Assembly (NCBI GenBank): GCA_017625435.1
Contig: JAGAKX010000013.1
Coordinates: 1 to 64,000 of the forward strand
From: Clostridia bacterium
Lineage (GTDB): Bacteria; Bacillota; Clostridia; Oscillospirales; Acutalibacteraceae
Direction: 5' to 3'
Length of the DNA: 64,000 nucleotides
The notes beneath the pieces were generated by a model. The model saw nothing but the letters and a program-made list of their open reading frames with translations. It had not been told where the DNA came from and did no database searches. Every line of letters begins with the position of its first letter. The stretch's first letter is position 1. The translations under genes and the position numbers were made by a program. Positions 1-64,000 of the stretch are shown in pieces.

Positions 1-3000
1 CTATACATGTAGCTGCTGTCTGAACACCATTATCTTTGTAAACGTGTTCTCTCTTTGCGATCGCTTCTGTCTTAAGCTCTGCATCGCAGTATTCGCAAAG
101 GATTGCCTTGTAGCCGTCTGCTTCACAGGTTGCCTTCTGCATTACTGTGTAGTTATCTTCTGCCTTATGAGCATCAGGATCAATCTCGATAACTCTTGTG
201 GATGTGTGTGCACAAGCTGCGTGTGTATCTGTTTCTGTATTTGTACAGATTGTGTTCATAACGCCGGTATCAACGCAAGTTGCTGCTGTCTGAACACCGT
301 TATCAGCATAAACGTGTTCTCTCTTTGCGATTGGCGCTGTGCTGAGTTCAGCATTACAGTATTCGCAAAGGATTGCCTTGTAACCATCTGCTTCACAGGT
401 TGCCTTCTGCATTACTGTGTAATCAGTTTCTGCCTTATGTGCTGTAGCTACAATTGCTACTTCTCTTGTATCAAGAACTGCATCGCAGTATTCGCAGTAG
501 AGCTTTTCTTCACCGACTGCTGAACATGTAGGTGCTACTGTCTGAATGTACTCTGTTTCAGCAGTATGAGCAGCATCTGTGTAGTTGCGGTTTTCTGTTA
601 CATCACAGCGTACGCACTTATAAACGTCGTAACCCTTTGTTGTACATGTGAAGGGAACGGTCTTGACAAATACAGTGTAATCGTGACCGAGTGCACCAAT
701 CTTTTCACCGTATTCAACGATTTCATCACACAGATCACAGTGTAAGTCACCGCTGTAACCGTCTGTTGTACATGTTGCTTCATAATCGCCTCTAAGCTCT
801 CTACCTGTACCGATGTGATCGCAAATACGAATACCGCAGTCTGGTCTGTCACAATAGCCGTTATTGTCTTCATCAATATGACCGCGGGCCACGATGTCTA
901 CAGTATATGTTCCTTCGCAATCAGTACATGTAAACTTCTTTGTACCCTTTTCGGTACATGTGGGCTCAAGTGTAATTTCTTCTGTAAATGTACACTCTGT
1001 TGAAGTGGGATTATATGCATTACAACCGTTTATACACAGCTGAGTATGTGTCTTTGTTGCAAGGTCAAACTTATACTCGCCGGAATAATCGTGATCCTTC
1101 ATAGCGATAGAAAGATCTGTTACAACTGTTGTGCAAGCTTCATCAGAGAAGTTCTTGTCGCAATCGGGACAGGACCAGTACTCAATTGTACCCTTTGCCA
1201 TACAGGTTGAGTCAACCATTTCGTAATGAACCTTGTTTGCGTGATTTGTAGCGGGCTTTTCAACGTAAGTTGTATAGCCGCAGCCTTCGCGCTGACAGGT
1301 TACGTATTCATCCCAACCGATTTCTGTACAAGTGGGAGCCTTTGCAGCTGTTGTCTTAAGGTCGTGAGCATCTGTAGCAATTTCAATTGTAAGGTCTGTT
1401 ACAACTGTCTGACAAGCTTCGTCGGAGAAGTTCTTTCCGCAATCGGGACAGGACCAGTACTCAATTATACCTGTTGCAACGCAGGTTGCATCAACCTGTT
1501 CGTGATGCTCCTTATTCGCATGTGCGATTGCAGGGATTGTTTCGTGACCGCTGATGTAAGTCTTACAATCCTTACAATATACACCTGCTGTGTAACCAAC
1601 TTCGAGACAGGTTTCCTTAACAGCTTCACTGTCTTCTGTATTTACGTGATTTGCAGGGTTAATTTCTGTCTTGAGATTTGTTGCTTCAACTGTGCAAGCT
1701 TCGTCCGAGAAGTTCTTAGAACAATCGGGACATGCCCAATATTCAATTGTGCCTTCCTTTGAACAGGTTGCATCAACTGCTTTGTGATATACCTTATTCT
1801 TGTGAGCAATTGCAGGAATTTCTTCATGACCGGAAATCCAAGTCTTACAATCGGGACACCATACACCTGCTGTATAACCGCCTTCAAGACAGGTTGCATC
1901 CTGCTGTACCTTATCTTCCTTATTTGCGTGGTTTGTTGCATCGATAACAAATGATGTTGTGTCTACAACACCTGCAGTTGAATAAGCATCTGCATCAGCA
2001 GCAAAGTATCTGTCACAGTTGTCGCAGAACTTATAAGCTTCGTTACCTGTTTCAGTACATGTTGCATCGTTTGCAGCTGTTGTTTCGCCAAATACGTGAC
2101 CCTTTGCAGGGATTTCTTCTGTGTCTGTCTTATGGTCGCAGTATATACATTCCTTATGCTGTGAACCGGGTGTTGTACATGTTGCTTCTGTATCAACGAT
2201 GTATTCGCCGAGGGTATGCTCAAGCATATCTGTTGTGCTGTCTTTGTATGTATCACCACAACGTGAGCATGTATGTGTTGTATAACCTGTTGAAGTACAT
2301 GTGGGAGGAGTTACTGTTGCCTCATAATTGTGTCCAAGAACTTCTCCGTATTCGAATGTGTCTTCGCCCTGAGTACCGCAGACTGAGCAGGACTTGTAAT
2401 ATACAGCCTTTTCTGTACATGTTGCTTCTGACTTGCGATTCTTTGTGAGGTCTGTTTCATCAACAATCTCATCAAATGTGTGGCCGTTGGCATCCTGATA
2501 AGTTGTATTCTTCTCACCGCAGAGTGTACATGTTTTAACTGTTTTTCCCTGTTCTGTACATGTGGGAGGAGTAACAACGGGTTCGCCCCATGCGTGGCCG
2601 TTTTTTTCGTCCTTAGCAATTGTGAAGGCAGCTTCAGTTTTTGCATCTGTTGAATCTTCTGCAGCATCGGTTTCAAAGTACATACTGCAGTTCTTACAGG
2701 TCTTGTAAGCATCGTTACCTGTTTCCATACAGGTGGGATCCTTTGCTGCTACAACTTCATTAAAGTCGTGACCTGTTGCGTCAATAGAACCTACAAATTC
2801 ATATCCGCAATCATTACACTTCTGATTACCTGCTTCTGTACAGGTTGCATCCTTTGTAGTTGTGAATGATGTGCACTCACCATTCTCTTTGTGAGTATCG
2901 TTATATTCACATACTCTCTGGTGTGTAGTGCCGTCTAAGTGAGTCCATGCGCCCCACTTGTGAGCATCCGGATTAATTTCAATATCTTCAGTTACTGTAT

Positions 3001-5443
3001 CACCACATACTGAACATACCTTTTTGTGACTACCCTTTGCTATACAGGTAGCCTCACGAATAACTTCCCAATCACCGTAGGAGTGACCGAGTTCACTTAC
3101 GTTAGCATCAGTATATGAATGACCGCACTTTGAACAAGTGTGAGTTGTATAACCGCCTGTTGTACAGGTGGGCTTTGTTACAACTGAATCATAGCTATGT
3201 CCGAGCTTAGCCTGAAGAACTTCCTTACAGACAGTACAAATCTTATCTGTTTCGCAGTCAGCTGCTTCAATATTAGGAGTATGAGGAAGCTTATCTACAG
3301 TATGTGTTACTCTTGAAACTTCATAGTTACAAACAGTACATCTTGTTACCATATCGTAGGAGCCTGCCTTTGAACAGGTTGAGCCTACTTCATTTTCCTT
3401 TACAGGTGTACCGGGTGTATGAGCTTCTAACTCAACATCAAGGTAGTATGTTGCATCACTCTCAACAGTACCGATTGTGCCGTCAACAACAGTCTTGTAA
3501 TGTCCTTCGGCTACGGGTGTCTTTTCAAGTGTGGGGATTTCAATAGAGGAAGCAGGGGTACCGTAAGGATACTGCTTTTCTGAAACAACGGGGCCACCCT
3601 CTGTAGTTGTATCTCTGAAGGTTACGGTGTAATTGTTAACATCCCACTGAGCATAGAGAGTAATCCATTTTCCGTGTTCAGCTACAAGCTTTGAAACAGT
3701 TGCACCGTCAGCAATTGCTGTGCCGCTGCCGTCAGCCGCTGTATTCCAGCCCTTGAAAGTGTGACCGGTTTTTGTAAATGTGTTTCCGGGAAGAGTTACA
3801 TCAGCAGTGTACTTAACAGCATCAACAGAAGACATTGTTCCCGAGCCTTTATTGGAATCAAAGCCGATATAATACTCATTTTCAAGCCACTGTGAAACAA
3901 AAGGTACAACATAGCCGTATGAACCGGAATAATCTGCCAAATTAAAATCTGCAAGTCCTTCAGCAACCCAATTGCCTGCACCGTCATAGCAAAGAAGGTC
4001 ATTAGCAACACCATCAGCATGGGCTACCCAATTATAACCCTGGAAGCGATATCCTGTTCTTGAGGGAACAGAAATGCTGCCGTTATAATCCTTAAATGCC
4101 TTGTCATAAGCTGCAAACATTTCCTGACCTGCGGAATATGTTACATCATTATATTCGGAAATACAGATGTTGCTTACCTTAAGCACGCTTCCGTTGTTAT
4201 TTGCATCAAAACGGATTCTTGCATAACCCATATTTGCAGGAGTGGTAAACACAAAGCATACACTCTTGTCTGCTGCCTGCTTTCCGGTATCGGAAATATA
4301 TGTGCCACCTTCCACATGACAACCTGAAATAATTACAGATGCACTATCAAGAGCAAGATTGTTTTTTTCTATGTCACGCATGTGAATATACACATCATAT
4401 CCGCTTGTTGCACCTTCACCGGGAGTAAATTCAGTATCAGCTGTAAAATAGTATGTGGTATTAGGCTTCAGATAGAAATCATAAGAAAAGTCCGATGTTC
4501 CTTCTTTCCCTGTTTCAGCTGAACTTGTAACTGTAAATCCGTTGTCTGAAATATCAGAAACAGTTGCGTTGCTACCGGAAATACCCTGTCTTCTCCACTC
4601 ACGCATATTGAAGGCATTGTCAAATGTCATTGTACGGGGTGCTCTCAGGTTAATAGTGGCAGAAGGATTAGAGTCATAAGAAGAATTATCTGTATATGTT
4701 GCCTGTACTGTTGATGTGTAATCTGAAAGCTCACTTGCGTATGTAACAGTAGGTGTTTTTGAATTTACAGGAGACACACTCTTACTGCTTGTTGCTGTTA
4801 CATTAGTAGGTGCATTCACCCATTCAACACCATACTGGTCAATACCGGTAAGAGTAAGCTGTGTAGACACCTCACCGTCAGCTCCCATATTTACAGATGT
4901 AGGATTAACTTCAATCGTCTTTACGTAAGGGTAGTAATCATTTGGCATTGTTGCTTCTGTCCAGTCGGAGCTCCAGATTCCGCAGGAAAGCTCACCGGAT
5001 TTTACAGTCCCTAACCAAGAGGACTTCGAAGCATCAGCATAAACATGGATAATTATGTAAGTTTTTTTGATATTACCAGTGGTGGTAGAAACATCAAGTC
5101 TAACTTTGCTTAAAAAATATCCGTCACTTGGAGATTCACAAGATAACATTCTGTTCACATTACCGTCTGAATTATTATCTTGATGACAAAACTTTGTGTT
5201 TGTCGTCAAAGCAGTTCCAGCAACCTCTGCCCCAGTACCGTTGTTTGGTTTAAAATATGGAACCAAGGACAAAGACTTAGCGTTACCAGTATCGCCTACC
5301 GTTACTTCTACCACGTAGTAGTATTTTTTAGAAGCCGCGTTGGCATGTGTATGTTCATGGGGTGCGACCCACACCCAACATGATAAAATCATAAGAACGG
5401 AAAGGAAAACTGAAAAAACTTTTTTGAAATTAGTTTTATTCAT
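1..5443 (-). CDS. Giant secreted Cys-pair repeat protein (C-terminus beyond window)
   Basis: The frame is open from an ATG at 5441-5443 to the window edge (about 1,814 codons), so the C-terminus is missing. The start follows AAAGGAGATGA (complement of 5451-5461). The N-terminus has a signal peptide (basic MNKTNFKK, hydrophobic core, ANA cleavage site near residue 36). Residues 40-550 look like beta-rich adhesin or carbohydrate-binding-type modules. About 557-598 is an InlB/Listeria-Bacteroides (flg_new) repeat with FKGWNT and TLYAQW. From about residue 686 onward there are about 24 copies plus one partial of a 40-50 residue module: TC-x-x-x-G-x5-C-x-x-C, then an acidic stretch and a GH or AH turn. 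This pattern suggests metal-binding or disulphide-stabilised rods on the cell surface. Function is not known. The same module occurs twice at the C-terminus of the protein at 60903-62582. Confidence 0.88.
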   Translation of the reverse strand, partial: MNKTNFKKVFSVFLSVLMILSCWVWVAPHEHTHANAASKKYYYVVEVTVGDTGNAKSLSLVPYFKPNNGTGAEVAGTALTTNTKFCHQDNNSDGNVNRMLSCESPSDGYFLSKVRLDVSTTTGNIKKTYIIIHVYADASKSSWLGTVKSGELSCGIWSSDWTEATMPNDYYPYVKTIEVNPTSVNMGADGEVSTQLTLTGIDQYGVEWVNAPTNVTATSSKSVSPVNSKTPTVTYASELSDYTSTVQATYTDNSSYDSNPSATINLRAPRTMTFDNAFNMREWRRQGISGSNATVSDISDNGFTVTSSAETGKEGTSDFSYDFYLKPNTTYYFTADTEFTPGEGATSGYDVYIHMRDIEKNNLALDSASVIISGCHVEGGTYISDTGKQAADKSVCFVFTTPANMGYARIRFDANNNGSVLKVSNICISEYNDVTYSAGQEMFAAYDKAFKDYNGSISVPSRTGYRFQGYNWVAHADGVANDLLCYDGAGNWVAEGLADFNLADYSGSYGYVVPFVSQWLENEYYIGFDSNKGSGTMSSVDAVKYTADVTLPGNTFTKTGHTFKGWNTAADGSGTAIADGATVSKLVAEHGKWITLYAQWDVNNYTVTFRDTTTEGGPVVSEKQYPYGTPASSIEIPTLEKTPVAEGHYKTVVDGTIGTVESDATYYLDVELEAHTPGTPVKENEVGSTCSKAGSYDMVTRCTVCNYEVSRVTHTVDKLPHTPNIEAADCETDKICTVCKEVLQAKLGHSYDSVVTKPTCTTGGYTTHTCSKCGHSYTDANVSELGHSYGDWEVIREATCIAKGSHKKVCSVCGDTVTEDIEINPDAHKWGAWTHLDGTTHQRVCEYNDTHKENGECTSFTTTKDATCTEAGNQKCNDCGYEFVGSIDATGHDFNEVVAAKDPTCMETGNDAYKTCKNCSMYFETDAAEDSTDAKTEAAFTIAKDEKNGHAWGEPVVTPPTCTEQGKTVKTCTLCGEKNTTYQDANGHTFDEIVDETDLTKNRKSEATCTEKAVYYKSCSVCGTQGEDTFEYGEVLGHNYEATVTPPTCTSTGYTTHTCSRCGDTYKDSTTDMLEHTLGEYIVDTEATCTTPGSQHKECIYCDHKTDTEEIPAKGHVFGETTAANDATCTETGNEAYKFCDNCDRYFAADADAYSTAGVVDTTSFVIDATNHANKEDKVQQDATCLEGGYTAGVWCPDCKTWISGHEEIPAIAHKNKVYHKAVDATCSKEGTIEYWACPDCSKNFSDEACTVEATNLKTEINPANHVNTEDSEAVKETCLEVGYTAGVYCKDCKTYISGHETIPAIAHANKEHHEQVDATCVATGIIEYWSCPDCGKNFSDEACQTVVTDLTIEIATDAHDLKTTAAKAPTCTEIGWDEYVTCQREGCGYTTYVEKPATNHANKVHYEMVDSTCMAKGTIEYWSCPDCDKNFSDEACTTVVTDLSIAMKDHDYSGEYKFDLATKTHTQLCINGCNAYNPTSTECTFTEEITLEPTCTEKGTKKFTCTDCEGTYTVDIVARGHIDEDNNGYCDRPDCGIRICDHIGTGRELRGDYEATCTTDGYSGDLHCDLCDEIVEYGEKIGALGHDYTVFVKTVPFTCTTKGYDVYKCVRCDVTENRNYTDAAHTAETEYIQTVAPTCSAVGEEKLYCEYCDAVLDTREVAIVATAHKAETDYTVMQKATCEADGYKAILCEYCNAELSTAPIAKREHVYADNGVQTAATCVDTGVMNTICTNTETDTHAACAHTSTRVIEIDPDAHKAEDNYTVMQKATCEADGYKAILCEYCDAELKTEAIAKREHVYKDNGVQTAATCI
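12..440 (-). repeat. Recent internal duplication in the giant gene (270-bp period)
   Basis: Positions 12-170 and 282-440 are nearly the same sequence, offset by exactly 270 bp (90 codons). Both encode a module beginning TCEADGYKAILCEYC. The DNA similarity is far higher than between other modules in the gene, which points to a recent in-frame duplication. It may continue past the left window edge. Confidence 0.85.
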
Positions 5444-5470
5444 TAAAAAATCATCTCCTTTAAGATTTTA

Positions 5471-5528
5471 TGCGAGGGTTTGCCCTCACATTTTCGGGGC
5501 ATTTGCCCCTGTCCCGAGAACACGGGAC
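5471..5528 (-). promoter_or_regulatory. Three consecutive hairpins in the 5' leader of the giant gene
   Basis: Between the likely promoter and the ribosome site are three perfect short stems: GAGGG/CCCTC (5474-5478 with 5483-5487), GGGGC/GCCCC (5496-5500 with 5505-5509) and GTCCCG/CGGGAC (5511-5516 with 5523-5528). Stems are 5-6 bp with 4-6 nt loops. The last stem sits about 10 nt before the ribosome site in mRNA sense. They could stabilise mRNA or tune translation; no known riboswitch class is recognised. Confidence 0.6.
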
Positions 5529-5620
5529 ATTTTTATTTTTCCGTTTGGATATGTCAGTTTATACATAATATCGGACTGACCTCCCCCGATTTTTATATAT
5601 ATAAACACATATACATATTA

Positions 5621-5649
5621 AATATAGCACCCGTTTTCATAATTTGCAA
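5621..5649 (-). promoter_or_regulatory. Sigma-A-like promoter of the giant gene
   Basis: On the minus strand TTGCAA (5644-5649), a 17-nt spacer and TATATT (5621-5626) give a good housekeeping promoter about 180 nt upstream of the start codon. The resulting leader contains the three-hairpin segment. Confidence 0.55.
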
Positions 5650-5808
5650 CACAAAAGACAGAAATGCGCAAATATGTTCAATAGAAATTTTCGATAACAA
5701 GTATAAAATTTTTTAATGATACATTTCCACAACAAAAATAACACAAAAATAACAAATTTCCTTTAACGGGAGGGACCCCTGATGACCCGTTTCCGAAGGT
5801 TATTCCAA

Positions 5809-5959
5809 TGTAGGGGACGGCGTCCCCGACGTCCCGCATTGATGCAAATGACAATATCTGTATTAATTTCCGTAACAGATAAAAATGTGTCTCTTAGGGT
5901 CATAACTTTTGTATTTGTATTTTCTACCTGCGGGTCGTCGAGGACGCCGACCCCTACAA
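5809..5959. repeat. REPIN-like element 1 (inverted pair of REP palindromes)
   Basis: A REP-type unit at 5809-5841 (TGTAGGGG, palindromic core GGGGACGGCGTCCCC, then GACGTCCCGC) is mirrored by an inverted copy at 5930-5959 ending CCCCTACAA. The 90-bp interior is clearly related to the interior of the element at 6797-6955. Size, symmetry and proximity to a RAYT transposase fit a non-autonomous REPIN/MITE-like element. Confidence 0.8.
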
Positions 5960-6018
5960 GGGTGACTATATTTTTTGTGTCCATCGGGGAACTTTGTGCT
6001 GATTTGCGGTTACCTCAA

Positions 6019-6047
6019 CGGGTCGTCGGGGACGCCATCCCCTACAA
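6019..6047 (-). repeat. Single REP palindrome copy
   Basis: This is a lone copy of the REP unit, in the orientation reading CGGGTCGTCGGGGACGCC then ATCCCCTACAA on the plus strand. Its core GGGGA/TCCCC is palindromic. It lacks an inverted partner of its own. Confidence 0.75.
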
Positions 6048-6102
6048 GGATTTTTTCACAAAACATCCTCACAGAACATTTCTTCTTACCCGAAATTCTC
6101 AG

Positions 6103-6132
6103 GCGGGATGTCGAGGACGCCATCCCCTACAA
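6103..6132 (-). repeat. Single REP palindrome copy next to the RAYT gene
   Basis: A further copy with the same orientation as 6019-6047, beginning GCGGGATGTCGAGGACG and ending CCCCTACAA. It lies about 75 bp upstream of the transposase start, the usual position of REP copies near RAYT genes. Confidence 0.75.
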
Positions 6133-6207
6133 ATGAACATTACACAAAAAAGAAATGATGTTGTAATTTTTCACTTTGTAATGTAAAATATTTCTGAGGT
6201 GAACATA

Positions 6208-6753
6208 ATGGAGAATACAGAAAAGCCAACAAGAAAACGCAATCGTCTTAAAAATTACAATTACAACTGGACAAGCTCATATTTTCTTACGTTATGTACC
6301 CTTGAGCGAAAGTGTATACTGAGCAATGTAATAAAAAAAGTGATTGAAAACAACACCGATTCAACCGAAAAGCTCGTCCCCGTAAACGCTTTCATTGAAC
6401 TAACAAATATCGGCAAGACCGTTGAAAAATATATACTTGCAACAAACGAATATTATGAAAACATTGATATTGAGAACTATGTGATTATGCCGAACCATAT
6501 ACATTTGCTCATTTATATAAAAGACGATAATTCACAAACTAAAGGAGCAAATGCTCTTGTTCCCAAATATGTATCTGCGCTGAAACGATTTATAAACAAA
6601 GAAATCGGACAGAAAATATTTCAACGTTCCTATTACGACCATATAATACGCAACGAAAAAGACTTTAATGAAACATGGGATTATATTGACGCGAATCCTA
6701 TTGTATGGAACAAGGATTTTTTGTACACGGAGGTCGAAAACGGAAAATTCTGA
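6208..6753 (+). CDS. REP-associated tyrosine transposase (RAYT, IS200-like HUH family)
   Basis: The 181-residue protein has the hallmark MPNHIHLLIY motif with the HUH pair H97 and H99, and later the RSYYDHIIRNEKDF block, WDYI and NP-x-x-W typical of RAYTs (COG1943 / Y1_Tnp). Y142 or Y143 is my candidate for the catalytic tyrosine; this is inferred. RAYTs nick single-stranded REP hairpins and are usually domesticated single-copy genes. I chose the ATG at 6208 because TGAGGTG (6195-6201) is a ribosome site; an in-frame GTG at 6199 overlaps that site. Copies of the cognate palindrome flank the gene on both sides (5809-6132 and 6797-6955). The gene looks intact. It is more A+T-rich than the repeats around it. 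Confidence 0.9.
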   Translation: MENTEKPTRKRNRLKNYNYNWTSSYFLTLCTLERKCILSNVIKKVIENNTDSTEKLVPVNAFIELTNIGKTVEKYILATNEYYENIDIENYVIMPNHIHLLIYIKDDNSQTKGANALVPKYVSALKRFINKEIGQKIFQRSYYDHIIRNEKDFNETWDYIDANPIVWNKDFLYTEVENGKF

Positions 6754-6796
6754 TTCAGAACAAATCTCGTGTCGGAGCTGTAATATGAATCTCACC

Positions 6797-6955
6797 TTGT
6801 AGGGGTCGGCGTCCCCGACGACCCGCATTGCAATAAAATAAATTGTCTGTATAAAAAATCCCGTGGACTATGCAAATGTGCCTCCACGGGACATAATTTT
6901 TGTATCTTTATTATCTGCCTCCATTTCGGGTCGTCGAGGACGCCATCCCCTACAA
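6797..6955. repeat. REPIN-like element 2 (inverted pair of REP palindromes)
   Basis: The unit at 6797-6826 (TTGTAGGGGTCGGCGTCCCC then GACGACCCGC) is mirrored at 6927-6955 (CGGGTCGTCGAGGACGCC then ATCCCCTACAA). Internal similarity to 5809-5959 includes a shared track around TCTGTAT, AAATGTG and TTTTTGTAT. The two full elements flank the RAYT gene. The interval 6754-7134 has no other gene. Confidence 0.8.
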
Positions 6956-7073
6956 GGAGTATTTTACAGTAGTGCATCTCGGAGAATATTTATCAAAAAA
7001 AAGCCGCAAGGCAATGCACGTTAAATTTTTGCGTATATACGCATTTTTTAACATGTTCAATAAACTAAAAAAA

Positions 7074-7095
7074 CGGTGCAGGAGAGCCTGCACCG
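7074..7095 (-). terminator. Rho-independent terminator after the lipoprotein gene
   Basis: CGGTGCAGG (7074-7082), loop AGAG and CCTGCACCG (7087-7095) form a 9-bp stem, followed on the minus strand by seven T. It terminates the gene ending at 7135. Confidence 0.9.
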
Positions 7096-7134
7096 AAATT
7101 TTTTCGTTCTGTTTATGCTTTGTAAGCTTTCAGC

Positions 7135-8097
7135 TTAGTACTTGAAGCTGTAGAACTTACAGTAGTTCCACATGTGACCGGACTTATCCGTAAGAGGAAT
7201 ACCGAGAATCTTTGCTTCACCGATGATGATATCAACGTCAGCTGTGTGGTCGATGGAGATGAACTTACCGTCGGGAGTCATTGTAGCTTCAATCTTGTAG
7301 CCCTTGTAGATTACGTGGATACCGGAGAAGCCTGTAAGAATCTTTGTAACGGTGGGATCCTCTGTAAGGGTCTTTTCAATGTCTTCCCAGTAAAGGAGAG
7401 CGCCTGTTACCTGGCCGAGAACTGAGCCCTGCTTCTTGGGTGTATCTTCATCGTGCATAATGATTGTGATTTTGTAGTTTGAGCCGTCAGCTACACATGT
7501 TGCGGACTTAACCTTGGAAAGGTCTGTAAGAGTCCAAGCTGCGATTCTGTTCTTAGCTTCGTCTGAGCCCTTAGGACAATCCTGCTCTTCAGCGTCAGCC
7601 TCAACTGTCATGAATGAGCCGAGAACCTTTGTAACAGCATCGTTAATGAAAGCTGCACCGATGTTAACTGCGTCAACATTCTGCCATTCCTTCTTTATGT
7701 AACCTGCCTTACCTGCCTTGATATCGTCAACACCCTTCTTGTAGAAAGCTGTGATTTCAGCTGTTGTAGCGGGCATCTTGTTACCCTGCTGCTGAGCTGC
7801 AGTTGTGGTTTCCGAGCCGCCCTGAGGAGCTGCAGTTGTTGTTTCTGAACCGCCCTGAGGAGCTGCAGTTGTTGTTTCTGAACCGCCCTGAGGAGCTGCA
7901 GTTGTCTGCTCTGCAGAAGGAGTCTGAGTCTGTGTCTGTTCGCCGCCTACGGGAGCGCCTACAAGACCGCTGATGTCGATATCATTGCCGTCTTTGTCAA
8001 CAAAACGAACATGAATTTCCTGAGTACAGGAAGCGAAAGCAAAAAGCATACCTGCAACAAGAACAAGAGCAATTACTCTTAAAGCATTTTTCTTCAT
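7135..8097 (-). CDS. Lipoprotein with Thr/Ala/Pro repeat linker (paralogue 1)
   Basis: This 320-residue protein starts MKKNALRV at an ATG (8095-8097) preceded by AAAGGGG; an in-frame start further upstream has no ribosome site. The signal sequence ends in a lipobox-like FASC, so it is probably lipid-anchored outside the membrane. Then comes a flexible linker with three perfect 11-residue repeats (SETTTAAPQGG), followed by a conserved domain of about 210 residues. It shares architecture and short motifs (TPDGK.., SK-x-DI..) with the next gene upstream, so the two are paralogues. No enzyme motif is visible; the domain probably binds a ligand or partner. Confidence 0.85.
   Translation of the reverse strand: MKKNALRVIALVLVAGMLFAFASCTQEIHVRFVDKDGNDIDISGLVGAPVGGEQTQTQTPSAEQTTAAPQGGSETTTAAPQGGSETTTAAPQGGSETTTAAQQQGNKMPATTAEITAFYKKGVDDIKAGKAGYIKKEWQNVDAVNIGAAFINDAVTKVLGSFMTVEADAEEQDCPKGSDEAKNRIAAWTLTDLSKVKSATCVADGSNYKITIIMHDEDTPKKQGSVLGQVTGALLYWEDIEKTLTEDPTVTKILTGFSGIHVIYKGYKIEATMTPDGKFISIDHTADVDIIIGEAKILGIPLTDKSGHMWNYCKFYSFKY
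7795..7905 (-). repeat. 33-bp tandem repeats encoding TTTAAP linker
   Basis: A 33-bp unit starting CCGCCCTGAGGAGCTGCAG repeats at 7817, 7850 and 7883, with a partial copy before it. Nearly identical DNA indicates slippage-type expansion, and the linker length is likely to vary between strains. Confidence 0.9.
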
Positions 8098-8253
8098 TAG
8101 GTGTATACCCCTTTCAATAAATACGGCATCAGCCGCTGTAATGTTCTGCACACAGTAAATCAGTATGCAATACATACATAATTTACAACATCGGGAATCA
8201 ATTGTCAAGTGACTTTAACAAAATTACTCAGGAGAAAAAATACAATTTTGTAA

Positions 8254-9132
8254 TTAATAGGCGAAATTTGTATAGTCTGTGGTGGAAACAAGGGTAAAAT
8301 CAACGTCGGTATTTATTGTCACGCCTTTTTTTACCGTAGCATCCTTAAGAGATACCACGCAGGTAACATAAGTGTTATAGGATTCAATTTTACCGTCGGG
8401 AGAAATCACAGCCTTTGCGGTACAGCCGGAATATGTGACCTTTACATTGTTACGTGCTACCGTTGCGCCTACCTTGGGGGCATAGGTGTTCATAACATCG
8501 TCAACGGTAATGAAGTTAAAAATCTTTGCGTAAGCGCCCTCGTCCTTTGTGGGATTCTCCGCATCGGGAAGCGTAACGGTCACGGCATAGCCCGTGCCCT
8601 GAGCCATAACGGAAATATCCTTGACATCTGCCATTGAAAGCTGAGAGACATATCTTTCACCGTCGGGAGACATAATTTCAACGCAGGACTGACCCTTTGT
8701 TGCTGTCTTTTCCTCAACCTCTTCAGAAAGAAGCATACCCTTTACAAAGCTTACAAGGGTATTGGCAAGCTGATTTGAAAGAGAAATATCCGCAACGGTG
8801 GTCTGCTTTGCACGCTTGAAGCCGGGCATTCCTTCCTTTACATTGTTAAGGCTTAAATTGAACCACTCCAAAAGCTCTGCCTTTGACATCGTAAGGGGAG
8901 TTTTCTGCACGGGGGCTGCGGTTGTGTTTTCGGGAGCAGCGGTTGTATTTTCAGCAGGAGAGGTGGTGATTTCCGGGAGTGTAACTGTCTCCTGAGGCTT
9001 CGCCGTTGTATTTTCGGATGCGCCCGAGTCTACACCCAGCTCCTTTTCGGGCAGGGTAATATTTACCTTCATACAGGAAGAGAGGGAAAGCACAATAACA
9101 AGGCTCAGCACAAGAGAAATAAGCTTTTTCAT
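8254..9132 (-). CDS. Lipoprotein with Thr/Ala/Pro linker (paralogue 2)
   Basis: This 292-residue protein has a signal peptide with lipobox LSSC, a linker rich in ENTTAAP repeats (residues about 40-75), and a C-terminal domain matching the layout of the protein at 7135-8097: an early helix segment, a Cys-containing middle, ISPDGKIE near the end. The ATG follows AAAGGAAATCC. The 156 bp between this gene and the one downstream contain no terminator that I can see, so the two may be co-transcribed. Function unknown; probable cell-envelope lipoprotein. Confidence 0.85.
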   Translation of the reverse strand: MKKLISLVLSLVIVLSLSSCMKVNITLPEKELGVDSGASENTTAKPQETVTLPEITTSPAENTTAAPENTTAAPVQKTPLTMSKAELLEWFNLSLNNVKEGMPGFKRAKQTTVADISLSNQLANTLVSFVKGMLLSEEVEEKTATKGQSCVEIMSPDGERYVSQLSMADVKDISVMAQGTGYAVTVTLPDAENPTKDEGAYAKIFNFITVDDVMNTYAPKVGATVARNNVKVTYSGCTAKAVISPDGKIESYNTYVTCVVSLKDATVKKGVTINTDVDFTLVSTTDYTNFAY

Positions 9133-9280
9133 AAGGATTTCCTTTCATTTATATTTCTTATTACCAATTTACAGCATAGAGACCCTTTTGTCAACAAGCA
9201 GAGAAGCGGAAAATATTTTCTGTTGACTGAAATATTTTTTACATATATAATTACATTAGATTGTAACGGGAGGACAGACT

Positions 9281-10483
9281 GTGAAAAGATTTACGGCGCT
9301 GCTTTTATGCTTCATTTTAATATTGTCTCTTACGGTGCCGTCCTTTGCACTCCAGAGTCAGGACAAGCTGACACCTGCCCCCGAAATAACGGGCTTTGCT
9401 AAAAATGCGGACGGAACGCTCGGCATCAATGTCTCCCACGCCCTCGAAAGTGCAGAGGAGCTGAGAAAAACAATATATGACATTGCTCTGGAGCAGTATA
9501 AAAGTGAAGAGGCACTTCTTGCCTCCCCCGAAAAATACCTGTGCTATGAAACAAAGCTGTACCTTGAAATCAGCACGGACAATGCTGCAAAGTCAATAAG
9601 AGAAATTACGGAAGAGGGCTTTACTCTTACAAAAGATGACATTCTCCCCTTCTCGGAAAAAGGAACATTATTCGTAAAGATTCTTCTTGCATCCGAAAAT
9701 TTCAGAGACGAAGACACAAAAACCGTGTATATTTACAGAGAATCCTTCCCCGTTCCCCTTATGACGGACGGAAACGCGGTTTTCCCCGTGGGAAGCCCCA
9801 TCACCTTCGAAGAGGAAATCAAGGAGGATATCTCTCTTTTCCCGGCAAAAAGAACCGGATATATTTTTGACGGCTGGTCCTGTGACGGCAGCACAAGAAT
9901 CGGAAAAATCCCCGCAGGAACAAAGGAAATTACTCTGTTTTCCCATTTTATTCCTATGCAGTATGAAATAAATTACGTGCTGACTACAGATATGACCTAC
10001 CCCTTCGGCAGAGCGGATAACTCGAAAAATCCTGTTTTTTACACCGTGGGCGAGGGTGCAAGGCTTTATGACATCCAATCCCCTACGGTCGGCTACACCT
10101 TCGGCGGATGGTATCTGAGCCCGGATTTTTCAGGTGACCCCGTGACGGAAATCGCAAAAAACGAAACCGGCGACAAACTGCTTTATGCAAGGTGGATAAG
10201 CGACAAGGAGATTGAAGACAGCAAACGCCTTGAAAGAGAGCAGTATATTAAGGATAATCACTTGGGAGACCCTGACGGCGACGGCAAAACAACGGCTTCG
10301 GATGCAAGATATGTTCTTCGTTCGGCAATAGGACTTGAAGAGGCTGATATGGAAAAGCTGCGCCGGGTTGACTACTACGGCACGGGAATTGTCTCCTCGG
10401 AAACCGCCAGAACAACCCTGAGAATCGCAACAGGCCTTGACAGCCTTTATGACATTCTTCTTGAAAACGGCATGCTGCCCTGA
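9281..10483 (+). CDS. Secreted protein with InlB-type repeats and C-terminal dockerin
   Basis: The 400-residue protein starts at GTG after GGGAGGACAG. It has a signal peptide (cleavage near SFA), an N-terminal part without a recognised fold, two Listeria-Bacteroides-type repeats (GYIFDGWSCDG and GYTFGGWYLSPDFSG with LLYARW) and a C-terminal dockerin. The first dockerin Ca loop is canonical (DPDGDGKTTASDA); the second half (DYYGTGIVSSETA) has lost several acidic ligands. Dockerins normally bind cohesins on scaffoldins or surface proteins, so it is probably tethered extracellularly. It is followed 15 bp later by another dockerin protein. Confidence 0.85.
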   Translation: MKRFTALLLCFILILSLTVPSFALQSQDKLTPAPEITGFAKNADGTLGINVSHALESAEELRKTIYDIALEQYKSEEALLASPEKYLCYETKLYLEISTDNAAKSIREITEEGFTLTKDDILPFSEKGTLFVKILLASENFRDEDTKTVYIYRESFPVPLMTDGNAVFPVGSPITFEEEIKEDISLFPAKRTGYIFDGWSCDGSTRIGKIPAGTKEITLFSHFIPMQYEINYVLTTDMTYPFGRADNSKNPVFYTVGEGARLYDIQSPTVGYTFGGWYLSPDFSGDPVTEIAKNETGDKLLYARWISDKEIEDSKRLEREQYIKDNHLGDPDGDGKTTASDARYVLRSAIGLEEADMEKLRRVDYYGTGIVSSETARTTLRIATGLDSLYDILLENGMLP

Positions 10484-10498
10484 ATGGAATGATATAAA

Positions 10499-12001
10499 AT
10501 GAAAAAATTTATTTCGGCAATACTTCTTATAACAATGCTTTTTGCTTTTGTGTCCCCGGCTTATGCCTCGGGCACGGGTAAATACGTTGTTGTGAATGAT
10601 GTTACAAGTGTTTTTTCTACCCCGGGTATCGGCGGACAGAAAATCGCAGAGCTTACAAAAAATACCGTTATTGAGATAACGGAAATAAGAAACGAGCTTT
10701 TCGGCAAGGCGTATATCCCCAAGGACGGTGTCACGGGTTGGGTGCAGATGGGCGCACTTAAAGCTCTCGAAGCCCCTGAACCCGATGACAGCATCACGGG
10801 CATAAAAATAAAGCAGCTCCCCGAAAAAAGGGAATATACAGACGGTACTGAGGAGCTTGACCTTACGGGTCTTAAGGTTGTTTCCCTCGGTAAGGACGGA
10901 AAAGAAGCCCTGATTACGGGATATTCCGTATATGCCCCCGAAATGAAGGTGCCGGGAGAAAAAACCGTTACGGTATCCTACTCACCCGACGGGGTAAACA
11001 GCTACACAGACAGCTTTAAGGTAACGGTGAAAAGGCTTCCCGTAACGGGCATTTCCGTAAAAGAAAAGCCGAAAACGGAATACAGCGAAAATCAACCTCT
11101 TGACCTTACTGAGATCGTTGTCGTCTGCAGCTTTTCAGAAGGTGACGACAGCATTTATACCTACTCTCAGCTTAAAGACAACCCCGATTTCAGAATTGAA
11201 GGCTGTCACGGGGAAATGCACGGAGCCTCCCTTACAAAAGGCACTCACACAATAAAGGTTACATACAAATACACGGACATCTTTACCGAATTTACGGTAA
11301 ACGTAACCGAAAGAAGGCTTGTCGGTCTTACGGTAAAGGAGCAGCCGAAGAATCTTACCGTTTATGACAACAAGAAAATTCCCGCACTTGACGGACTTGT
11401 GCTTGAAGCAGCTTACGACAACGGTGAAAAGGAAGATGTTTACCACTATAACTGCGAAGCGGTCTGCGACCCGACTCAGTTCATAATAGGTCCCGGAAAC
11501 CGTGTCGATGTTTATTTCGGCGGTATGTACGTAACTCTTGAATTCCGCTATTCCGTAGCCGTACCCGAAAAAATCACCCTTGAGTTTCCCAAGGGCTTCA
11601 CACTTAATTTCTTCAAAGGTGAGGAAATTGACCTTTCCCCCGTAAAAGTGCGGCTCGTTTATTCCGACGACACCTTCGAATACGTAACTGATTACAAAAT
11701 GAGCACTCCCGACCCGACTGTTACGGGCACACAGCACATAAGCGTAATTTACAGGGAGTTTTCCGAGGTGTTTGTAATAAACATCTCCCCATATTTCAGC
11801 AAAGGCGATGTTGACGGCAACGGAATTATAAGCTCCAACGATGCAAGACAGACGCTGCGTGCGGCGGTAGGTCTTACAAAGCTTAACGGAATGACCTTTT
11901 TTGCAGGAGATGCCGACCGTGACGATAAAATATCGGCAAATGATGCAAGACTGATTCTGCGTGCTTCGGTAGGACTTGAAAACCTTTATATTACATTGTA
12001 A
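10499..12001 (+). CDS. Secreted SH3 / Ig-like protein with C-terminal dockerin
   Basis: The 500-residue protein has a signal peptide (cleavage after AYA), a bacterial SH3-like domain at about 25-90 (ending TGWVQMG), about four bacterial Ig-like (Big_3-type) modules at 95-430 recognisable by recurring LDLTGLKV and VTVSY/ITVKY signatures, and a two-loop dockerin at 437-497 (DVDGNGIISSNDA; DADRDDKISANDA) with intact Ca ligands. It has no catalytic domain. SH3 and Ig-like modules suggest wall binding and spacing, so it could present or cross-link partners at the surface. It is probably co-transcribed with the dockerin protein 15 bp upstream. Confidence 0.87.
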   Translation: MKKFISAILLITMLFAFVSPAYASGTGKYVVVNDVTSVFSTPGIGGQKIAELTKNTVIEITEIRNELFGKAYIPKDGVTGWVQMGALKALEAPEPDDSITGIKIKQLPEKREYTDGTEELDLTGLKVVSLGKDGKEALITGYSVYAPEMKVPGEKTVTVSYSPDGVNSYTDSFKVTVKRLPVTGISVKEKPKTEYSENQPLDLTEIVVVCSFSEGDDSIYTYSQLKDNPDFRIEGCHGEMHGASLTKGTHTIKVTYKYTDIFTEFTVNVTERRLVGLTVKEQPKNLTVYDNKKIPALDGLVLEAAYDNGEKEDVYHYNCEAVCDPTQFIIGPGNRVDVYFGGMYVTLEFRYSVAVPEKITLEFPKGFTLNFFKGEEIDLSPVKVRLVYSDDTFEYVTDYKMSTPDPTVTGTQHISVIYREFSEVFVINISPYFSKGDVDGNGIISSNDARQTLRAAVGLTKLNGMTFFAGDADRDDKISANDARLILRASVGLENLYITL

Positions 12002-12025
12002 TTAATTCTGAAAGGAAAAAATATT

Positions 12026-12325
12026 ATGAGCAAGAACAACAAAAACAATGCACCCGAAACAGAAGAGGTTGAATTTTTTGAATTCGTTGACGAGGAAGGC
12101 AATGTAGAAAAATTTGAAATTCTCGGATTTATCGAATTTGAAGGCAACGATTATGTTGCTCTTCTTCCCGAAAAGGACGATACACAGGTTCACATTTTAG
12201 AGGTTGTTGAGGAGCTTGACAGCGACTATGACACTTATCTCGGCATTGATAACCAGGCCCTTGTTGATAAAATTTATGAAAAATTTATGAAAGAAAACAA
12301 GGACAGATTCAATTTTGTGGAATAA
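12026..12325 (+). CDS. DUF1292 (YrzB-like) small acidic protein
   Basis: This 99-residue, strongly acidic protein has the DUF1292 pattern: E-x-V-E-F-F-E-F-V-D-E-E-G near the start, then FEILGFIEFEGNDYVALLP and a valine/glutamate-rich end. The family is widespread in Firmicutes next to ruvX and mtaB-type genes, with unknown function. The start follows GAAAGGAAAAAAT. Its 3' end converges on the gene at 12343. Confidence 0.85.
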   Translation: MSKNNKNNAPETEEVEFFEFVDEEGNVEKFEILGFIEFEGNDYVALLPEKDDTQVHILEVVEELDSDYDTYLGIDNQALVDKIYEKFMKENKDRFNFVE

Positions 12326-12342
12326 AAACACAAAATCATTAT

Positions 12343-13014
12343 TTATCTGTATTTCTTCATAAGCAAAGAAAACAGTTCTTTTGTTGACGGCGGGGTATAT
12401 GTAATGGCATTTGCCCCTGCTTCAACTGTTTTCCTTATTGTGTCTCCCGTAGGTCCGCCCGTTGCAATTATGGGCACTTCGGGATATTTTTCTCTTATTT
12501 TTTTTACAAGATCGGAAGTTTTATCCGCAGCTGCAACATTGAGAATTGCAGCGCCGGCATCAAGCCTTTCTGATATATCGGTTTCTTCACTTACAACCGT
12601 AATTATAACGGGAATATCCACCGAATCGGCAACTTTTCTTACATTTTCATCGGATACGGGAGCATTTAGCACAACACCCATAGCACCCTGAGCCTCTACA
12701 TCCTTTGCAAGACTCACGGTTCTTGCTCCCTGTGTGGTTCCTCCGCCAACACCGCAGAAAACAGGTATGTAAGAATTTTTGATAATTGATTCGGAAATGG
12801 CAATTTGCGGAGTAAAGGGGTAAACAGCAAACACAGCATCTGCATCACAGTTTCTTATAATCGCAATGTCTGTTGAAAAAATAAAGGTTTTCAGACATCT
12901 GCCGAATATACTTATACCGCTGCAGGCATAAGCTTCCTCGGGAACACGAAGAATATTGTGTCTGAGTCTGCTTTCAAAAACGGGGGCTTTGCTTTTGTTT
13001 GTTTCATTATTCAT
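12343..13014 (-). CDS. TIM-barrel phosphate-binding protein
   Basis: This 223-residue protein shows the strand-helix rhythm of a TIM barrel: IAIIRNCDADAVFAVYPFT, VFCGVGGGT, GAMGVVLNAPVS, PVIITVV, GAAILNVAA, PIIATGGPTGDTI and GANAITYTPPS. The last two are phosphate-binding loops typical of nitronate monooxygenase/aldolase-type barrels. It is short for FMN-dependent members and no catalytic lysine can be assigned, so the substrate is unknown. A strong AGGAGGGA site precedes the ATG. It is divergent from the radical SAM gene at 13084. Confidence 0.6.
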   Translation of the reverse strand: MNNETNKSKAPVFESRLRHNILRVPEEAYACSGISIFGRCLKTFIFSTDIAIIRNCDADAVFAVYPFTPQIAISESIIKNSYIPVFCGVGGGTTQGARTVSLAKDVEAQGAMGVVLNAPVSDENVRKVADSVDIPVIITVVSEETDISERLDAGAAILNVAAADKTSDLVKKIREKYPEVPIIATGGPTGDTIRKTVEAGANAITYTPPSTKELFSLLMKKYR

Positions 13015-13083
13015 TTTATCTTCCCTCCTGATAAAGTTTTAACATAAATACAACCGTAAAATTAATCGAAACAGGTAACAGTA

Positions 13084-13905
13084 ATGTATAAAAAGGTTTA
13101 TCTTGAAATAACAAATATATGTAATCTTGACTGTTTCTTCTGCCACAAGACAAAACGGAAGAAGAAGCTTTTGTCCGTTGAGGAATTTACATATCTCTCA
13201 GAAAAAATAAGACCCTTTACGGACTATCTTTATCTGCATCTGATGGGTGAGCCCTTACTGCACCCTCTTCTCGGAGACTTTCTCGGAATTGCGGAAAACC
13301 TCGGTTTTAAGACAACAATTGTCTCCAACGGTTTCCTTATAAAAAAGCGTGCAGAGGATATTCTGAGGTATGCACCCTATAAAGTTACTTTTTCTCTCCA
13401 TTCCTATGAAGCAAATGAAACTGATATTTCCCTTAAAAAATATCTTAGTGATATAATTGATTTCTGCAAAAAAGCTGAAGAGAAAGGTACGATATGCGTG
13501 CTTCGTCTCTGGAACGGCAAGGGTGAAAACCGCCTTAACGATGAGATAATCTCAGAGCTGAAAAAAGATTTCAGTTTTACCGAAAACAGAAAAGGCTTTA
13601 CTCTTTCAAAAAGAATTTATCTTGAACTTGCAGACATGTTCGTATGGCCCGACAATGAAGCGCCCCGCCGGGACGTAAGATTCTGTATGGGGCTCCGGGA
13701 TCACATAGGGGTACTGTCCGACGGCACGGTTGTGCCCTGCTGTCTTGATGCGGACGGCAGTATTCCTCTGGGGAATCTTTTTACGGAAGAGCTTACGGAT
13801 ATTGTGAATTCCCCGAGAGCAAAGGCAATTTATGAGGGCTTTTCACAGAATAAATGCGCAGAAGAAATGTGCAGGCATTGTCAGTATGCAACAAGATTCA
13901 ATTAG
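13084..13905 (+). CDS. Radical SAM protein with SPASM domain
   Basis: The 273-residue protein begins with the radical SAM cluster motif CNLDCFFC (CX3CX2C, residues about 13-20), which binds the 4Fe-4S cluster and S-adenosylmethionine, and has LMGEPLLHP (the GE motif) next. The C-terminus has SPASM-type cysteines: FCMG.., VPCCLDADG, and CAEEMCRHC. Such proteins often modify peptides or mature enzymes, but no precursor peptide is visible nearby. The ribosome site is weak. A terminator follows at 13911. Confidence 0.88.
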   Translation: MYKKVYLEITNICNLDCFFCHKTKRKKKLLSVEEFTYLSEKIRPFTDYLYLHLMGEPLLHPLLGDFLGIAENLGFKTTIVSNGFLIKKRAEDILRYAPYKVTFSLHSYEANETDISLKKYLSDIIDFCKKAEEKGTICVLRLWNGKGENRLNDEIISELKKDFSFTENRKGFTLSKRIYLELADMFVWPDNEAPRRDVRFCMGLRDHIGVLSDGTVVPCCLDADGSIPLGNLFTEELTDIVNSPRAKAIYEGFSQNKCAEEMCRHCQYATRFN

Positions 13906-13910
13906 CAGAT

Positions 13911-13943
13911 AAGGGTACCCACGGAAGAGGTGCCCTTGTTTTT
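13911..13943 (+). terminator. Terminator after the radical SAM gene
   Basis: AAGGGTACC (13911-13919) pairs with GGTGCCCTT (13930-13938), allowing one G-T wobble, followed by GTTTTTAT. It overlaps the last codons of the convergent gene ending at 13942. Confidence 0.75.
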
Positions 13944-14874
13944 ATGCCGTAATACGTCTGAAGTTTCTCTTTTCGCTTCTCCAGGAAAAAATTATCTCCG
14001 GATTTTCAAAAATTTCACCAAGCCTTTTCATAAAGGGGGCAATCTCACCGAAATCGAGCGCTCTGTGGTCAAAGGCAATACAGATGGGAAGCATCTGTCT
14101 TATCTCAATTTTATTATTCTCCGTTACTGCAGGCTTCTTCTGTACGGCGCCAACACCGAAGGCACAGACCTGAGGAGGGATTATTTCAAGAAGTGCCATA
14201 GCACCCTTCTGTCCGAGATAGGTTGAGCCGATATTTGATACCGTCACGGTGCCCTGCTCAAGGTCACGGAAGGTAAGTCTTTCAGCTTCCGGAATTGCCT
14301 CATACTCCCGTTTTGCCTTTCCGGATAAAGTTTTTATACGGTGCTTTCCCGTTTTTGCTCCCACAAGCCTGTATACCGTTTTCAGAAGATGCCCTTTTTT
14401 GAGGCCTTCAATCGTATCGTGAAGAGAAACGGAAAAAAGTGCCTCGTCAAGATTTGAATTTTGCGCTCTTTTTGTAACATCATTAATATATGAAGTCATA
14501 TCGTCAAGATTGCGGTTTTCAAAATTTCTTAAATTCAGCGTCATCATTTTTCCGTCAGGAAGAATTGCAGGCATTGAAATATTTATATTTTCGAAAGTAT
14601 TTATTTGACCTCTTACCAATCTTCTGTTAAAATTAATATGTGAATTCATAACGGGCGCAGCCTTAAGACCCTCAGTTATGATTTTCAGCATCAGAGTGTT
14701 GAAGGTTATCTTAGTATTATATTCCGAATTCATTTCCCTGAATAAGGAAAAAAGCTCCGTCACATCTGCCTCATAGATGTATGATACGTGTGGGATGCTT
14801 CTCCAGCTTTCACTTGTCATATTTGCAACAATTTTTCTTTGTATTCCGAAATGCTCCGTGTTTTTAAGTTTCAT
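13942..14874 (-). CDS. Stand-alone 2-oxoacid dehydrogenase E2-like acyltransferase domain
   Basis: This 310-residue protein matches only the catalytic (CAT-like) domain of E2 subunits: MTSESWRSIPHVSYIYEADVT near the start, a central QGTVTVSNIGS block, and near the end AFDHRALDFGE in the position of the family motif HRxxDG. No lipoyl or E1-binding domain is present, and no E1, E3 or lipoate genes lie nearby. The catalytic His is retained, but the usual DG is DF. Such proteins are known in Clostridia; a true acyl-CoA role is inferred only. Confidence 0.75.
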   Translation of the reverse strand: MKLKNTEHFGIQRKIVANMTSESWRSIPHVSYIYEADVTELFSLFREMNSEYNTKITFNTLMLKIITEGLKAAPVMNSHINFNRRLVRGQINTFENINISMPAILPDGKMMTLNLRNFENRNLDDMTSYINDVTKRAQNSNLDEALFSVSLHDTIEGLKKGHLLKTVYRLVGAKTGKHRIKTLSGKAKREYEAIPEAERLTFRDLEQGTVTVSNIGSTYLGQKGAMALLEIIPPQVCAFGVGAVQKKPAVTENNKIEIRQMLPICIAFDHRALDFGEIAPFMKRLGEIFENPEIIFSWRSEKRNFRRITA

Positions 14875-14899
14875 TTTATATTCTCCCGATAAAATTTTT

Positions 14900-14939
14900 A
14901 TGATATTATTCCGACAGACTTCTTTGTCTGCCGTGATAT
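14900..14939 (+). repeat. Solitary hairpin unit flanked by RTGATAT linkers
   Basis: ATGATAT (14900-14906) and GTGATAT (14933-14939) flank a short stem CAGAC/GTCTG (14915-14919 with 14926-14930). The arrangement mimics one unit of the hairpin arrays at 29298 and 40245 but is imperfect, so it may be a decayed copy or chance. It lies between divergent genes. Confidence 0.4.
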
Positions 14940-15050
14940 CAGTTTACCCCGAAAAGAAACAAAAAAACACCAACTGAAGTTTACATAAGCGCTTTTCAAT
15001 ATATACTTCGGTTTGCATTTTTTAACGCAACCGTAAAACGGAGGGAAAAT

Positions 15051-15716
15051 ATGAATCTTTTTACAGCAAATAAGCTGACTGCCTTAAGAAAGCACAACGG
15101 ACTTTCTCAGGAATCTCTTGCAGAAAAAATCGGTGTCAGCCGTCAGGCAGTTTCAAAATGGGAAAGAGGCGAGGCATCTCCCGACACGGAAAATATTCTT
15201 GCTCTTTCAAAGCTTTACTGTGTATCCCTTGACGACATTTTAGGGGACAAAACAGCGGAAGAAATAATCCGGGACCAAGAAATAATCACAGCGCCTGCCG
15301 AAAATGAAAACGCACTTTACAGCACCAAAAAAAGTGAGCCGAAGGAAGCGGCTGAACAAAATAAACAGCTTGCGGAAATATTAAAAAACGAAATGAAGGA
15401 CCTTCCCGCCTTCGGTAAAAAGCTTCTTAAATTTCCGTTCTTTCTCGTTGCAATTATCGGCTACCTTGCAATAGGCTTTTCAATAAAGGTATGGCACCCC
15501 ACGTGGCTGATTTTCCTTACAATCCCTGCCTATTACATAACCGCACTTGCATTTTTACAGAAAACGGAAAAGAAGATGCTTCTTACGTTACCCGTCTATC
15601 TTTATGCCGTAATAATATTCCTGGTTATAGGGCTGCTTCTTAATTTATGGCACCCTGCCTGGCTTATTTTTCTCTGCATTCCCTTATACTACTGGCTTGT
15701 ACTGACAAAAAAATAA
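15051..15716 (+). CDS. XRE-family regulator with duplicated transmembrane C-terminus
   Basis: The N-terminal 65 residues are a classic HTH_3 domain (LRKHNGLSQESLAEKIGVSR then QAVSKWERGE, ILALSKLYCVSLDDIL). A charged linker follows (70-120). The last 95 residues hold four hydrophobic segments in two related halves, each ending W-H-P-x-W-L-I-F-L: IKVWHPTWLIFLTIPAYY and LNLWHPAWLIFLCIPLYY. It may sense a membrane or envelope signal and regulate transcription from the membrane. The ATG follows CGGAGGGAAAAT. Confidence 0.88.
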   Translation: MNLFTANKLTALRKHNGLSQESLAEKIGVSRQAVSKWERGEASPDTENILALSKLYCVSLDDILGDKTAEEIIRDQEIITAPAENENALYSTKKSEPKEAAEQNKQLAEILKNEMKDLPAFGKKLLKFPFFLVAIIGYLAIGFSIKVWHPTWLIFLTIPAYYITALAFLQKTEKKMLLTLPVYLYAVIIFLVIGLLLNLWHPAWLIFLCIPLYYWLVLTKK

Positions 15717-15728
15717 TTCATAAAAAAA

Positions 15729-15770
15729 GCTTCGCAACCAAAGTTTACATCGGTTGCGAAGCCTTATTTT
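15729..15770. terminator. Bidirectional-looking terminator between 15716 and 15779
   Basis: GCTTCGCAACC (15729-15739) pairs with GGTTGCGAAGC (15752-15762), with A-rich sequence before and CTTATTTTT after. It can terminate both convergent genes. Confidence 0.88.
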
Positions 15771-15778
15771 TCAAGGGG

Positions 15779-17557
15779 TTATGCGTTTTTCTGCAGCTTG
15801 TATTTTTCCTTATACTGTCTGTACTCTTCATCAAAAGCATCATTGCCGGACTTTACGGAGCTTAAGTAATTATGTGCATCGTAGCCGTCTGTTGCTGATT
15901 CAATAACCGCAACGGCAATGTTTGAGCAATGATCGGAGATTCTTTCGCAGTTATTAAGAATATCGGAAAGAATGAAGCCGAGCTCAATGGTGCATTCTCC
16001 TGCCTTGAGGCGGTCAATGTGTCTTCTTCTTACCTTTTCCGTAAGACGGTCCACAACCTGCTCAAGAGGCTCTACACGGGCTGCAAGCTCTGCATCATTT
16101 TCTGCATAAGCCTTTGTGGTAAGAGTGATTATTTCAATAAGCGCATCAGTCAGCACCGTCAGCTCATCATAAGCCTGTGAAGAGAAGGAAATCTTCTTTT
16201 CACTCATTTCCTTGCCCGATTCAAGAAGATTCAGCGCGTGGTCACCGAGTCTTTCAAAATTTCCTATGGCGTGAAGCATACGGCCTGTTTTTCTGGAATC
16301 CCCTTCCGAAAGAGAAAGAGCGGAAACCTTCACAAGGAATGAACCGATATCGTCTTCGTAAGCATCAAGAATCTCTTCCTGAAGCTGAAGCCATTCCTCA
16401 GTTTCCTTATCATATTCGCACATAGCCGCAAAGGAGGTAATTATCATCTGCTTTGCGGTTTCTGCCATTTTTACGGTAATATTATCGCACTCACTAACTG
16501 CAACGGAGGGAGTTGCCAGAAGTCTTTCGTCCATAGAAAAAAGATGAATGTTGTTTTTCTTTTCGGCATCCTTGTCCTTCACACAGATTTCCGTCAGCTT
16601 TATAAGGGGCTTTGCAAAGGGACAAAGAACTACCGTAAGAGCCACATTGAATATCGAGTGAATAAGAGCAATGCTCCAGGCTGTTGCAGGCTCTCTGAAA
16701 AGCGGAATATCAAAAGCGGAATCCACAATCCAGAACACCGAAGTAAAGAGAACCGTGCCGATAACATTCAGCGAAGTATGCAAGAAGGCAACACGCTTTG
16801 CCTTGGAGTTTGTACCTATAGAGGAAATAACGGCAGTAACACAGGTACCGATATTCTGACCCATAACAATGGGAATTACCATACCCACATCAATGAGCCC
16901 CGTAAGCGCCAGAGCCTGAAGCATACCGACAGATGCGGCAGAGGACTGAATTACGGCGGTGATAACTGCACCTATAAACACACCGAACAAGGGATTGCTA
17001 AACTGAATAAATACGTTTTCGATACCGGGAATATCCTTTATGGGGTCCATAGCCGAGCCCATAAACTCCATACCGTACATCAGTACCGCAAAGCCCACGA
17101 AAACAGAGCCGAGACTCTTTCTCTTGGAGTTTTTGGAGAACATTACGAACATAACGCCGATAAAGGCAAGTATGGGCGAAAAGTTTTCGGGCTTGAGCAT
17201 CATCATTGCGATATTGTCGCTTTCAATTCCCGAAAGGGACAGTATCCACGCTGTAAGGGTCGTGCCGATATTGGCACCGAAGATGATGAAGATAGTCTGT
17301 GAAAACTGCATTATTCCCGAGTTTACAAGACCCACAAGCATAACCGTTACCGCAGAAGAGGACTGCACGGCAATGGTTATGAGAGCACCGAAAATAATAC
17401 CGAGAATCGGGTTCTTTGTAAACTTTTTGAGAAGCACCTCGAGCTTTCCGCCCGCAAGCTTTTCAAGGTCCGAGCTCATTACGTTCATTCCGAAAAGGAA
17501 AAACGCAAGTCCCAGAAGCATCTGAACAACAGAAGTTATAATCTGTGCAGTATTCAT
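15779..17557 (-). CDS. Na/phosphate cotransporter family protein with PhoU domain
   Basis: The 592-residue protein has two Na/Pi-cotransporter (PF02690) repeats in the first 320 residues, each with the QSSSA signature (AVQSSSAVTVMLVGL; AVIQSSAASVGML), and nine or so membrane segments. Residues about 345-580 are a PhoU-like helical bundle with repeated E-x-x-x-D patterns (NFERLGDHALNL; NCERISDHCSN). It imports phosphate with Na+, and the PhoU part may regulate transport. The start follows GGCAGGAAATATA and is 17 bp after the rRNA methyltransferase gene, which is upstream on the same strand. Confidence 0.92.
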   Translation of the reverse strand: MNTAQIITSVVQMLLGLAFFLFGMNVMSSDLEKLAGGKLEVLLKKFTKNPILGIIFGALITIAVQSSSAVTVMLVGLVNSGIMQFSQTIFIIFGANIGTTLTAWILSLSGIESDNIAMMMLKPENFSPILAFIGVMFVMFSKNSKRKSLGSVFVGFAVLMYGMEFMGSAMDPIKDIPGIENVFIQFSNPLFGVFIGAVITAVIQSSAASVGMLQALALTGLIDVGMVIPIVMGQNIGTCVTAVISSIGTNSKAKRVAFLHTSLNVIGTVLFTSVFWIVDSAFDIPLFREPATAWSIALIHSIFNVALTVVLCPFAKPLIKLTEICVKDKDAEKKNNIHLFSMDERLLATPSVAVSECDNITVKMAETAKQMIITSFAAMCEYDKETEEWLQLQEEILDAYEDDIGSFLVKVSALSLSEGDSRKTGRMLHAIGNFERLGDHALNLLESGKEMSEKKISFSSQAYDELTVLTDALIEIITLTTKAYAENDAELAARVEPLEQVVDRLTEKVRRRHIDRLKAGECTIELGFILSDILNNCERISDHCSNIAVAVIESATDGYDAHNYLSSVKSGNDAFDEEYRQYKEKYKLQKNA

Positions 17558-17574
17558 ATTATATTTCCTGCCTT

Positions 17575-18690
17575 TTACTTAAAATACATATATACCTGGC
17601 ACTTAATCATACCGTTATAGAGCTTTCTTCTTTTATCCGCTTTTCTGCCGAATGCCTTTTCGAATTCTTCATCGGCAGTAATAATTGTATAGCTTCTGCC
17701 CTTTTTCGGGGTGAATCTCTGTCCCATTGTCTTATAAAGCCTTCTTGCGTTGTCAATATCAAGAAGTCTTTCGCCGTAGGGCGGATTCACAATGACGGTC
17801 GCACGCTCCGTTTCGGGCTCAAAGTCCTTAACATCCCGAAGCGTAAAGGTAAGATACTTCTCCACTCCTGCTTTTCTTGCATTTTCCTTTGCTATTGCAA
17901 GAGCTTCGGGGTCAATATCATAGCCGTAGCCGTGAAAATCTATATCCTTGCGCTGAAGACTTACCGCCCTTCTTCGCTCCTCCATCCACAATTCCTGCGG
18001 GAACTGGCTCCATTTTTCCGCAGTAAAGCGTCTGTAAAGACCGGGGGCAATATTAAGTGCCATCAGAGCACCCTCAATAAGAATTGTTCCCGATCCGCAC
18101 ATGGGGTCATAAAGGGAATGATAGTGGCGAAGCTGTGAAATTCTGCAAAGGGATGCAGCAAGTGTTTCCTTGAGGGGTGCGGCGTTTGCATCGGGACGGT
18201 AGCCTCTTTTATGAAGCCCCTTTCCCGAAGTATCAATGTAAAGAGTTACCTGATTCTTCATAATTGAAAACTGAATCTGATAAAGTGCCCCCGTCTCCTC
18301 AAACCACGGAATCGCATATTTTGTTTTAAGTCTTTCAACAACCGCCTTTTTTATTATTGACTGACAGTCGCTTACGCTGAAAAGGTCGGAATTGAGCGAA
18401 TAACCTTTTACGGGAAAGCGGTCCTTCTTGCCTACCCAATGCTCCCAGGGAAGACGCTTTGTCCCCTGAAAAAGGTCCTCAAAGGAATGAGCCTCAAAGG
18501 TACCCACAACAATTAAAATTCTCTCTGCAAACCGTGAGCAGATGTTGGCACGGGCAAGAATATGCTCATCACCCGAAAAAAGCACCCTGCCGTTTTCGGC
18601 ATTTACGTTTTCAGCCCCCATCTCGCGAAGCTCTTCGGCAATAAGTCCCTCAAGCCCCAAAAGGCACGGAACACAAAAGTTAATATTCAT
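17575..18690 (-). CDS. THUMP-domain class I RNA methyltransferase (RlmL/YpsC-type)
   Basis: This 371-residue protein has an N-terminal ferredoxin-like/THUMP region (1-165) and a SAM-dependent methyltransferase domain with YDPMCGSGTILIEGALMA (motif I area) and the N6/N2-methyltransferase motif NPPYGERL. The family methylates guanosine in 23S rRNA (m2G). I use the ATG at 18690; a TTG two codons upstream is in frame. It sits between the M42 peptidase and the Na/Pi transporter, all on the minus strand. Confidence 0.9.
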   Translation of the reverse strand: MNINFCVPCLLGLEGLIAEELREMGAENVNAENGRVLFSGDEHILARANICSRFAERILIVVGTFEAHSFEDLFQGTKRLPWEHWVGKKDRFPVKGYSLNSDLFSVSDCQSIIKKAVVERLKTKYAIPWFEETGALYQIQFSIMKNQVTLYIDTSGKGLHKRGYRPDANAAPLKETLAASLCRISQLRHYHSLYDPMCGSGTILIEGALMALNIAPGLYRRFTAEKWSQFPQELWMEERRRAVSLQRKDIDFHGYGYDIDPEALAIAKENARKAGVEKYLTFTLRDVKDFEPETERATVIVNPPYGERLLDIDNARRLYKTMGQRFTPKKGRSYTIITADEEFEKAFGRKADKRRKLYNGMIKCQVYMYFK

Positions 18691-18722
18691 AAACAAACTC
18701 TACTTTCTGCAAATTCGGAATT

Positions 18723-19757
18723 TCATATTGTGAAGCCTGCGAGGAGTCTTATTGTATTTTCCACTCCGTCGATGTGGCTTCTTTCATAGCCGTGAGAGGA
18801 ATACACACCGGGTCCTATGAGCCCGTGACGGAAATCGTGTCCTGCTCTGAGCGTTGCTTCCGCATCGCTGCCGTAATGGGGATAAATATCAACGGCATAG
18901 CCGGCACCGGTTTTCTCTGCCGCCTCAATAAGCCTTGTTGTCATTGAATAATTGTAAGGTCCGCCCGAATCCTTTGCACAGATTGAAACCTGCTTTTCGG
19001 TACACTCGAGCCCCTCACCGACACAACCCATATCAACGGAAAGTACCTCAGTTATACCTTCAAAGGGCACGGCAGCGGCACCGTGGCCGACCTCTTCAAA
19101 TACAGTAATGTGAAGGTAAATCTTTCTTTCGGGCACGATTTTTTCTTCCCTGAGAAGCTTTGCAAATCCGAGGATTGCGCCTACACTCAGCTTATCATCA
19201 AGAAAACGGCTTTTTATGTAACCTGATTTTGTCACAACGGTTCTTGTGTCAAAGGCTACTATATCACCGTTCATAATACCGAGAGCCTTTACATCCTCGG
19301 CATTTTTTACATCCTCATCAAGAACAACCTCCATATTGGAGAAACTTCTGTCTGTTTTATTGAACTCACCGTTTACGTGAATTGAAGGATTCTTAAGAAG
19401 AAAAGTACCCTCGTAAATTCCGTTTTTTCTTGTGATAACACGGCAGTTTTCACCCTCTGTGTTAAAGCCGTTAAGCCCGCCGAGAGGGGTTATGCGAAGA
19501 CGCCCGTCACTCTTTATTTCGGCTACCATTCCGCCGAGGGTATCAAGATGTGCTTCAAGCAGAAGGGCATTTTCAGCATCCTTTCCGCCGATTTCCACGG
19601 CGACACCGCCCTTTTCCGTAATAAAAGCGTGACAGCCGAGCTTTATAAATTCATTTTTTACGAATTCGGCGGCATTTTCGGTATATCCCGTAGGGGAATC
19701 TATTGATAAAATTTCTACTGCCTTTTCAGTTGCAAATTCAGCATACTTTCTGTACAT
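18723..19757 (-). CDS. M42-family metallopeptidase (aminopeptidase)
   Basis: This 344-residue protein carries the metal-site motifs of the M42 family: EAHLDTLGG (first His/Asp), SRFLDDKLSVG (bridging Asp), FEEVGHGAA (catalytic Glu pair), SVDMGCVG and, at the end, SSHGYERSH. These are cytosolic dinuclear aminopeptidases that trim peptides. The length is usual for the family. It begins the minus-strand run continuing to 15779. Confidence 0.93.
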   Translation of the reverse strand: MYRKYAEFATEKAVEILSIDSPTGYTENAAEFVKNEFIKLGCHAFITEKGGVAVEIGGKDAENALLLEAHLDTLGGMVAEIKSDGRLRITPLGGLNGFNTEGENCRVITRKNGIYEGTFLLKNPSIHVNGEFNKTDRSFSNMEVVLDEDVKNAEDVKALGIMNGDIVAFDTRTVVTKSGYIKSRFLDDKLSVGAILGFAKLLREEKIVPERKIYLHITVFEEVGHGAAAVPFEGITEVLSVDMGCVGEGLECTEKQVSICAKDSGGPYNYSMTTRLIEAAEKTGAGYAVDIYPHYGSDAEATLRAGHDFRHGLIGPGVYSSHGYERSHIDGVENTIRLLAGFTI

Positions 19758-19847
19758 AATACATCACCAATTTTAATGATAACACAAAAAGGGACAAAAT
19801 CAAAGGCTTTTTTCAAAAAACAATTACACATATTTACCCGAAACCGA

Positions 19848-19876
19848 TTGAATTATTCTGACAGTTATGTTATTAT
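19848..19876 (+). promoter_or_regulatory. Promoter of the MFS-GtrA-LytTR-GHKL-nad run
   Basis: TTGAAT (19848-19853), a 17-nt spacer and TATTAT (19871-19876) lie 33 bp before the start codon at 19909. No other good promoter is seen before the nad genes, so this may drive a long transcript. Confidence 0.6.
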
Positions 19877-19908
19877 AAATTTAACTATTTATTATAGGGA
19901 GTAATTTT

Positions 19909-22341
19909 ATGAAACTTATCGACACAGCAAAAAGTCTGATTTCAGACGTATTTACCCACTGGAACCAACCCGCACCCGGGAAATATGTACCCTATAAGGG
20001 CATTTTTGGCTATTCTGTCGGCGGCATCGGTGCTTATATGATTATAACGCTGGGCACAGCCTGTCTTCTGTCCGCAAACAACACCCTTCTTACAATGACC
20101 CTCGGTGTAAAGCCCACACACGTTTACCTGATGTACGTAATTTGTGTGCTTGCAAACATTCCTCTTACGGGCATCCGTGCAAGTATTATTGACAATACCC
20201 GTAACAAAGCAGGTAAATACCGCCCTTATATCCTTACTATGGCAGTCCCCTCAGCCCTTCTGTGTCTTGCAATGGTGTGGATTCCCTACGGAAGATTTTC
20301 CGAAATATCCTTCCTGCAGGGTGAAATTTTCGGTGAAAGCAAGGCTTACGTTGCAAAATGTGCAATAATTTTCGTAATCAACCTGCTTCTTCATTTCTTC
20401 TACTATTTCTTCTACGATGCTTATGAAAACCTTATTCACGTGCTTTCTCCCGATTCTCAGGAGAGAGCCAATGTTCAATCTGTAAAGAGCATTGTTTACT
20501 CCTTTGCTCCCACTTTAGTAAACCTCTTTACACCCATCATCGCAAAAAATATTTTCCAGACAAACACCACGGATATCCGTGTTTACAGACTTCTTTATCC
20601 CATTCTTACATTCCTCGGACTTCTCCTGTGCGTTCTTGTTTATACTCAGACTGAGGAAAAAATCGTTCAGGCAAAAACACACTTTGTTCAGATAAAGTTT
20701 ACTGATGCCTTAAGAGCAGTTGCCAAAAACAAGTATTTCTGGATAATATCTCTTGCAGGCTGGATAGGCTTCCTTGAGGCTTCTTACGCAAATATTCTTT
20801 CATGGCTTTATAACTACGGCGGTGCGTGTAACGGTGATGAATATGCTCTTATTGTTACAGTTTACGGAAATGCCTCCCTGTGGGGTATGCTTCTTGCTCC
20901 TTGGGCAATCAAGAAATGGGGTAAAAAAGCAGTACTTATCGTAACAAATATGTTCAACGTAGTGTTCATTATGTTAATGCTTCCTGCCTGTCAGGAGATT
21001 TCCCACGCGACTATATGGCTTGTAATGGGCTGTCTGTGGCTCAATGCTCTTATGGGCTCCTTTGCACACATTCTTAATCCTGCAATTCAGGCGGACATCC
21101 GTGACTATCAGCAGTACAAAACCGGTGAAAGAATCGACGGTATGTTCTCAGCCGTTGCAACAATCGGTACAGTTATTACTCTTGCAACCTCAGGCGTGCT
21201 TCCCGTAATTCAGGAAAGATACGGTCTTACCGAAGAAAATGCACTGAGAATCACTTCTACTCCCGAAATTCTCAACCGTATGCTGGGCGACGGCAAAACT
21301 GTAGGTCAGATACTTGCCGACCAGTTCGCAAAAGGGCAGGACAACTACTCAAACGCAACAAGTGCCCTTTATGATCCTTCAATACTTCTCAATCTCCTTC
21401 ATGTGCTCATTATCCTTGCAGCTGTCGGTGCATTTATGAACGTTATCCCATTCTTCTGGTATGACTTCAATGAAAAGAAGCAGAAATCCGTTGTACGTAT
21501 ACTTAAGGTAAGAGCTATGTTTGAGGACTTCGGCAACAGTATCAGCAATGACGAAGGACTTATTGAAGGTGTTGAAATCATAAGAAACGCCAGAAAAATG
21601 AGTGTGGAAGAGGCACGTGTTCTTGACAAAAAAACCTACCGCGCAGAGAAGAATAAAATGCTTCGTAAGACAGCAAAGAAAGCCTACAATGCCGACAAGG
21701 AATTCAACACAGAAATTGAAATCGCAAAGCTTGTCTGTAATGAGCTTGACCGCTTCAGCTTACCTGCAGGTAAATTTGAATACGCAGAAGCCAGCGCATT
21801 CTATTCACACGGAATCAATGCAATTCTTTCAGCAGATAAGCATAACCTAAAGGAAGAGCTCAGAATTGCAAAGGCTATGCCTAAAAATGATGCAAGCGAA
21901 AAAGAAATAAGAAAAATTGCAATCGAGAATGCAAAGAAAAAGCTCACTGCTATATCTGCCGTCAGAAAGAATTTTAAGGGTGTGACAGAGCTCACCAAGC
22001 CCGATTTCGCGGAGCTTGAAAAGCTTTACGACCGTGAAAACGAAATCGATGCAGAAATGAAAAATCTCTACCTTGAGCTTTCCGCAACAAAGGAATTCAA
22101 GGACTCCGTAAAGAAAGCGGAGATTAAGCAGGCAATTGCTTCTCTCAAGGGCGAGAAGAAAGCTCTTCAGAAAAAAATCAAGGACGAAATGAACCGCCAC
22201 GCATACTTCAACCGTGCCGCAAAGCCTTATCTTGATGCCGAAAAGCTTGTAAAACAGGCTGACAATTACACTCACCTCGGTGACATTGAAGCAGAATATG
22301 AGGCTGCAAAAAACCGCGTAGGCGCAGGAGCACAGAACTAA
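19909..22341 (+). CDS. GPH-type MFS transporter with large cytosolic coiled-coil tail
   Basis: Residues 1-535 have about 12 membrane segments and the glycoside-pentoside-hexuronide (MFS_2) signature DNTRNKAGKYRPYI in the loop after helix 3, so it is probably a cation-coupled sugar or drug transporter. Residues about 540-810 are a highly charged, Lys/Glu/Ala-rich tail predicted to form long helices, roughly 270 residues that typical GPH members (about 450-500 residues) lack. The ATG follows ATAGGGAG. It is followed 3 bp later by a GtrA gene and then by a two-component system, so it may act in a sensed envelope process rather than simple sugar uptake. That role is inferred. Confidence 0.85.
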   Translation: MKLIDTAKSLISDVFTHWNQPAPGKYVPYKGIFGYSVGGIGAYMIITLGTACLLSANNTLLTMTLGVKPTHVYLMYVICVLANIPLTGIRASIIDNTRNKAGKYRPYILTMAVPSALLCLAMVWIPYGRFSEISFLQGEIFGESKAYVAKCAIIFVINLLLHFFYYFFYDAYENLIHVLSPDSQERANVQSVKSIVYSFAPTLVNLFTPIIAKNIFQTNTTDIRVYRLLYPILTFLGLLLCVLVYTQTEEKIVQAKTHFVQIKFTDALRAVAKNKYFWIISLAGWIGFLEASYANILSWLYNYGGACNGDEYALIVTVYGNASLWGMLLAPWAIKKWGKKAVLIVTNMFNVVFIMLMLPACQEISHATIWLVMGCLWLNALMGSFAHILNPAIQADIRDYQQYKTGERIDGMFSAVATIGTVITLATSGVLPVIQERYGLTEENALRITSTPEILNRMLGDGKTVGQILADQFAKGQDNYSNATSALYDPSILLNLLHVLIILAAVGAFMNVIPFFWYDFNEKKQKSVVRILKVRAMFEDFGNSISNDEGLIEGVEIIRNARKMSVEEARVLDKKTYRAEKNKMLRKTAKKAYNADKEFNTEIEIAKLVCNELDRFSLPAGKFEYAEASAFYSHGINAILSADKHNLKEELRIAKAMPKNDASEKEIRKIAIENAKKKLTAISAVRKNFKGVTELTKPDFAELEKLYDRENEIDAEMKNLYLELSATKEFKDSVKKAEIKQAIASLKGEKKALQKKIKDEMNRHAYFNRAAKPYLDAEKLVKQADNYTHLGDIEAEYEAAKNRVGAGAQN

Positions 22342-22344
22342 AAA

Positions 22345-22893
22345 ATGAAACTCAAAGAACTTTACGAAAAACTCTATAATAAAATCTTTTCCGTTCCGCT
22401 TTTTAAAAAGCTTCTTAAAATACCCGGAGTGGAAAAGCTTCTGCAGTATGAAATTGTGTCATATCTCGTTTTCGGAGTGCTGACTACCGTCGTAAACTTC
22501 GTGACCTATATGATTCTCGGCATATTTGCAGGGGAAAACTATGAAGAGAAGGTGCTTTTCAGCATAGGCTCCTTCGATTTCCAGCTGATTCTATTAATGA
22601 ACGGCATTGCCTGGGTAACATCCGTTCTCTTTGCCTTTGTTACAAACAAGCTGTTTGTTTTTGAAAGCAGCTCCCGGAAGCCTGAGGTGCTTATAAAGGA
22701 AATTGTTTCCTTTTTCGGCGCAAGAGTTGTCTCCTTTATTATCTTTGAGGAGCTTCTCTTTGCACTTCTTGTAAATGTACTTCACCTTAACGACCTGATT
22801 GCAAAGCTTCTTGTTGCCGTGTTTGTTGTTATTTTCAATTTTGTGGCAAGCAAGCTTGTAATTTTCCGTAAAAAGGGAGAAAAAGATGCTTAA
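22345..22893 (+). CDS. GtrA-family membrane protein
   Basis: This 182-residue protein starts 3 bp after the transporter stop. After an amphipathic N-terminus (1-45) it has four membrane segments with the GtrA pattern: SYLVFGVLTTVVNFVTYMIL, then NGIAWVTSVLFAFVTNKLFVF, and two more. GtrA proteins help move or anchor lipid-linked sugars for cell-surface glycosylation. It overlaps the response-regulator gene by 8 bp. Confidence 0.9.
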   Translation: MKLKELYEKLYNKIFSVPLFKKLLKIPGVEKLLQYEIVSYLVFGVLTTVVNFVTYMILGIFAGENYEEKVLFSIGSFDFQLILLMNGIAWVTSVLFAFVTNKLFVFESSSRKPEVLIKEIVSFFGARVVSFIIFEELLFALLVNVLHLNDLIAKLLVAVFVVIFNFVASKLVIFRKKGEKDA

Positions 22894-23596
22894 TATTGCA
22901 ATATGCGATGACGAAAAGTATATCTGCGATTTTCTCAAGAAATCGGTAACGGACTGTCTTGCAAAAGCTGACCTTGAAGGAAGCATTTCGGTTTTTGACG
23001 ACGGACAGCCGCTGTGCGACCTTTATAAGGAGGGCAAGGCATCCTTCGACCTTATTCTTCTTGATATCACAATGAAAAAATGCGACGGAATGACCGCTGC
23101 AAAGCTTATCCGCTCGATTGACAGCAAGGTAATGATAGTTTTCGTTACCGCTTCCGCAGAATTCGTCTTTTCGGGATATGAAGTAAGGGCTTTCCGTTAT
23201 ATTCTGAAGCCCGAGCTTCTTCACGGCTTCTCGGGCGTTTTCAGAGAATGTCTCGAAGAGCTTACAAAATCAAACGAGGTGCGCTTCACATTCCAGAAGG
23301 CATCGGAAACCGTAAGCGTACCTTTAAGAGACATAATCTATTTTGAAAGTGACAAAAGAATCATAAACATTGTCACGGCAAATGAAGAATATTCCTTCTA
23401 CGGCAGGCTCAACGACATAGAAGAGCAGCTTAAAAAGCAGGATTTTGTCCGCTGCCATCAGTCTTATCTTGTAAATGCAAAAAAAATAGCATCAATAAAG
23501 GTAAATGAGCTGACGCTCACAAACAAAAAGACCGTGCCTGTCAGCAAAAGACGGGCGAAGGAAACAAACGAAGCCTTCTTATGGGCAATGAGATAA
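22886..23596 (+). CDS. LytTR-family response regulator (AgrA-like)
   Basis: The 236-residue protein has a receiver domain (acidic pair DDE at residues 8-10, phospho-acceptor D in LILLDITM, T in VFVTAS, K in RYILKPE) and a C-terminal LytTR DNA-binding domain (SVPLRDIIYFESDKR.., FVRCHQSYLVN). It should be phosphorylated by the kinase encoded next. The ATG follows AAAGGGAGAAAAAG and overlaps gtrA. No AgrD/AgrB-type pheromone genes are present, so the signal is not obvious. Confidence 0.93.
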   Translation: MLNIAICDDEKYICDFLKKSVTDCLAKADLEGSISVFDDGQPLCDLYKEGKASFDLILLDITMKKCDGMTAAKLIRSIDSKVMIVFVTASAEFVFSGYEVRAFRYILKPELLHGFSGVFRECLEELTKSNEVRFTFQKASETVSVPLRDIIYFESDKRIINIVTANEEYSFYGRLNDIEEQLKKQDFVRCHQSYLVNAKKIASIKVNELTLTNKKTVPVSKRRAKETNEAFLWAMR

Positions 23597-23598
23597 CT

Positions 23599-24948
23599 AT
23601 GCTTGAATTTATTTCGGAAAACTATCAGGACATAATACTCAACACCGCAAGAATATTTTCTTCGGTGTTTGAAATTATGCTTGCATTTATTCTCACGAAC
23701 AACTTTTTCAAGCCCCGTCCCAAGGTCAAGAAAACCGATTATATTGCCTTCGTGCTGACTGCAACCCTCGTAATTTTCCTTCAGGAATACACGGACATCG
23801 GATACTGGAAGTATCTTGTTGAAGGCGTACTGCTGTCGGGAATACTGATTCTTATGTACTCGGGAAGGCTGAGAAGCAAAATTGAGGCAATAGTAATTTT
23901 TGCTTCGCTTCTCACCCTTTCGGTGCTTGTCTCGAATCTTCTGTACCGCGTAATCTCGGGACAGATGGATTTTAACCCCGAGGGGAGTACCGCCTTCGGC
24001 TCTCTTTTAAGAATAACCCTTACAAATGTAACTCTGATTCCCCTGTCGGTGCTTTTAAGCGTAATCTTAAAGGGCTTCGGAAAAGGCAGCTCGGTGCTGA
24101 GAATATGGCTGAGCCTGCTTCTTGTACCTGCAGTCACTCTTATTACCTTCTCCGTTTTCCAGTATATAATTGAAAGCTATGACCTTAATCAGCAGATAAA
24201 GGCATATATCTACATTTCCTGCATCGGTATCATCATAATAAATGTCGTTGTGTTCGTGCTTTTCTGGCTGAATCAGAGACAGCTTGGCATAAAGCGTGAA
24301 AACGATCTTCTGACAGCACAGATAAATCAGCAGCAGATGGGCATCAAGAATCTGGAAAATGCCTATAACCGCACAAGAAATTTCCGCCACGACATAAAAA
24401 ACCATCTGCTGACCCTTAATATCCTTGCAGAAAACGGCAATGTGGAAGAAATCAAAAAATATATAAGAGAAATGAACGGCATTATTGACGAATCCTCGTA
24501 TATACGCATTACGGGAATATCGGCGGTTGATGCCATACTCAACGAAAAGCTCTACGAGGCACAGTCCGACAGCATAACAACAAATTACGATGTTATGAAT
24601 ATGGAAAAAAACAGCATAAAGCCCGTTGATATGTGTATAATTCTTTCAAATGCCCTTGACAATGCAATTGAAGCCAACAGAAAAATCGAGGACCCCGAAA
24701 AGCGTTATATAAAGCTCAAAATGCACGGAGACGAAACCTACAGCGTTATTTCCGTGTCGAATCCTGCCGCAGCCGCACCCGTAAGGGTAAATCAGCATTC
24801 TTATGCAACATCAAAAAAGGATGCGGGAAATCACGGATTCGGACTTAAAAGTATTGAAAGCACCGCAAAAAAATACGGCGGTGAAATGCTTACAAAATTT
24901 GAAGACGGTGTTTTCACTCTTGTTATAAAACTCAATGCAATTTCCTGA
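23599..24948 (+). CDS. GHKL sensor histidine kinase (AgrC-like)
   Basis: This protein of 449 residues has six to seven membrane segments (to about residue 215), then a dimerisation helix with the AgrC-type phospho-acceptor RNFRHDIKNHL, the GHKL N box (ILSNALDNAIEANR) and G box (GNHGFGLKSIES). It pairs with the LytTR regulator just upstream. I prefer the ATG at 23599, directly after the regulator's stop; an ATG at 23581 would add six residues and overlap it. nadA follows after 14 bp. Confidence 0.9.
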   Translation: MLEFISENYQDIILNTARIFSSVFEIMLAFILTNNFFKPRPKVKKTDYIAFVLTATLVIFLQEYTDIGYWKYLVEGVLLSGILILMYSGRLRSKIEAIVIFASLLTLSVLVSNLLYRVISGQMDFNPEGSTAFGSLLRITLTNVTLIPLSVLLSVILKGFGKGSSVLRIWLSLLLVPAVTLITFSVFQYIIESYDLNQQIKAYIYISCIGIIIINVVVFVLFWLNQRQLGIKRENDLLTAQINQQQMGIKNLENAYNRTRNFRHDIKNHLLTLNILAENGNVEEIKKYIREMNGIIDESSYIRITGISAVDAILNEKLYEAQSDSITTNYDVMNMEKNSIKPVDMCIILSNALDNAIEANRKIEDPEKRYIKLKMHGDETYSVISVSNPAAAAPVRVNQHSYATSKKDAGNHGFGLKSIESTAKKYGGEMLTKFEDGVFTLVIKLNAIS

Positions 24949-24962
24949 AAAGGGGGATACTT

Positions 24963-25874
24963 ATGAATAAAGATATTGTAAACGAAATCAAAAGACTCAA
25001 AGAGGAAACAGGTACTGTCATTCTTGCCCACACATATCAGAATCCCGAAATAATTGAGCTTGCAGATATTACGGGCGACTCCTTTGCTCTTGCAAAGAAA
25101 AGTCTTTCAGCAGGTGCAAAAAGAGTTATTATGTGCGGTGTCAGATTTATGGCGGAAAGCGTTAAAATTCTCTCCCCCGACACACAGGTCATCCTCCCCG
25201 TGCCTGAGGCTACCTGTCCTATGGCTGAAATGATTACCCCCGAAAGAGTAAGAAAATATAAGAAAGAGAATCCCGGTGCCGTAGTTGTTGCTTACATCAA
25301 CACAACAGCCGCCCTGAAGGCTGAATGTGACGTATGTGTCACATCCTCAAGTGCCCTTAAGATTGTTGAAAAAATTGATGCACCCGAAATTCTTTTTATC
25401 CCCGATAAAAATTTAGGCTCCTTTGTAAAGGAGCACTTCCCCGATAAGAATATTGTATTATGGGACGGCTACTGTCCCATTCACGCTACCCTTACTGAGG
25501 ATGATATATTAAAGGCAAAGGCAGAGCATCCCGAAGCTCTTCTTGCCGTACACCCCGAATGCGAAAAGGATGTTGTGAAGCACGCAGATATGGCAGGCTC
25601 CACCGCTGAAATAATAGATTTTGCTTTAGCCTCCGTAAAGCCCGTGCTTATCGGCACGGAAAGAGGCGTTGCAGACTATCTTATTCCCCAACACCCCGAA
25701 AAGAAGCTCTATCACCTTTGTCCGGAAAAGCTTACCTGCAAGGATATGAAATACACCACCCCCGAAAGCATTCTTGCAGCCTTAAAGGGTGAGGGCGGAG
25801 AAATAATAGAGCTCCCCGAAGAGCTGAGAAAAAAAGCAAAACACAGTATTGATGAAATGCTGAGACTTGGCTGA
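24963..25874 (+). CDS. nadA: Quinolinate synthase A
   Basis: This 303-residue enzyme condenses iminoaspartate (from NadB) with dihydroxyacetone phosphate to quinolinate in NAD synthesis. Motifs seen: ILAHTYQNPEI, the cysteines in VIMCGVRFMAE, VCVTSSSA and HLCPEKLTC that can hold the 4Fe-4S cluster, and HPECEKDVV. AAGGGGG precedes the ATG. It is 9 bp before nadB, and the tight gap suggests a nad operon that also includes the kinase gene upstream. Confidence 0.96.
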   Translation: MNKDIVNEIKRLKEETGTVILAHTYQNPEIIELADITGDSFALAKKSLSAGAKRVIMCGVRFMAESVKILSPDTQVILPVPEATCPMAEMITPERVRKYKKENPGAVVVAYINTTAALKAECDVCVTSSSALKIVEKIDAPEILFIPDKNLGSFVKEHFPDKNIVLWDGYCPIHATLTEDDILKAKAEHPEALLAVHPECEKDVVKHADMAGSTAEIIDFALASVKPVLIGTERGVADYLIPQHPEKKLYHLCPEKLTCKDMKYTTPESILAALKGEGGEIIELPEELRKKAKHSIDEMLRLG

Positions 25875-25883
25875 GGTACAAAA

Positions 25884-27347
25884 ATGGAAAACAGAACCAA
25901 CATTGTTGACGTGCTTGTTGTAGGCTCAGGCGTTGCGGGTATGTACGGTGCCCTGCAGTTTGACAGCAGCACAAGTGTTATGATACTTTCAAAATATTCG
26001 AAGACCACCTCGAACTCCAACCTTGCACAGGGCGGTGTTGCTGCGGTGCTGAATCCCGAAGAAGACAGCTTTGACCTTCACATAAAGGACACCTTTATTG
26101 CAGGCAGGCACGAAAACGACCCCGAAAGCGTTGAGGTGCTTGTTAGCGAGGGCCCCGATGATGTAAGAAGAATTATGGATATGGGCGTGCGCTTTGACAG
26201 AAACGCCGAGGGTGAGCTTGATATGACCCTTGAGGGCGGTCATTGCCGAAGAAGAATCGTCCATTACAAGGACTGCACCGGTGCAGAAATGGTAAGAGGA
26301 CTTCTCTCAGAGGTCGAAAAGAAGGAAAACATCATTTACAGAGAAAATACCGTGCTTGTACGTCTTGTCCGTGTCAGAAGCGGCTTCCGTGCCGACCTTT
26401 TATGCGACGGTGAGTATTCCAGCGTGTTCTGCAGCTACTGTATGCTCTGCACGGGCGGTGTGGGAAGAGTATATAAGTATACCACCAACCCCAAATCAGC
26501 AACGGGCGACGGTATCCGCATCGCTTATGAATTAGGTGCACAGATAAAAAATTTAAGCTACATACAGTTTCACCCCACAGCCTTTAACTCGGAAAACGGC
26601 GAGCAGTTTTTAATCAGCGAGTCCGTAAGAGGCGAGGGTGCATATCTTCTCAACTGCCACAAAGAACGCTTTATGGACCGATATGACGAAAGGCTTGAGC
26701 TTGCCCCCCGTGACGTCGTTTCAAAGTCAATTATCCTTGAAAGCAGAAGAACGGGCAGCAATAATTTCTATCTCGATATCACCCACGAGGATGCGGATTT
26801 CTTAAGAGAACGCTTCCCTGCAATTTCCGAGGGCTGCAGACAGTACGGCGTGGATATCACAAAGGACCTTATTCCCGTATTCCCCTGCCAGCATTACCTT
26901 ATGGGCGGAATCGAGGTTGACATTGATTCGAAAACAACCGTTCCCCGTCTTTATGCCTGCGGAGAATGTGCAAATACGGGTGTTCACGGCAAAAACAGAC
27001 TTGCCAGCAACTCACTTCTTGAAGCTCTTGTTTTCTCAAGAAGAGCGGCAGAAGATATAAAAAGATGTATGCTGAACGGCTTTGCTAAAGTAAGCGAGCT
27101 TCCCGTTTCAAACGATTTTTCGGGAGCTCCCCTTCCCGAGGGCATAATCACGGAAATCAGAAGCATTATGCAAAGAGCATATTTTGTGCTTCCCGATGCC
27201 GGTGCCGTGCGCTTCGGTCTTAAGCAGATTGATAATATTTTAAAGAGACTTAAAGGTGCAAAGTATGCCCATACAACGAAGTATCTTGAGGCACTTTCCC
27301 TTGCAACCTGCGCATATATTATTCTTAAAGAAGCAGAGGAAAAGTAA
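25884..27347 (+). CDS. nadB: L-aspartate oxidase
   Basis: This 487-residue flavoprotein has the dinucleotide fold near the start (VVGSGVAGMYGAL), SNLAQGGVAAV, and the FAD-binding end segment HGKNRLASNSLLEALVFS. It oxidises L-aspartate to iminoaspartate for NadA. The length is a little below E. coli NadB (540) because the C-terminal helical part is short. The ATG follows GAGGTACAAAA. It is separated from nadC by 262 bp containing a long hairpin. Confidence 0.95.
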   Translation: MENRTNIVDVLVVGSGVAGMYGALQFDSSTSVMILSKYSKTTSNSNLAQGGVAAVLNPEEDSFDLHIKDTFIAGRHENDPESVEVLVSEGPDDVRRIMDMGVRFDRNAEGELDMTLEGGHCRRRIVHYKDCTGAEMVRGLLSEVEKKENIIYRENTVLVRLVRVRSGFRADLLCDGEYSSVFCSYCMLCTGGVGRVYKYTTNPKSATGDGIRIAYELGAQIKNLSYIQFHPTAFNSENGEQFLISESVRGEGAYLLNCHKERFMDRYDERLELAPRDVVSKSIILESRRTGSNNFYLDITHEDADFLRERFPAISEGCRQYGVDITKDLIPVFPCQHYLMGGIEVDIDSKTTVPRLYACGECANTGVHGKNRLASNSLLEALVFSRRAAEDIKRCMLNGFAKVSELPVSNDFSGAPLPEGIITEIRSIMQRAYFVLPDAGAVRFGLKQIDNILKRLKGAKYAHTTKYLEALSLATCAYIILKEAEEK

Positions 27348-27461
27348 AAGTTGTGCATAAATCACCGTCTTTGACGCACAATAAAAAAATTTTTCCTGCC
27401 ACAAATTTTATTTGGCAAAAATCATACAATTATATACCACGTTCAAAATATCAGAAGTGCT

Positions 27462-27514
27462 TTGTTTTCGGCGGTTCGGAGTATAAACATACACCTTGCC
27501 ACCGTCGAAAACAA
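27462..27514 (+). promoter_or_regulatory. Long hairpin between nadB and nadC
   Basis: TTGTTTTCGGCGGT (27462-27475) pairs with ACCGTCGAAAACAA (27501-27514): 14 bp with one G-T wobble and a 25-nt loop. The 262-bp gap 27348-27609 has no gene of its own. With no run of T after the stem it is unlikely to be a simple terminator; it may be a leader structure for nadC or an mRNA processing site. Confidence 0.5.
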
Positions 27515-27609
27515 CAAATACGGCAATTTCTGCCCACTTTTACGTGCTCTGACGGACATATTGCAGACCTGAATTAAGTCAGTCTGTGTTAAAAATAAAG
27601 GAGACAAAT

Positions 27610-28446
27610 ATGTTATTACCTCAGTTTTATATTGATGACATTATAAAAAATGCCCTTAAAGAGGACATAAATTACCTTGATACCGCAACGGCTTACGTTA
27701 TTCCCGAAACTGCCGTAACAACCGCAAAATTCGTTTCCAAGGCACAGGGAGTTCTTTGCGGAATCGAGGTCGCAATGAGAGTATTTACCCTTCTCGATCC
27801 CGATGTTCAGTACACGCTTTACAAAAAGGACGGAGACAAGGTTGAAAACGGCGACCTTATTGCAACAATGAAGGGCAAGGCTTCAATGCTTTTACAGGGT
27901 GAAAGAACAGCCCTTAATTTACTTCAGCACATGTCCGGCATTGCAACTGCCACAAATGAATGTGTTGAGCTTGTAAAGGGAACAAATGTAAGCATTGCAG
28001 ATACAAGAAAAACCCTTCCCGGCCTCAGAGCTTTACAGAAATATGCAGTAACCTGCGGCGGAGGAAAAAACCACCGCTACAATCTTTCCGACTGTGCAAT
28101 GCTTAAGGACAATCACATTGATGCAGGCGGCGGCATTACCGCAACAGTCAGGGCTCTTCGGGAAAAAATCGGTCACACGGTTAAAATTGAAGTTGAAACA
28201 AGAAATATGGACGAGGTCAGAGAGGCAGTTGCAGCAGGAGCCGATATCATAATGCTTGACAATATGACGACTGAGCAGATGAAGGAAGCAGTAGCCTACA
28301 TTGGCGGCAGAGCTCTTACCGAGGCTTCGGGTAACATTACCGCAGAAAACATCAGAGAAAAGGCATCTTCCGGCATTGACATAATTTCAATGGGCGCACT
28401 TACCCACTCCGTAAAGGCCTTTGATATCTCAATGAGAATCGACTGA
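27610..28446 (+). CDS. nadC: Nicotinate-nucleotide diphosphorylase (carboxylating)
   Basis: This 278-residue protein carries the family motifs GERTALNLLQHMSGIAT, ADTRKTLPGLR, KNHRYNLSDCAMLKDNH and IKIEVE-type strands (VKIEVETRN), then LDNM and EASGNI. It converts quinolinate and PRPP to nicotinate mononucleotide, the third step after NadA/NadB. The start is the ATG at 27610, after AAAGGAGACAAAT. It overlaps the phosphoesterase gene by one base (TGATG). Confidence 0.95.
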   Translation: MLLPQFYIDDIIKNALKEDINYLDTATAYVIPETAVTTAKFVSKAQGVLCGIEVAMRVFTLLDPDVQYTLYKKDGDKVENGDLIATMKGKASMLLQGERTALNLLQHMSGIATATNECVELVKGTNVSIADTRKTLPGLRALQKYAVTCGGGKNHRYNLSDCAMLKDNHIDAGGGITATVRALREKIGHTVKIEVETRNMDEVREAVAAGADIIMLDNMTTEQMKEAVAYIGGRALTEASGNITAENIREKASSGIDIISMGALTHSVKAFDISMRID

Positions 28447-29312
28447 TGAAGAACTTATCAAAAAAACAGAAAATCGTTATAACCGTACTGGCTTCTGTTT
28501 TTCTTATTCTGTTTTCCGTTTACTGTGTTTACGAAAACAATATGCTGACTGTAACGGATTATGAAATAACAAACGAAAAGCTTCCCGGAAGCTTTGACGG
28601 CTTTACGGTTGCACAGATTTCCGATTTTCACAATACCCGCTCGGATTTTCTGAGAGAAAGTGTTCTTGAAGAGGTACAGAGACTGAACCCCGATATAATT
28701 CTGATTACGGGAGATTTTATTGATTCCAGAAAGCCGAAAACGGAGATTTCCCTTGCCTTTGCGAAGGAGCTTGTAAAAATTGCTCCCGTATATTTTGCCC
28801 CCGGCAATCACGAGGCAAGAATTCCCGAAATATACGGCCCCTTTGAAGAAGAGCTTCGCCGTATCGGTGTAAGCGTACTTCGTAATTCCTCAAAAAAAAT
28901 CAACCTCGGCGGTGAAGAAATAAACATCATCGGTGTTGACGATGCCACCTTTTACGGCACACAGGATAAATTTATTTCTACTGCGGAAGCGATAAATGAA
29001 ATAAGCTACGACAAATATCTGTTCACAATCGCACTTTCCCACCGACCGGAGGTATTTTCTGTTTATACAGAGAAAAAACTGGATCTTGTATTTTCGGGAC
29101 ATCACCACGGCGGACAGTTCAGAATTCCGTATCTCGGCGGACTTTATATGCCCACAGAGGGCTTTTTTCCCGACTACTGCGAAGGAGTACATACGGAAAA
29201 TAACACAACAATGGCAGTAAGCCGCGGAATCGGCAACAGCGCATTCCCCATAAGGATAAACAACCGTCCGGAGCTTATTATCGTTACACTCAAAGCAGGA
29301 ATAAACGATTGA
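28446..29312 (+). CDS. Membrane-anchored metallophosphoesterase
   Basis: This 288-residue protein has an N-terminal membrane segment (10-27) and a calcineurin-like core: ISDFHN, ITGDFID, PGNHEAR, SHRPEV and FSGHHHGGQ. Such YkuE-like proteins hydrolyse phosphate esters, possibly lipids, at the outer face. It is translationally coupled to nadC (TGATG). The last codons form a perfect stem with the sequence just after the stop (see 29298-29420). Confidence 0.9.
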   Translation: MKNLSKKQKIVITVLASVFLILFSVYCVYENNMLTVTDYEITNEKLPGSFDGFTVAQISDFHNTRSDFLRESVLEEVQRLNPDIILITGDFIDSRKPKTEISLAFAKELVKIAPVYFAPGNHEARIPEIYGPFEEELRRIGVSVLRNSSKKINLGGEEINIIGVDDATFYGTQDKFISTAEAINEISYDKYLFTIALSHRPEVFSVYTEKKLDLVFSGHHHGGQFRIPYLGGLYMPTEGFFPDYCEGVHTENNTTMAVSRGIGNSAFPIRINNRPELIIVTLKAGIND

Positions 29313-29420
29313 TTCGTTTATTCCTTTAATGATATTCATTCCTTCGGAATGAGTGATATTATTGCTTTCGCAATAGTGATATTGCCCTACAGGCAGTGAT
29401 ATATTTTCCTTCGGAAAATG
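29298..29420 (+). repeat. Hairpin array 1 with GTGATAT linkers
   Basis: Five hairpins occur in a row. The first, GGAATAAACGA/TCGTTTATTCC (29298-29308 with 29314-29324), encloses the phosphoesterase stop codon. Then TCATTCC/GGAATGA, TATTGC/GCAATA, TGCC/GGCA and ATTTTCC/GGAAAAT (29403-29409 with 29413-29419), mostly with TTC-type loops. The four small hairpins are each preceded by the same 7-nt linker (ATGATAT at 29329, then GTGATAT at 29353, 29376, 29396). The rest of the gap to 29510 holds a weaker stem (AAGGC/GCCTT) and the next gene's ribosome site. Confidence 0.9.
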
Positions 29421-29510
29421 TTTCGGAAGGCTCACGCCTTGTTCCGCTTACGCTCTGCCTTATAAAATAAAGTTTCTACAAATTAAAACAACTTCACAGG
29501 AGGATTTTTT

Positions 29511-31454
29511 ATGAGAAACCGTCAGGTACATTTAGACTTTCATACAAGCGGTGCCCTTAAGGTAGGAGAGAAGTTTTCAAAGGAGCAGTTTATTTCTCAG
29601 CTTAAAAACGGACATCTTGATTCAATAACCGTATTTTCAAAGTGCCATCACGGATGGTCATACCATCCCACAGCGGCAAATGAGATGCATCCCGGTCTTT
29701 CCTTTGACCTTTTGGGAGCACAGCTTGAAGCCTGCAGGGAGGCAGGGGCCAACGCACCCGTCTACATTTCCGCCGGCTTCGATGAAAAGGATTATGACCG
29801 CCACCCCGAATGGAGATGGATAAAGTCAAAGAATCCGAAAGAGGTTGAAGAGGCACACAATGAAACACATTTCCATCCGCTTTGCTTCAACACTCCTTAT
29901 CTTGAGAAGCTTTGCTCTCAGGTTGAAGAGGTTATGGAAAAATATAATCCCTGCGGTGTTTTCCTTGATATTATTGCCGCCAGGGTCTGCTACTGTGAAT
30001 ATTGCCTCAGAGATATGAAAAAGCTCGGACTTGATTCCGATAATTACGACGACTGTCAGAAATTTGCGGTTATCACTCTCAATAAATATATGGATGCCGT
30101 CAATGCTTCCGTAAGAAAATACAGCGATACCGCTACAATCTTCCATAACAGCGGACATATACCTAAGGGTAATCACACCGTTATCGGCAAAAACACACAT
30201 TTAGAGCTTGAAAGCCTTCCAACCGGCGGATGGGGATATGACCATTTTCCCCTGTCTGCAGCTTACGTGCGTACTCTCGGAGACAAGGAATATCTCGGAA
30301 TGACCGGTAAATTCCACCAAAGCTGGGGTGAATTCGGCGGATTCAAGCATCCCAATGCACTTATATACGAAACTGCCCTCAGCGTTATGAACGGGGCAGG
30401 CTGCTCCATAGGAGACCAGCTTCATTCCTCGGGTGAAATGAATCCTGCAACATACTCCCTTATAGGAAAGGCTTATGCCCGTATAGAGGAAAGAGAGCCC
30501 TGGCTTAACGGTGCCGTTAATACGGCGGATATTGCGGTGTTAAGCGTTGAAGCAACATCAGATGACAAAGAGGCAAGAGCAGACATAGGCGCAAACCGTA
30601 TGCTTCTCGAAAACAAGCTTTTATATAATTTCATTGATGAAACATCTGATATTTCCGGATATAAGCTTCTTATTCTTCCCGATAACTGCAGAATTTCAGA
30701 CGGTATGCTTGAAAAAATCAGCGCCTTTATTGCAAAGGGCGGAAAGGTTCTGGCTTCCGGAGAAAGCATTATAAGAGACGGAAAATTCATCCTTGATACA
30801 GGTGCCGTATTTACGGGTAAAAACGAATTCTCCCCCACCTACTTTGTTCCCCTTTTTCCGACAGTAAACGGAGACACCGCATACATTATGCGCTGTGATT
30901 CCTATAAAATTGAGGCAGCGGACTGCGAGGTCACGGCTTTAAGGGAAAATCCCTATTTCAACAGAGAAAGAGAGCGCTTCTGCTCTCATATGCACGCTCC
31001 CAACAATGAAGAGGAGCGCTTCCCCGCAGTTGTAATAAAGGGTAACGTTGCTTACATTTCCTGGAATATTTTCACGGCATACGGAGAGCTCGGACACCTT
31101 TGCTTCAAGGAAATTTTTACCGATACCGTAAAAAGACTGACAGGTGACAGCCTAACGGTAAAGACAAACCTTCCCGACAAGGCAGTTATGACCCTTACCC
31201 GTCAGGAAAAAGAAAAGAGAAGTATTCTTCATCTTCTTTTTGCCCACACGACGGTAAGAGGCAGAAATACAGAGGTAATTGAAGATACTGTCCCTCTTTA
31301 TAATGTAAACTGTGAAGTAAAATATGATAATAAGCCCTCAGGGGTTTATCTTGCACCCGAAAAGGAAGAAATCCCCTTTGAATATAAAGACGGCAGGGTG
31401 ATTTTCACGGTACCCGTTGTTGATATTCACGCGATGGCTGTAATTGAAGACTGA
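29511..31454 (+). CDS. Glycosidase-like protein (GHL6-type barrel, beta-galactosidase-trimerisation-like domain)
   Basis: This 647-residue cytosolic protein begins QVHLDFHTSGA, with the D-F-H-T-S pattern of hypothetical glycosyl hydrolase (GHL6-like) TIM barrels. A barrel of about 340 residues includes VFLDIIAARVCYC, SWGEFGG and HPNALIYETALS. It is followed by an alpha/beta layer (340-450; YKLLILPDNCRISDGM and GGKVLASGESII) like the trimerisation domain of family-42 enzymes, and a beta-sandwich end. No signal peptide is seen, so it acts inside the cell. The substrate is unknown; L-fucose isomerase at 37072 hints at deoxyhexose metabolism. CACAGGAGG precedes the ATG. Confidence 0.65.
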   Translation: MRNRQVHLDFHTSGALKVGEKFSKEQFISQLKNGHLDSITVFSKCHHGWSYHPTAANEMHPGLSFDLLGAQLEACREAGANAPVYISAGFDEKDYDRHPEWRWIKSKNPKEVEEAHNETHFHPLCFNTPYLEKLCSQVEEVMEKYNPCGVFLDIIAARVCYCEYCLRDMKKLGLDSDNYDDCQKFAVITLNKYMDAVNASVRKYSDTATIFHNSGHIPKGNHTVIGKNTHLELESLPTGGWGYDHFPLSAAYVRTLGDKEYLGMTGKFHQSWGEFGGFKHPNALIYETALSVMNGAGCSIGDQLHSSGEMNPATYSLIGKAYARIEEREPWLNGAVNTADIAVLSVEATSDDKEARADIGANRMLLENKLLYNFIDETSDISGYKLLILPDNCRISDGMLEKISAFIAKGGKVLASGESIIRDGKFILDTGAVFTGKNEFSPTYFVPLFPTVNGDTAYIMRCDSYKIEAADCEVTALRENPYFNRERERFCSHMHAPNNEEERFPAVVIKGNVAYISWNIFTAYGELGHLCFKEIFTDTVKRLTGDSLTVKTNLPDKAVMTLTRQEKEKRSILHLLFAHTTVRGRNTEVIEDTVPLYNVNCEVKYDNKPSGVYLAPEKEEIPFEYKDGRVIFTVPVVDIHAMAVIED

Positions 31455-31468
31455 AAGGAGAAAGGTCA

Positions 31469-32146
31469 GTGGCAGAAATTTTCCCCGTAGCACACATATA
31501 TACGGATTTCCCTTCAAAATTCGGAATACCCCGTCAGAGCGGTCTTGCGAAAACCTCGGGAAAAATAGTTTTCTGCCCTGATTTCCGCAGTCCCGAAGCA
31601 GTAAGAGGCATTGAAGGCTATTCACACCTGTGGCTTATATGGGAGTTTTCCGAGAACAAGGAGAAATCTGCTTCTCTCACAGTAAGACCGCCCCGTCTCG
31701 GCGGCAATGTAAGAATGGGGGTTTTTGCAACACGCTCTCCCTTCAGACCCAATAATTTAGGGCTTTCATCAGTAGAAATCGAAAAAATTGATTATGAGTG
31801 CAAGGACGCTCCCGTAATATATGTAAAGGGAGCAGATATTCTTGACGGCACTCCCCTTTTTGACATAAAGCCCTACCTTCCCTTTACAGACTCACATCCC
31901 GATGCAAAAAGCGGCTTTTCAGGCGAGGTTATGAATAATAATCTTGACGTTTCTTTTGAAAACGGATGTGATAAAAGCATAAAAAATGAAGACCTTGAAA
32001 ATATTCGGAAAATACTCTCGGAAGACCCGAGACCCCATTACCACGGCGACCCCGAAAGGATTTATGCCTTCGAATATTCACACTATAAAATAAAATTCAG
32101 GGTAGAAAATACTACCCTGAAGGTGATTGAAATATCAGATTTTTAA
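31469..32146 (+). CDS. trmO: tRNA m6t6A37 methyltransferase-like protein (TrmO/TsaA family)
   Basis: This 225-residue protein has the TsaA fold signatures FGIPRQSGLAKTSGKIVFCP, GYSHLWLIWEFSEN, GVFATRSPFRPNNLGLSSVE and DGTPLFDIKPYLPFTDS. TrmO N6-methylates threonylcarbamoyl-A37 of Thr tRNAs that read ACY codons. The start is GTG at 31469 after AAAGGAGAAAGG. Its end converges on the gene at 32143 with 4 bp of overlap. Confidence 0.92.
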   Translation: MAEIFPVAHIYTDFPSKFGIPRQSGLAKTSGKIVFCPDFRSPEAVRGIEGYSHLWLIWEFSENKEKSASLTVRPPRLGGNVRMGVFATRSPFRPNNLGLSSVEIEKIDYECKDAPVIYVKGADILDGTPLFDIKPYLPFTDSHPDAKSGFSGEVMNNNLDVSFENGCDKSIKNEDLENIRKILSEDPRPHYHGDPERIYAFEYSHYKIKFRVENTTLKVIEISDF

Positions 32147-32892
32147 CCGACTGAAACCGTTTCCTTTATCGCCGAAGCCGTGTTCTTTTTTTCCTTTTTT
32201 TTGAGGAAGAAAAAAAGAAGAGCGGCACATAATGCACAGCCTATAACAGCATAGAACATATCAACATTCGTATCATATACAGGGGCTTGAGCCGGCATAT
32301 TCTTGGGCATACCGAAGATTTTAACAAAAAACATTGTTTCATCGGGAACCATATAATAGCCTTGATTCTGCGAATCCGTTATAAACCAATCGGCAAAAAA
32401 CTCCATAAGCTCCCAGGCAACTATAATTATAAAGGAAAAGCCCACACCTGAAAAGGTTTTGATACCGGAAGTAAGGTGTTCATAGCCCTTGAAGGTCTTT
32501 ATAATTTCGGCACCTATAAATACCACTATACCGCCTGCGGCAACGTGCATAAATTTATCATATTCGGGAACTTCTCCCAGGAATTTAAGACCGTGACCGA
32601 GAAATGAACCTGCAAAAATGAAAATATCTATATATGACTGGGTTCTGAACGATATTTTTGACGTAAAAAGCTTTTTCGGTGAAATAAACCTGAGAATGGG
32701 GATTGCAAAGGAGGCAAGAGTGTTAAGAAGTATCAGGTTCCTCTGATAGACAGCTTCTCCTCTTACTTCAAAAACGACAGCAGTAGTAAGCATCGCAATA
32801 CGAAGAAGCCACCATGCAATGTATTCAGCAAGGGGCAGTTCCTTTCGCATTTCACGGAACTCATAAAGAAATCTGTTTTTCAGCTTTTTCAT
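32143..32892 (-). CDS. DUF2238/YjdF-like membrane protein
   Basis: This 249-residue protein has six to seven membrane segments, and conserved acidic/His positions in YDKFMHVAAGG, WELMEFFAD and DTNVDMFYAVIG, which match the DUF2238 (E. coli YjdF-type) pattern. The function of the family is not known. The start MKKLKNRF at 32892 follows AGAGGACAAT. The ORF extends further upstream, but the ribosome site and a structured leader argue for this start. Confidence 0.65.
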   Translation of the reverse strand: MKKLKNRFLYEFREMRKELPLAEYIAWWLLRIAMLTTAVVFEVRGEAVYQRNLILLNTLASFAIPILRFISPKKLFTSKISFRTQSYIDIFIFAGSFLGHGLKFLGEVPEYDKFMHVAAGGIVVFIGAEIIKTFKGYEHLTSGIKTFSGVGFSFIIIVAWELMEFFADWFITDSQNQGYYMVPDETMFFVKIFGMPKNMPAQAPVYDTNVDMFYAVIGCALCAALLFFFLKKKEKKNTASAIKETVSVG

Positions 32893-32926
32893 ATTGTCCT
32901 CTTTCACTAAAAAATATTTTTCTCTT

Positions 32927-32969
32927 AGGCTGACGGGAGTTGAACACATTACGGTTTCTCTCGTCGCCT
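32927..32969 (-). promoter_or_regulatory. Structured 5' leader of the DUF2238-like gene
   Basis: In mRNA sense, AGGCGACGAGAG pairs with CTCCCGTCAGCCT over about 12 bp with one bulge and one mismatch, closing an 18-nt loop (AAACCGTAATGTGTTCAA). A -10 box TATAAT (complement of 32982-32987) lies just upstream, so the stem begins shortly after the transcription start. It does not match a riboswitch class that I recognise. Confidence 0.5.
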
Positions 32970-33086
32970 GCTCCAAGGGGCATTATATACCTGCAGACAT
33001 TAAAAAGGAACAATTATTTCTCTTTTGTAATAATTTATTAATCTGTGTAACCAAAACTTAAAAATACCCGAAAGCGAGGTTTTTGC

Positions 33087-35420
33087 ATGATAAAGACGGC
33101 AAAGGATGCGGGAGCGGATAATTTCACCCCCTCTGTCCCCCAGTATTTTTCGTGGATCAACAACACAAACGAAGGCTCAACCGAGGAACAAACACTTATA
33201 AATCTTGACTTTTTCAGATACCTTAAAGACACCTACGGTATGGAAATTAAAATCTATGCATGGGATGCGGGAAACTTTGACGGAGCAAGTGAGGGCTACG
33301 GAAACATAAACGGAGAAAAATTCCGCAGTCAGTATCCCGAAGAATATGACAAGGTTGTCGCAAAGGCTAAGGAGTCGGGAATCCGTATGGGACTGTGGGG
33401 CAGTCCCGACGGCTACGGCGATGATGCAGAAACCGAAAGAGAGAGATTTGAGTTTTTCGTGCATCTGTGCCGTGACCACAGCTTCGCTCTTTTCAAATTA
33501 GACGGTGTGTGCGGACATCTCAGGCCCGAAAAGGCAGAGCTTTTTGCAGAAATGCTGAAGGAATGCCGTAAATATTCCCCCGACCTTATTGTGCTTAACC
33601 ACCGATTGAATTTATTTGAGGCTGAAAAGCACATTACTACATATTTATGGAACGGCGACGAAACTTATGTTGACGTAAGCCAGGGAAATAATAACACCTG
33701 TATGCACCACAGAGGATTTATGTTTGAACGAGGCCACACGGACAACCTTGAAAGACTTGCAGAGGACCACGGCGTATGCATTTCCTCGGGTATTGACTAT
33801 TTTGAGGATGAGCTTATATATCAGGCATTTAACCGCTCTCTTATTTTAGCTCCCGAAACCTACGGAAATCCCTGGTTTATGAGAGACGACGAGCTTCCCG
33901 AATTCGCCCGTGTATATAATCTTCACAAAAGAAACGCTTCAATTCTCGTAAACGGCTTGCTCTTGCCCGAGAGCTACGGAGCAAACGCCTGCTCAAGAGG
34001 TACCGATACAAAACGCTTCATTTCGACGGGAAACAATTCCTGGGAAGAAAAGACGGTTACAATTAAATTAGATACCGAAATCGGTATAAGCACCGAGAAA
34101 AAGTTAGCAGTAAACATTCATCATCCCTATGAAAAGCACCTTGGTGTTTTTAAGCCCGGTGACAAGGTAACAATCCCCCTTATGCCCTTCCGTGCAACGC
34201 TTATTGAGGTTGCAACGGAAGAAGAGGCAGAGCCTATGCTTAAAAACTGCGAATACAGAATAGTAAAGGAATCATCAGACGGCACCCCTGAAGAGGTAAA
34301 GCTTCTCACGGCAGGTAAGGATGATATCCTTCTTTATAAAAACGGTGAAGAATTCTTCTTTATGACGGGCGAAGACACCGATATAAAGGAAAGGGCTCCC
34401 CTAAAAATCGGTACTCTCGGAAATCTTCAGAAAAATCCCGCAAACGGAGAGTTTCTTTACGAAAGCGCAATGTTCGCAATAACTAACGACTGTCTTGAAA
34501 AAAGAAGCATTCTCCGTTCCGGCGACACTAAGATTCCCGAAGTAAAAAAAGCAAGGGATGCCTTCTTCGGACAGAAGCTTTATAAATTAAGAGGTCTTGA
34601 GGCGGAGAATATGTTTGACGGAAGAGCTGACACCTTCTTTGATTCTCAGTCAAAGACCTATTGCGACAACAATCTCCGTATAGAAAACGGCTGTCTCAGA
34701 GTAGATTTCGGCGAAGAAATTTTCTGCGACAGCATTGAAATAGAATTTTTCTCGGGAGATTACCCCACAAGAGAGGTTGAAGTTCAGTCAGTCCCTCTGA
34801 AGGCAGAATATTCCGTAAATCTTGAAAAATGGCAGGCGTCCGAAGACGTTATTCTTACTGAAAAGGAAAAATACACAGAAGAGATTATCCGTTTTACCGT
34901 TCATACCACCTATAACCTTCCCGGTAAGAAAATGATATCCTCTTATGAAGTACACGATACCTTAAGATATATCCGTATTGCTCACCCCGTTGACAGAATT
35001 TTTGCCGTGAGGCTCTTAAAGGACGGAAAGGAAATTAAGCTTTCCGCTCCCTTTGCAAACAATATGCAGGCACACTACCGCTATAAGCAGACAAGAGCGG
35101 TTATTTCGGGAGAGATTACCCTGCCGGATTACAAAGCTCTTCCCCGCCTTGCTGTTGCCGTTGAAGGTGAGCACGGAACCGAAGGAGTTTACTGTGTTGC
35201 GGAAATTGACGGTAAATTCTTCGGCTTCCCCGAAAGAGCACCGGAATATAAGGCAAACCAATGGGAGCACAGCGTTGTCAACAAGAACAAAAACAACACC
35301 TTCTTCTTAACCCTTCCCGAAGGACTTCAAGGGAAAACCATAAAGCTCTACGCAGTTTTCTCGGACTACAATAAAGCCCGTAACTGCACCTGCGACGTAT
35401 ACCTCACACCTATACATTAA
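33087..35420 (+). CDS. Uncharacterised TIM-barrel glycosidase-like protein
   Basis: This 777-residue protein has a barrel in its first 320 residues: WINNTNEGSTEEQ, IKIYAWDAGNFDG, GIRMGLWGSPDGYG and FALFKLDGVCGHLRPEKA, where LDG at the end of a strand resembles the nucleophile position of clan-D enzymes (GH27/36/31-like). Residues 320-400 form a beta domain (NSWEEKTVTI..); 500-640 resembles a carbohydrate-binding beta-sandwich (FDGRADTFFDSQS, LRVDFGEEIFCDSIEIEFFS). No signal peptide is present. The start has a modest site (GCGAGG) and the N-terminus begins abruptly, so the family's first domain may be absent. Substrate unknown. Confidence 0.65.
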   Translation: MIKTAKDAGADNFTPSVPQYFSWINNTNEGSTEEQTLINLDFFRYLKDTYGMEIKIYAWDAGNFDGASEGYGNINGEKFRSQYPEEYDKVVAKAKESGIRMGLWGSPDGYGDDAETERERFEFFVHLCRDHSFALFKLDGVCGHLRPEKAELFAEMLKECRKYSPDLIVLNHRLNLFEAEKHITTYLWNGDETYVDVSQGNNNTCMHHRGFMFERGHTDNLERLAEDHGVCISSGIDYFEDELIYQAFNRSLILAPETYGNPWFMRDDELPEFARVYNLHKRNASILVNGLLLPESYGANACSRGTDTKRFISTGNNSWEEKTVTIKLDTEIGISTEKKLAVNIHHPYEKHLGVFKPGDKVTIPLMPFRATLIEVATEEEAEPMLKNCEYRIVKESSDGTPEEVKLLTAGKDDILLYKNGEEFFFMTGEDTDIKERAPLKIGTLGNLQKNPANGEFLYESAMFAITNDCLEKRSILRSGDTKIPEVKKARDAFFGQKLYKLRGLEAENMFDGRADTFFDSQSKTYCDNNLRIENGCLRVDFGEEIFCDSIEIEFFSGDYPTREVEVQSVPLKAEYSVNLEKWQASEDVILTEKEKYTEEIIRFTVHTTYNLPGKKMISSYEVHDTLRYIRIAHPVDRIFAVRLLKDGKEIKLSAPFANNMQAHYRYKQTRAVISGEITLPDYKALPRLAVAVEGEHGTEGVYCVAEIDGKFFGFPERAPEYKANQWEHSVVNKNKNNTFFLTLPEGLQGKTIKLYAVFSDYNKARNCTCDVYLTPIH

Positions 35421-35455
35421 TTTCAGAAGCCGCAGGCAATCAGGCAAAAAAGTCA

Positions 35456-35491
35456 AGGACATCTGTTCCCCGTTCTGCGGACAGATGTCCT
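35456..35491 (+). terminator. Terminator after the 777-residue glycosidase-like gene
   Basis: AGGACATCTGT (35456-35466) pairs with ACAGATGTCCT (35481-35491) with an inner CCG/CGG extension, followed by CTTACTTTCTTTTC. The uridine run is interrupted, so it may be weak. Confidence 0.7.
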
Positions 35492-35602
35492 CTTACTTTC
35501 TTTTCAGAAAATTTCAGTATTTTTCGTAATTTGTGCAACATTTTACTTATATTTTGCGTCTAATATAATGAAAGGTATTGAGAAAACAAAGGAGGTCTCC
35601 TT

Positions 35603-36976
35603 ATGAAAAAGAAAATAATTATAACAGTTGCAATAATCTGTGCCGTTTTCCTTACAGGTATATCCGCAGGTGCGTTTTTAATGAACAGCAGCATCGGCAT
35701 CAGCACGGGCCATGTACTTATAAGCGAAAACGGAACCTGTTTTCTTATAAAAGGGAATTCTCCCGTAAGGCTTTCGGATTACAGTGAAAAAAATAATGTC
35801 CTGCCCGAGCTTAAAACAGGTGACAAGGTGCTTGTGATTCACGACGGAATTGCGGAAAGCTACCCTGCCTCTACCCTTTGCAGATTCTGCATAAAAACGG
35901 GCAGCGGCAGTATTTCGGACATCCCCGAAGAGGTAATTTCTTCTATGACACAGCTTGGCTGGCTTGGTGAAAGCTTTGACGGCAATTGGAAAGAGCTCCC
36001 CTTCGATGCTCAGTTTATAAGAACAGGCCTTCCTGTTCCGGCACCCGGCGGAACTCTCTTGTTCCCGCAATATGACATAATAAAAACTTACGATGAAATG
36101 GAAGGCTACCGTAAGCTTACTCTGAACGGAATCAATGAAGATTTTATTAAAGCCACGGAAAAATACACAGAAGATTTTTTCACCGATAATCTTCTGTTTA
36201 TTGCCCATCTGGAAGAGGGCAGCGGCAGTAATACACATAAGGTTACAAAAGTAACGGGAACGGAAAAAGAAACCAACATATATATAGAAACAATTGAACC
36301 TGAAGTCGGCACCTGTGATATGGCTTATCACAGAATTGTGGTTGAACTAAAGAAAAGTGACACGGAAAATACGGATTTTCAACTGTTTTTCAACGGAGTT
36401 AAAACAGCGAACAATTGGAAAGATGTTAAAATTGCAGAAGAAAATGCAAACATTTTCCTCTCCCTTCCCGAGGACTGGGAATACACCGAAACCGGAAATG
36501 AGCCCGACAGCGAAACTAACCGTTCCGGCATAACCTTTTACCATTCTTCCGATCCCGAAAACAATATTACAATTGAATTTACCGATGCTTTCGGTGTTTG
36601 CGGAACGGGGCTGCGCACGGAAGAAATAAGAATAAACAGCTATAATGCATCTATGGGAATATATGACAGCTGTCCCACTTTCAGTTATATTGTTTTTGAG
36701 AATACACCCGGATTTTACGTAATTTATAATAATGCCGATGCTCCCTGGTGGCAGAAATACGAGGACGATGTGCGAGCAATTTTTTCAACCCTTCGCATTG
36801 CCGAGGGTATAGTTTTCCGTGAAGAAGCTCTCAGCATCGCAGAGAAATACGCTGTCGGCGAAAACAAAAAGCAGTACGGCGAATTCGACTCCGCTTCGGG
36901 AATATGGTCCTTTGTTTTTGAAACAGACGAAGCCTCGCAAACTATAAAAATTGACAAAAACGGAAACAAGGTTTAA
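35603..36976 (+). CDS. Secreted/membrane-anchored protein with DUF3221-like N-terminal domain
   Basis: This 457-residue protein starts with a membrane segment (5-27). Residues 35-90 match the DUF3221 pattern: GHVLISENGTCFLIK, then KTGDKVLVIHDGIAESYPA, a small beta-barrel of unknown role. The rest has two less defined parts: 140-260, and an end part (270-457) with LFLSLPEDWEY-type and FSTLRI segments. No catalytic motif is seen. The ribosome site AAAGGAG lies in an inverted repeat AAGGAGGTCTCCTT. A bidirectional terminator follows at 36995. Confidence 0.7.
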   Translation: MKKKIIITVAIICAVFLTGISAGAFLMNSSIGISTGHVLISENGTCFLIKGNSPVRLSDYSEKNNVLPELKTGDKVLVIHDGIAESYPASTLCRFCIKTGSGSISDIPEEVISSMTQLGWLGESFDGNWKELPFDAQFIRTGLPVPAPGGTLLFPQYDIIKTYDEMEGYRKLTLNGINEDFIKATEKYTEDFFTDNLLFIAHLEEGSGSNTHKVTKVTGTEKETNIYIETIEPEVGTCDMAYHRIVVELKKSDTENTDFQLFFNGVKTANNWKDVKIAEENANIFLSLPEDWEYTETGNEPDSETNRSGITFYHSSDPENNITIEFTDAFGVCGTGLRTEEIRINSYNASMGIYDSCPTFSYIVFENTPGFYVIYNNADAPWWQKYEDDVRAIFSTLRIAEGIVFREEALSIAEKYAVGENKKQYGEFDSASGIWSFVFETDEASQTIKIDKNGNKV

Positions 36977-36994
36977 CGGAATACTATAACAAAA

Positions 36995-37027
36995 AAATAC
37001 CTGTCACGGCTATCGTGGCAGGTATTT
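36995..37027. terminator. Bidirectional terminator between 36976 and 37072
   Basis: AAATACCTGTCACG (36995-37008) pairs with CGTGGCAGGTATTT (37014-37027) with one G-T wobble; A and T runs flank it, so it can serve both convergent genes. Confidence 0.85.
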
Positions 37028-37071
37028 CAATTATATTACTTATTCGTAAGATACGGGATTTTCCGGAAAGC

Positions 37072-38868
37072 TTATTTATAAAGAGGTCCGTATGCAGCAC
37101 AAGCTCTGTAGTCTGCACCCTCAAGATCCTTTGTTCCGAATGCATTCCAGCAAGCAGGACGGAAAATCTTCTCTTCGGGAACATTGTGAAGACCTACGGG
37201 GATTCTGAGCATTGAGCACAGAGTAATAAGGTCTGCACCGATGTGACCGTAAGAGATAGCACCGTGGTTAGCACCCCATGCATTCATAAGGTCATAAGCT
37301 GACTTGAAGGGACCTTCGCCTGTACAGATGGGAGCAAACCATGTGCAGGGCCATGTGTAGTCAGTTCTCTTCCAGAGAGTATCGGAAACCTCATCGGGAA
37401 GATTTACTGTGTAACCTTCTGCAATCTGGATTGTGGGTCCGAGGCCCTTAACAAGGTTGATTCTTATCATTGTGCAGGGCATTTCGGCACGGGTAAGGAA
37501 ACGGGAAGAATATCCGCCGCCTCTGAAATAACCGTTGTCAGCAGGAGCCCATTCCGTAGCAGCAAGCATCTTTTCGATGTCTTCCTCTGTTACATCATAC
37601 CAGGGCTTCATAACGGGATTGCCGTTTTCGTCCTTAACCTCACCGCAGGCGTCAAGACAGCAGGCACCGGAGTTGATAAGGTGAATAAAGCCGCCTGCTT
37701 CCTTAGCCTTGCCTTCAATGTCGTAGCCTGTAACTCTCTTTACAGCGGAATCACTCCAGAAGGTACGAACGTCAGCAAACATCTGAGCACGGTTTGTAAG
37801 CAGCTTCATAAAGAGCATTGAAATAGAGTTGAGAACGTCGTTTTCGGTTGCGAGGATGTAGGGCTCTCTTGCGCCGTTCCAGTCAAAGGAGGTGTTGCAG
37901 AGTGCTTCGCCGAAGTCACAGTTGGGATAGAAGTCTGTCCACTGTCTCTGTCCCTGGAAGCCTGCAGCAATAGCATTGTGGCCTACCATTTCTTCTTCAC
38001 AGCCCTTAGGAAGGTTGGGGTTGCCGTTCATAAGGTCCTTGATGATAACCATCATCTTAACAACGAATTCCCAGTCAGCGTCCTTCTGCTCACGGGACTT
38101 TCTTACGAATTCGGGGTTCTTGTCGAAGCCTTCCTTGCACTTAGCCTTTGTCCATGCGAGAGCCTTCTGATATTCAGCCTCATCATAGATGTTTTCAGAC
38201 ATTCGTCTGATGATTTCAACCTCATCTACTGATTCAACACGCATACCGAGATATTCTTCAATGAATTCGGGGCTGATTGAAGAGCCGCCGATACCCATAC
38301 AGATTGAACCGATCTGAAGATAGGACTTGCCTCTCATTGATGCAGCAGCAACAGCGGCACGTGCGAAACGGAGAATCTTTTCCTGAACATCTGCGGGAAC
38401 TGTTGTGTCATCGGCATCCTGAACATCGTGACCGTAGATACCGAATGCGGGAAGACCCTTCTGTGCGTGTGTAGCAAGAACTGATGCAAGATAAACCGCA
38501 CCGGGACGCTCTGTAGCATTGAAGCCCCATACGCCCTTGATTGTCATAGGATCCATGTCCATTGTTTCGGAGCCGTAGCACCAGCAGGGAGTAACGGAAA
38601 GAGTAATATCTACGCCTTCCTTCTTGAACTTGGCAGCACAGGCTGCAGCTTCTGCTACACGTCCTATAGTTGTATCGGCAATAACAACCTTTACGGGCTC
38701 GCCGTTTGAATATTTAAGATTATCGGAAATGAGCTTAGCGGCAGTTTTTGCCATGTTCATTGTCTGCTCTTCAAGGGAGCCTCTTACGTCAAGGGGGCCT
38801 CTTCTTCCGTCAATACAGGGGCGGATACCGATTACGGGATAATCGCCGATAAGTCTGTTTTCAGCCAT
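37072..38868 (-). CDS. fucI: L-fucose isomerase
   Basis: The 598-residue protein matches L-fucose isomerase throughout: [20 protein letters not shown] at the start, [48 protein letters not shown], and the Mn-site segments [18 protein letters not shown] and NHGAISYGH. It interconverts L-fucose and L-fuculose in the cytosol. No fucK, fucA or fuco-transporter gene is in the window, so later steps must be encoded elsewhere. The ATG follows AAAGGACG. A -35/-10 pair (TTGAAT, TATATT) upstream may be its promoter. Confidence 0.95.
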
Positions 38869-39004
38869 AGTAAAATCGTCCTTTCATAAAAACAGCCGTG
38901 AAAGACTGTCATAATTTCACAAGTATAATATATCACAGCAAAAACTTTAATTCAATAATAAACTTTCATAATATTCGCCCCTGAAATATGTAAATTATAA
39001 CTTA

Positions 39005-39033
39005 TTGACTTATATTTACATTTTTGTTAAATT
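39005..39033 (+). promoter_or_regulatory. Promoter of the second phosphoesterase gene
   Basis: TTGACT (39005-39010), a 17-nt spacer and TAAATT (39028-39033), 25 bp before the start codon at 39058. Confidence 0.6.
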
Positions 39034-39057
39034 GGTCTTAAAAGGGAGGAAAATAAT

Positions 39058-40188
39058 ATGGCTAAAAAATTTGCAAAAATCGCAGGCATCGTTATACTTA
39101 TACTGATTCTTATTGCAGGAGGGATTACCGTGTCACTTTTCACTTTACCCCAGAAAATCAAGGTTCCGCCCACAGTTTTTGACATGGGGGACGAAAACTA
39201 CTGTGTTCTTTTCGTAACATCTCTCAAAGGCAGCGGTTACATAAAATACACCGTAAACGGAGAGGAAAAGGTAATCTGGGACACGACATCCGGCACAATT
39301 TCGACCCACGATACGGTGCATAAAATTATTGTTCCCAAGGAGGAGCTCAGAAATAACTCCTACGTTGTGGGCTCTCAGTTCGTTGCATATAAGCTCGGCT
39401 ATTCCGCAATAAAGGGCGGCTCTGTTGAAAGCGGACCCATAAATTTCAGAGGCGGAGAGAAGGAAGACGGAATAAAGCTTCTTGCAATCACCGACGTTCA
39501 CGAAATGATGAACGAAGTTAAAAAATCTCTTGAATTTTTTACCGAGGAATATGATATGATGGTATTTCTCGGAGATATCTGCTCAGACTTCGGAAACAAG
39601 AGCAGATTTACCGACCACGTGCTCGCTGATGCTTCATACATCACAAAGGGTGAATATCCCGTTGTATATGCAAGAGGCAATCACGAAACAAGAGGAGAAT
39701 ATGCTTCTCAGCTGCTTCAGTATTTCCCCACAAGCACGGGTGAGCTTTACTATACCTTCAGCTACGGCGGTCTTTCCGCTATTGTTCTTGACCCCGGAGA
39801 AGACAAGGAGGATGACCACGTTGAATACAGCGGTCTTGTGGATTTCAGCTTCTACAGAGAAAAGCAGTTCAAGTGGATAAATTCTCTGAAGTCAGAGGAT
39901 TTCACAGGCAGATACAAGCTTGTTTTCAGCCACGACCCTACCCTCACCGAGCATTTCGGCAAAAACTGGGAGGAGCCCCTTAAAAATCTCGGCTTCAATC
40001 TCATTGTAGGCGGACACCATCACCAAAGCTCTCTTACAAAAGGAGACATTTCCGTTTTCATTGCCGGCGGAAAAAACAGCGATTTCACCTGGGCGGCTTC
40101 TTCAATCACAATGGAAAACGGTGAAATCAAAATGAAGACCGTAAATGTTGACGGAACAACAATTCTTGAAGATTCAATTGAAGTATAA
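39058..40188 (+). CDS. Membrane-anchored metallophosphoesterase 2
   Basis: The 376-residue protein has an N-terminal membrane anchor (5-27), an Ig-like/beta segment (35-125, as in purple acid phosphatase-type proteins), then the calcineurin-like core: ITDVHE, FLGDICSD, YARGNHETRG, FSHDP and VGGHHHQS. It probably hydrolyses phosphate esters at the outer surface. AAAAGGGAGG precedes the ATG. It is a distant relative of the protein at 28446-29312. Confidence 0.9.
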   Translation: MAKKFAKIAGIVILILILIAGGITVSLFTLPQKIKVPPTVFDMGDENYCVLFVTSLKGSGYIKYTVNGEEKVIWDTTSGTISTHDTVHKIIVPKEELRNNSYVVGSQFVAYKLGYSAIKGGSVESGPINFRGGEKEDGIKLLAITDVHEMMNEVKKSLEFFTEEYDMMVFLGDICSDFGNKSRFTDHVLADASYITKGEYPVVYARGNHETRGEYASQLLQYFPTSTGELYYTFSYGGLSAIVLDPGEDKEDDHVEYSGLVDFSFYREKQFKWINSLKSEDFTGRYKLVFSHDPTLTEHFGKNWEEPLKNLGFNLIVGGHHHQSSLTKGDISVFIAGGKNSDFTWAASSITMENGEIKMKTVNVDGTTILEDSIEV

Positions 40189-40195
40189 AACACAG

Positions 40196-40227
40196 ACGGC
40201 TCACACAAAAGTGAGCCGTACTATTTT
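40196..40227 (+). terminator. Terminator after metallophosphoesterase 2
   Basis: ACGGCTCAC (40196-40204) pairs with GTGAGCCGT (40211-40219), followed by ACTATTTTTAT. Confidence 0.85.
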
Positions 40228-40244
40228 TATTTTGATTCCTTCAC

Positions 40245-40372
40245 ATTTTCCGAAAGGAAAATATATCACGCCGTGAGAATCACGGTATATCACTGTTGCG
40301 AAAGCAACAATATCACTTTTTGCGAAGCAAAAAATATCGCTGTCAGAAATTATCAGAATGATGATTTCTGAC
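40245..40372 (-). repeat. Hairpin array 2 with GTGATAT linkers
   Basis: Read on the minus strand, i.e. in the direction of the MATE gene: first a stem GTCAGAAAT/ATTTCTGAC (40342-40350 with 40364-40372) that encloses the MATE stop codon; then TTTTTGC/GCAAAAA, TGTTGC/GCAACA, ACCGTGA/TCACGGC (6 bp core) and ATTTTCC/GGAAAAT. The linkers, read in the same direction, are GCGATAT, GTGATAT, GTGATAT and GTGATAT (plus-strand positions 40334, 40310, 40287 and 40263). Stem sequences differ from array 1 except the last, which has the same stem arms. Confidence 0.92.
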
Positions 40373-41729
40373 TATTCAGAGGGTTCCATTTTCCGCTTAT
40401 CCAATGGATGAAATACATCACAAACAGGAACATATTGTGGGCTATCATACAGCCCCAGGCAGAAACAAGACCGCCCGAGAAGAACTGAATGAAAATAAAG
40501 GTTCCGACAATTCTTATGCCCCACATACCTATAATATTATAGACAAAGGGCTTTACGGTTCTGCCTACTCCCTGCATCATACCCTCAATAATAATTGACA
40601 CTCCGTAGAAGGGCTCGGACACAGCAACCATACGAAGAACCGTTGAACCGAGTTTTATAACCTCGGGAGAGTCCGAAAAAATATCCATCATAAAGGGAGC
40701 AAATACGAAAAGAAGTCCGCCCGAGATTATCATAAGACTGACCTCGGAAAGCAGGGTCATTCCTGCAAATTCCTTCATTCTCTTATTGTCCTTTGCTCCG
40801 AGAGCATTTCCTGCAAGAGTTGCCGCCGCCGTCTGCATACCGTAGCCGGGGATATAGAATGCGGATTCAACGGTATTTGCAATTGTGTGTGCGGCGGTTG
40901 CTACCTCTCCGAGAGAATTTATCATAGAGGCGAATGCAACGTAGCCGAGGCACGTACCGAAGCGCTGAAGCATATTGGGAAACGCCACCTTAAGGCAGGG
41001 CTTCAGAATCTCTTTATCCGGCTTTAAGGATGCTTTTTCAGGCGACAGAAGAGGATGTCTCCATAATGTGGCGGTAATTATGATACCGCCCACGGTAAAG
41101 CCTACGGCACTTGCAATTGCCGCTCCCGTGATGCCCATATCTGCACCCCATACGGTAATACCGAAAATTTCTCTTGTGGGGTAAATAAGAAGGAAGTTCA
41201 GCACTACATTTACTATGTTAACTGCAATTCCTGCGTACATAGGTGTTTTTGTGTCCCCCACGGCACGAAGCACCGTACCGAAAATTATTGTAGCGGCACG
41301 GGGCAGCATCGGTGTGTAAAGAATAAAGAAATATTTTGCAGCAAGGTCTCTTATGGGCTCGTCAACCTGCATAAGCACGGGAACAACAGGGCTGAGCGTC
41401 AGAGTCAGCACCGTAAAGAATATGCCCGTCACAAGGACTGCCAGCACGCTCTGTGCCGATGCACGCCTCACGGCAGTCAAATCACCCGAGCCGTGCTTTT
41501 TTGCAATGTATGAAAGAAAGCCTACCCCCACAGCGGAAACGGTGCTTCCCACAAGCCAGTTTACCGTGGTTGTGGCACCTACCGCCGCCGTTGCGGAGGT
41601 ACCGAGAGACCCTACCATTGCCGTATCAATATACTGCACGGCAGTCTGCATAAACTGCTCAAATATTGTAGGTCCTGCAAGGGAGAAAATAACCCCGAGC
41701 ATTGACCATTTAATTCTGCTTTTTCCCAT
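40353..41729 (-). CDS. MATE-family efflux transporter
   Basis: This 458-residue protein has about 12 membrane helices in two related halves with MATE signatures: GPTIFEQFMQTAVQYIDTAM in helix 1 and FPNMLQRFGTCLGYVAFAS at the start of the second half. MATE proteins export drugs or metabolites using Na+ or H+. The start is the ATG at 41729, 6 nt after the AbrB stop, so the two genes are co-transcribed. Its stop lies in the loop of array 2's first hairpin. Confidence 0.93.
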   Translation of the reverse strand: MGKSRIKWSMLGVIFSLAGPTIFEQFMQTAVQYIDTAMVGSLGTSATAAVGATTTVNWLVGSTVSAVGVGFLSYIAKKHGSGDLTAVRRASAQSVLAVLVTGIFFTVLTLTLSPVVPVLMQVDEPIRDLAAKYFFILYTPMLPRAATIIFGTVLRAVGDTKTPMYAGIAVNIVNVVLNFLLIYPTREIFGITVWGADMGITGAAIASAVGFTVGGIIITATLWRHPLLSPEKASLKPDKEILKPCLKVAFPNMLQRFGTCLGYVAFASMINSLGEVATAAHTIANTVESAFYIPGYGMQTAAATLAGNALGAKDNKRMKEFAGMTLLSEVSLMIISGGLLFVFAPFMMDIFSDSPEVIKLGSTVLRMVAVSEPFYGVSIIIEGMMQGVGRTVKPFVYNIIGMWGIRIVGTFIFIQFFSGGLVSAWGCMIAHNMFLFVMYFIHWISGKWNPLNSQKSSF

Positions 41730-41734
41730 AAATA

Positions 41735-41989
41735 TCAATCTTCAAAAAGGATATTGATTTTCTCTGCACATTTTTTGCAGACCTTTTTATCCTTGTAGCC
41801 CACGAGATTTTCCATACCTGCACAGAAAACGCAGGAGGGCTCATATTTTCTTAAAATAATCATATCGTCCTCAACAAATACCTCGACAGCATCATCCTGA
41901 GTGTTCATACTGAGCTGCTTGCGAAGCTCCATAGGAATAACAAATCTTCCGTTTTCGTCAAATTTTCTGACAATACCTGTAGCCTTCAT
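41735..41989 (-). CDS. AbrB/SpoVT-family regulator with C-terminal zinc ribbon
   Basis: The 84-residue protein has the AbrB-type swapped-hairpin domain (MKATGIVRKFDENGRFVIPM, then ELRKQL) and ends with a CVFC..CKKC double cysteine motif (CxxC, 16 or so residues, CxxC) typical of a small zinc ribbon. The start at 41989 follows GGAGGAAAAATTG. AbrB-type factors regulate transition-state and sporulation genes; here it sits between MATE and divergent spmA. Confidence 0.9.
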   Translation of the reverse strand: MKATGIVRKFDENGRFVIPMELRKQLSMNTQDDAVEVFVEDDMIILRKYEPSCVFCAGMENLVGYKDKKVCKKCAEKINILFED

Positions 41990-42109
41990 CAATTTTTCCT
42001 CCGTTATAGTTTTACAGACAAAAAGTACCATAATTTCCCACAAAAGTCAATATTTTTCACCTGTTTTTACTGTTGTAATATTTCTTTTTCTCTAAGCATA
42101 TTAAATACT

Positions 42110-42685
42110 ATGATGAATTATATTTTTGCCCTTGCTGTCATTTTCTCCTTTGTAACAGCCGTATTTACGGGGAACGCATCCTCTCTTTCCGAGGGAATTC
42201 TCGAAGGAGCACAGAATGCCGTTTCTATCGGAATAAAGCTTCTGGGAGCTATGGCTTTATGGAACGGAATAACCGAAATAATGACAGAATCGGGGCTTCA
42301 CAAAAAAATTGAAAAACTCCTCACCCCTGTTATTAAGCTTCTTTTCCCCACATATCAGGGAACTGCTGCCGGTGAAGCAATATGCAGCAATATAACAGCG
42401 AATCTTTTAGGGCTCGGAAATGCCGCAACACCTCTCGGTATTGAAGCTATGAGAAGAATAAAAGCACAGTCGGGCTCCCCCTTTGCCGACAATGAAACCG
42501 TGCGCTTTGTTGTGATAAATTCGGCGTCTCTTACCCTTATTCCCACAACAATAGCTGCCCTTCGCCGTCTTTCGGGAAGTACTGCTCCGTTTTCAATTCT
42601 TATTCCCGTGTGGTTTACGGGGATACTGTCCCTCTCCGTGGGACTTATTTTCGAAAAAATACTTTCAAAAAGGTGGAAAATATGA
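42110..42685 (+). CDS. spmA: Spore maturation protein A
   Basis: This 191-residue membrane protein matches SpmA: LSEGILEGAQNAVSIGIKLL, GAMALWNGI, YQGTAAGEAICSNITANLLG-type segment and NLLGLGNAATPLGIEAMRR. SpmA with SpmB supports spore core dehydration and heat resistance. spmB is not next to it; instead the ATG of a SpoIID-type gene overlaps its stop (ATGA). The ribosome site is weak. Confidence 0.9.
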   Translation: MMNYIFALAVIFSFVTAVFTGNASSLSEGILEGAQNAVSIGIKLLGAMALWNGITEIMTESGLHKKIEKLLTPVIKLLFPTYQGTAAGEAICSNITANLLGLGNAATPLGIEAMRRIKAQSGSPFADNETVRFVVINSASLTLIPTTIAALRRLSGSTAPFSILIPVWFTGILSLSVGLIFEKILSKRWKI

Positions 42686-43629
42686 AAAATCTGCTGATTC
42701 TGACCCTTATTTCCGCTCTTATTATTTCCCTTGTTCCACCCTTAACCTACGGCCCCTTAACGGACAAGTCCGACATAGGAAATCACGGCACCGGAGAAAC
42801 AATAAGAGTTTTCTTAGCAAGTGAAAACACCGCGGTGGATATGGATTTCAGAGAATACATAACGGGAGTTGTTGCAGCGGAAATGCCTGCAGAATTTCAC
42901 GAGGAGGCACTGAGTGCCGCCGCCTGTGCCGCAGCAACGCTGGCACGGCTGAAAATGCAGTCTGAGGGAGAGGACTCCCTTCAGGGAGCGGTGATTTCCA
43001 CCGATCCGAAAAAGCATCAGGCATATATTACAAAGGAAGAAATGAAGGAGCGCTGGAACGGGGACGAGAAGGCCTATTACGAAAAGCTTTCACGTGCCGT
43101 CGATAAGGCCATTGACTATTCAATAACCTATAAAGGCAAGCTTATCACTCCCGTTTATCACTCAATGAGCACAGGGCTTACGGAAAATGCGGAGAATGTG
43201 TGGGGCTCGGCAGTTCCCTATCTTGTAAGTGTCAAAAGCCCCGGCGACCCCCTTTCTCCGGGATACGAGGCAACAATCACCCTTTCCTTTGACGAATTCA
43301 GAGAAAAAGCGGAAGAAAACGGCGCAGTTCTCAGCGATGATATAACCCTGTGGCTCGGGAAATGCAGCTACACGGATGCCGGCACGCTGAAAAGCATAAA
43401 TATCGGCGGTAAGGATTTTTCGGGGGCGGAAATACGGAGCATTTTTTCGCTTCGTTCGGGAGCAGTTACCTTCGCTATGACAAAGGACGGGGTCTCTATG
43501 ACCACACGGGGCTACGGCCACGGGGCAGGTCTTTCACAGTACGGCGCAAATTATCTCGCAAAGGAAGGTTATACCTGGCAGGAAATCATAAAACACTATT
43601 ACACGGGAGTTGAAATTGAGATTATCTGA
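42682..43629 (+). CDS. SpoIID/LytB-domain protein
   Basis: This 315-residue protein starts MKNLLILT at 42682 (after AAAGGTGGAAAAT, overlapping spmA by 4 bp). It has an N-terminal membrane segment, then SpoIID features: FREYITGVVAAEMPAEFHEE with the conserved Glu of EMP, YHSMSTGLTENAENVWG, and the end motif GYGHGAGLSQYGANYL. SpoIID is a lytic transglycosylase cutting septal peptidoglycan during engulfment. Whether this is the orthologue or a paralogue cannot be decided here. Confidence 0.9.
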   Translation: MKNLLILTLISALIISLVPPLTYGPLTDKSDIGNHGTGETIRVFLASENTAVDMDFREYITGVVAAEMPAEFHEEALSAAACAAATLARLKMQSEGEDSLQGAVISTDPKKHQAYITKEEMKERWNGDEKAYYEKLSRAVDKAIDYSITYKGKLITPVYHSMSTGLTENAENVWGSAVPYLVSVKSPGDPLSPGYEATITLSFDEFREKAEENGAVLSDDITLWLGKCSYTDAGTLKSINIGGKDFSGAEIRSIFSLRSGAVTFAMTKDGVSMTTRGYGHGAGLSQYGANYLAKEGYTWQEIIKHYYTGVEIEII

Positions 43630-43708
43630 TTATTAAGATTTCTTTAAGTGTATTGAATCCTTTCTTCGGGAGTTGTAAAATTGAACAAAAGAAAGGATGA
43701 TGAAAGAA

Positions 43709-44314
43709 ATGAAGATATGTAATACCTGCGGCTTTGAATGTGACGACAACATTGAAATCTGTCCTACCTGCGGCAGAAACTGCGACGGAAGCGACCCGAA
43801 AAAGAATACCGCTCCGCAAACGGATCCCTTCGCCGAATACAGAAAACAGATAGATATGCAGATGAAGGAGCAGGAAAAAAGAATTGAAGCAATAAAAAAG
43901 CAAATGCAGGAGGAAAAAGAAAAGGAGAAAAGAAAAGCGGAGGATGAAAATAAAAAACCCGAAAAAAGTGTATGGGACAAAACAGAGCTTTTCCCGGAAG
44001 AGGAGGTAAAGAAATACCGTCTTACGGCGGTGCTTATATACCTTCTGGGAATTTTCGGCATAATTTTAGCCCTCGTCACAGACAAAAGCTCCCCCTATCT
44101 CAAATTCCACATAACAGAGGGGCTGAAAATCACGGTTGTAACTGCCGCTCTTACAGTAATTTCAGTTGTTCTTTGCTGGACTTTTATTATTCCGGTATTA
44201 AGCGGACTCGGATTAATCGTATTAACGGCAGTAAATCTTATTTCTGCTTACAAAACACTTACGGGAAAATCGGAAAACGCCGTTATCATAAGAAATTTAA
44301 CAATTCTTAATTAA
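43709..44314 (+). CDS. Zinc-ribbon, coiled-coil membrane protein
   Basis: The protein (201 residues from this start) begins with a zinc ribbon (CNTCGFECDDNIEICPTCG), continues with a charged coiled coil (about 45-90, KQMQEEKEKEKRK) and ends in two to three membrane segments; YLLGIFGIILALVTDKSSPY with FHITEG resembles DUF4870/Tic20-like domains. The start is uncertain: ATGs at 43697 and 43700 overlap the GAAAGGA site, whereas 43709 is well spaced. Function unknown. Confidence 0.75.
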   Translation: MKICNTCGFECDDNIEICPTCGRNCDGSDPKKNTAPQTDPFAEYRKQIDMQMKEQEKRIEAIKKQMQEEKEKEKRKAEDENKKPEKSVWDKTELFPEEEVKKYRLTAVLIYLLGIFGIILALVTDKSSPYLKFHITEGLKITVVTAALTVISVVLCWTFIIPVLSGLGLIVLTAVNLISAYKTLTGKSENAVIIRNLTILN

Positions 44315-44331
44315 TTACCACGTTTTTCCGG

Positions 44332-44360
44332 TTGATAATAATCTTCCGATATGTTATACT
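44332..44360 (+). promoter_or_regulatory. Promoter of the D,D-carboxypeptidase gene
   Basis: TTGATA (44332-44337), a 17-nt spacer and TATACT (44355-44360), 35 bp before the start codon at 44395. Confidence 0.6.
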
Positions 44361-44394
44361 TTTTGTCGTAAAAGGATATATATCGGAGAGAAAA

Positions 44395-45483
44395 ATGAAA
44401 AAATATATAAAGCTATTAGTCGTAAGCCTTCTGTGTCTTGCATTAATGTCAGGATCTGTCATACCTTCATTTGCGATGACGGGCTTCGAGGAAAAAATAA
44501 ATTCATACTGCGAAAACATAAACGCAATTACGGTTTATGATATGTCGGCAGACAAAATGCTTTTCGGAAAAAACGAAAACCGGCAGATTTCCATTGCAAG
44601 CACAACAAAGCTTATAACCTGCCTTGTAGTGCTGGATGTTTTTCAGCCGGATGACGTCATAACCGTAGGACAGGAAATATACCTGAGAAAGCCCAATTCA
44701 AGTGTCTGCCTTATTCAGCCGGGGCACAAGCTTAAGGTAAGAACGCTCATAGCAGCTCTTCTTCTGCCGTCGGGTAACGATGCAGCATATACGGTTGCGG
44801 TAAATGCGGCAAGAAAGCACTCGGGACAGCCCGATATGAGCTATGAAAGGGCCGTAAGCTACTTCTGCAATCTTATGAATGAAAAAGCAAGAGAGCTTGG
44901 CTGTGAAAATACATATTTTGTAAATCCCGAGGGCTGGGACGACCCGAACCACTATTCTACTGCCTCCGATATGACAAAAATTGCCGTTGCCGCTCTTAAC
45001 AACGCAATAATTGCTTCAATTGCAAACATACATTACAGCAGATTCTATTTTTATTCGGGAGAATGGATAGATTGGTACAACACCAATAAGCTTCTGGACC
45101 CCGAAAGTGATTATTATTACGGCTATGCCCACGGACTTAAAACGGGAACTACAAGCGAAGCCGGCAAATGCCTTGTTGCCTTTGCGGAAAAGGACGGACG
45201 GAAAATTCTTATCTGCGCCTACGGATGTAAGGAAGAAGAGGACCGTTTCGGAAAGGTAAGAGACATTTTCGAATACGTTTATTCTGCTCCCGTTCTCGGG
45301 GATGCAGATGAAAGCGGTACAATTGATGCATCAGATGCAAGAATCATCCTTCGCGCATCGGTAGGCCTTGAGGATGTTACCGTTACTCTCAGAACCAGAG
45401 GTGACATGGACCAGGACGGAGAGCTTACCTCCTCCGATGCAAGAACAATCCTGCGTGTTGCAGTAGGACTTGAAGAACTGTAA
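44395..45483 (+). CDS. D-alanyl-D-alanine carboxypeptidase (S11) fused to a dockerin
   Basis: This 362-residue protein has a signal peptide, then the S11 serine-peptidase motifs SxxK (IASTTKLI), SGN (LPSGNDAAY) and KTG (GLKTGTTSEAG). It trims D-Ala from peptidoglycan stem peptides outside the membrane. Where DacA/DacF-type enzymes have a beta-domain and amphipathic anchor, this one has a complete two-loop dockerin (DADESGTIDASDA; DMDQDGELTSSDA). It may therefore be held at the surface through a cohesin. CGGAGAG precedes the ATG. Confidence 0.93.
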   Translation: MKKYIKLLVVSLLCLALMSGSVIPSFAMTGFEEKINSYCENINAITVYDMSADKMLFGKNENRQISIASTTKLITCLVVLDVFQPDDVITVGQEIYLRKPNSSVCLIQPGHKLKVRTLIAALLLPSGNDAAYTVAVNAARKHSGQPDMSYERAVSYFCNLMNEKARELGCENTYFVNPEGWDDPNHYSTASDMTKIAVAALNNAIIASIANIHYSRFYFYSGEWIDWYNTNKLLDPESDYYYGYAHGLKTGTTSEAGKCLVAFAEKDGRKILICAYGCKEEEDRFGKVRDIFEYVYSAPVLGDADESGTIDASDARIILRASVGLEDVTVTLRTRGDMDQDGELTSSDARTILRVAVGLEEL

Positions 45484-45484
45484 C

Positions 45485-45518
45485 AAAAAAAAGACTGAGC
45501 TGTGCTCAGTCTTTTTTT
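45485..45518. terminator. Bidirectional terminator after the carboxypeptidase
   Basis: AAAAAAAGACTGAGC, loop TGT, GCTCAGTCTTTTTTT: a 15-bp stem flanked by A and T runs, serving both the gene ending at 45483 and the convergent one ending at 45517. Confidence 0.95.
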
Positions 45519-46164
45519 AACCGTAGAGTACGGTATTAATCCACTCTGAAAGTGCATCCTTTTCCGTTACAACATCCGTCGTGAAGCAGTAGCCGTTTAT
45601 AAGCATTGTCTGAGGAGTGACTGCGTGAATATCAGCCATTGCCTGCATAAGCTCATTTTCAGTACCGTAAATAACGGGAATCACAGCCTTATCTCTCATA
45701 TCATAGTCTTCTAAGAGGGTGCACAGAGCCATAGGAATTGTACCGTCCCAGGATGGGAAGCACAGAAAAACAATGTCGTAGCTGAAAAGGTCGGGCGGTG
45801 TATTTTTAAGTGCGGGACGGGCATTTCGCTGATGCTCGTCTGCCACAAACTTCACAAGCTCCGCTTCCGTATCGGGATAAACCTTATCGGTTTCAATTCT
45901 CAATATTACGCCTTCTGTTGAATCTTTAATATACTCCGCAACACCTTCTATGGGGTCAAGGTGAGAGAAATATAAGGTCAGCACACGGGCAGGCTCAATT
46001 TCTTCGTCCTCGGGAAGACTGTCGGCAGTAGTTGCCTCGGGCGGAAGAGTAGCAGGCTCCCTTGTGGTGATTTCATTTGTGGTTTCTTCTCCCGAGGTGC
46101 CCGAAGTACAGGCGCAGAGGAAAACAAACATAATTGCAAGAAGACTTGCGGTAAATTTTTTCAT
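45517..46164 (-). CDS. Flavodoxin-like lipoprotein
   Basis: This 215-residue protein has a lipoprotein signal (MKKFTASLL.., lipobox LCAC), a Thr/Glu-rich linker (residues 22-55), and a flavodoxin-fold domain: VLTLYFSHLDPIEGVAEYI in place of the FMN phosphate loop and DIVFLCFPSWDGTIPMAL. The usual Thr/Ser-rich phosphate loop is poorly kept, so FMN binding is uncertain. The start at 46164 directly follows the GDPD stop (TAATATG). Last gene of a five-gene operon. Confidence 0.8.
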   Translation of the reverse strand: MKKFTASLLAIMFVFLCACTSGTSGEETTNEITTREPATLPPEATTADSLPEDEEIEPARVLTLYFSHLDPIEGVAEYIKDSTEGVILRIETDKVYPDTEAELVKFVADEHQRNARPALKNTPPDLFSYDIVFLCFPSWDGTIPMALCTLLEDYDMRDKAVIPVIYGTENELMQAMADIHAVTPQTMLINGYCFTTDVVTEKDALSEWINTVLYG

Positions 46165-46165
46165 A

Positions 46166-47002
46166 TTACTTACTCTTTCTTTCTTCAATATAGTTTTTGA
46201 GCATAAGACACCAGTCTGTCTGTATTATATCAAAGCCTTTGTCAATAAGCCAGCCCCAGCCTCTTTCTTTTTCGCCCGTTACGGCAATATTATCGGTGTG
46301 TCCTGCGCTGAGAACAGCTCTGTGATTATAAACAATGGAATTCACCCAGACGATTCTGCCCTTTTCGTGCATTGACTTTATGTATTCGTCGCTGCACACC
46401 TCGTCGGATTCGAGCTTGAAAAGCACCTCCGCGCCTATGCAGTTTACACCTTCGGAAACCAATTTGTCCGTAACCTCGTCCTTTTTGGAGACAATGGGCA
46501 TAAACATAAAATCGGAAGCATACCGGGCTACCTGCTTCAAGTATTTTTCCGTAGTATCGGTCTTTACTATAACCTGCTTTTCTACACCCGTCTTTCTGAT
46601 AATTTCCGTAATTCCGGGAATATCAATCCAGAATTTATCAATATTTATGTAACACTTGCCCTTGAGAAACGTAAGAATTTCTTCAAGGGTATTTATTTCG
46701 CATACTGTGGGCACGTTATCCTGATTAAGAAAATGAAGCTTGCTTATAATCTTTGAGGGAAGTGCGGAAAGGCTCATAGGCACACCCAGATGCGCCTTTT
46801 CCATACCGGGATGGAAAACATAGAATTTTCCGTCACGGCTTTTTGATACATCAAGCTCAATTATATCTGCCCCCTGCTCCAGCGCCGCCTTGAAGGCAGA
46901 GAGAGTATTACAGGGGATGTCCGCACCCGACACACCGCGGTGTGCACAGACAAGGGGTCCGTTTTTTGCATTTTCAAAAAGTGATTTACTGAAATCTATC
47001 AT
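46166..47002 (-). CDS. Glycerophosphodiester phosphodiesterase-like protein
   Basis: The 278-residue protein has the GDPD barrel start AHRGVSGAD, CNTLSAFKAALEQGADIIELDV and a strand SRDGKFYVFHPGME. It keeps the catalytic HR and the ELD metal ligands, but the usual ENT is CNT and HD is HP. It should cleave glycerophosphodiesters or related lipid headgroups, in the cytosol because no signal is present. The ATG follows GGAGAAATA, 12 bp after the glycosidase gene. Confidence 0.85.
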   Translation of the reverse strand: MIDFSKSLFENAKNGPLVCAHRGVSGADIPCNTLSAFKAALEQGADIIELDVSKSRDGKFYVFHPGMEKAHLGVPMSLSALPSKIISKLHFLNQDNVPTVCEINTLEEILTFLKGKCYINIDKFWIDIPGITEIIRKTGVEKQVIVKTDTTEKYLKQVARYASDFMFMPIVSKKDEVTDKLVSEGVNCIGAEVLFKLESDEVCSDEYIKSMHEKGRIVWVNSIVYNHRAVLSAGHTDNIAVTGEKERGWGWLIDKGFDIIQTDWCLMLKNYIEERKSK

Positions 47003-47014
47003 ATTATTTCTCCT

Positions 47015-49477
47015 TTATCTTACGGGACGGACGGTTATGCTTCCTATGTCGGGAGCGAAGGTTTCCCTGTTATTGAAGCTGTAGCTTCCGTCATTGGTGA
47101 AGGTGATAATATTTTCACCCTCAGAAAGCTTCAGGTATATGGTTTTTGTTTTGTAATTATCCCAGGAATAGGTACTGCGGAAGAAGAAGTTACCCTGCTT
47201 TTCACCGTTGACAAAAATGCTTATGTATCTTTCAACAAGATCAACATTATAGTCGTGATATCCGCCCTCTTCGTTGTTTGCATATTCTACAGTAAAAGCA
47301 TAATAACCTTCTTCCCTTGCATTTACCTTAAATTCAATTCCGCTTTCTGTTTCAGAGGATATCCAGCCGATATGCTTACCTGTGGAGGTATTTGCATCCT
47401 CACTTATCTCAGCTTCACCTGTAAGGGTAACATCATCGGGGGTGAAAATCTGTCCGTCCTCATCGTTATCAACCAACAGCACATCCGTTACGGCAGAGCC
47501 CTCGGGGAGAACTATTTTATTGTAGCCGCGGGAAAAGAAGTAAATACCCGCAAGATTACCTGACACCTCATTGCCGTTTATATAAACGGGGCTCGTATCC
47601 GAACATCCTTCTATCCTGTAATAGCTGTCCCAGGGTGCAATAAGATAATATGCGTTTTCTTCCGTTGTGTTGCGGGACTCAAGCTTTTCAAAATGCACAT
47701 CATAAAGATTGATGTCATTTGTAATATCAATAAAATCAAGAACCAGATTACCCTCTGCGGGCTTTATTGTGATTTCATTACTGCCCTTTTTAAGGTCAAC
47801 ATAAATTGTTACACATTCCATACAATCCTCTTTTACGGAAGATGGACATCTGACAGAATTCAATATACCGTTTTCAGTTATTTCAACCTCAATGCTCTTT
47901 CTGCCCGTGTCCCCCGTGTTGGCATTTCCGTAAACCATATCCAGCCTGTATGTACCTGCTTTATCGGCTTTTATGTTGAATGTAACAGGAGTATCATTAG
48001 TGATTCCCTTTACGCACTTGCCCTCACTTACGGAATATGCTACGGTATCGGTACCTGCAAGTCCCTCAGGAAGCAAAGCGTCCTCCGCTTCATATCTTAC
48101 GGTTTTTACGGGATTTTTGAAGCTTTCTCCCTCACCCTTTGCAATTTCAATAAAGAAAGCCTGACTTTCTCTTTCGCAGGGCACGGTGAAGCTTAAGCGC
48201 CCGTTTCTTACGGTGACGTTTTTCGTTTCAGCAAGCACGGGAGAATTCACAGCACCGCCCAAGCCCTTATAATCAGCATAGCTTATTTTTACATTAAATC
48301 GGTCTCCGTTTGTAAACGTACTGTCAAGATTTTCAATTACAATTTTACTGTCCTTATGGCTTCCGCCTGCAAGAACATAGAATTTTTCTTCATTTTCATC
48401 ATAAGAAGAAAGTGCAATAAAGCCCTTGTTCATAAGGGGATATTTGCCCTTGAGCCAGTTACCGATGTTGGAGTGCATCATATCCCATTCCTCGGTTCTG
48501 AGCTCCTTACCCTTCATTTTAGCATAGAAATTATATACCCAGTAATTTCCGTTGGGAGTAACATCATCAGCCACGGTATCGGAAATGTTGTTTGCAAGTC
48601 TCCAGTAAGCAACACAGCCGTAAGCATCCTGTTCTTCAAGACGGGAAATCCATTTTACGCTTTCACCGGGAATTCCGTTTGTACGCATAAGCCCGTATTC
48701 GGAAATACACACGGGAAGTCTCGGAATTCCCAGCTCATCGCAGATTGAATAGTAGCCGTTAAAATTGCTTTCCATCCAATAAATTGACTGATCGCTGAGC
48801 TCATGCCATACAGTAACCTCGGGAAGGCAGTCATTTTCCTTACAGTAGGAAAGGAATTCTTTAATGAAATCGTAGTTATATCCGCAATGTCCGGGACCTG
48901 CAATTTTTGCATCGGGGTTGATTTCCTTTACAACAGAATAGGTTTCCTTCCAGGCATCGTAGAATTTATAACGGTTTTCCTCCTCCCAGAAGTTACCGAG
49001 CCAGGCTCCGTTGTCCATTTCATTGTAAATGCAGTAAACAAGGCTGTCACGGTAAGAGGAATTCTCCATTTCCGTTACGGTTTTTCTTACCTTTTCGTTA
49101 TATTCGGGAAGAGAATCAAGCTGATAATACCAGGTATCGTACATATCCTGTGTATAAACCATCAGCATTTCACCGCCTGCAGACAAAAAGGTGTCGGCTA
49201 CATCCCTTACGTCGCCTATGGGGTGCTGAAGTCCCCCTGCAGTTTTTGTAGCAAGGGAGTTTATTCCTATGCTTTCGGCAATTTCCCTTGTGGGAATGTC
49301 GTCCTCAGAGAAGCCGTACAAAAAGCCCGATGCCCTGCCCGTAAGCTCAGACTGAGAAGAAAAATCAACGGTAACGGTCGGTATTATAAGATAAAGCAGA
49401 ACGCCGCCTGCCGCCAACACAAGGCAAATAAGCACGGATAATATTGTAATTATCGCTTTTTTAAGAGTTTTTTTCAT
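47015..49477 (-). CDS. Membrane-anchored clan-A (GH39-like) glycosidase with CBM-like domains
   Basis: This 820-residue protein has an N-terminal membrane anchor (8-32) and a barrel of about 330 residues with candidate acid/base Glu in CIYNEMDNG and candidate nucleophile in VCISEYGLMRTNG, the N-E...E layout of clan GH-A, closest in shape to GH39-like enzymes. After a beta domain (350-440), two CBM6/35-like sandwiches follow (about 450-570, beginning RYEAEDALLPEG; about 690-815, with GYYAFTVEYANNEEGGYHDY). It probably acts on glycans outside the cell. The substrate is unknown. CTGAGGTG precedes the ATG. Confidence 0.78.
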   Translation of the reverse strand: MKKTLKKAIITILSVLICLVLAAGGVLLYLIIPTVTVDFSSQSELTGRASGFLYGFSEDDIPTREIAESIGINSLATKTAGGLQHPIGDVRDVADTFLSAGGEMLMVYTQDMYDTWYYQLDSLPEYNEKVRKTVTEMENSSYRDSLVYCIYNEMDNGAWLGNFWEEENRYKFYDAWKETYSVVKEINPDAKIAGPGHCGYNYDFIKEFLSYCKENDCLPEVTVWHELSDQSIYWMESNFNGYYSICDELGIPRLPVCISEYGLMRTNGIPGESVKWISRLEEQDAYGCVAYWRLANNISDTVADDVTPNGNYWVYNFYAKMKGKELRTEEWDMMHSNIGNWLKGKYPLMNKGFIALSSYDENEEKFYVLAGGSHKDSKIVIENLDSTFTNGDRFNVKISYADYKGLGGAVNSPVLAETKNVTVRNGRLSFTVPCERESQAFFIEIAKGEGESFKNPVKTVRYEAEDALLPEGLAGTDTVAYSVSEGKCVKGITNDTPVTFNIKADKAGTYRLDMVYGNANTGDTGRKSIEVEITENGILNSVRCPSSVKEDCMECVTIYVDLKKGSNEITIKPAEGNLVLDFIDITNDINLYDVHFEKLESRNTTEENAYYLIAPWDSYYRIEGCSDTSPVYINGNEVSGNLAGIYFFSRGYNKIVLPEGSAVTDVLLVDNDEDGQIFTPDDVTLTGEAEISEDANTSTGKHIGWISSETESGIEFKVNAREEGYYAFTVEYANNEEGGYHDYNVDLVERYISIFVNGEKQGNFFFRSTYSWDNYKTKTIYLKLSEGENIITFTNDGSYSFNNRETFAPDIGSITVRPVR

Positions 49478-49485
49478 AAAACACC

Positions 49486-50373
49486 TCAGTTAATAAGAGC
49501 ATTTATCATATCTGCATAATAGTCGGGGCTGAATTTCATTTTCACGTATTTATGAAGTCCGTTTTCATTTTCGGTAAAATAATTTCCGCCTGTCGCAATG
49601 TCGAGACGGGCAGTACCCGTGACAGTATCATAGCCTGCCTTTTCTTCGTCTCCGTTCAGAGCCATAAGTGCGGTTAAGGGATCCCATGAATATCTGCCCT
49701 TTTCACTGCCGTGGTCAAGGAAGGCTTTATAGAGGAAATCGCTGTGTGAAAGCTCAGTTCCCGAAACGACTTTAATTCCGATTTCAAAGCCCAGAAATGT
49801 TACGGGCACGGGACACAGTCGGCAGAATACTTCACCGCCTTTTCTTGAACGGGGATTATTGAAGAAATTGTGCTCACGTCCGCCCTCTTCATCCCATTTT
49901 CCTGCCATAACCCAGACCTTTTTCACCTTGTTTTTAACAAGAGAAAGTCCCGTTTCGGGGGATATATCATCAGGACCGCTTAAAAGCAAATCGGCAAAAA
50001 CCTGCAGAAAACCGACCTCAACAATATGGACATCTCCGCCGCTTTCGGAGAGTAAGCGTCTGTAAAGGCGCACGGCGCTTTCTGCATCCTCATTCCTTTT
50101 GAAATTTACCGCAAATGGGGCAAGATTTTTCTGATATTTAAGGTGTGTACCCTCAAAATCTATGGCATCACAGTCAATCCCCAGGGGTATGTTTTTTACC
50201 CCTTCAAGATTTATAAAGCCGTCAACGGAAGGCACGGACAAATCCATACAGGCATTTATTCCCACTCCGAGGAGCTTTATTTCTCCTTTTTTATGGGCAC
50301 GCAGCAGTATTCTCATAGCCGCAAGGTCGTCGCAATCCGTCCACCAGTCCGTGCCGAAAATGAATTCTCTCAT
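49486..50373 (-). CDS. Nucleoside hydrolase-like protein (IunH family)
   Basis: This 295-residue protein has the family's N-terminal Ca site GTDWWTDCDDLAAM (DxDxxxDD variant) and later VEVGFLQVFADLL. IunH-type enzymes hydrolyse ribonucleosides to ribose and base; some relatives act on other N- or O-ribosides. It is second in the operon, 2 bp after the alpha/beta hydrolase. Given glycosidase neighbours, its substrate may not be a standard nucleoside; this is inference. Confidence 0.85.
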   Translation of the reverse strand: MREFIFGTDWWTDCDDLAAMRILLRAHKKGEIKLLGVGINACMDLSVPSVDGFINLEGVKNIPLGIDCDAIDFEGTHLKYQKNLAPFAVNFKRNEDAESAVRLYRRLLSESGGDVHIVEVGFLQVFADLLLSGPDDISPETGLSLVKNKVKKVWVMAGKWDEEGGREHNFFNNPRSRKGGEVFCRLCPVPVTFLGFEIGIKVVSGTELSHSDFLYKAFLDHGSEKGRYSWDPLTALMALNGDEEKAGYDTVTGTARLDIATGGNYFTENENGLHKYVKMKFSPDYYADMINALIN

Positions 50374-50375
50374 TT

Positions 50376-51398
50376 TTATTCTCCCTTCCCGAAGAAGCCA
50401 AAGGATAAAGCTCCCGATATCTCGTGCTTACCCGGGTGTATATCTGCAGTAAAATTATCTTTTGCATCGAGTTCTTCATAAACGGCAGATATCCTCTTTA
50501 CCGCTTCAAGAGAGCCGTCTACGGGAAAAAGCTTATCCTTTTTTCCGCACTCAATGAGAAGCTTACGGGGAGCAAGAGCCGAAGCAAAATCGTACATATC
50601 CCCGATACCGAGAAGACCCGGGATGTAATTATCCGTACAATGCCAGCGTGAAAGGACGCTTGTGCCGAAGGTATTTACATAGCCCGACACAACTGTCTTT
50701 TCGATACGGCTGTCAAGGAGTGCCGTATAAAGGGAAACAAGACCGCCTCCGGATATACCCATAATACCGAAGTGTGAAATCCCCTCGGCAGAAAGAATAT
50801 CAATACAGCGCTGTGCCTGATAAATCCTGAGAGCGGCAGTTGTAAAGCCGTACATCAGGGAATGCATTGATACCGTTTCGCAGGAGGAAATATAAAAGGG
50901 CTTTTTTCTGTCCTTTTTGAGCCTTGCTTTACCAAAGGCAACGGGCTCAAACGCAATTACCGTGTTCCCTCTGAGCACCAGCTCTTCGGCAAAATTTTTC
51001 TGATAATTATCAAAAAAATTTATTTTTCTGTACTTACCGTTTTTTCCCTGTCTTAAAATCTGCCGTACCCCGTAGCCGTGACCGCAGACAGTCACTACCC
51101 CGAAGCCGTTTTTCTTTTCGGGAGTAAGAAGGTAACAGAGCATATTGAGATTTTTACAGATTTCCGCACAAAGAGTTTTTATTTCGTAACCCTTTCGTTT
51201 TTCCGTGTGAAGCACAACGGGGGAAAGCTTTTCGGTTTTTTCGGGAATTTTATCAATTCCGAAGGCCTTTTCCGCCTTTTCCTTTATTTCCTCTGCCGTG
51301 GTTTTTATTTCATCGGCATTTTTCCCCTCAAAGGGAAAGGTTCTGTTTTCGTAAAGCTCCCGAAAATATACGTCGGGAGAAAAATCAGTATTTTTCAT
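50376..51398 (-). CDS. Alpha/beta hydrolase (acetyl-esterase-like)
   Basis: The 340-residue protein has the nucleophile elbow GISGGG (IMGISGGGLVSLYTAL), a late Asp (IECGKKDKLFPVDGS) and His (HPGKHEISG) completing the triad. It resembles dienelactone-hydrolase/acetyl-xylan-esterase-type families that deacylate sugars. No signal peptide. It is the first gene of the operon 45517-51398; AAAGGATTG precedes the start. Confidence 0.85.
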   Translation of the reverse strand: MKNTDFSPDVYFRELYENRTFPFEGKNADEIKTTAEEIKEKAEKAFGIDKIPEKTEKLSPVVLHTEKRKGYEIKTLCAEICKNLNMLCYLLTPEKKNGFGVVTVCGHGYGVRQILRQGKNGKYRKINFFDNYQKNFAEELVLRGNTVIAFEPVAFGKARLKKDRKKPFYISSCETVSMHSLMYGFTTAALRIYQAQRCIDILSAEGISHFGIMGISGGGLVSLYTALLDSRIEKTVVSGYVNTFGTSVLSRWHCTDNYIPGLLGIGDMYDFASALAPRKLLIECGKKDKLFPVDGSLEAVKRISAVYEELDAKDNFTADIHPGKHEISGALSFGFFGKGE

Positions 51399-51413
51399 AA
51401 AACCATCAATCCT

Positions 51414-51644
51414 TTATTTTTCTGATAAAGGTCTGTATTCATTTATATATCCGAGTATATAGTCAGCAGAAACATTATAAAATTCACACAGCTTTTTAAG
51501 ATGTCTGACAGGAAGCTCTCTGTTTCCTTTTTCATATTCACTATAATACTGCTGTGATATATTCAGCCGGGCTGCTACATGCTTCTGCAGTAAATCATTA
51601 TCCGTTCTGAGATTATACAATCTCTGACCAATATCGCTGTTCAT
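51414..51644 (-). CDS. Small XRE-family repressor-like protein
   Basis: This 76-residue protein is a single HTH_3 domain: LRTDNDLLQKHVAARLNISQ, QYYSEYEKGNRELPVRHLKKLCEFYNV-type positions. It has no sensor domain, so it may be a simple autorepressor of the divergent gene at 51759. The intergenic region carries a palindrome and repeats that fit its operator. ATG after CACCTCAA-complement TTGAGGTG. Confidence 0.9.
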   Translation of the reverse strand: MNSDIGQRLYNLRTDNDLLQKHVAARLNISQQYYSEYEKGNRELPVRHLKKLCEFYNVSADYILGYINEYRPLSEK

Positions 51645-51680
51645 ACTTTCACCTCAATACAAATTTAACATACACAATTA

Positions 51681-51743
51681 TTTATGTATTGACTTACATA
51701 ATATTTTATGTATAATACATTGTGTACACAAATATTTATGTAT
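51681..51743 (+). promoter_or_regulatory. Promoter-operator between the XRE and DUF6809 genes
   Basis: -35 TTGACT (51689-51694) and -10 TATAAT (51711-51716) are 16 nt apart. Between them is a perfect palindrome ACATAA-TATT-TTATGT (51696-51711). TTTATGTAT occurs three times in the same orientation at 51681, 51705 and 51735. Binding of the small XRE protein here would block the promoter. Confidence 0.7.
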
Positions 51744-51758
51744 AAAGGAGAACAAAGA

Positions 51759-52049
51759 ATGACGATTCTTGAAGATTTTTATGAAGGCAATATTCATCCT
51801 GCAGAAATCAGCATTATGAAAAACAAGGAATACAAAAAGTACTGTATTGAAGCAATGACAAATATAGAAAGTTTATTATCAACACTTGATGATGAAGAAA
51901 AACATCTGTTTGATGAAATCGAAAACAATGTTGTTCACATGAATTACATAAGTGAAAGAGAACAGTTTATTAACGGATTCTGTACAGGTGCAAAAATGGT
52001 ATATGAAATACTTATAAGAAAAAACATCAGTAAAAAAGAGACGGAATAA
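51759..52049 (+). CDS. DUF6809-family small protein
   Basis: This 96-residue, mostly helical protein begins MTILEDFYEGNIHPAEISI and contains LDDEEKHLFDEIENNV and EREQFINGFCTGAKM, which match DUF6809 proteins frequently found in Clostridia. Function unknown. The start at 51759 follows AAAGGAG; the frame extends upstream without a ribosome site. It lies divergent to the XRE regulator, and a weak terminator (AAGAGACGG/CCGCCTCTT, 52037-52062) overlaps its end. Confidence 0.85.
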   Translation: MTILEDFYEGNIHPAEISIMKNKEYKKYCIEAMTNIESLLSTLDDEEKHLFDEIENNVVHMNYISEREQFINGFCTGAKMVYEILIRKNISKKETE

Positions 52050-52082
52050 TTCCCGCCTCTTCCGTGCACTTGTTATGTAGTT

Positions 52083-54101
52083 TTATTTATATCTGAACAG
52101 AAGCTTATGGCTTCTTGCATCCTTTTCGGAATTACCTATGTATGCAAAATAGTTTATGTCTTCTTTTGTAAAGCCGTTTTCACCGTAATATGCGAGAGCC
52201 TCTTTGCTAACAGACAGTTTAACCTCCGTTTCCTCGCCGGCAGAAAGATATACGCGCTTAAAGTCCTTTAACTCTCTTTCGGGACGGTCAACTGCGCTGT
52301 TTTCGTATCCCACATAAAGCTGTAAGGTCTCACTGCCCTCACGGCTGCCGATATTCTTCACATTCACGGAAAACTCAGCAGTTTCATCCGTAATTTTACT
52401 TAAAACGGGCTGTGAAATTTCAAAATCCGTATAGGAAAGACCGAAGCCGTAGGAATAGTCCTCTGCCTTTTTATCCTTATGAAGCTTTTTGTAGCCGTGA
52501 TAATAGCCGTATTCCTGTCCGAGACTCAGCCATTTTACCTGAGGGAAGTCCGAATCCTTTTTGCCTATAACAAAGGGGAGCTTTCCGCCGGGGTTCACCT
52601 TGCCGAAAATAATATCGGCTATGGCTGTACCGCCCTCCATTCCGGGATAGTAAGCAAAGAGGATTGAGTTTATGCTGTCGTGCCACTCGTTCATTCTTAC
52701 CATATTACCGCCCATAACAACGGCAACCGTGTTTTTATTAAGTGAACCTACTTCACGGAGCATTTCGGGTTCTTTTCTCTTAAGACCTAATTGCTTTCTG
52801 TCACCGCCGATGACCACGATATATTCGCCCTCGTCGGAGTGCTTCATACCGACAACACAAATTACCGCATCGGCTTTTTCTATTATATCTTTTTTAGCCT
52901 TTACGGCATTTGTGGGAACAAAATCAACCTTTATGTTCTTATAATTCTCTCTGAGAGCCTGCTCTACCGTTTTTATGTAAGGGGGGTGCACCTGGCTTGA
53001 GCCGTTGTCACCGATGTTTTCTTCCTTTGCGAGATTTCCCACAAGGGCAATTTTCTTTACGCTGTCAGGGTCAAGGGGCAGAAGCTTATTGTTGTTTTTA
53101 ATAAGGGTAATACTCTTTTCCGCAACCTCTTTTGAAAGAGCAATGTGCTCCTTGCAGGCGATAAGCTCCTTTGGATAGCTTCTCTCCCCTTTCGCATTTT
53201 CTGCAGCAAGAATGGTTCTTACAATTCTTACACTTGCCTCGTTTATCTGCTCAATTGTGATTTTACCCTTTTTAAGTGCTCTTTTTATGTTCCCGTAGGT
53301 GTATTTTCTTCTTATGTTCATTTCCACGTCAAGACCTGCATTCATACCTTTAGAGGTATTGTGAAGACCGAAGAAGAAGTCTGATACAACGAAACCGTCG
53401 AAATCCCACTCACCCTTTAAGACCTCACGCAGAAGGTACTTGTTTGCACCGTTGAAATGACCGAGATAGCGGTTATATGAGCTCATAACCGCACCTGCAC
53501 CGGCATCTATACACTCCTTGAAATGGCGGAAATAAATTTCTCTTTCCGTTCTCTTGTCTGCCGTGATATTCACCCAGAAACGGGAATTTTCCATACTGTT
53601 GAAGGCAAAATGCTTTATGCAGGCAATAACGCTTTCATCCTGCACACCCTTTACAAGAGCTGATGCCATTCTGCCTATATGCACGGAATCCTCACCGTAG
53701 GTCTCCTGGCTTCTGCCTCCGCCGGGATTATAGGGTACATTTATACATACTCCGCCGTAGAAATTACCGCCGTTTGCTCTTATTTCCTTTGCTATGGCAC
53801 CTCCTACCCTCTCTTCAAGCTCAGGGTCAAAGGTGGCTCCTCTTGCCATGGAAACGGGAAAGCAGGTGGAGTTTCCGCTTACACAGCCTCGGGGGCCGTC
53901 ACAGAAAAGCATCTGAGAAATGCCCAGTCTCTCATTTCCGCCGGCACCGTAAGGGAAGGAATTATATGAGCCGATCCCCATACTCTGATACCACTTACAA
54001 TGTCCTGCAAGAAGCACGACCTTTTCTTTAAGAGACATCTGACCAACAAGCTTTTCTGCTTCTTCGGTAAAAGAAAGTCTGTATTTTTTATCATTAAGCA
54101 T
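52083..54101 (-). CDS. Glycoside hydrolase family 3 beta-glucosidase-like
   Basis: The 672-residue cytosolic protein has a GH3 barrel (MSLKEKVVLLAG; GPRGCVSG; VACIKHFAFNSMEN-like IKHF), the nucleophile Asp in FVVSDFFFG, a GH3_C domain with VIGGDRKQL and YYPGMEGGTAIADI, and a fibronectin-III-like end (VNVKNIGSREGSETLQLYV). It releases glucose or related sugars from beta-glucosides. The start at 54101 follows GGGGAGGATTC. Divergent from malQ, with overlapping promoters. Confidence 0.92.
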   Translation of the reverse strand: MLNDKKYRLSFTEEAEKLVGQMSLKEKVVLLAGHCKWYQSMGIGSYNSFPYGAGGNERLGISQMLFCDGPRGCVSGNSTCFPVSMARGATFDPELEERVGGAIAKEIRANGGNFYGGVCINVPYNPGGGRSQETYGEDSVHIGRMASALVKGVQDESVIACIKHFAFNSMENSRFWVNITADKRTEREIYFRHFKECIDAGAGAVMSSYNRYLGHFNGANKYLLREVLKGEWDFDGFVVSDFFFGLHNTSKGMNAGLDVEMNIRRKYTYGNIKRALKKGKITIEQINEASVRIVRTILAAENAKGERSYPKELIACKEHIALSKEVAEKSITLIKNNNKLLPLDPDSVKKIALVGNLAKEENIGDNGSSQVHPPYIKTVEQALRENYKNIKVDFVPTNAVKAKKDIIEKADAVICVVGMKHSDEGEYIVVIGGDRKQLGLKRKEPEMLREVGSLNKNTVAVVMGGNMVRMNEWHDSINSILFAYYPGMEGGTAIADIIFGKVNPGGKLPFVIGKKDSDFPQVKWLSLGQEYGYYHGYKKLHKDKKAEDYSYGFGLSYTDFEISQPVLSKITDETAEFSVNVKNIGSREGSETLQLYVGYENSAVDRPERELKDFKRVYLSAGEETEVKLSVSKEALAYYGENGFTKEDINYFAYIGNSEKDARSHKLLFRYK

Positions 54102-54141
54102 AATGAATCCTCCCCGTGAATAATATTTTTGTATATATTTT

Positions 54142-54192
54142 ATAATACCAAGCAGAAAATATATTGTCAACAAAAACTATATGTGCTAAAAT
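54142..54192. promoter_or_regulatory. Divergent promoters sharing one -35 sequence (GH3 / malQ)
   Basis: Plus strand: TTGTCA (54164-54169), 17-nt spacer, TAAAAT (54187-54192). Minus strand: TTGACA (complement of 54165-54170), 17-nt spacer, TATTAT (complement of 54142-54147). The two -35 boxes overlap in TTGTCAA, so RNA polymerase can bind only in one direction at a time. Confidence 0.7.
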
Positions 54193-54227
54193 GAGTACAA
54201 TTACTTTTTCAGAAGGAAAATGATATT

Positions 54228-55745
54228 ATGCTAAAAAACAGAGCCTCGGGTGTGCTTATGCACATCTCATCTATCCCCTCCGACTACGGAATCGGAGTAT
54301 TTGACGAAAACTGCAGATATTTTGCAGATAAACTGCACGAAATGAACTTCGGATACTGGCAGGTGCTGCCCTTTAACCCCGTGGATAAGGCAAATTCCCC
54401 TTACTGCTCAGCCTCTGCCTTTGCGGGTAACATCCTTTTTATAGACCCTAAGAGCTTATATGAAGAGGGGCTTTGCACAAAGGAGCAGTATGAAGAAAAT
54501 ATATACACGGGCTCACCCTACACCGCAGACTATGAATTTGCACTTAAAAAGAGAATGAAGCTTCTTAAAACAGCTTTTTCCAACATTTCTCCCGAGACAG
54601 CGGAAAAGGTAAGAGAGTTTTCCGAAGAGAATTCCTGGCTTCCCGACTTTGCCCTTTTTATGGCACTTAAAGAGCTCCATAACGATGCCCCCTGGTGGGA
54701 GTGGGACGAAAAATACGCACACTACAAAAGTGCAAGAAGACTCAGAAGAAATTTTGAAAAAGAGTGCGCCTTCTTCAAATTCACTCAGTACGTTTTCTTT
54801 ACACAATGGAATAAAATAAAGACCTATGCAAATGAAAAAGGTATTGCAATTATAGGCGATATGCCCATTTATGTTGCTATGGACTCCTCAGACGTATGGG
54901 CAAACACCTCTCAGTTTTTAATTGACGAGGAAACGCTGAAGCCCAAGGCTGTTGCCGGCTGTCCTCCCGATTATTTCTCAGAGGACGGACAGCTGTGGGG
55001 CAATCCCCTTTATAATTGGGAGTATATGGAAAAGGACGGCTACAAGTGGTGGCTGAAGAGGATTGAACAGAGCTTCAAGACCTACGACTGTGTGAGAATT
55101 GACCATTTCAGAGCCTTTGCCTCCTACTGGGAAATTCCTGCCGACAGCAAAACCGCAAAAAACGGCAAATGGGTTGAGGGCCCCCGTATGAAGCTCTTTA
55201 ACAAGGTGAAAAAGACCTTCGGCGAGCTTCCCATAATTGCAGAGGACCTGGGTATTTTCGGCGAAGACGTTCCGAAGCTCCTTAATGACACGGGCTTTCC
55301 CGGAATGAAGGTTGTTCAGTTCGGCTTCGAGCCTGACGGTGATTCGCTTCATATGCCTCACAATGCTCCCATAAATTCCGTAAACTACTGTGGCACACAC
55401 GACAACAACACACTTCTCGGTTGGCTGTGGGAGGCAAGCGAAAAGGAACGCGCTTTTGCTCTGGAATACACAGGCTTTACGGGCAGCAACTGGGGTGACG
55501 GCGGCTATCAGTCACAGTCCTGCCGTAAAATAATTGAAGCCGTATGGAAGTCATCCTCCAACACGGCAATAATAGCATTTCAGGATATGTGCGGCTTCGG
55601 AAGCGATGCCCGTATGAATATCCCCGGAGTGCCCGAGAAAAACTGGCGCTACCGCACCACAAAAGAAACAATTGATAATGTAGATACGGAGTACTTCAGG
55701 AAGATTAATTCTCTTTACAGAAGAACCTACCCCGTTTTCAGATAA
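54228..55745 (+). CDS. malQ: 4-alpha-glucanotransferase (amylomaltase)
   Basis: The 505-residue GH77 protein has GYWQVLPFNPVDKANSPYCS near the start, the nucleophile Asp in VRIDHFRAF, acid/base Glu in IAEDLGIFG and the stabilising Asp in GTHDNNTLLGW. It shuffles alpha-1,4-glucan segments in maltodextrin/glycogen metabolism. The ATG follows AGAAGGAAAATG. Good length for the family. Confidence 0.97.
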   Translation: MLKNRASGVLMHISSIPSDYGIGVFDENCRYFADKLHEMNFGYWQVLPFNPVDKANSPYCSASAFAGNILFIDPKSLYEEGLCTKEQYEENIYTGSPYTADYEFALKKRMKLLKTAFSNISPETAEKVREFSEENSWLPDFALFMALKELHNDAPWWEWDEKYAHYKSARRLRRNFEKECAFFKFTQYVFFTQWNKIKTYANEKGIAIIGDMPIYVAMDSSDVWANTSQFLIDEETLKPKAVAGCPPDYFSEDGQLWGNPLYNWEYMEKDGYKWWLKRIEQSFKTYDCVRIDHFRAFASYWEIPADSKTAKNGKWVEGPRMKLFNKVKKTFGELPIIAEDLGIFGEDVPKLLNDTGFPGMKVVQFGFEPDGDSLHMPHNAPINSVNYCGTHDNNTLLGWLWEASEKERAFALEYTGFTGSNWGDGGYQSQSCRKIIEAVWKSSSNTAIIAFQDMCGFGSDARMNIPGVPEKNWRYRTTKETIDNVDTEYFRKINSLYRRTYPVFR

Positions 55746-55774
55746 AAAAAGCCGCTTAATGCGGCTCTTTTTTA
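55745..55774. terminator. Bidirectional terminator between malQ and cca
   Basis: AAAAAAAGCCGC, TTAAT, GCGGCTCTTTTTT form a stem flanked by A and T runs; it overlaps the last codons of the convergent cca gene. Confidence 0.85.
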
Positions 55775-57105
55775 TTGATTTTTCGCGCAAATGCCAGGGT
55801 CTGCTTCAGTGTACTCTCTTTGGAAACACCTGCAAGACGAAGCTTATGCGCATAGTCTAAAATTTCCGAAAAGCTTTTGCCGGGAGTAAGCCCTGCTTCA
55901 ATCAAGTCCTTCCCCTGCACAAAGGGACGGGACATTGTTTCATTGAAAATTTCAAGCTTCTGCAAAAGAATTTTTTCAATATCTTCATTTCTCTCTCCCT
56001 CGTCGCTGAGAGCAAGGCAGATAAGGTCAAAGGGACAAATACTGTCATCAAAAAGCTTATTGAATGACTTCTGTGATGAGCCTGCCCTTGCCATAACACC
56101 GGGCTTCATGTGGTAAAGGGACATATTGAGCACGTAATTTATAACACTCTTGTCCCCCGTAATACGGTTAAGAAAGTCCTTTACAACGGGCATTCCGAGG
56201 CTCTCGTGGCCATAGGCGTGAATAACACCGTCAATTTCCTTTGTAGCCTCAATTTTTCCTAAATCGTGGCAGAGTGCCGACATCATAAAGGAGAACGGCC
56301 GGGACACCCTGTCTCTGAAAGAAACGGCACGGTCAAGCACCTGCATAGTGTGTACCCACACGTCCCCCTCGGGGTGAAAGGCAGGATTCTGAGGAAGATT
56401 TATGAGCCTTTTGAGCTCCGGAAACCAGAAATCAAGTCCGTTTACGTCTCTTAATACCTCAAAGAACACCGAAGGCCTTTCCGATTTCAGGAGAGCCTTT
56501 TTCATTTCCCCTTCAATCCTCTCCTTTGACAGAGACGACAAATCTATAGTCTTGCAAAGCTCCTTAGTGCCTTCATATACGGAAAAGCCGAAGCGTGCGG
56601 AAAACTGAGCAAGGCGAAGCACTCTTAAGGGGTCCTCGGGAAAGCTTTCATCCGTCACGTGGCGAAGCACCTTGCTTTTAAGGTCGGTGAGCCCCCCGAA
56701 ATTATCAATAATTTCTCCCGTCAGCACGTCCTCCATAAGAGCATTTACGGTAAAATCCCTTCTTGCGGCAGCTTTTTCTACACCTATAAAGGGGTCAACG
56801 GACACGTCAAAAGCACGGTGTCCCCTACCCGTAACGGTCTCCTTTCTGGGCATAGCTATATCAATATCCGTGCCCTTAAGAGAAAAAATGCCGAAGCTCT
56901 CTCCCATTTCAAGAACCGTACCCTCTGAGGAAACAATCTCTCTTAATTTGTCGGGGAAAATCCCGTGTATCTCAACGTCAATATCCTTTGTAGGCAAACC
57001 TAAAAGGCGGTCTCTTACAAAACCGCCTACATAATATGCCCTGCCGCCGTTTTCTTCGGCCTTACGGGCTATTTCTTTTACTTTTTTTTCATCGGATGCC
57101 TTCAT
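55756..57105 (-). CDS. cca: CCA tRNA nucleotidyltransferase with HD domain
   Basis: This 449-residue protein has the poly(A) polymerase head (YYVGGFVRDRLLG and DIDVEIHG with DxD metal ligands), RRDFTVNALMED, RNA-binding helices and an HD domain (CHDLGKIEATK). It adds or repairs the 3' CCA of tRNAs; the HD part may hydrolyse 2',3'-cyclic phosphates. Its ATG lies 17 nt inside coaX's end, so the two are translationally coupled. Confidence 0.93.
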   Translation of the reverse strand: MKASDEKKVKEIARKAEENGGRAYYVGGFVRDRLLGLPTKDIDVEIHGIFPDKLREIVSSEGTVLEMGESFGIFSLKGTDIDIAMPRKETVTGRGHRAFDVSVDPFIGVEKAAARRDFTVNALMEDVLTGEIIDNFGGLTDLKSKVLRHVTDESFPEDPLRVLRLAQFSARFGFSVYEGTKELCKTIDLSSLSKERIEGEMKKALLKSERPSVFFEVLRDVNGLDFWFPELKRLINLPQNPAFHPEGDVWVHTMQVLDRAVSFRDRVSRPFSFMMSALCHDLGKIEATKEIDGVIHAYGHESLGMPVVKDFLNRITGDKSVINYVLNMSLYHMKPGVMARAGSSQKSFNKLFDDSICPFDLICLALSDEGERNEDIEKILLQKLEIFNETMSRPFVQGKDLIEAGLTPGKSFSEILDYAHKLRLAGVSKESTLKQTLAFARKINKKEPH

Positions 57106-57856
57106 CGTTCAGCTTCTTTTCATACAGAATCTTAAGACCTTTAAGCAAAAGGTGCTCGTCGAAAATCACCCTTCTTCTGCACTGGGGAAGAATGAATTTT
57201 GCGGCACCGCCCGTCACAACTGCGGTAACCTTTTCGCCCAAAAGCTCTTCAACACGGGAAATTACACCTTCAAGAGCAAATGCGCCCGAATATATAACAC
57301 CGTTATTTATTGAAGATACCGTATCCTGCCCCAAAAGGGAATTGGGCTGTGAGGGATTTATTCCCGGAAGAAGTGCAGTTCCCGAGGAAAGGGCATTTAT
57401 TGAAAGCCCCAGTCCCGGCATAATCATTCCGCCTATAAAGACACCGTCCTTATTGAGAACGGAAACGGTATTTGCAGTACCCATATCGAAAATAACGGCA
57501 GGGGTGCCGTAAAGTGCTTTTACTGCTGTCATATCGGCGATTCTGTCATTTCCGAGCTTTCTTCTGTCATAGCCCGATATCCGCAGACCGTCATTGAATT
57601 CGGAATCAATTACGGCAATTTCACCCTTTACAAATTCAGAAAGTGCTTCCTTTACCATAGAAGCGAGCACGGGAACTACGGAGCAGAGCACCGCACCGTT
57701 TATTTCTTCCGTGATGTCGCTTTTAAGAACAGAAAGAAATTCGGAAGAGTTATGAAAGCGGCTGTCCGGATAGTTTTTAATAAAAGCGGGGGTATCCCCG
57801 TCGGAAAAGCCTGCAACACAGATGTTTGTGTTTCCTATGTCAACGGCAAGAATCAT
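57089..57856 (-). CDS. coaX: Type III pantothenate kinase
   Basis: The 255-residue protein has the ASKHA phosphate loop DIGNTNICVAGF, then ISGYDRRKLGNDRIADMTA and FDMGTANTVSVLN, and GGMIMPGLGLS. It phosphorylates pantothenate, first step to coenzyme A. Its start overlaps the end of the transporter gene (ATGA), and coaBC lies divergent at 58785, so this is a vitamin B5/CoA group. Confidence 0.96.
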   Translation of the reverse strand: MILAVDIGNTNICVAGFSDGDTPAFIKNYPDSRFHNSSEFLSVLKSDITEEINGAVLCSVVPVLASMVKEALSEFVKGEIAVIDSEFNDGLRISGYDRRKLGNDRIADMTAVKALYGTPAVIFDMGTANTVSVLNKDGVFIGGMIMPGLGLSINALSSGTALLPGINPSQPNSLLGQDTVSSINNGVIYSGAFALEGVISRVEELLGEKVTAVVTGGAAKFILPQCRRRVIFDEHLLLKGLKILYEKKLNDEGIR

Positions 57857-58533
57857 TTACCGTCACTCCTCATATTAAGTCTTGTCATAACCTTTTCGAG
57901 GGCAAGGCATACGGGTGTTACTATAACTGCGGCAGCAACAGCCTCAGGCACACCGTTTGTACCGACAATTCCGAGAATTACGGAAAGCACCGTTTCAACG
58001 GGAATGGCATTTGCCGCGGCATAGGGCTCCTTGAAGAAAAGATAAATCATACCCATAACAAGTATTGTATTGGTAAACGCACCCACAACGGCTGCTATAG
58101 TTGTTGCAACAGAACGGATTGCCTTGTTTTTCTTTCCTGTAAGCTTATGCACAACAGCTTCAATACCCTTTACGGTAAAATAAGGGGTAATACCTACGAG
58201 TATTCTCGGAACAAAGCAGATTACTATTGCGAGAATACTTCCCTTTCCCACACCGGGAAGGGGGATAAAAGGAGAAAATGCAAAGGAAAGAAGACTGGGT
58301 GCCGTGGTGTTCTTTATAATGCTTGTAAGCCCGAAAACAAAGCCTAAAAAACCGCCTTTTTTCGGTCCTAAAACAACAGAACCGATAATAACGGGCACGT
58401 GCAGTATTGTAGCCTTTATTATCGGAAGATCAATAAGTCCGAAGGGAGTAAAGGCTAAAAGCAATACTATTGCCGTAAAGAGGGCTAAAATAACCTGATC
58501 CTTTACTTTTTCGTTTCTTTTTTTATTTTTCAT
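57853..58533 (-). CDS. ECF transporter S component, probably pantothenate (PanT-like)
   Basis: This 226-residue membrane protein has six helices and the ECF-S hallmark N-terminal region (ILALFTAIVLLLAF), HVPVIIGSVVLGPKKGGFLG and a GTNGVPEAVAA loop. Binding of pantothenate is inferred from its overlap with coaX and from coaBC across the intergenic region; the fold alone does not fix the vitamin. I use the ATG at 58533, after AGGAGG; an in-frame TTG at 58569 has no such site. The shared ECF energising module is not in the window. Confidence 0.85.
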   Translation of the reverse strand: MKNKKRNEKVKDQVILALFTAIVLLLAFTPFGLIDLPIIKATILHVPVIIGSVVLGPKKGGFLGFVFGLTSIIKNTTAPSLLSFAFSPFIPLPGVGKGSILAIVICFVPRILVGITPYFTVKGIEAVVHKLTGKKNKAIRSVATTIAAVVGAFTNTILVMGMIYLFFKEPYAAANAIPVETVLSVILGIVGTNGVPEAVAAAVIVTPVCLALEKVMTRLNMRSDGK

Positions 58534-58655
58534 ATTCTGAGCCTCCTGCTGCTGTTCATAATGATACAACGCATTTACGGAAATAACGGAAGCAACAGCT
58601 CCTGTGCCTGATATCCCTGAGGGTACATCGGCTGAACCGCATACTATCCGCTTAT

Positions 58656-58684
58656 ATTATATATACTGCATAATAAAATTGCAA
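58656..58684 (-). promoter_or_regulatory. Promoter of the PanT-like / coaX / cca operon
   Basis: Minus-strand TTGCAA (58679-58684), a 17-nt spacer and TATAAT (58656-58661). It leaves a leader of about 115 nt before the start at 58533. The leader holds short pairings (GCTGTT with AACAGC close to the AGGAGG) but no recognised riboswitch. Confidence 0.65.
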
Positions 58685-58723
58685 GTTTTTTATGCAGTTT
58701 TCAGGTCTATTTTCCGCAAAGTA

Positions 58724-58752
58724 TTTACAAACACGGAAAATATCTGTATAAT
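58724..58752 (+). promoter_or_regulatory. Promoter of coaBC
   Basis: TTTACA (58724-58729), a 17-nt spacer and TATAAT (58747-58752), 32 bp before the start codon. It is divergent from the promoter at 58656-58684. Confidence 0.7.
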
Positions 58753-58784
58753 TTTCTCAGAAATAACTTACGGGAGAGATTTTT

Positions 58785-59981
58785 ATGCTTAAAGAAAAAA
58801 CCGTAATACTTGGAATAACGGGCGGTATTGCCTGCTACAAGGCAGCAGAGCTTACCTCTCTTTTGGTGAAGCAGCACGCCGATGTAAATGTTATTATGAC
58901 AAAGGGTGCCATGGAATTTATGTCCCCCCTTACATTTGAGGCACTTACGGGAAACAAGGTGCACACGGATATCTTTGACAGGGATTCGGGCACGGAAATT
59001 CCCCACATTTCTCTTTCCGGAAAGGCGGATGCTCTGATTATTGCACCTGCAACGGCAAATGTAATTGCAAAGCTTGCACACGGAATTGCCGATGATATGC
59101 TCACTTCCTGTGTCCTTGCCGCTCAGTGTCCGAAAATCATTGCTCCTGCAATGAATACAAGAATGTATGAAAATCCCGTAACCTGTGATAATATTGAAAT
59201 ACTGAAAAAATACGGCTGGAAGGTAATTACTCCCGATTCCGGCAGACTTGCCTGCGGAGATACGGGAAAGGGCAAGCTTCCCTCCCCCGAAAAATTACTT
59301 GAAAGCGTTATAAATGAAATTGCCTTCGAAAAGGATATGAAGGGACTCCGCGTACTCGTAACCGCAGGAGCCACAAAGGAAGCACTTGACCCCGTAAGAT
59401 ATATAACAAATCACTCCACAGGAAAAATGGGCTATGCACTTGCAAAGAATGCCTCAAGAAGAGGAGCCGAGGTAATTCTCGTTACGGGAGCCGAAAATCT
59501 TCCCGACCCCGAAGCCGTAAATACCGTGCACATAAAAAGTGCAAAGGATATGTTCGAAGCAGTAAAGAAATATTCCGATGCCGATATCATTGTAAAGGCT
59601 GCCGCTGTTGCGGATTACAGACCCGTAAGCATAGCAGAGGATAAAATCAAGAAAAGCGAAAGCGACACCGCAATCCCTCTTGAAAGAACTGACGATATCC
59701 TGAAATATCTCGGTGAAAACAAAAAAGACGGACAGCTTCTCTGCGGATTTTCAATGGAAACAAAGGACCTTCTCGAAAATTCAAGAAAAAAGCTTGCGAA
59801 GAAAAATCTTGATATGATATGCGCAAACAATCTCAAAGTTGAGGGAGCAGGCTTCGGCACGGAAACCAATGTTATCACAATAATAACAAACGACGGGGAA
59901 ACTCAGTTGCCCCTTATGTCAAAGGATGAAGCGGCAAAGGAGATTTTTACAAAAATTCTCCAAATGCGCAGCAAATCATAA
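58785..59981 (+). CDS. coaBC: Bifunctional phosphopantothenoylcysteine decarboxylase / synthetase
   Basis: This 398-residue fusion has the flavin-binding CoaC half (GITGGIACYKAAEL; H in PHISLSGKADA; PATANVIAKLAHG; PAMNTRMYENP; C in LACGDTGKGK) and the CoaB half from about 185 (LVTAGATKEALDPVRYITN, STGKMGYALA). It converts phosphopantothenate and cysteine to phosphopantetheine. A terminator follows at 60008. Confidence 0.97.
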   Translation: MLKEKTVILGITGGIACYKAAELTSLLVKQHADVNVIMTKGAMEFMSPLTFEALTGNKVHTDIFDRDSGTEIPHISLSGKADALIIAPATANVIAKLAHGIADDMLTSCVLAAQCPKIIAPAMNTRMYENPVTCDNIEILKKYGWKVITPDSGRLACGDTGKGKLPSPEKLLESVINEIAFEKDMKGLRVLVTAGATKEALDPVRYITNHSTGKMGYALAKNASRRGAEVILVTGAENLPDPEAVNTVHIKSAKDMFEAVKKYSDADIIVKAAAVADYRPVSIAEDKIKKSESDTAIPLERTDDILKYLGENKKDGQLLCGFSMETKDLLENSRKKLAKKNLDMICANNLKVEGAGFGTETNVITIITNDGETQLPLMSKDEAAKEIFTKILQMRSKS

Positions 59982-60007
59982 ATCCCATAAGCAACAGACA
60001 ATATTAA

Positions 60008-60042
60008 AGGGGTACCGACCGTAATTGGCAGGTACCTCTTTT
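60008..60042 (+). terminator. Terminator after coaBC
   Basis: AGGGGTACC (60008-60016) pairs with GGTACCTCT (60031-60039) with one wobble, followed by TTT and GTTGT. The rest of the 248-bp gap to the TetR gene holds its promoter and direct repeats. Confidence 0.75.
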
Positions 60043-60143
60043 GTTGTCACGGTTTTCAGAAAAACAGTCATTTTTTATGCTTTTTGTACGAAAAAAGGGC
60101 TCTTTTTTTTATACTGCTTCTCCGTAATTTTACACAATATCCG

Positions 60144-60215
60144 TTGATTTTGGCTTTTTTGTCTGATAAAATACACCTATAGCCTGATATCATACAGCTG
60201 TTTGATATCATACAG
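60144..60215 (+). promoter_or_regulatory. Promoter and repeated operator-like sites upstream of the TetR gene
   Basis: -35 TTGATT (60144-60149), a 17-nt spacer, -10 TAAAAT (60167-60172). Two perfect direct copies of TGATATCATACAG follow at 60185 and 60203 (18-bp period), each including the palindrome TGATATCA. They lie just downstream of the -10, where a bound TetR dimer would block transcription. Confidence 0.7.
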
Positions 60216-60229
60216 GAGGTATCATAACT

Positions 60230-60826
60230 ATGGGAGAATCCAAGGTAAAAAGATCTGAGGACAGGCGAGTAAAAAGAACTAAAAGAGTTCTCAGAGAGTG
60301 CCTTTTTGAATTACTTGAAAACTCAACTATAGACGAAATAACCGTAAAGGAGCTGACGGAAAAAGCCGATGTGAACCGCTCCACCTTCTATTTTTACTAC
60401 AAGGATATCAACGATATGATGATGCAGATTCAAAGCGAGATCTTTGAGGTTTTTGAAGAAAGCGTAATCGCTCCGCAGGCAAGCTTTATTACTGTTGAGG
60501 ATTTTACAAACTATCTTCTTCGTTTTCTTAAGTTCTGCAAGGAATACGAGGATATCTGTAAGTTTGTTGTGAGCAACGACCCTAACAACTTCCTTTCAAA
60601 GAAAATACAGAAGACACTTCTTGAACACGTGCCGGATTCCCATAAGGTATTCCCCCCGGAGGACCCTCGGCGTTATCTTACCTGCTTTGCTGTATCTGCA
60701 ATGTGGGAAACCGTGCTTCTGTGGATGTATGACGGGATGACCGTGCCTGCTGAAGAACTGGCAAACTTTCTTGCACAGGCTTATTTCTACGGCGGAAGAA
60801 CAGTTCTCGGTCTTTCGGGTAAATAA
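60230..60826 (+). CDS. TetR-family transcriptional regulator
   Basis: This 198-residue protein has the TetR HTH (RVLRECLFELLENSTIDEIT, VKELTEKADVNRSTFYFYYKD) and a helical ligand domain (about 75-198) of the TetR_C type seen in Clostridia. It is likely autoregulated through the repeats upstream. AGGAGGTATCATAACT precedes the ATG. The neighbouring GLUG gene is a possible target, but nothing proves it. Confidence 0.9.
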   Translation: MGESKVKRSEDRRVKRTKRVLRECLFELLENSTIDEITVKELTEKADVNRSTFYFYYKDINDMMMQIQSEIFEVFEESVIAPQASFITVEDFTNYLLRFLKFCKEYEDICKFVVSNDPNNFLSKKIQKTLLEHVPDSHKVFPPEDPRRYLTCFAVSAMWETVLLWMYDGMTVPAEELANFLAQAYFYGGRTVLGLSGK

Positions 60827-60902
60827 ATTCCTCTTGCACTATAAAACTTTTTATTGTATAATTATTCTGAATAAATTTTGTATCTCTTACGGAGGGATAA
60901 AT

Positions 60903-62582
60903 ATGAAAACTAAGCTTTCAAAAATCACAAGTGTTGCACTTTCAATTGTTCTCATTTGTCTTATGTGCATCACAGCTTCCGCCGCTCAGCTTTCGGGAGA
61001 CGGTACAAAAAACAATCCTTACGTTATAGGTAATGCTGCCCAGCTTGATGCTTTTTCTCAGGCGGTAGCAGAGGGTAATGATTTCAGCGGAAAATTTGTT
61101 ATCCTTGATTCTGATATTGCCGTATCTGCAGCCTTTTCTCCCATCGGCTCGGAGGAGACTCCCTTCAAGGGTGTTTTTGACGGAAACGGCAAAACTCTTT
61201 CCGGCTTTGATGCAAACAAGGACTATGCAGGTCTTTTCGGCTATACTGACGGTGCCGTTATTTCCGACCTTACTGTTGAAGGTAACTTCCGTGCGGCAGA
61301 CTATGCAGGTGCAGTTGTTGCTTTTGCAAAGGACACGGTAATTGAAAGCTGTAACGCTTCGGCTCTCGTATATTCAGACACATATACGGGCGGTATTGCA
61401 GGCTGTCTCGAATCAGGCAAAATCGTTTCCTGCACAACATCAAATATAGCAACTGTCGGCAGCTTCGATGAATACTGCGGCGGTATTGCAGGCTTCGCAG
61501 GCGGTGTAATCACAGACTGCACAAACAATGCCTACACATACGGCATAAAGAACGTAGGCGGTATTGCAGGCTATTCAACAAGCGATATCATTTCCTGCAC
61601 AAATACGGTTACGGTCAATGCCACAGTAACAAATCTCGGCGGTATTGCAGGTCTTACGGAAGGTACGGTAAAATACTGTAAGAATACAGGTAAGATTTCC
61701 ACAAATGACGTAAATGCAGGCAAGGTCGGCGGTATTGCAGGCGTTGCTTACAACGCAGCTGTTACCGAATGTATGAACAGCGGCGCAGTAGCAGCTACAG
61801 GCTCCTTCGCAGGCGGCATTGCAGGCTATACAACAAACACAGAAATCACAAACTGTATCGTTACTGCAGAAACCTCCGCTAACGGCACTTATGCAGGCGG
61901 TATCTTCGGCTTTGCACTTGAAGGCAAGACAGAAAAGTGCGTAGTAACAGCAACAGTAACAGCAAAAAACAATACTGCAGGTGCTATAGGCGCTATTGCA
62001 CAGGGTACCGTAGCAGACTGTTATTATAACAGCGCAAAGGCAGATAAGGCTGTTCTTTCAGGCACAGCAACAAACACAAACGGCGTATCCGCAGCTGACC
62101 TTACAGACAAGAACGCTCTTACTGCACTTGATTTCACAAAGGTATGGGCAATAAATACTCTCCACGCAGCACATCCTGTTCTTGAAAGCATTCCTTACCA
62201 CACACTTGACCTCTCCGTTTCAACAAAGGCAACCTGCACCGAATACGGACAGATTAAGGGTATATGCACACTCTGTGCAGAGGAAATCAACAAGATAACT
62301 CCCGCATTCGGTCATTCCTTTATGACGGTTTCCTCCAAGGAGCCTACCTGTACTGAGGAAGGCTACAAGGATTTACTCTGCAGCACCTGTAACGCTTCAG
62401 ATACGGAAATCATTCCTGCAACAGGCCACACAGATGAAAACACAGACGAAATCTGTGATGTATGTAACAGCAGCACCAAGGAAAAAGAGCCCGAACAGGA
62501 AAAGACAATCTTCGAAAAAATCGCAGATTTCTTCAAGTCAATTATTGACTGGCTCAAGAACCTCTTTACAGTTAAAAAGTAA
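60903..62582 (+). CDS. GLUG-repeat surface protein with Cys-pair repeats and amphipathic tail
   Basis: This 559-residue protein starts at 60903 after ACGGAGGG (the frame is open upstream without a site). After a signal peptide (ASA), residues 35-420 hold repeated GLUG-type strands (GGIAGFAGGVITDC, GGIAGYSTSDIIS) that form a right-handed beta solenoid. At 440-520 are two to three TC-x3-G-x5-C-x-x-C modules like those of the 1-5443 protein, separated by GH. The last 25 residues (FEKIADFFKSIIDWLKNLF) form an amphipathic helix that may bind membrane or wall. DNA around GGCGGTATTGCAGGC recurs about six times in 61390-61825. Confidence 0.87.
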   Translation: MKTKLSKITSVALSIVLICLMCITASAAQLSGDGTKNNPYVIGNAAQLDAFSQAVAEGNDFSGKFVILDSDIAVSAAFSPIGSEETPFKGVFDGNGKTLSGFDANKDYAGLFGYTDGAVISDLTVEGNFRAADYAGAVVAFAKDTVIESCNASALVYSDTYTGGIAGCLESGKIVSCTTSNIATVGSFDEYCGGIAGFAGGVITDCTNNAYTYGIKNVGGIAGYSTSDIISCTNTVTVNATVTNLGGIAGLTEGTVKYCKNTGKISTNDVNAGKVGGIAGVAYNAAVTECMNSGAVAATGSFAGGIAGYTTNTEITNCIVTAETSANGTYAGGIFGFALEGKTEKCVVTATVTAKNNTAGAIGAIAQGTVADCYYNSAKADKAVLSGTATNTNGVSAADLTDKNALTALDFTKVWAINTLHAAHPVLESIPYHTLDLSVSTKATCTEYGQIKGICTLCAEEINKITPAFGHSFMTVSSKEPTCTEEGYKDLLCSTCNASDTEIIPATGHTDENTDEICDVCNSSTKEKEPEQEKTIFEKIADFFKSIIDWLKNLFTVKK

Positions 62583-62590
62583 GAATTAAA

Positions 62591-62616
62591 AAAACCGCCT
62601 CACACGAGGCGGTTTT
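62591..62616. terminator. Bidirectional terminator after the GLUG gene
   Basis: AAAACCGCCTC, loop ACAC, GAGGCGGTTTT: an 11-bp stem between convergent genes. Confidence 0.92.
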
Positions 62617-62631
62617 GCTTTTCCGACAGGG

Positions 62632-63393
62632 TTAACCTGCTACCCATTGAGCTATTATTCCCATATACTCTCTCATAACATAAGTTGCAAGAAGCGGATA
62701 GGGTGTGAATGCAGAGACAGAATAAAATTCAAGCCCTGCCTCTTTCACCGAAAGAGAAGCCCTATATAAGTGGAAATTATTGGAGACGACGGCAACCTTG
62801 GTATTGAGATTTTCCCGAAGAATTATCTCCTTGGAAAATGCCACATTTTCCCTTGTACTTGTTGAACGGTCCTCCATATAAAGACGGTCGGGAGAAATTC
62901 CTCTTGCCGTCAACTCACGGTACATACAAAGAGCCTCCGTAATATCTTCACCGGGGCCCTGTCCGCCTGAAAGAACAGCCTTTGATTCGGGATTCTCTTT
63001 CATAAAACTTTCTGCCGCATCAATGCGAAGACGAAGCATCTGACTGGGAGTTTCACCGTTTACGGAGCAGCCGAGAATAACAAGGGTGGCATCCGTGGGC
63101 GGTGTTGCATTTATCGCATCAACAATAAGCACGCTTTCAAAGGCAAAAAACAGGGTAAATACGGCATATCCCGTTATGAGCACACCTCTTAAGGCTCTTG
63201 CCCATTTATGCACTCTGCCTTTTTCAATAAGCTTATTCTGAAATACACCCCACAGAAACAGACAGCCGAAAAACAGCATACCCAGACCGTTCCCTATATT
63301 CAGAATTCCGCTGAACACGGCAGGTATAACCATCCACACCCACCCTGCGGCACCGATTAAAATTTTCAGAATCCTTATAATTTTCACTTCCAT
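62632..63393 (-). CDS. YdcF-like (DUF218) membrane protein
   Basis: This 253-residue protein has three to four membrane segments in its first 110 residues and a DUF218 domain: LVILGCSVNGETPSQMLRLR, VLSGGQGPGEDITEA, MEDRSTSTRENVAFS and VVSNNFHLYRA. The family (SanA/YdcF-like) is linked to cell-envelope processes; the biochemical activity is not established. The ATG at 63393 has a weak site; an in-frame start 13 codons earlier is possible. Confidence 0.88.
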   Translation of the reverse strand: MEVKIIRILKILIGAAGWVWMVIPAVFSGILNIGNGLGMLFFGCLFLWGVFQNKLIEKGRVHKWARALRGVLITGYAVFTLFFAFESVLIVDAINATPPTDATLVILGCSVNGETPSQMLRLRIDAAESFMKENPESKAVLSGGQGPGEDITEALCMYRELTARGISPDRLYMEDRSTSTRENVAFSKEIILRENLNTKVAVVSNNFHLYRASLSVKEAGLEFYSVSAFTPYPLLATYVMREYMGIIAQWVAG

Positions 63394-63490
63394 CACCGAT
63401 ATTATCTTACAGCATATAAAACAATTAATCAATCGGCTTAATCATTTCTTAATAAAAGAGTAAAGATTTTCTAAAACTAAAAAATACCCC

Positions 63491-63519
63491 TTGAAATCCT
63501 GACGTATTTGTATTATAAT
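63491..63519 (+). promoter_or_regulatory. Promoter of tRNA-Thr
   Basis: TTGAAA (63491-63496), a 17-nt spacer and TATAAT (63514-63519), 20 bp before the mature tRNA. Confidence 0.75.
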
Positions 63520-63538
63520 ACCACTTACGATATATCAA

Positions 63539-63613
63539 GCTGGTGTGGCTCAATGGCAGAGCAGCTCATTCGTAATGAGCAGGTTGCAGGTTCGATTCCC
63601 GTCACCAGCTCCA
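63539..63613 (+). tRNA. tRNA-Thr (anticodon CGT), CCA encoded
   Basis: The acceptor stem is GCTGGTG/CACCAGC, D arm GCTC/GAGC, anticodon stem GCTCA/TGAGC with loop TTCGTAA (anticodon CGT, reads ACG), T arm GCAGG-TTCGATT-CCCGT, then T and CCA. The T stem has a C-A mismatch at its third pair and a G-T at the first. A 13-bp terminator follows directly. Confidence 0.93.
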
Positions 63614-63615
63614 GA

Positions 63616-63646
63616 AAAAAGCACTTCGGAAGAAGTGCTTTTTTCA
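63616..63646 (+). terminator. Terminator after tRNA-Thr
   Basis: AAAAAAGCACTTC, loop GGAA, GAAGTGCTTTTTT: a perfect 13-bp stem with T run immediately after the CCA. Confidence 0.92.
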
Positions 63647-63865
63647 ATGAAATAAATCCCTTACGGGATTTATGAAATATCGCTTCGCGATATGAAATAG
63701 CTATCGCTATGCAATACGCTTCGGCGTATGAGGGATTTATTTTATTATGAGCAAAGCGAATAACAAGGTTCTGACGAAGTCAGGTTCTTATTTCACTTTC
63801 TGCGATAGCAGAAAATTTCATAATCCGAAGGATTATTTCATATTTTCCGTCAGAAAATATTTCAT
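63647..63865. repeat. Hairpin array 3 with ATGAAAT / ATTTCAT linkers
   Basis: Left half: linkers ATGAAAT at 63647, 63672, 63692 (ATGCAAT at 63709) separate the stems AAATCCC/GGGATTT, ATCGC/GCGAT, AGC/GCT and ACGC/GCGT, with TTAC, TTC, TATC and TTCG loops. Right half: the inverse linker ATTTCAT at 63815, 63835, 63859 (ATTTCAC at 63790) separates TTTCTGC/GCAGAAA, AATCC/GGATT and ATTTTC/GAAAAT. The middle (63730-63789) has a weaker CTGAC/GTCAG stem. The remaining sequence to 64000 shows no gene. Confidence 0.9.
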
Positions 63866-64000
63866 TAAAAAGCGCTCGGGAAATCTGTCAATATCATTCA
63901 CATAAAAGCATATACCCACTATGACACTTTCAGTTTAACTGTAAAGCTGTCAGGTAGATTTCTTAAAATTTGCAGTACCTTGATTTTTGATATTTCCGTA

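Follow-up and report, generated by a model that had tools for sequence, protein, structure and literature searches.

The question raised by this locus is why hairpins that are unlike in sequence should stand in a row, each behind the same 7-nt linker, and what kind of element they form. The array lies in a 64,000-nt window (the whole stretch of Clostridia bacterium DNA that was analysed, positions 1 to 64,000 of contig JAGAKX010000013.1), between a metallophosphoesterase gene (PF00149; 28446-29312) and a relative of glycosyl hydrolases (29511-31454). It spans 29297-29456 and consists of a 12-bp hairpin followed by four small hairpins, with RTGATAT before each. The external hairpin, AGGAATAAACGA-TTGAT-TCGTTTATTCCT (29297-29308/29314-29325), overlaps the end of the upstream gene, its outer arm and loop being formed by the last codons and the stop codon TGA (29310-29312), and it ends 3 nt ahead of linker 1 (ATGATAT, 29329-29335). 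There follow, all on the plus strand like the preceding features, the mini-hairpin TCATTCC-TTC-GGAATGA (29336-29352; minus strand C(GAA)G), linker 2 (GTGATAT, 29353-29359), TATTGC-TTTC-GCAATA (29360-29375; minus strand C(GAAA)G), linker 3 (GTGATAT, 29376-29382), TGCC-CTACA-GGCA (29383-29395), linker 4 (GTGATAT, 29396-29402) and the inner mini-hairpin ATTTTCC-TTC-GGAAAAT (29403-29419), which is kept in most type-B arms. All the parts described in the initial annotation are present, but of its stems, all said to be palindromic, the one at 29383-29395 is imperfect, and the unit does not stop at the proposed end of 29420; behind the fourth mini-hairpin it continues on the plus strand as GTTTCGGAAG-hairpin-CTTGTTCCGCTTACGCTCT through the conserved centre GTTTCGGAAGGCTCACGCCTTGTTCCGCTTACGCTCT (29420-29456, with a hairpin at 29427-29440). 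The array folds strongly (z = -6.3 against shuffles, with 0 of 200 shuffles as strong), and the window contains 41 instances of RTGATAT, where 14 ± 4 would be expected. It was correctly judged not to be an ordinary terminator, as the array hairpins have no T run behind them and so lack the combination of G+C-rich hairpin and T run that marks an intrinsic terminator.

Positions 29327-29407 (plus strand) match the Rfam model of Gut-1 (RF01706) with 57.5 bits, above the cut-off of 50. Gut-1 was described as a candidate non-coding RNA known from environmental gut sequence only (Weinberg et al. 2010, PMC2864571), and its Rfam entry reads "candidate ncRNA", with no function given. A search of one literature library for Gut-1 found that 2010 description alone and nothing later, and a broader search for a similar element found no match. 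In the genome of the window there are 45 Gut-1 matches, 44 of them besides the window array, and the pattern GTGATATN{6,30}GTGATAT is found 42 times, compared with 0 in a reversed control. Related genomes, which the initial annotation proposed to scan, carry arrays throughout the genus and the order: every one of the 26 genomes in the genus has Gut-1, with between 1 and 77 matches, and across the order it is present in at least 126 of 295 genomes and at least 70 of 149 genera, the order-wide counts being lower bounds obtained with stricter filters. The genomes are drafts, one per species. The copies are kin to each other, so that the counts do not represent independent events. Phage spread was considered as a carrier and rejected, since two array patterns searched against viral contigs matched one contig and none, respectively.

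The array is thus a known Rfam motif and also belongs, as one arm, to a larger mirrored element, both of which had been missed. Many of the Gut-1 matches in the genome of the window form convergent pairs 100-180 bp apart. A full copy, about 250-330 bp long, runs from a terminal palindromic hairpin through an arm of linkers and mini-hairpins to a conserved centre (GGAAG-hairpin-CTTG, TTCCGCTTCGCTCT), and then through a mirrored arm to a second terminal hairpin; the outer end is either such a palindrome or the terminator of the host gene itself. The linkers are mostly of 7 nt (GTGATAT, GTGAAAT, GTGAAGG, GTTATAT, GCGATAT and others). Several full copies have 13-bp inverted ends, AAATCATAATTTA ... 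TAAATTATGATTT, and so possess the terminal inverted repeats of a MITE, although these are not common to all subtypes. Within the window, half copies stand at 29.3 and 40.3 kb, and the similarity of half copies to one another ends at CGCTCT of the conserved centre. The second of them (about 40245-40372, minus strand) has three GTGATAT linkers and one GCGATAT, four mini-hairpins and the external hairpin GTCAGAAATCATCATTCTGATAATTTCTGAC. The copy at 63.6 kb (63614-63867) is two-armed, has TGAAAT linkers, and comprises convergent Gut-1 arms at 63645-63720 (plus) and 63785-63867 (minus). Two copies of genome G002 (L214 and L217) differ in having one mini-hairpin tandemly duplicated. At a further locus of the window's own genome (L283, C45:15800-16900), an element at about 16233-16465 has the usual terminal hairpins and centre with arms made of AGATAATAGATAAAAG-type repeats, without mini-hairpins; at this site G013 carries a hairpin-array element and G010 no element. 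Solo palindromes, TCATAATTT..AAATTATGA, lacking arms and additional to those that bound elements, were seen in G001, G013 and the window's own genome.

Evidence that the element moves comes from near-identical copies and from empty sites. Copies on contigs C16, C58 and C22 of the window's genome share 89-96% identity over about 300 bp while their flanks are unrelated, and G013 has seven copies, 89-96% identical, at unrelated loci. When joined flanks were used as queries against the genomes of relatives, the uvrB-uvrA site, filled in the window's genome, was empty in G013, G010, G001 and G002, and a site on contig C20 of G013 was empty in the window's genome, G001, G010 and G002. A third site, on C29 of G013, contains no element in G010, and there G001 and the window's genome carry elements with the same kind of ends and different interiors. 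Behind the metallophosphoesterase gene itself, none of 22 relatives has an array. The Gut-1 array is therefore an interspersed mobile element found where relatives have empty sites, as expected of a MITE, and the suspicion that it is mobile has been borne out. A consistent target duplication was not found among these sites, the relatives being distant, and TA fits only some of them. At two loci (L188, on C20 of G013, and L080, the uvrB-uvrA site on C58 of the window's genome), a TACGGAGG(T)ATTT run and a ribosome-binding site lie between the element and the start codon, and this run is missing from the empty sites of the relatives. Elsewhere on C58, at about 10 kb and 74 kb (L077 and L079), an 857-bp stretch that includes an element is present twice, the two versions being 92% identical.

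A stop codon frequently lies only a few bases from the start of an element. Where the upstream gene encodes a tRNA or tmRNA, the element comes after the intrinsic terminator, for example as CCA|GAAAAAAGCACTTC..GAAGTGCTTTTTTC|AATGAAAT, and the full copy in the window has the same layout: the tRNA-Thr gene (63539-63613) lies directly ahead of its terminator GAAAAAAGCACTTCGGAAGAAGTGCTTTTTTC (63614-63645), with the element right behind. Terminator followed by element was also the arrangement at 13 of the 20 loci retrieved from the wider order. More generally, 40 of 91 arrays, against 2.7 expected, have their first linker 0-3 nt behind the foot of a hairpin of 7 bp or more, and in these 40 the gap is nearly always 1 nt. 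In G002, near-identical arms are each attached to a different hairpin, several of which are plain terminators, and one of these has a homologous terminator in G013 with no array behind it. At the uvrB-uvrA and C20 sites, relatives have no hairpin in the place of the terminal hairpin. Terminators are therefore a favoured address, and some of the terminal palindromes move with the element.

What is retained in the stems was examined using 380 segments delimited solely by their flanking linkers. Perfect Watson-Crick palindromes make up 291 of them, against 1.25 expected, and the 345 that are at least nearly palindromic comprise 212 sequences. An alignment of 31 segments, assembled with no pairing filter and with near-duplicates thinned by hand, gave a covariation score of 0.960 (0.213 when shuffled, at most 0.235 when slid), with 95% of cells able to pair. 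Among the near-identical copies of G013, changes on both sides of a stem number 32 against 2.4 expected, and are mostly in the terminal hairpins. The stems thus covary among copies, and at one orthologous site (13.1 kb on C28 of the window's genome, and G013) the linkers are identical and the stems wholly different. Neither of the outcomes that the initial annotation named as refuting it, a lack of further arrays in related genomes and stems that fail to covary, was observed. Judged by sequence comparison, the proposal that structure rather than sequence is kept in Gut-1 array stems is supported. RNA helices usually tolerate G.U pairs, whereas the mismatches in the segments (G.T 7, A.C 17) include no excess of G.U.

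The loops point in the same direction. C-G is the closing pair in 161 of 168 distinct perfect hairpins, and the loop is TNC in 78 of 119 triloops and TNNC in 31 of 49 tetraloops, so that 109 of 168 read as GNA or GNNA on the other strand; the second pair is G-C or C-G in 99 of 119, both orientations being equally common. Such a combination of C-G closing with a GNA or GNNA loop is seen in 0 of 56 background hairpins of the window, and arrays from other families of the order have C-G closing in 48 of 51 with the same loop types. The GNA rule does not extend to the terminal hairpins. Extraordinarily stable DNA mini-hairpins are defined in PMC4686876, which cites Hirao and Yoshizawa for d(GCGAAGC), by a GNA or GNNA loop on at least two G-C pairs. 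By sequence, the array mini-hairpins mostly have this loop, the C-G closing pair and at least two G-C pairs, and are predicted to be of this stable kind. The argument rests on that published chemistry because the two strands come out as equally stable in a DNA energy model, the GNA/GNNA bonus not being part of the folding program; a strand difference in predicted energy was accordingly dropped as evidence, neither for nor against. RNA UNCG tetraloops were rejected as the cause of the CTTCGG-like loops, which are of that type in 1 of 49 tetraloops, with the triloops in the wrong register and the second pair running either way.

The original understanding of Gut-1, in which arrays are 3'-UTR stabilisers or free non-coding RNAs and selection acts on RNA folding, is the best placed of the alternatives and still seems unlikely. 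It would account for the strong RNA folding, the strong covariation, the location at gene 3' ends and the Rfam listing as ncRNA, but not for G.U being no more frequent than A.C, for the near absence of UNCG loops, or for the many arrays that lie behind a U-tract terminator, and full elements are mirror-symmetric, so that neither strand is preferred. With arrays often located behind an intrinsic terminator, G.U pairs not enriched, and the GNA/GNNA loops of half copies sitting on the antisense strand, the suggestion of an mRNA 3'-end stabiliser is not favoured. The Gut-1 element is repeated, mirrored and mobile, has freely varying paired stems and DNA-type loops, and lies precisely at gene 3' ends, often one base past an intrinsic terminator, where it causes little harm. 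With a probability of roughly 0.6 the window array is a half copy of an interspersed mobile DNA element, non-autonomous and MITE/REP-like, whose working form would be single-stranded DNA. On one strand the mini-hairpins, with their C-(GNA)-G and C-(GNNA)-G caps, would fold very stably and hold the linkers single-stranded and evenly spaced for recognition by an enzyme provided in trans, which would place the element behind terminators. As only pairing, loop type and linker would matter, the stem letters could drift through paired changes, and template switching within hairpins would probably restore perfect pairing in single steps. A bolder version, considerably less probable, has the element passed on as a shape and not as a sequence: a hairpin-acting enzyme, to which the row of GNA-capped single-stranded mini-hairpins displays the linker, would move it behind terminators and rebuild the palindromes, terminal ones above all, while copying.

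The idea of a hairpin-acting enzyme fits the DNA-type loops, but the search for a mobilising enzyme, which covered IS630 and Y1 transposases, found none. IS200/RAYT transposases (Y1, PF01797) were rejected, as their gene numbers are unrelated to Gut-1 copy number: Gut-1-rich G010, G011 and G001 gave no Y1 hit, and G003 and G005 have Y1 hits with 1-2 Gut-1 matches. The TA-targeting IS630 family (DDE_3, PF13358) was rejected as it is absent from all 26 genomes. The terminal hairpins of G013 pair about 280 bp apart, and inspection of that genome by eye found no autonomous copy with a gene between ends 1-3 kb apart. The window has a RAYT-like Y1 transposase gene of its own (6199-6753, plus strand; PF01797, 29 bits, MPNHIHLLIYI), flanked at about 5809-6135 and 6799-6960 by REP-like palindromes that begin with GTAG and are of the TTGTAGGGGACGGCGTCCCCGACGTCCCGC type; these form a second repeat family, separate from the Gut-1 arrays. 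Slightly less probable than the RNA interpretation is a conventional MITE belonging to a DDE transposon, whose transposase would bind duplex ends and linkers, with the hairpins incidental or tolerated; the 13-bp inverted ends of several full copies would agree with this, and a TA duplication would suit some sites, but the absence of IS630, the single DDE family searched, and of any consistent duplication weighs against it, and the perfection of the palindromes, with closing pair and loop type both fixed, is not incidental. Least probable is a mutational product of little function, with palindromes kept and multiplied by template switching and recombination between copies and with rare, ancient dispersal, which would fit the paired changes without G.U intermediates, the concentration of both-side changes in terminal hairpins and the duplicated mini-hairpin of G002, but leaves unexplained the constant 7-nt linkers, the fixed C-G closing pair with GNA/GNNA loops, and near-identical copies at unrelated sites that are empty elsewhere.

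Read in this way, an orphan Rfam "RNA" becomes one arm of a mobile DNA element that is abundant in gut Clostridia. A functional RNA is usually taken as proven by covariation, which is here accompanied by DNA-type signs (no G.U excess, GNA caps), so that covariation-based RNA discovery can be misled by such elements. The question also becomes testable, as a search for an enzyme that acts on d(C-GNA-G) hairpin arrays and aims them at terminators.

Among known systems, bacterial MITEs such as ERIC, RUP and Correia, with BOX as the modular case, are small, non-autonomous and intergenic, have inverted ends and are foldable throughout. The arrays differ in that their stems are free in sequence and their target is the foot of a terminator, and in that neither a matching transposase (IS630 and Y1 were examined) nor a consistent duplication was found. 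Group IIC introns insert just behind intrinsic terminator hairpins, but the array is far too small to be one and has no intron domains or reverse transcriptase. It was rightly held not to be a CRISPR, which has identical direct repeats and unique, non-palindromic spacers, whereas here the variable parts are palindromic and the constant parts are of 7 nt; the model of CRISPR-DR53 (RF01366) gave a sub-threshold match at 29323-29359 (23.1 bits, cut-off 45), and some members of that family may be hairpin arrays of the Gut-1 kind. REP, BIME and REPIN sequences with their RAYTs (PMC3116915) are similar in being short extragenic palindromes, found as inverted pairs, dispersed without a gene of their own and predicted to act as single-stranded DNA hairpins. 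Theirs is one conserved palindrome with a GTAG/GGAG guide, whereas an array strings 3-5 unlike mini-hairpins together by 7-nt linkers, has no such guide and does not conserve its stems, so that the initial judgement of not a standard REP stands, and the RAYT-like gene of the window is flanked by GTAG REPs and not by Gut-1 arrays. With Gut-1 RNA, the window array and the 44 other genome places share one motif, all matching its covariance model; it was described as a free ncRNA of human-gut metagenomes (PMC2864571), and is here one arm of a mirrored mobile repeat with DNA-type loops at gene 3' ends. The closest chemical likeness is to the d(GCGAAGC) mini-hairpins (PMC4686876), with the same GNA/GNNA loop, C-G closing and mostly a second G-C pair: a known chemical motif, of which many natural instances are here strung together in arrays.
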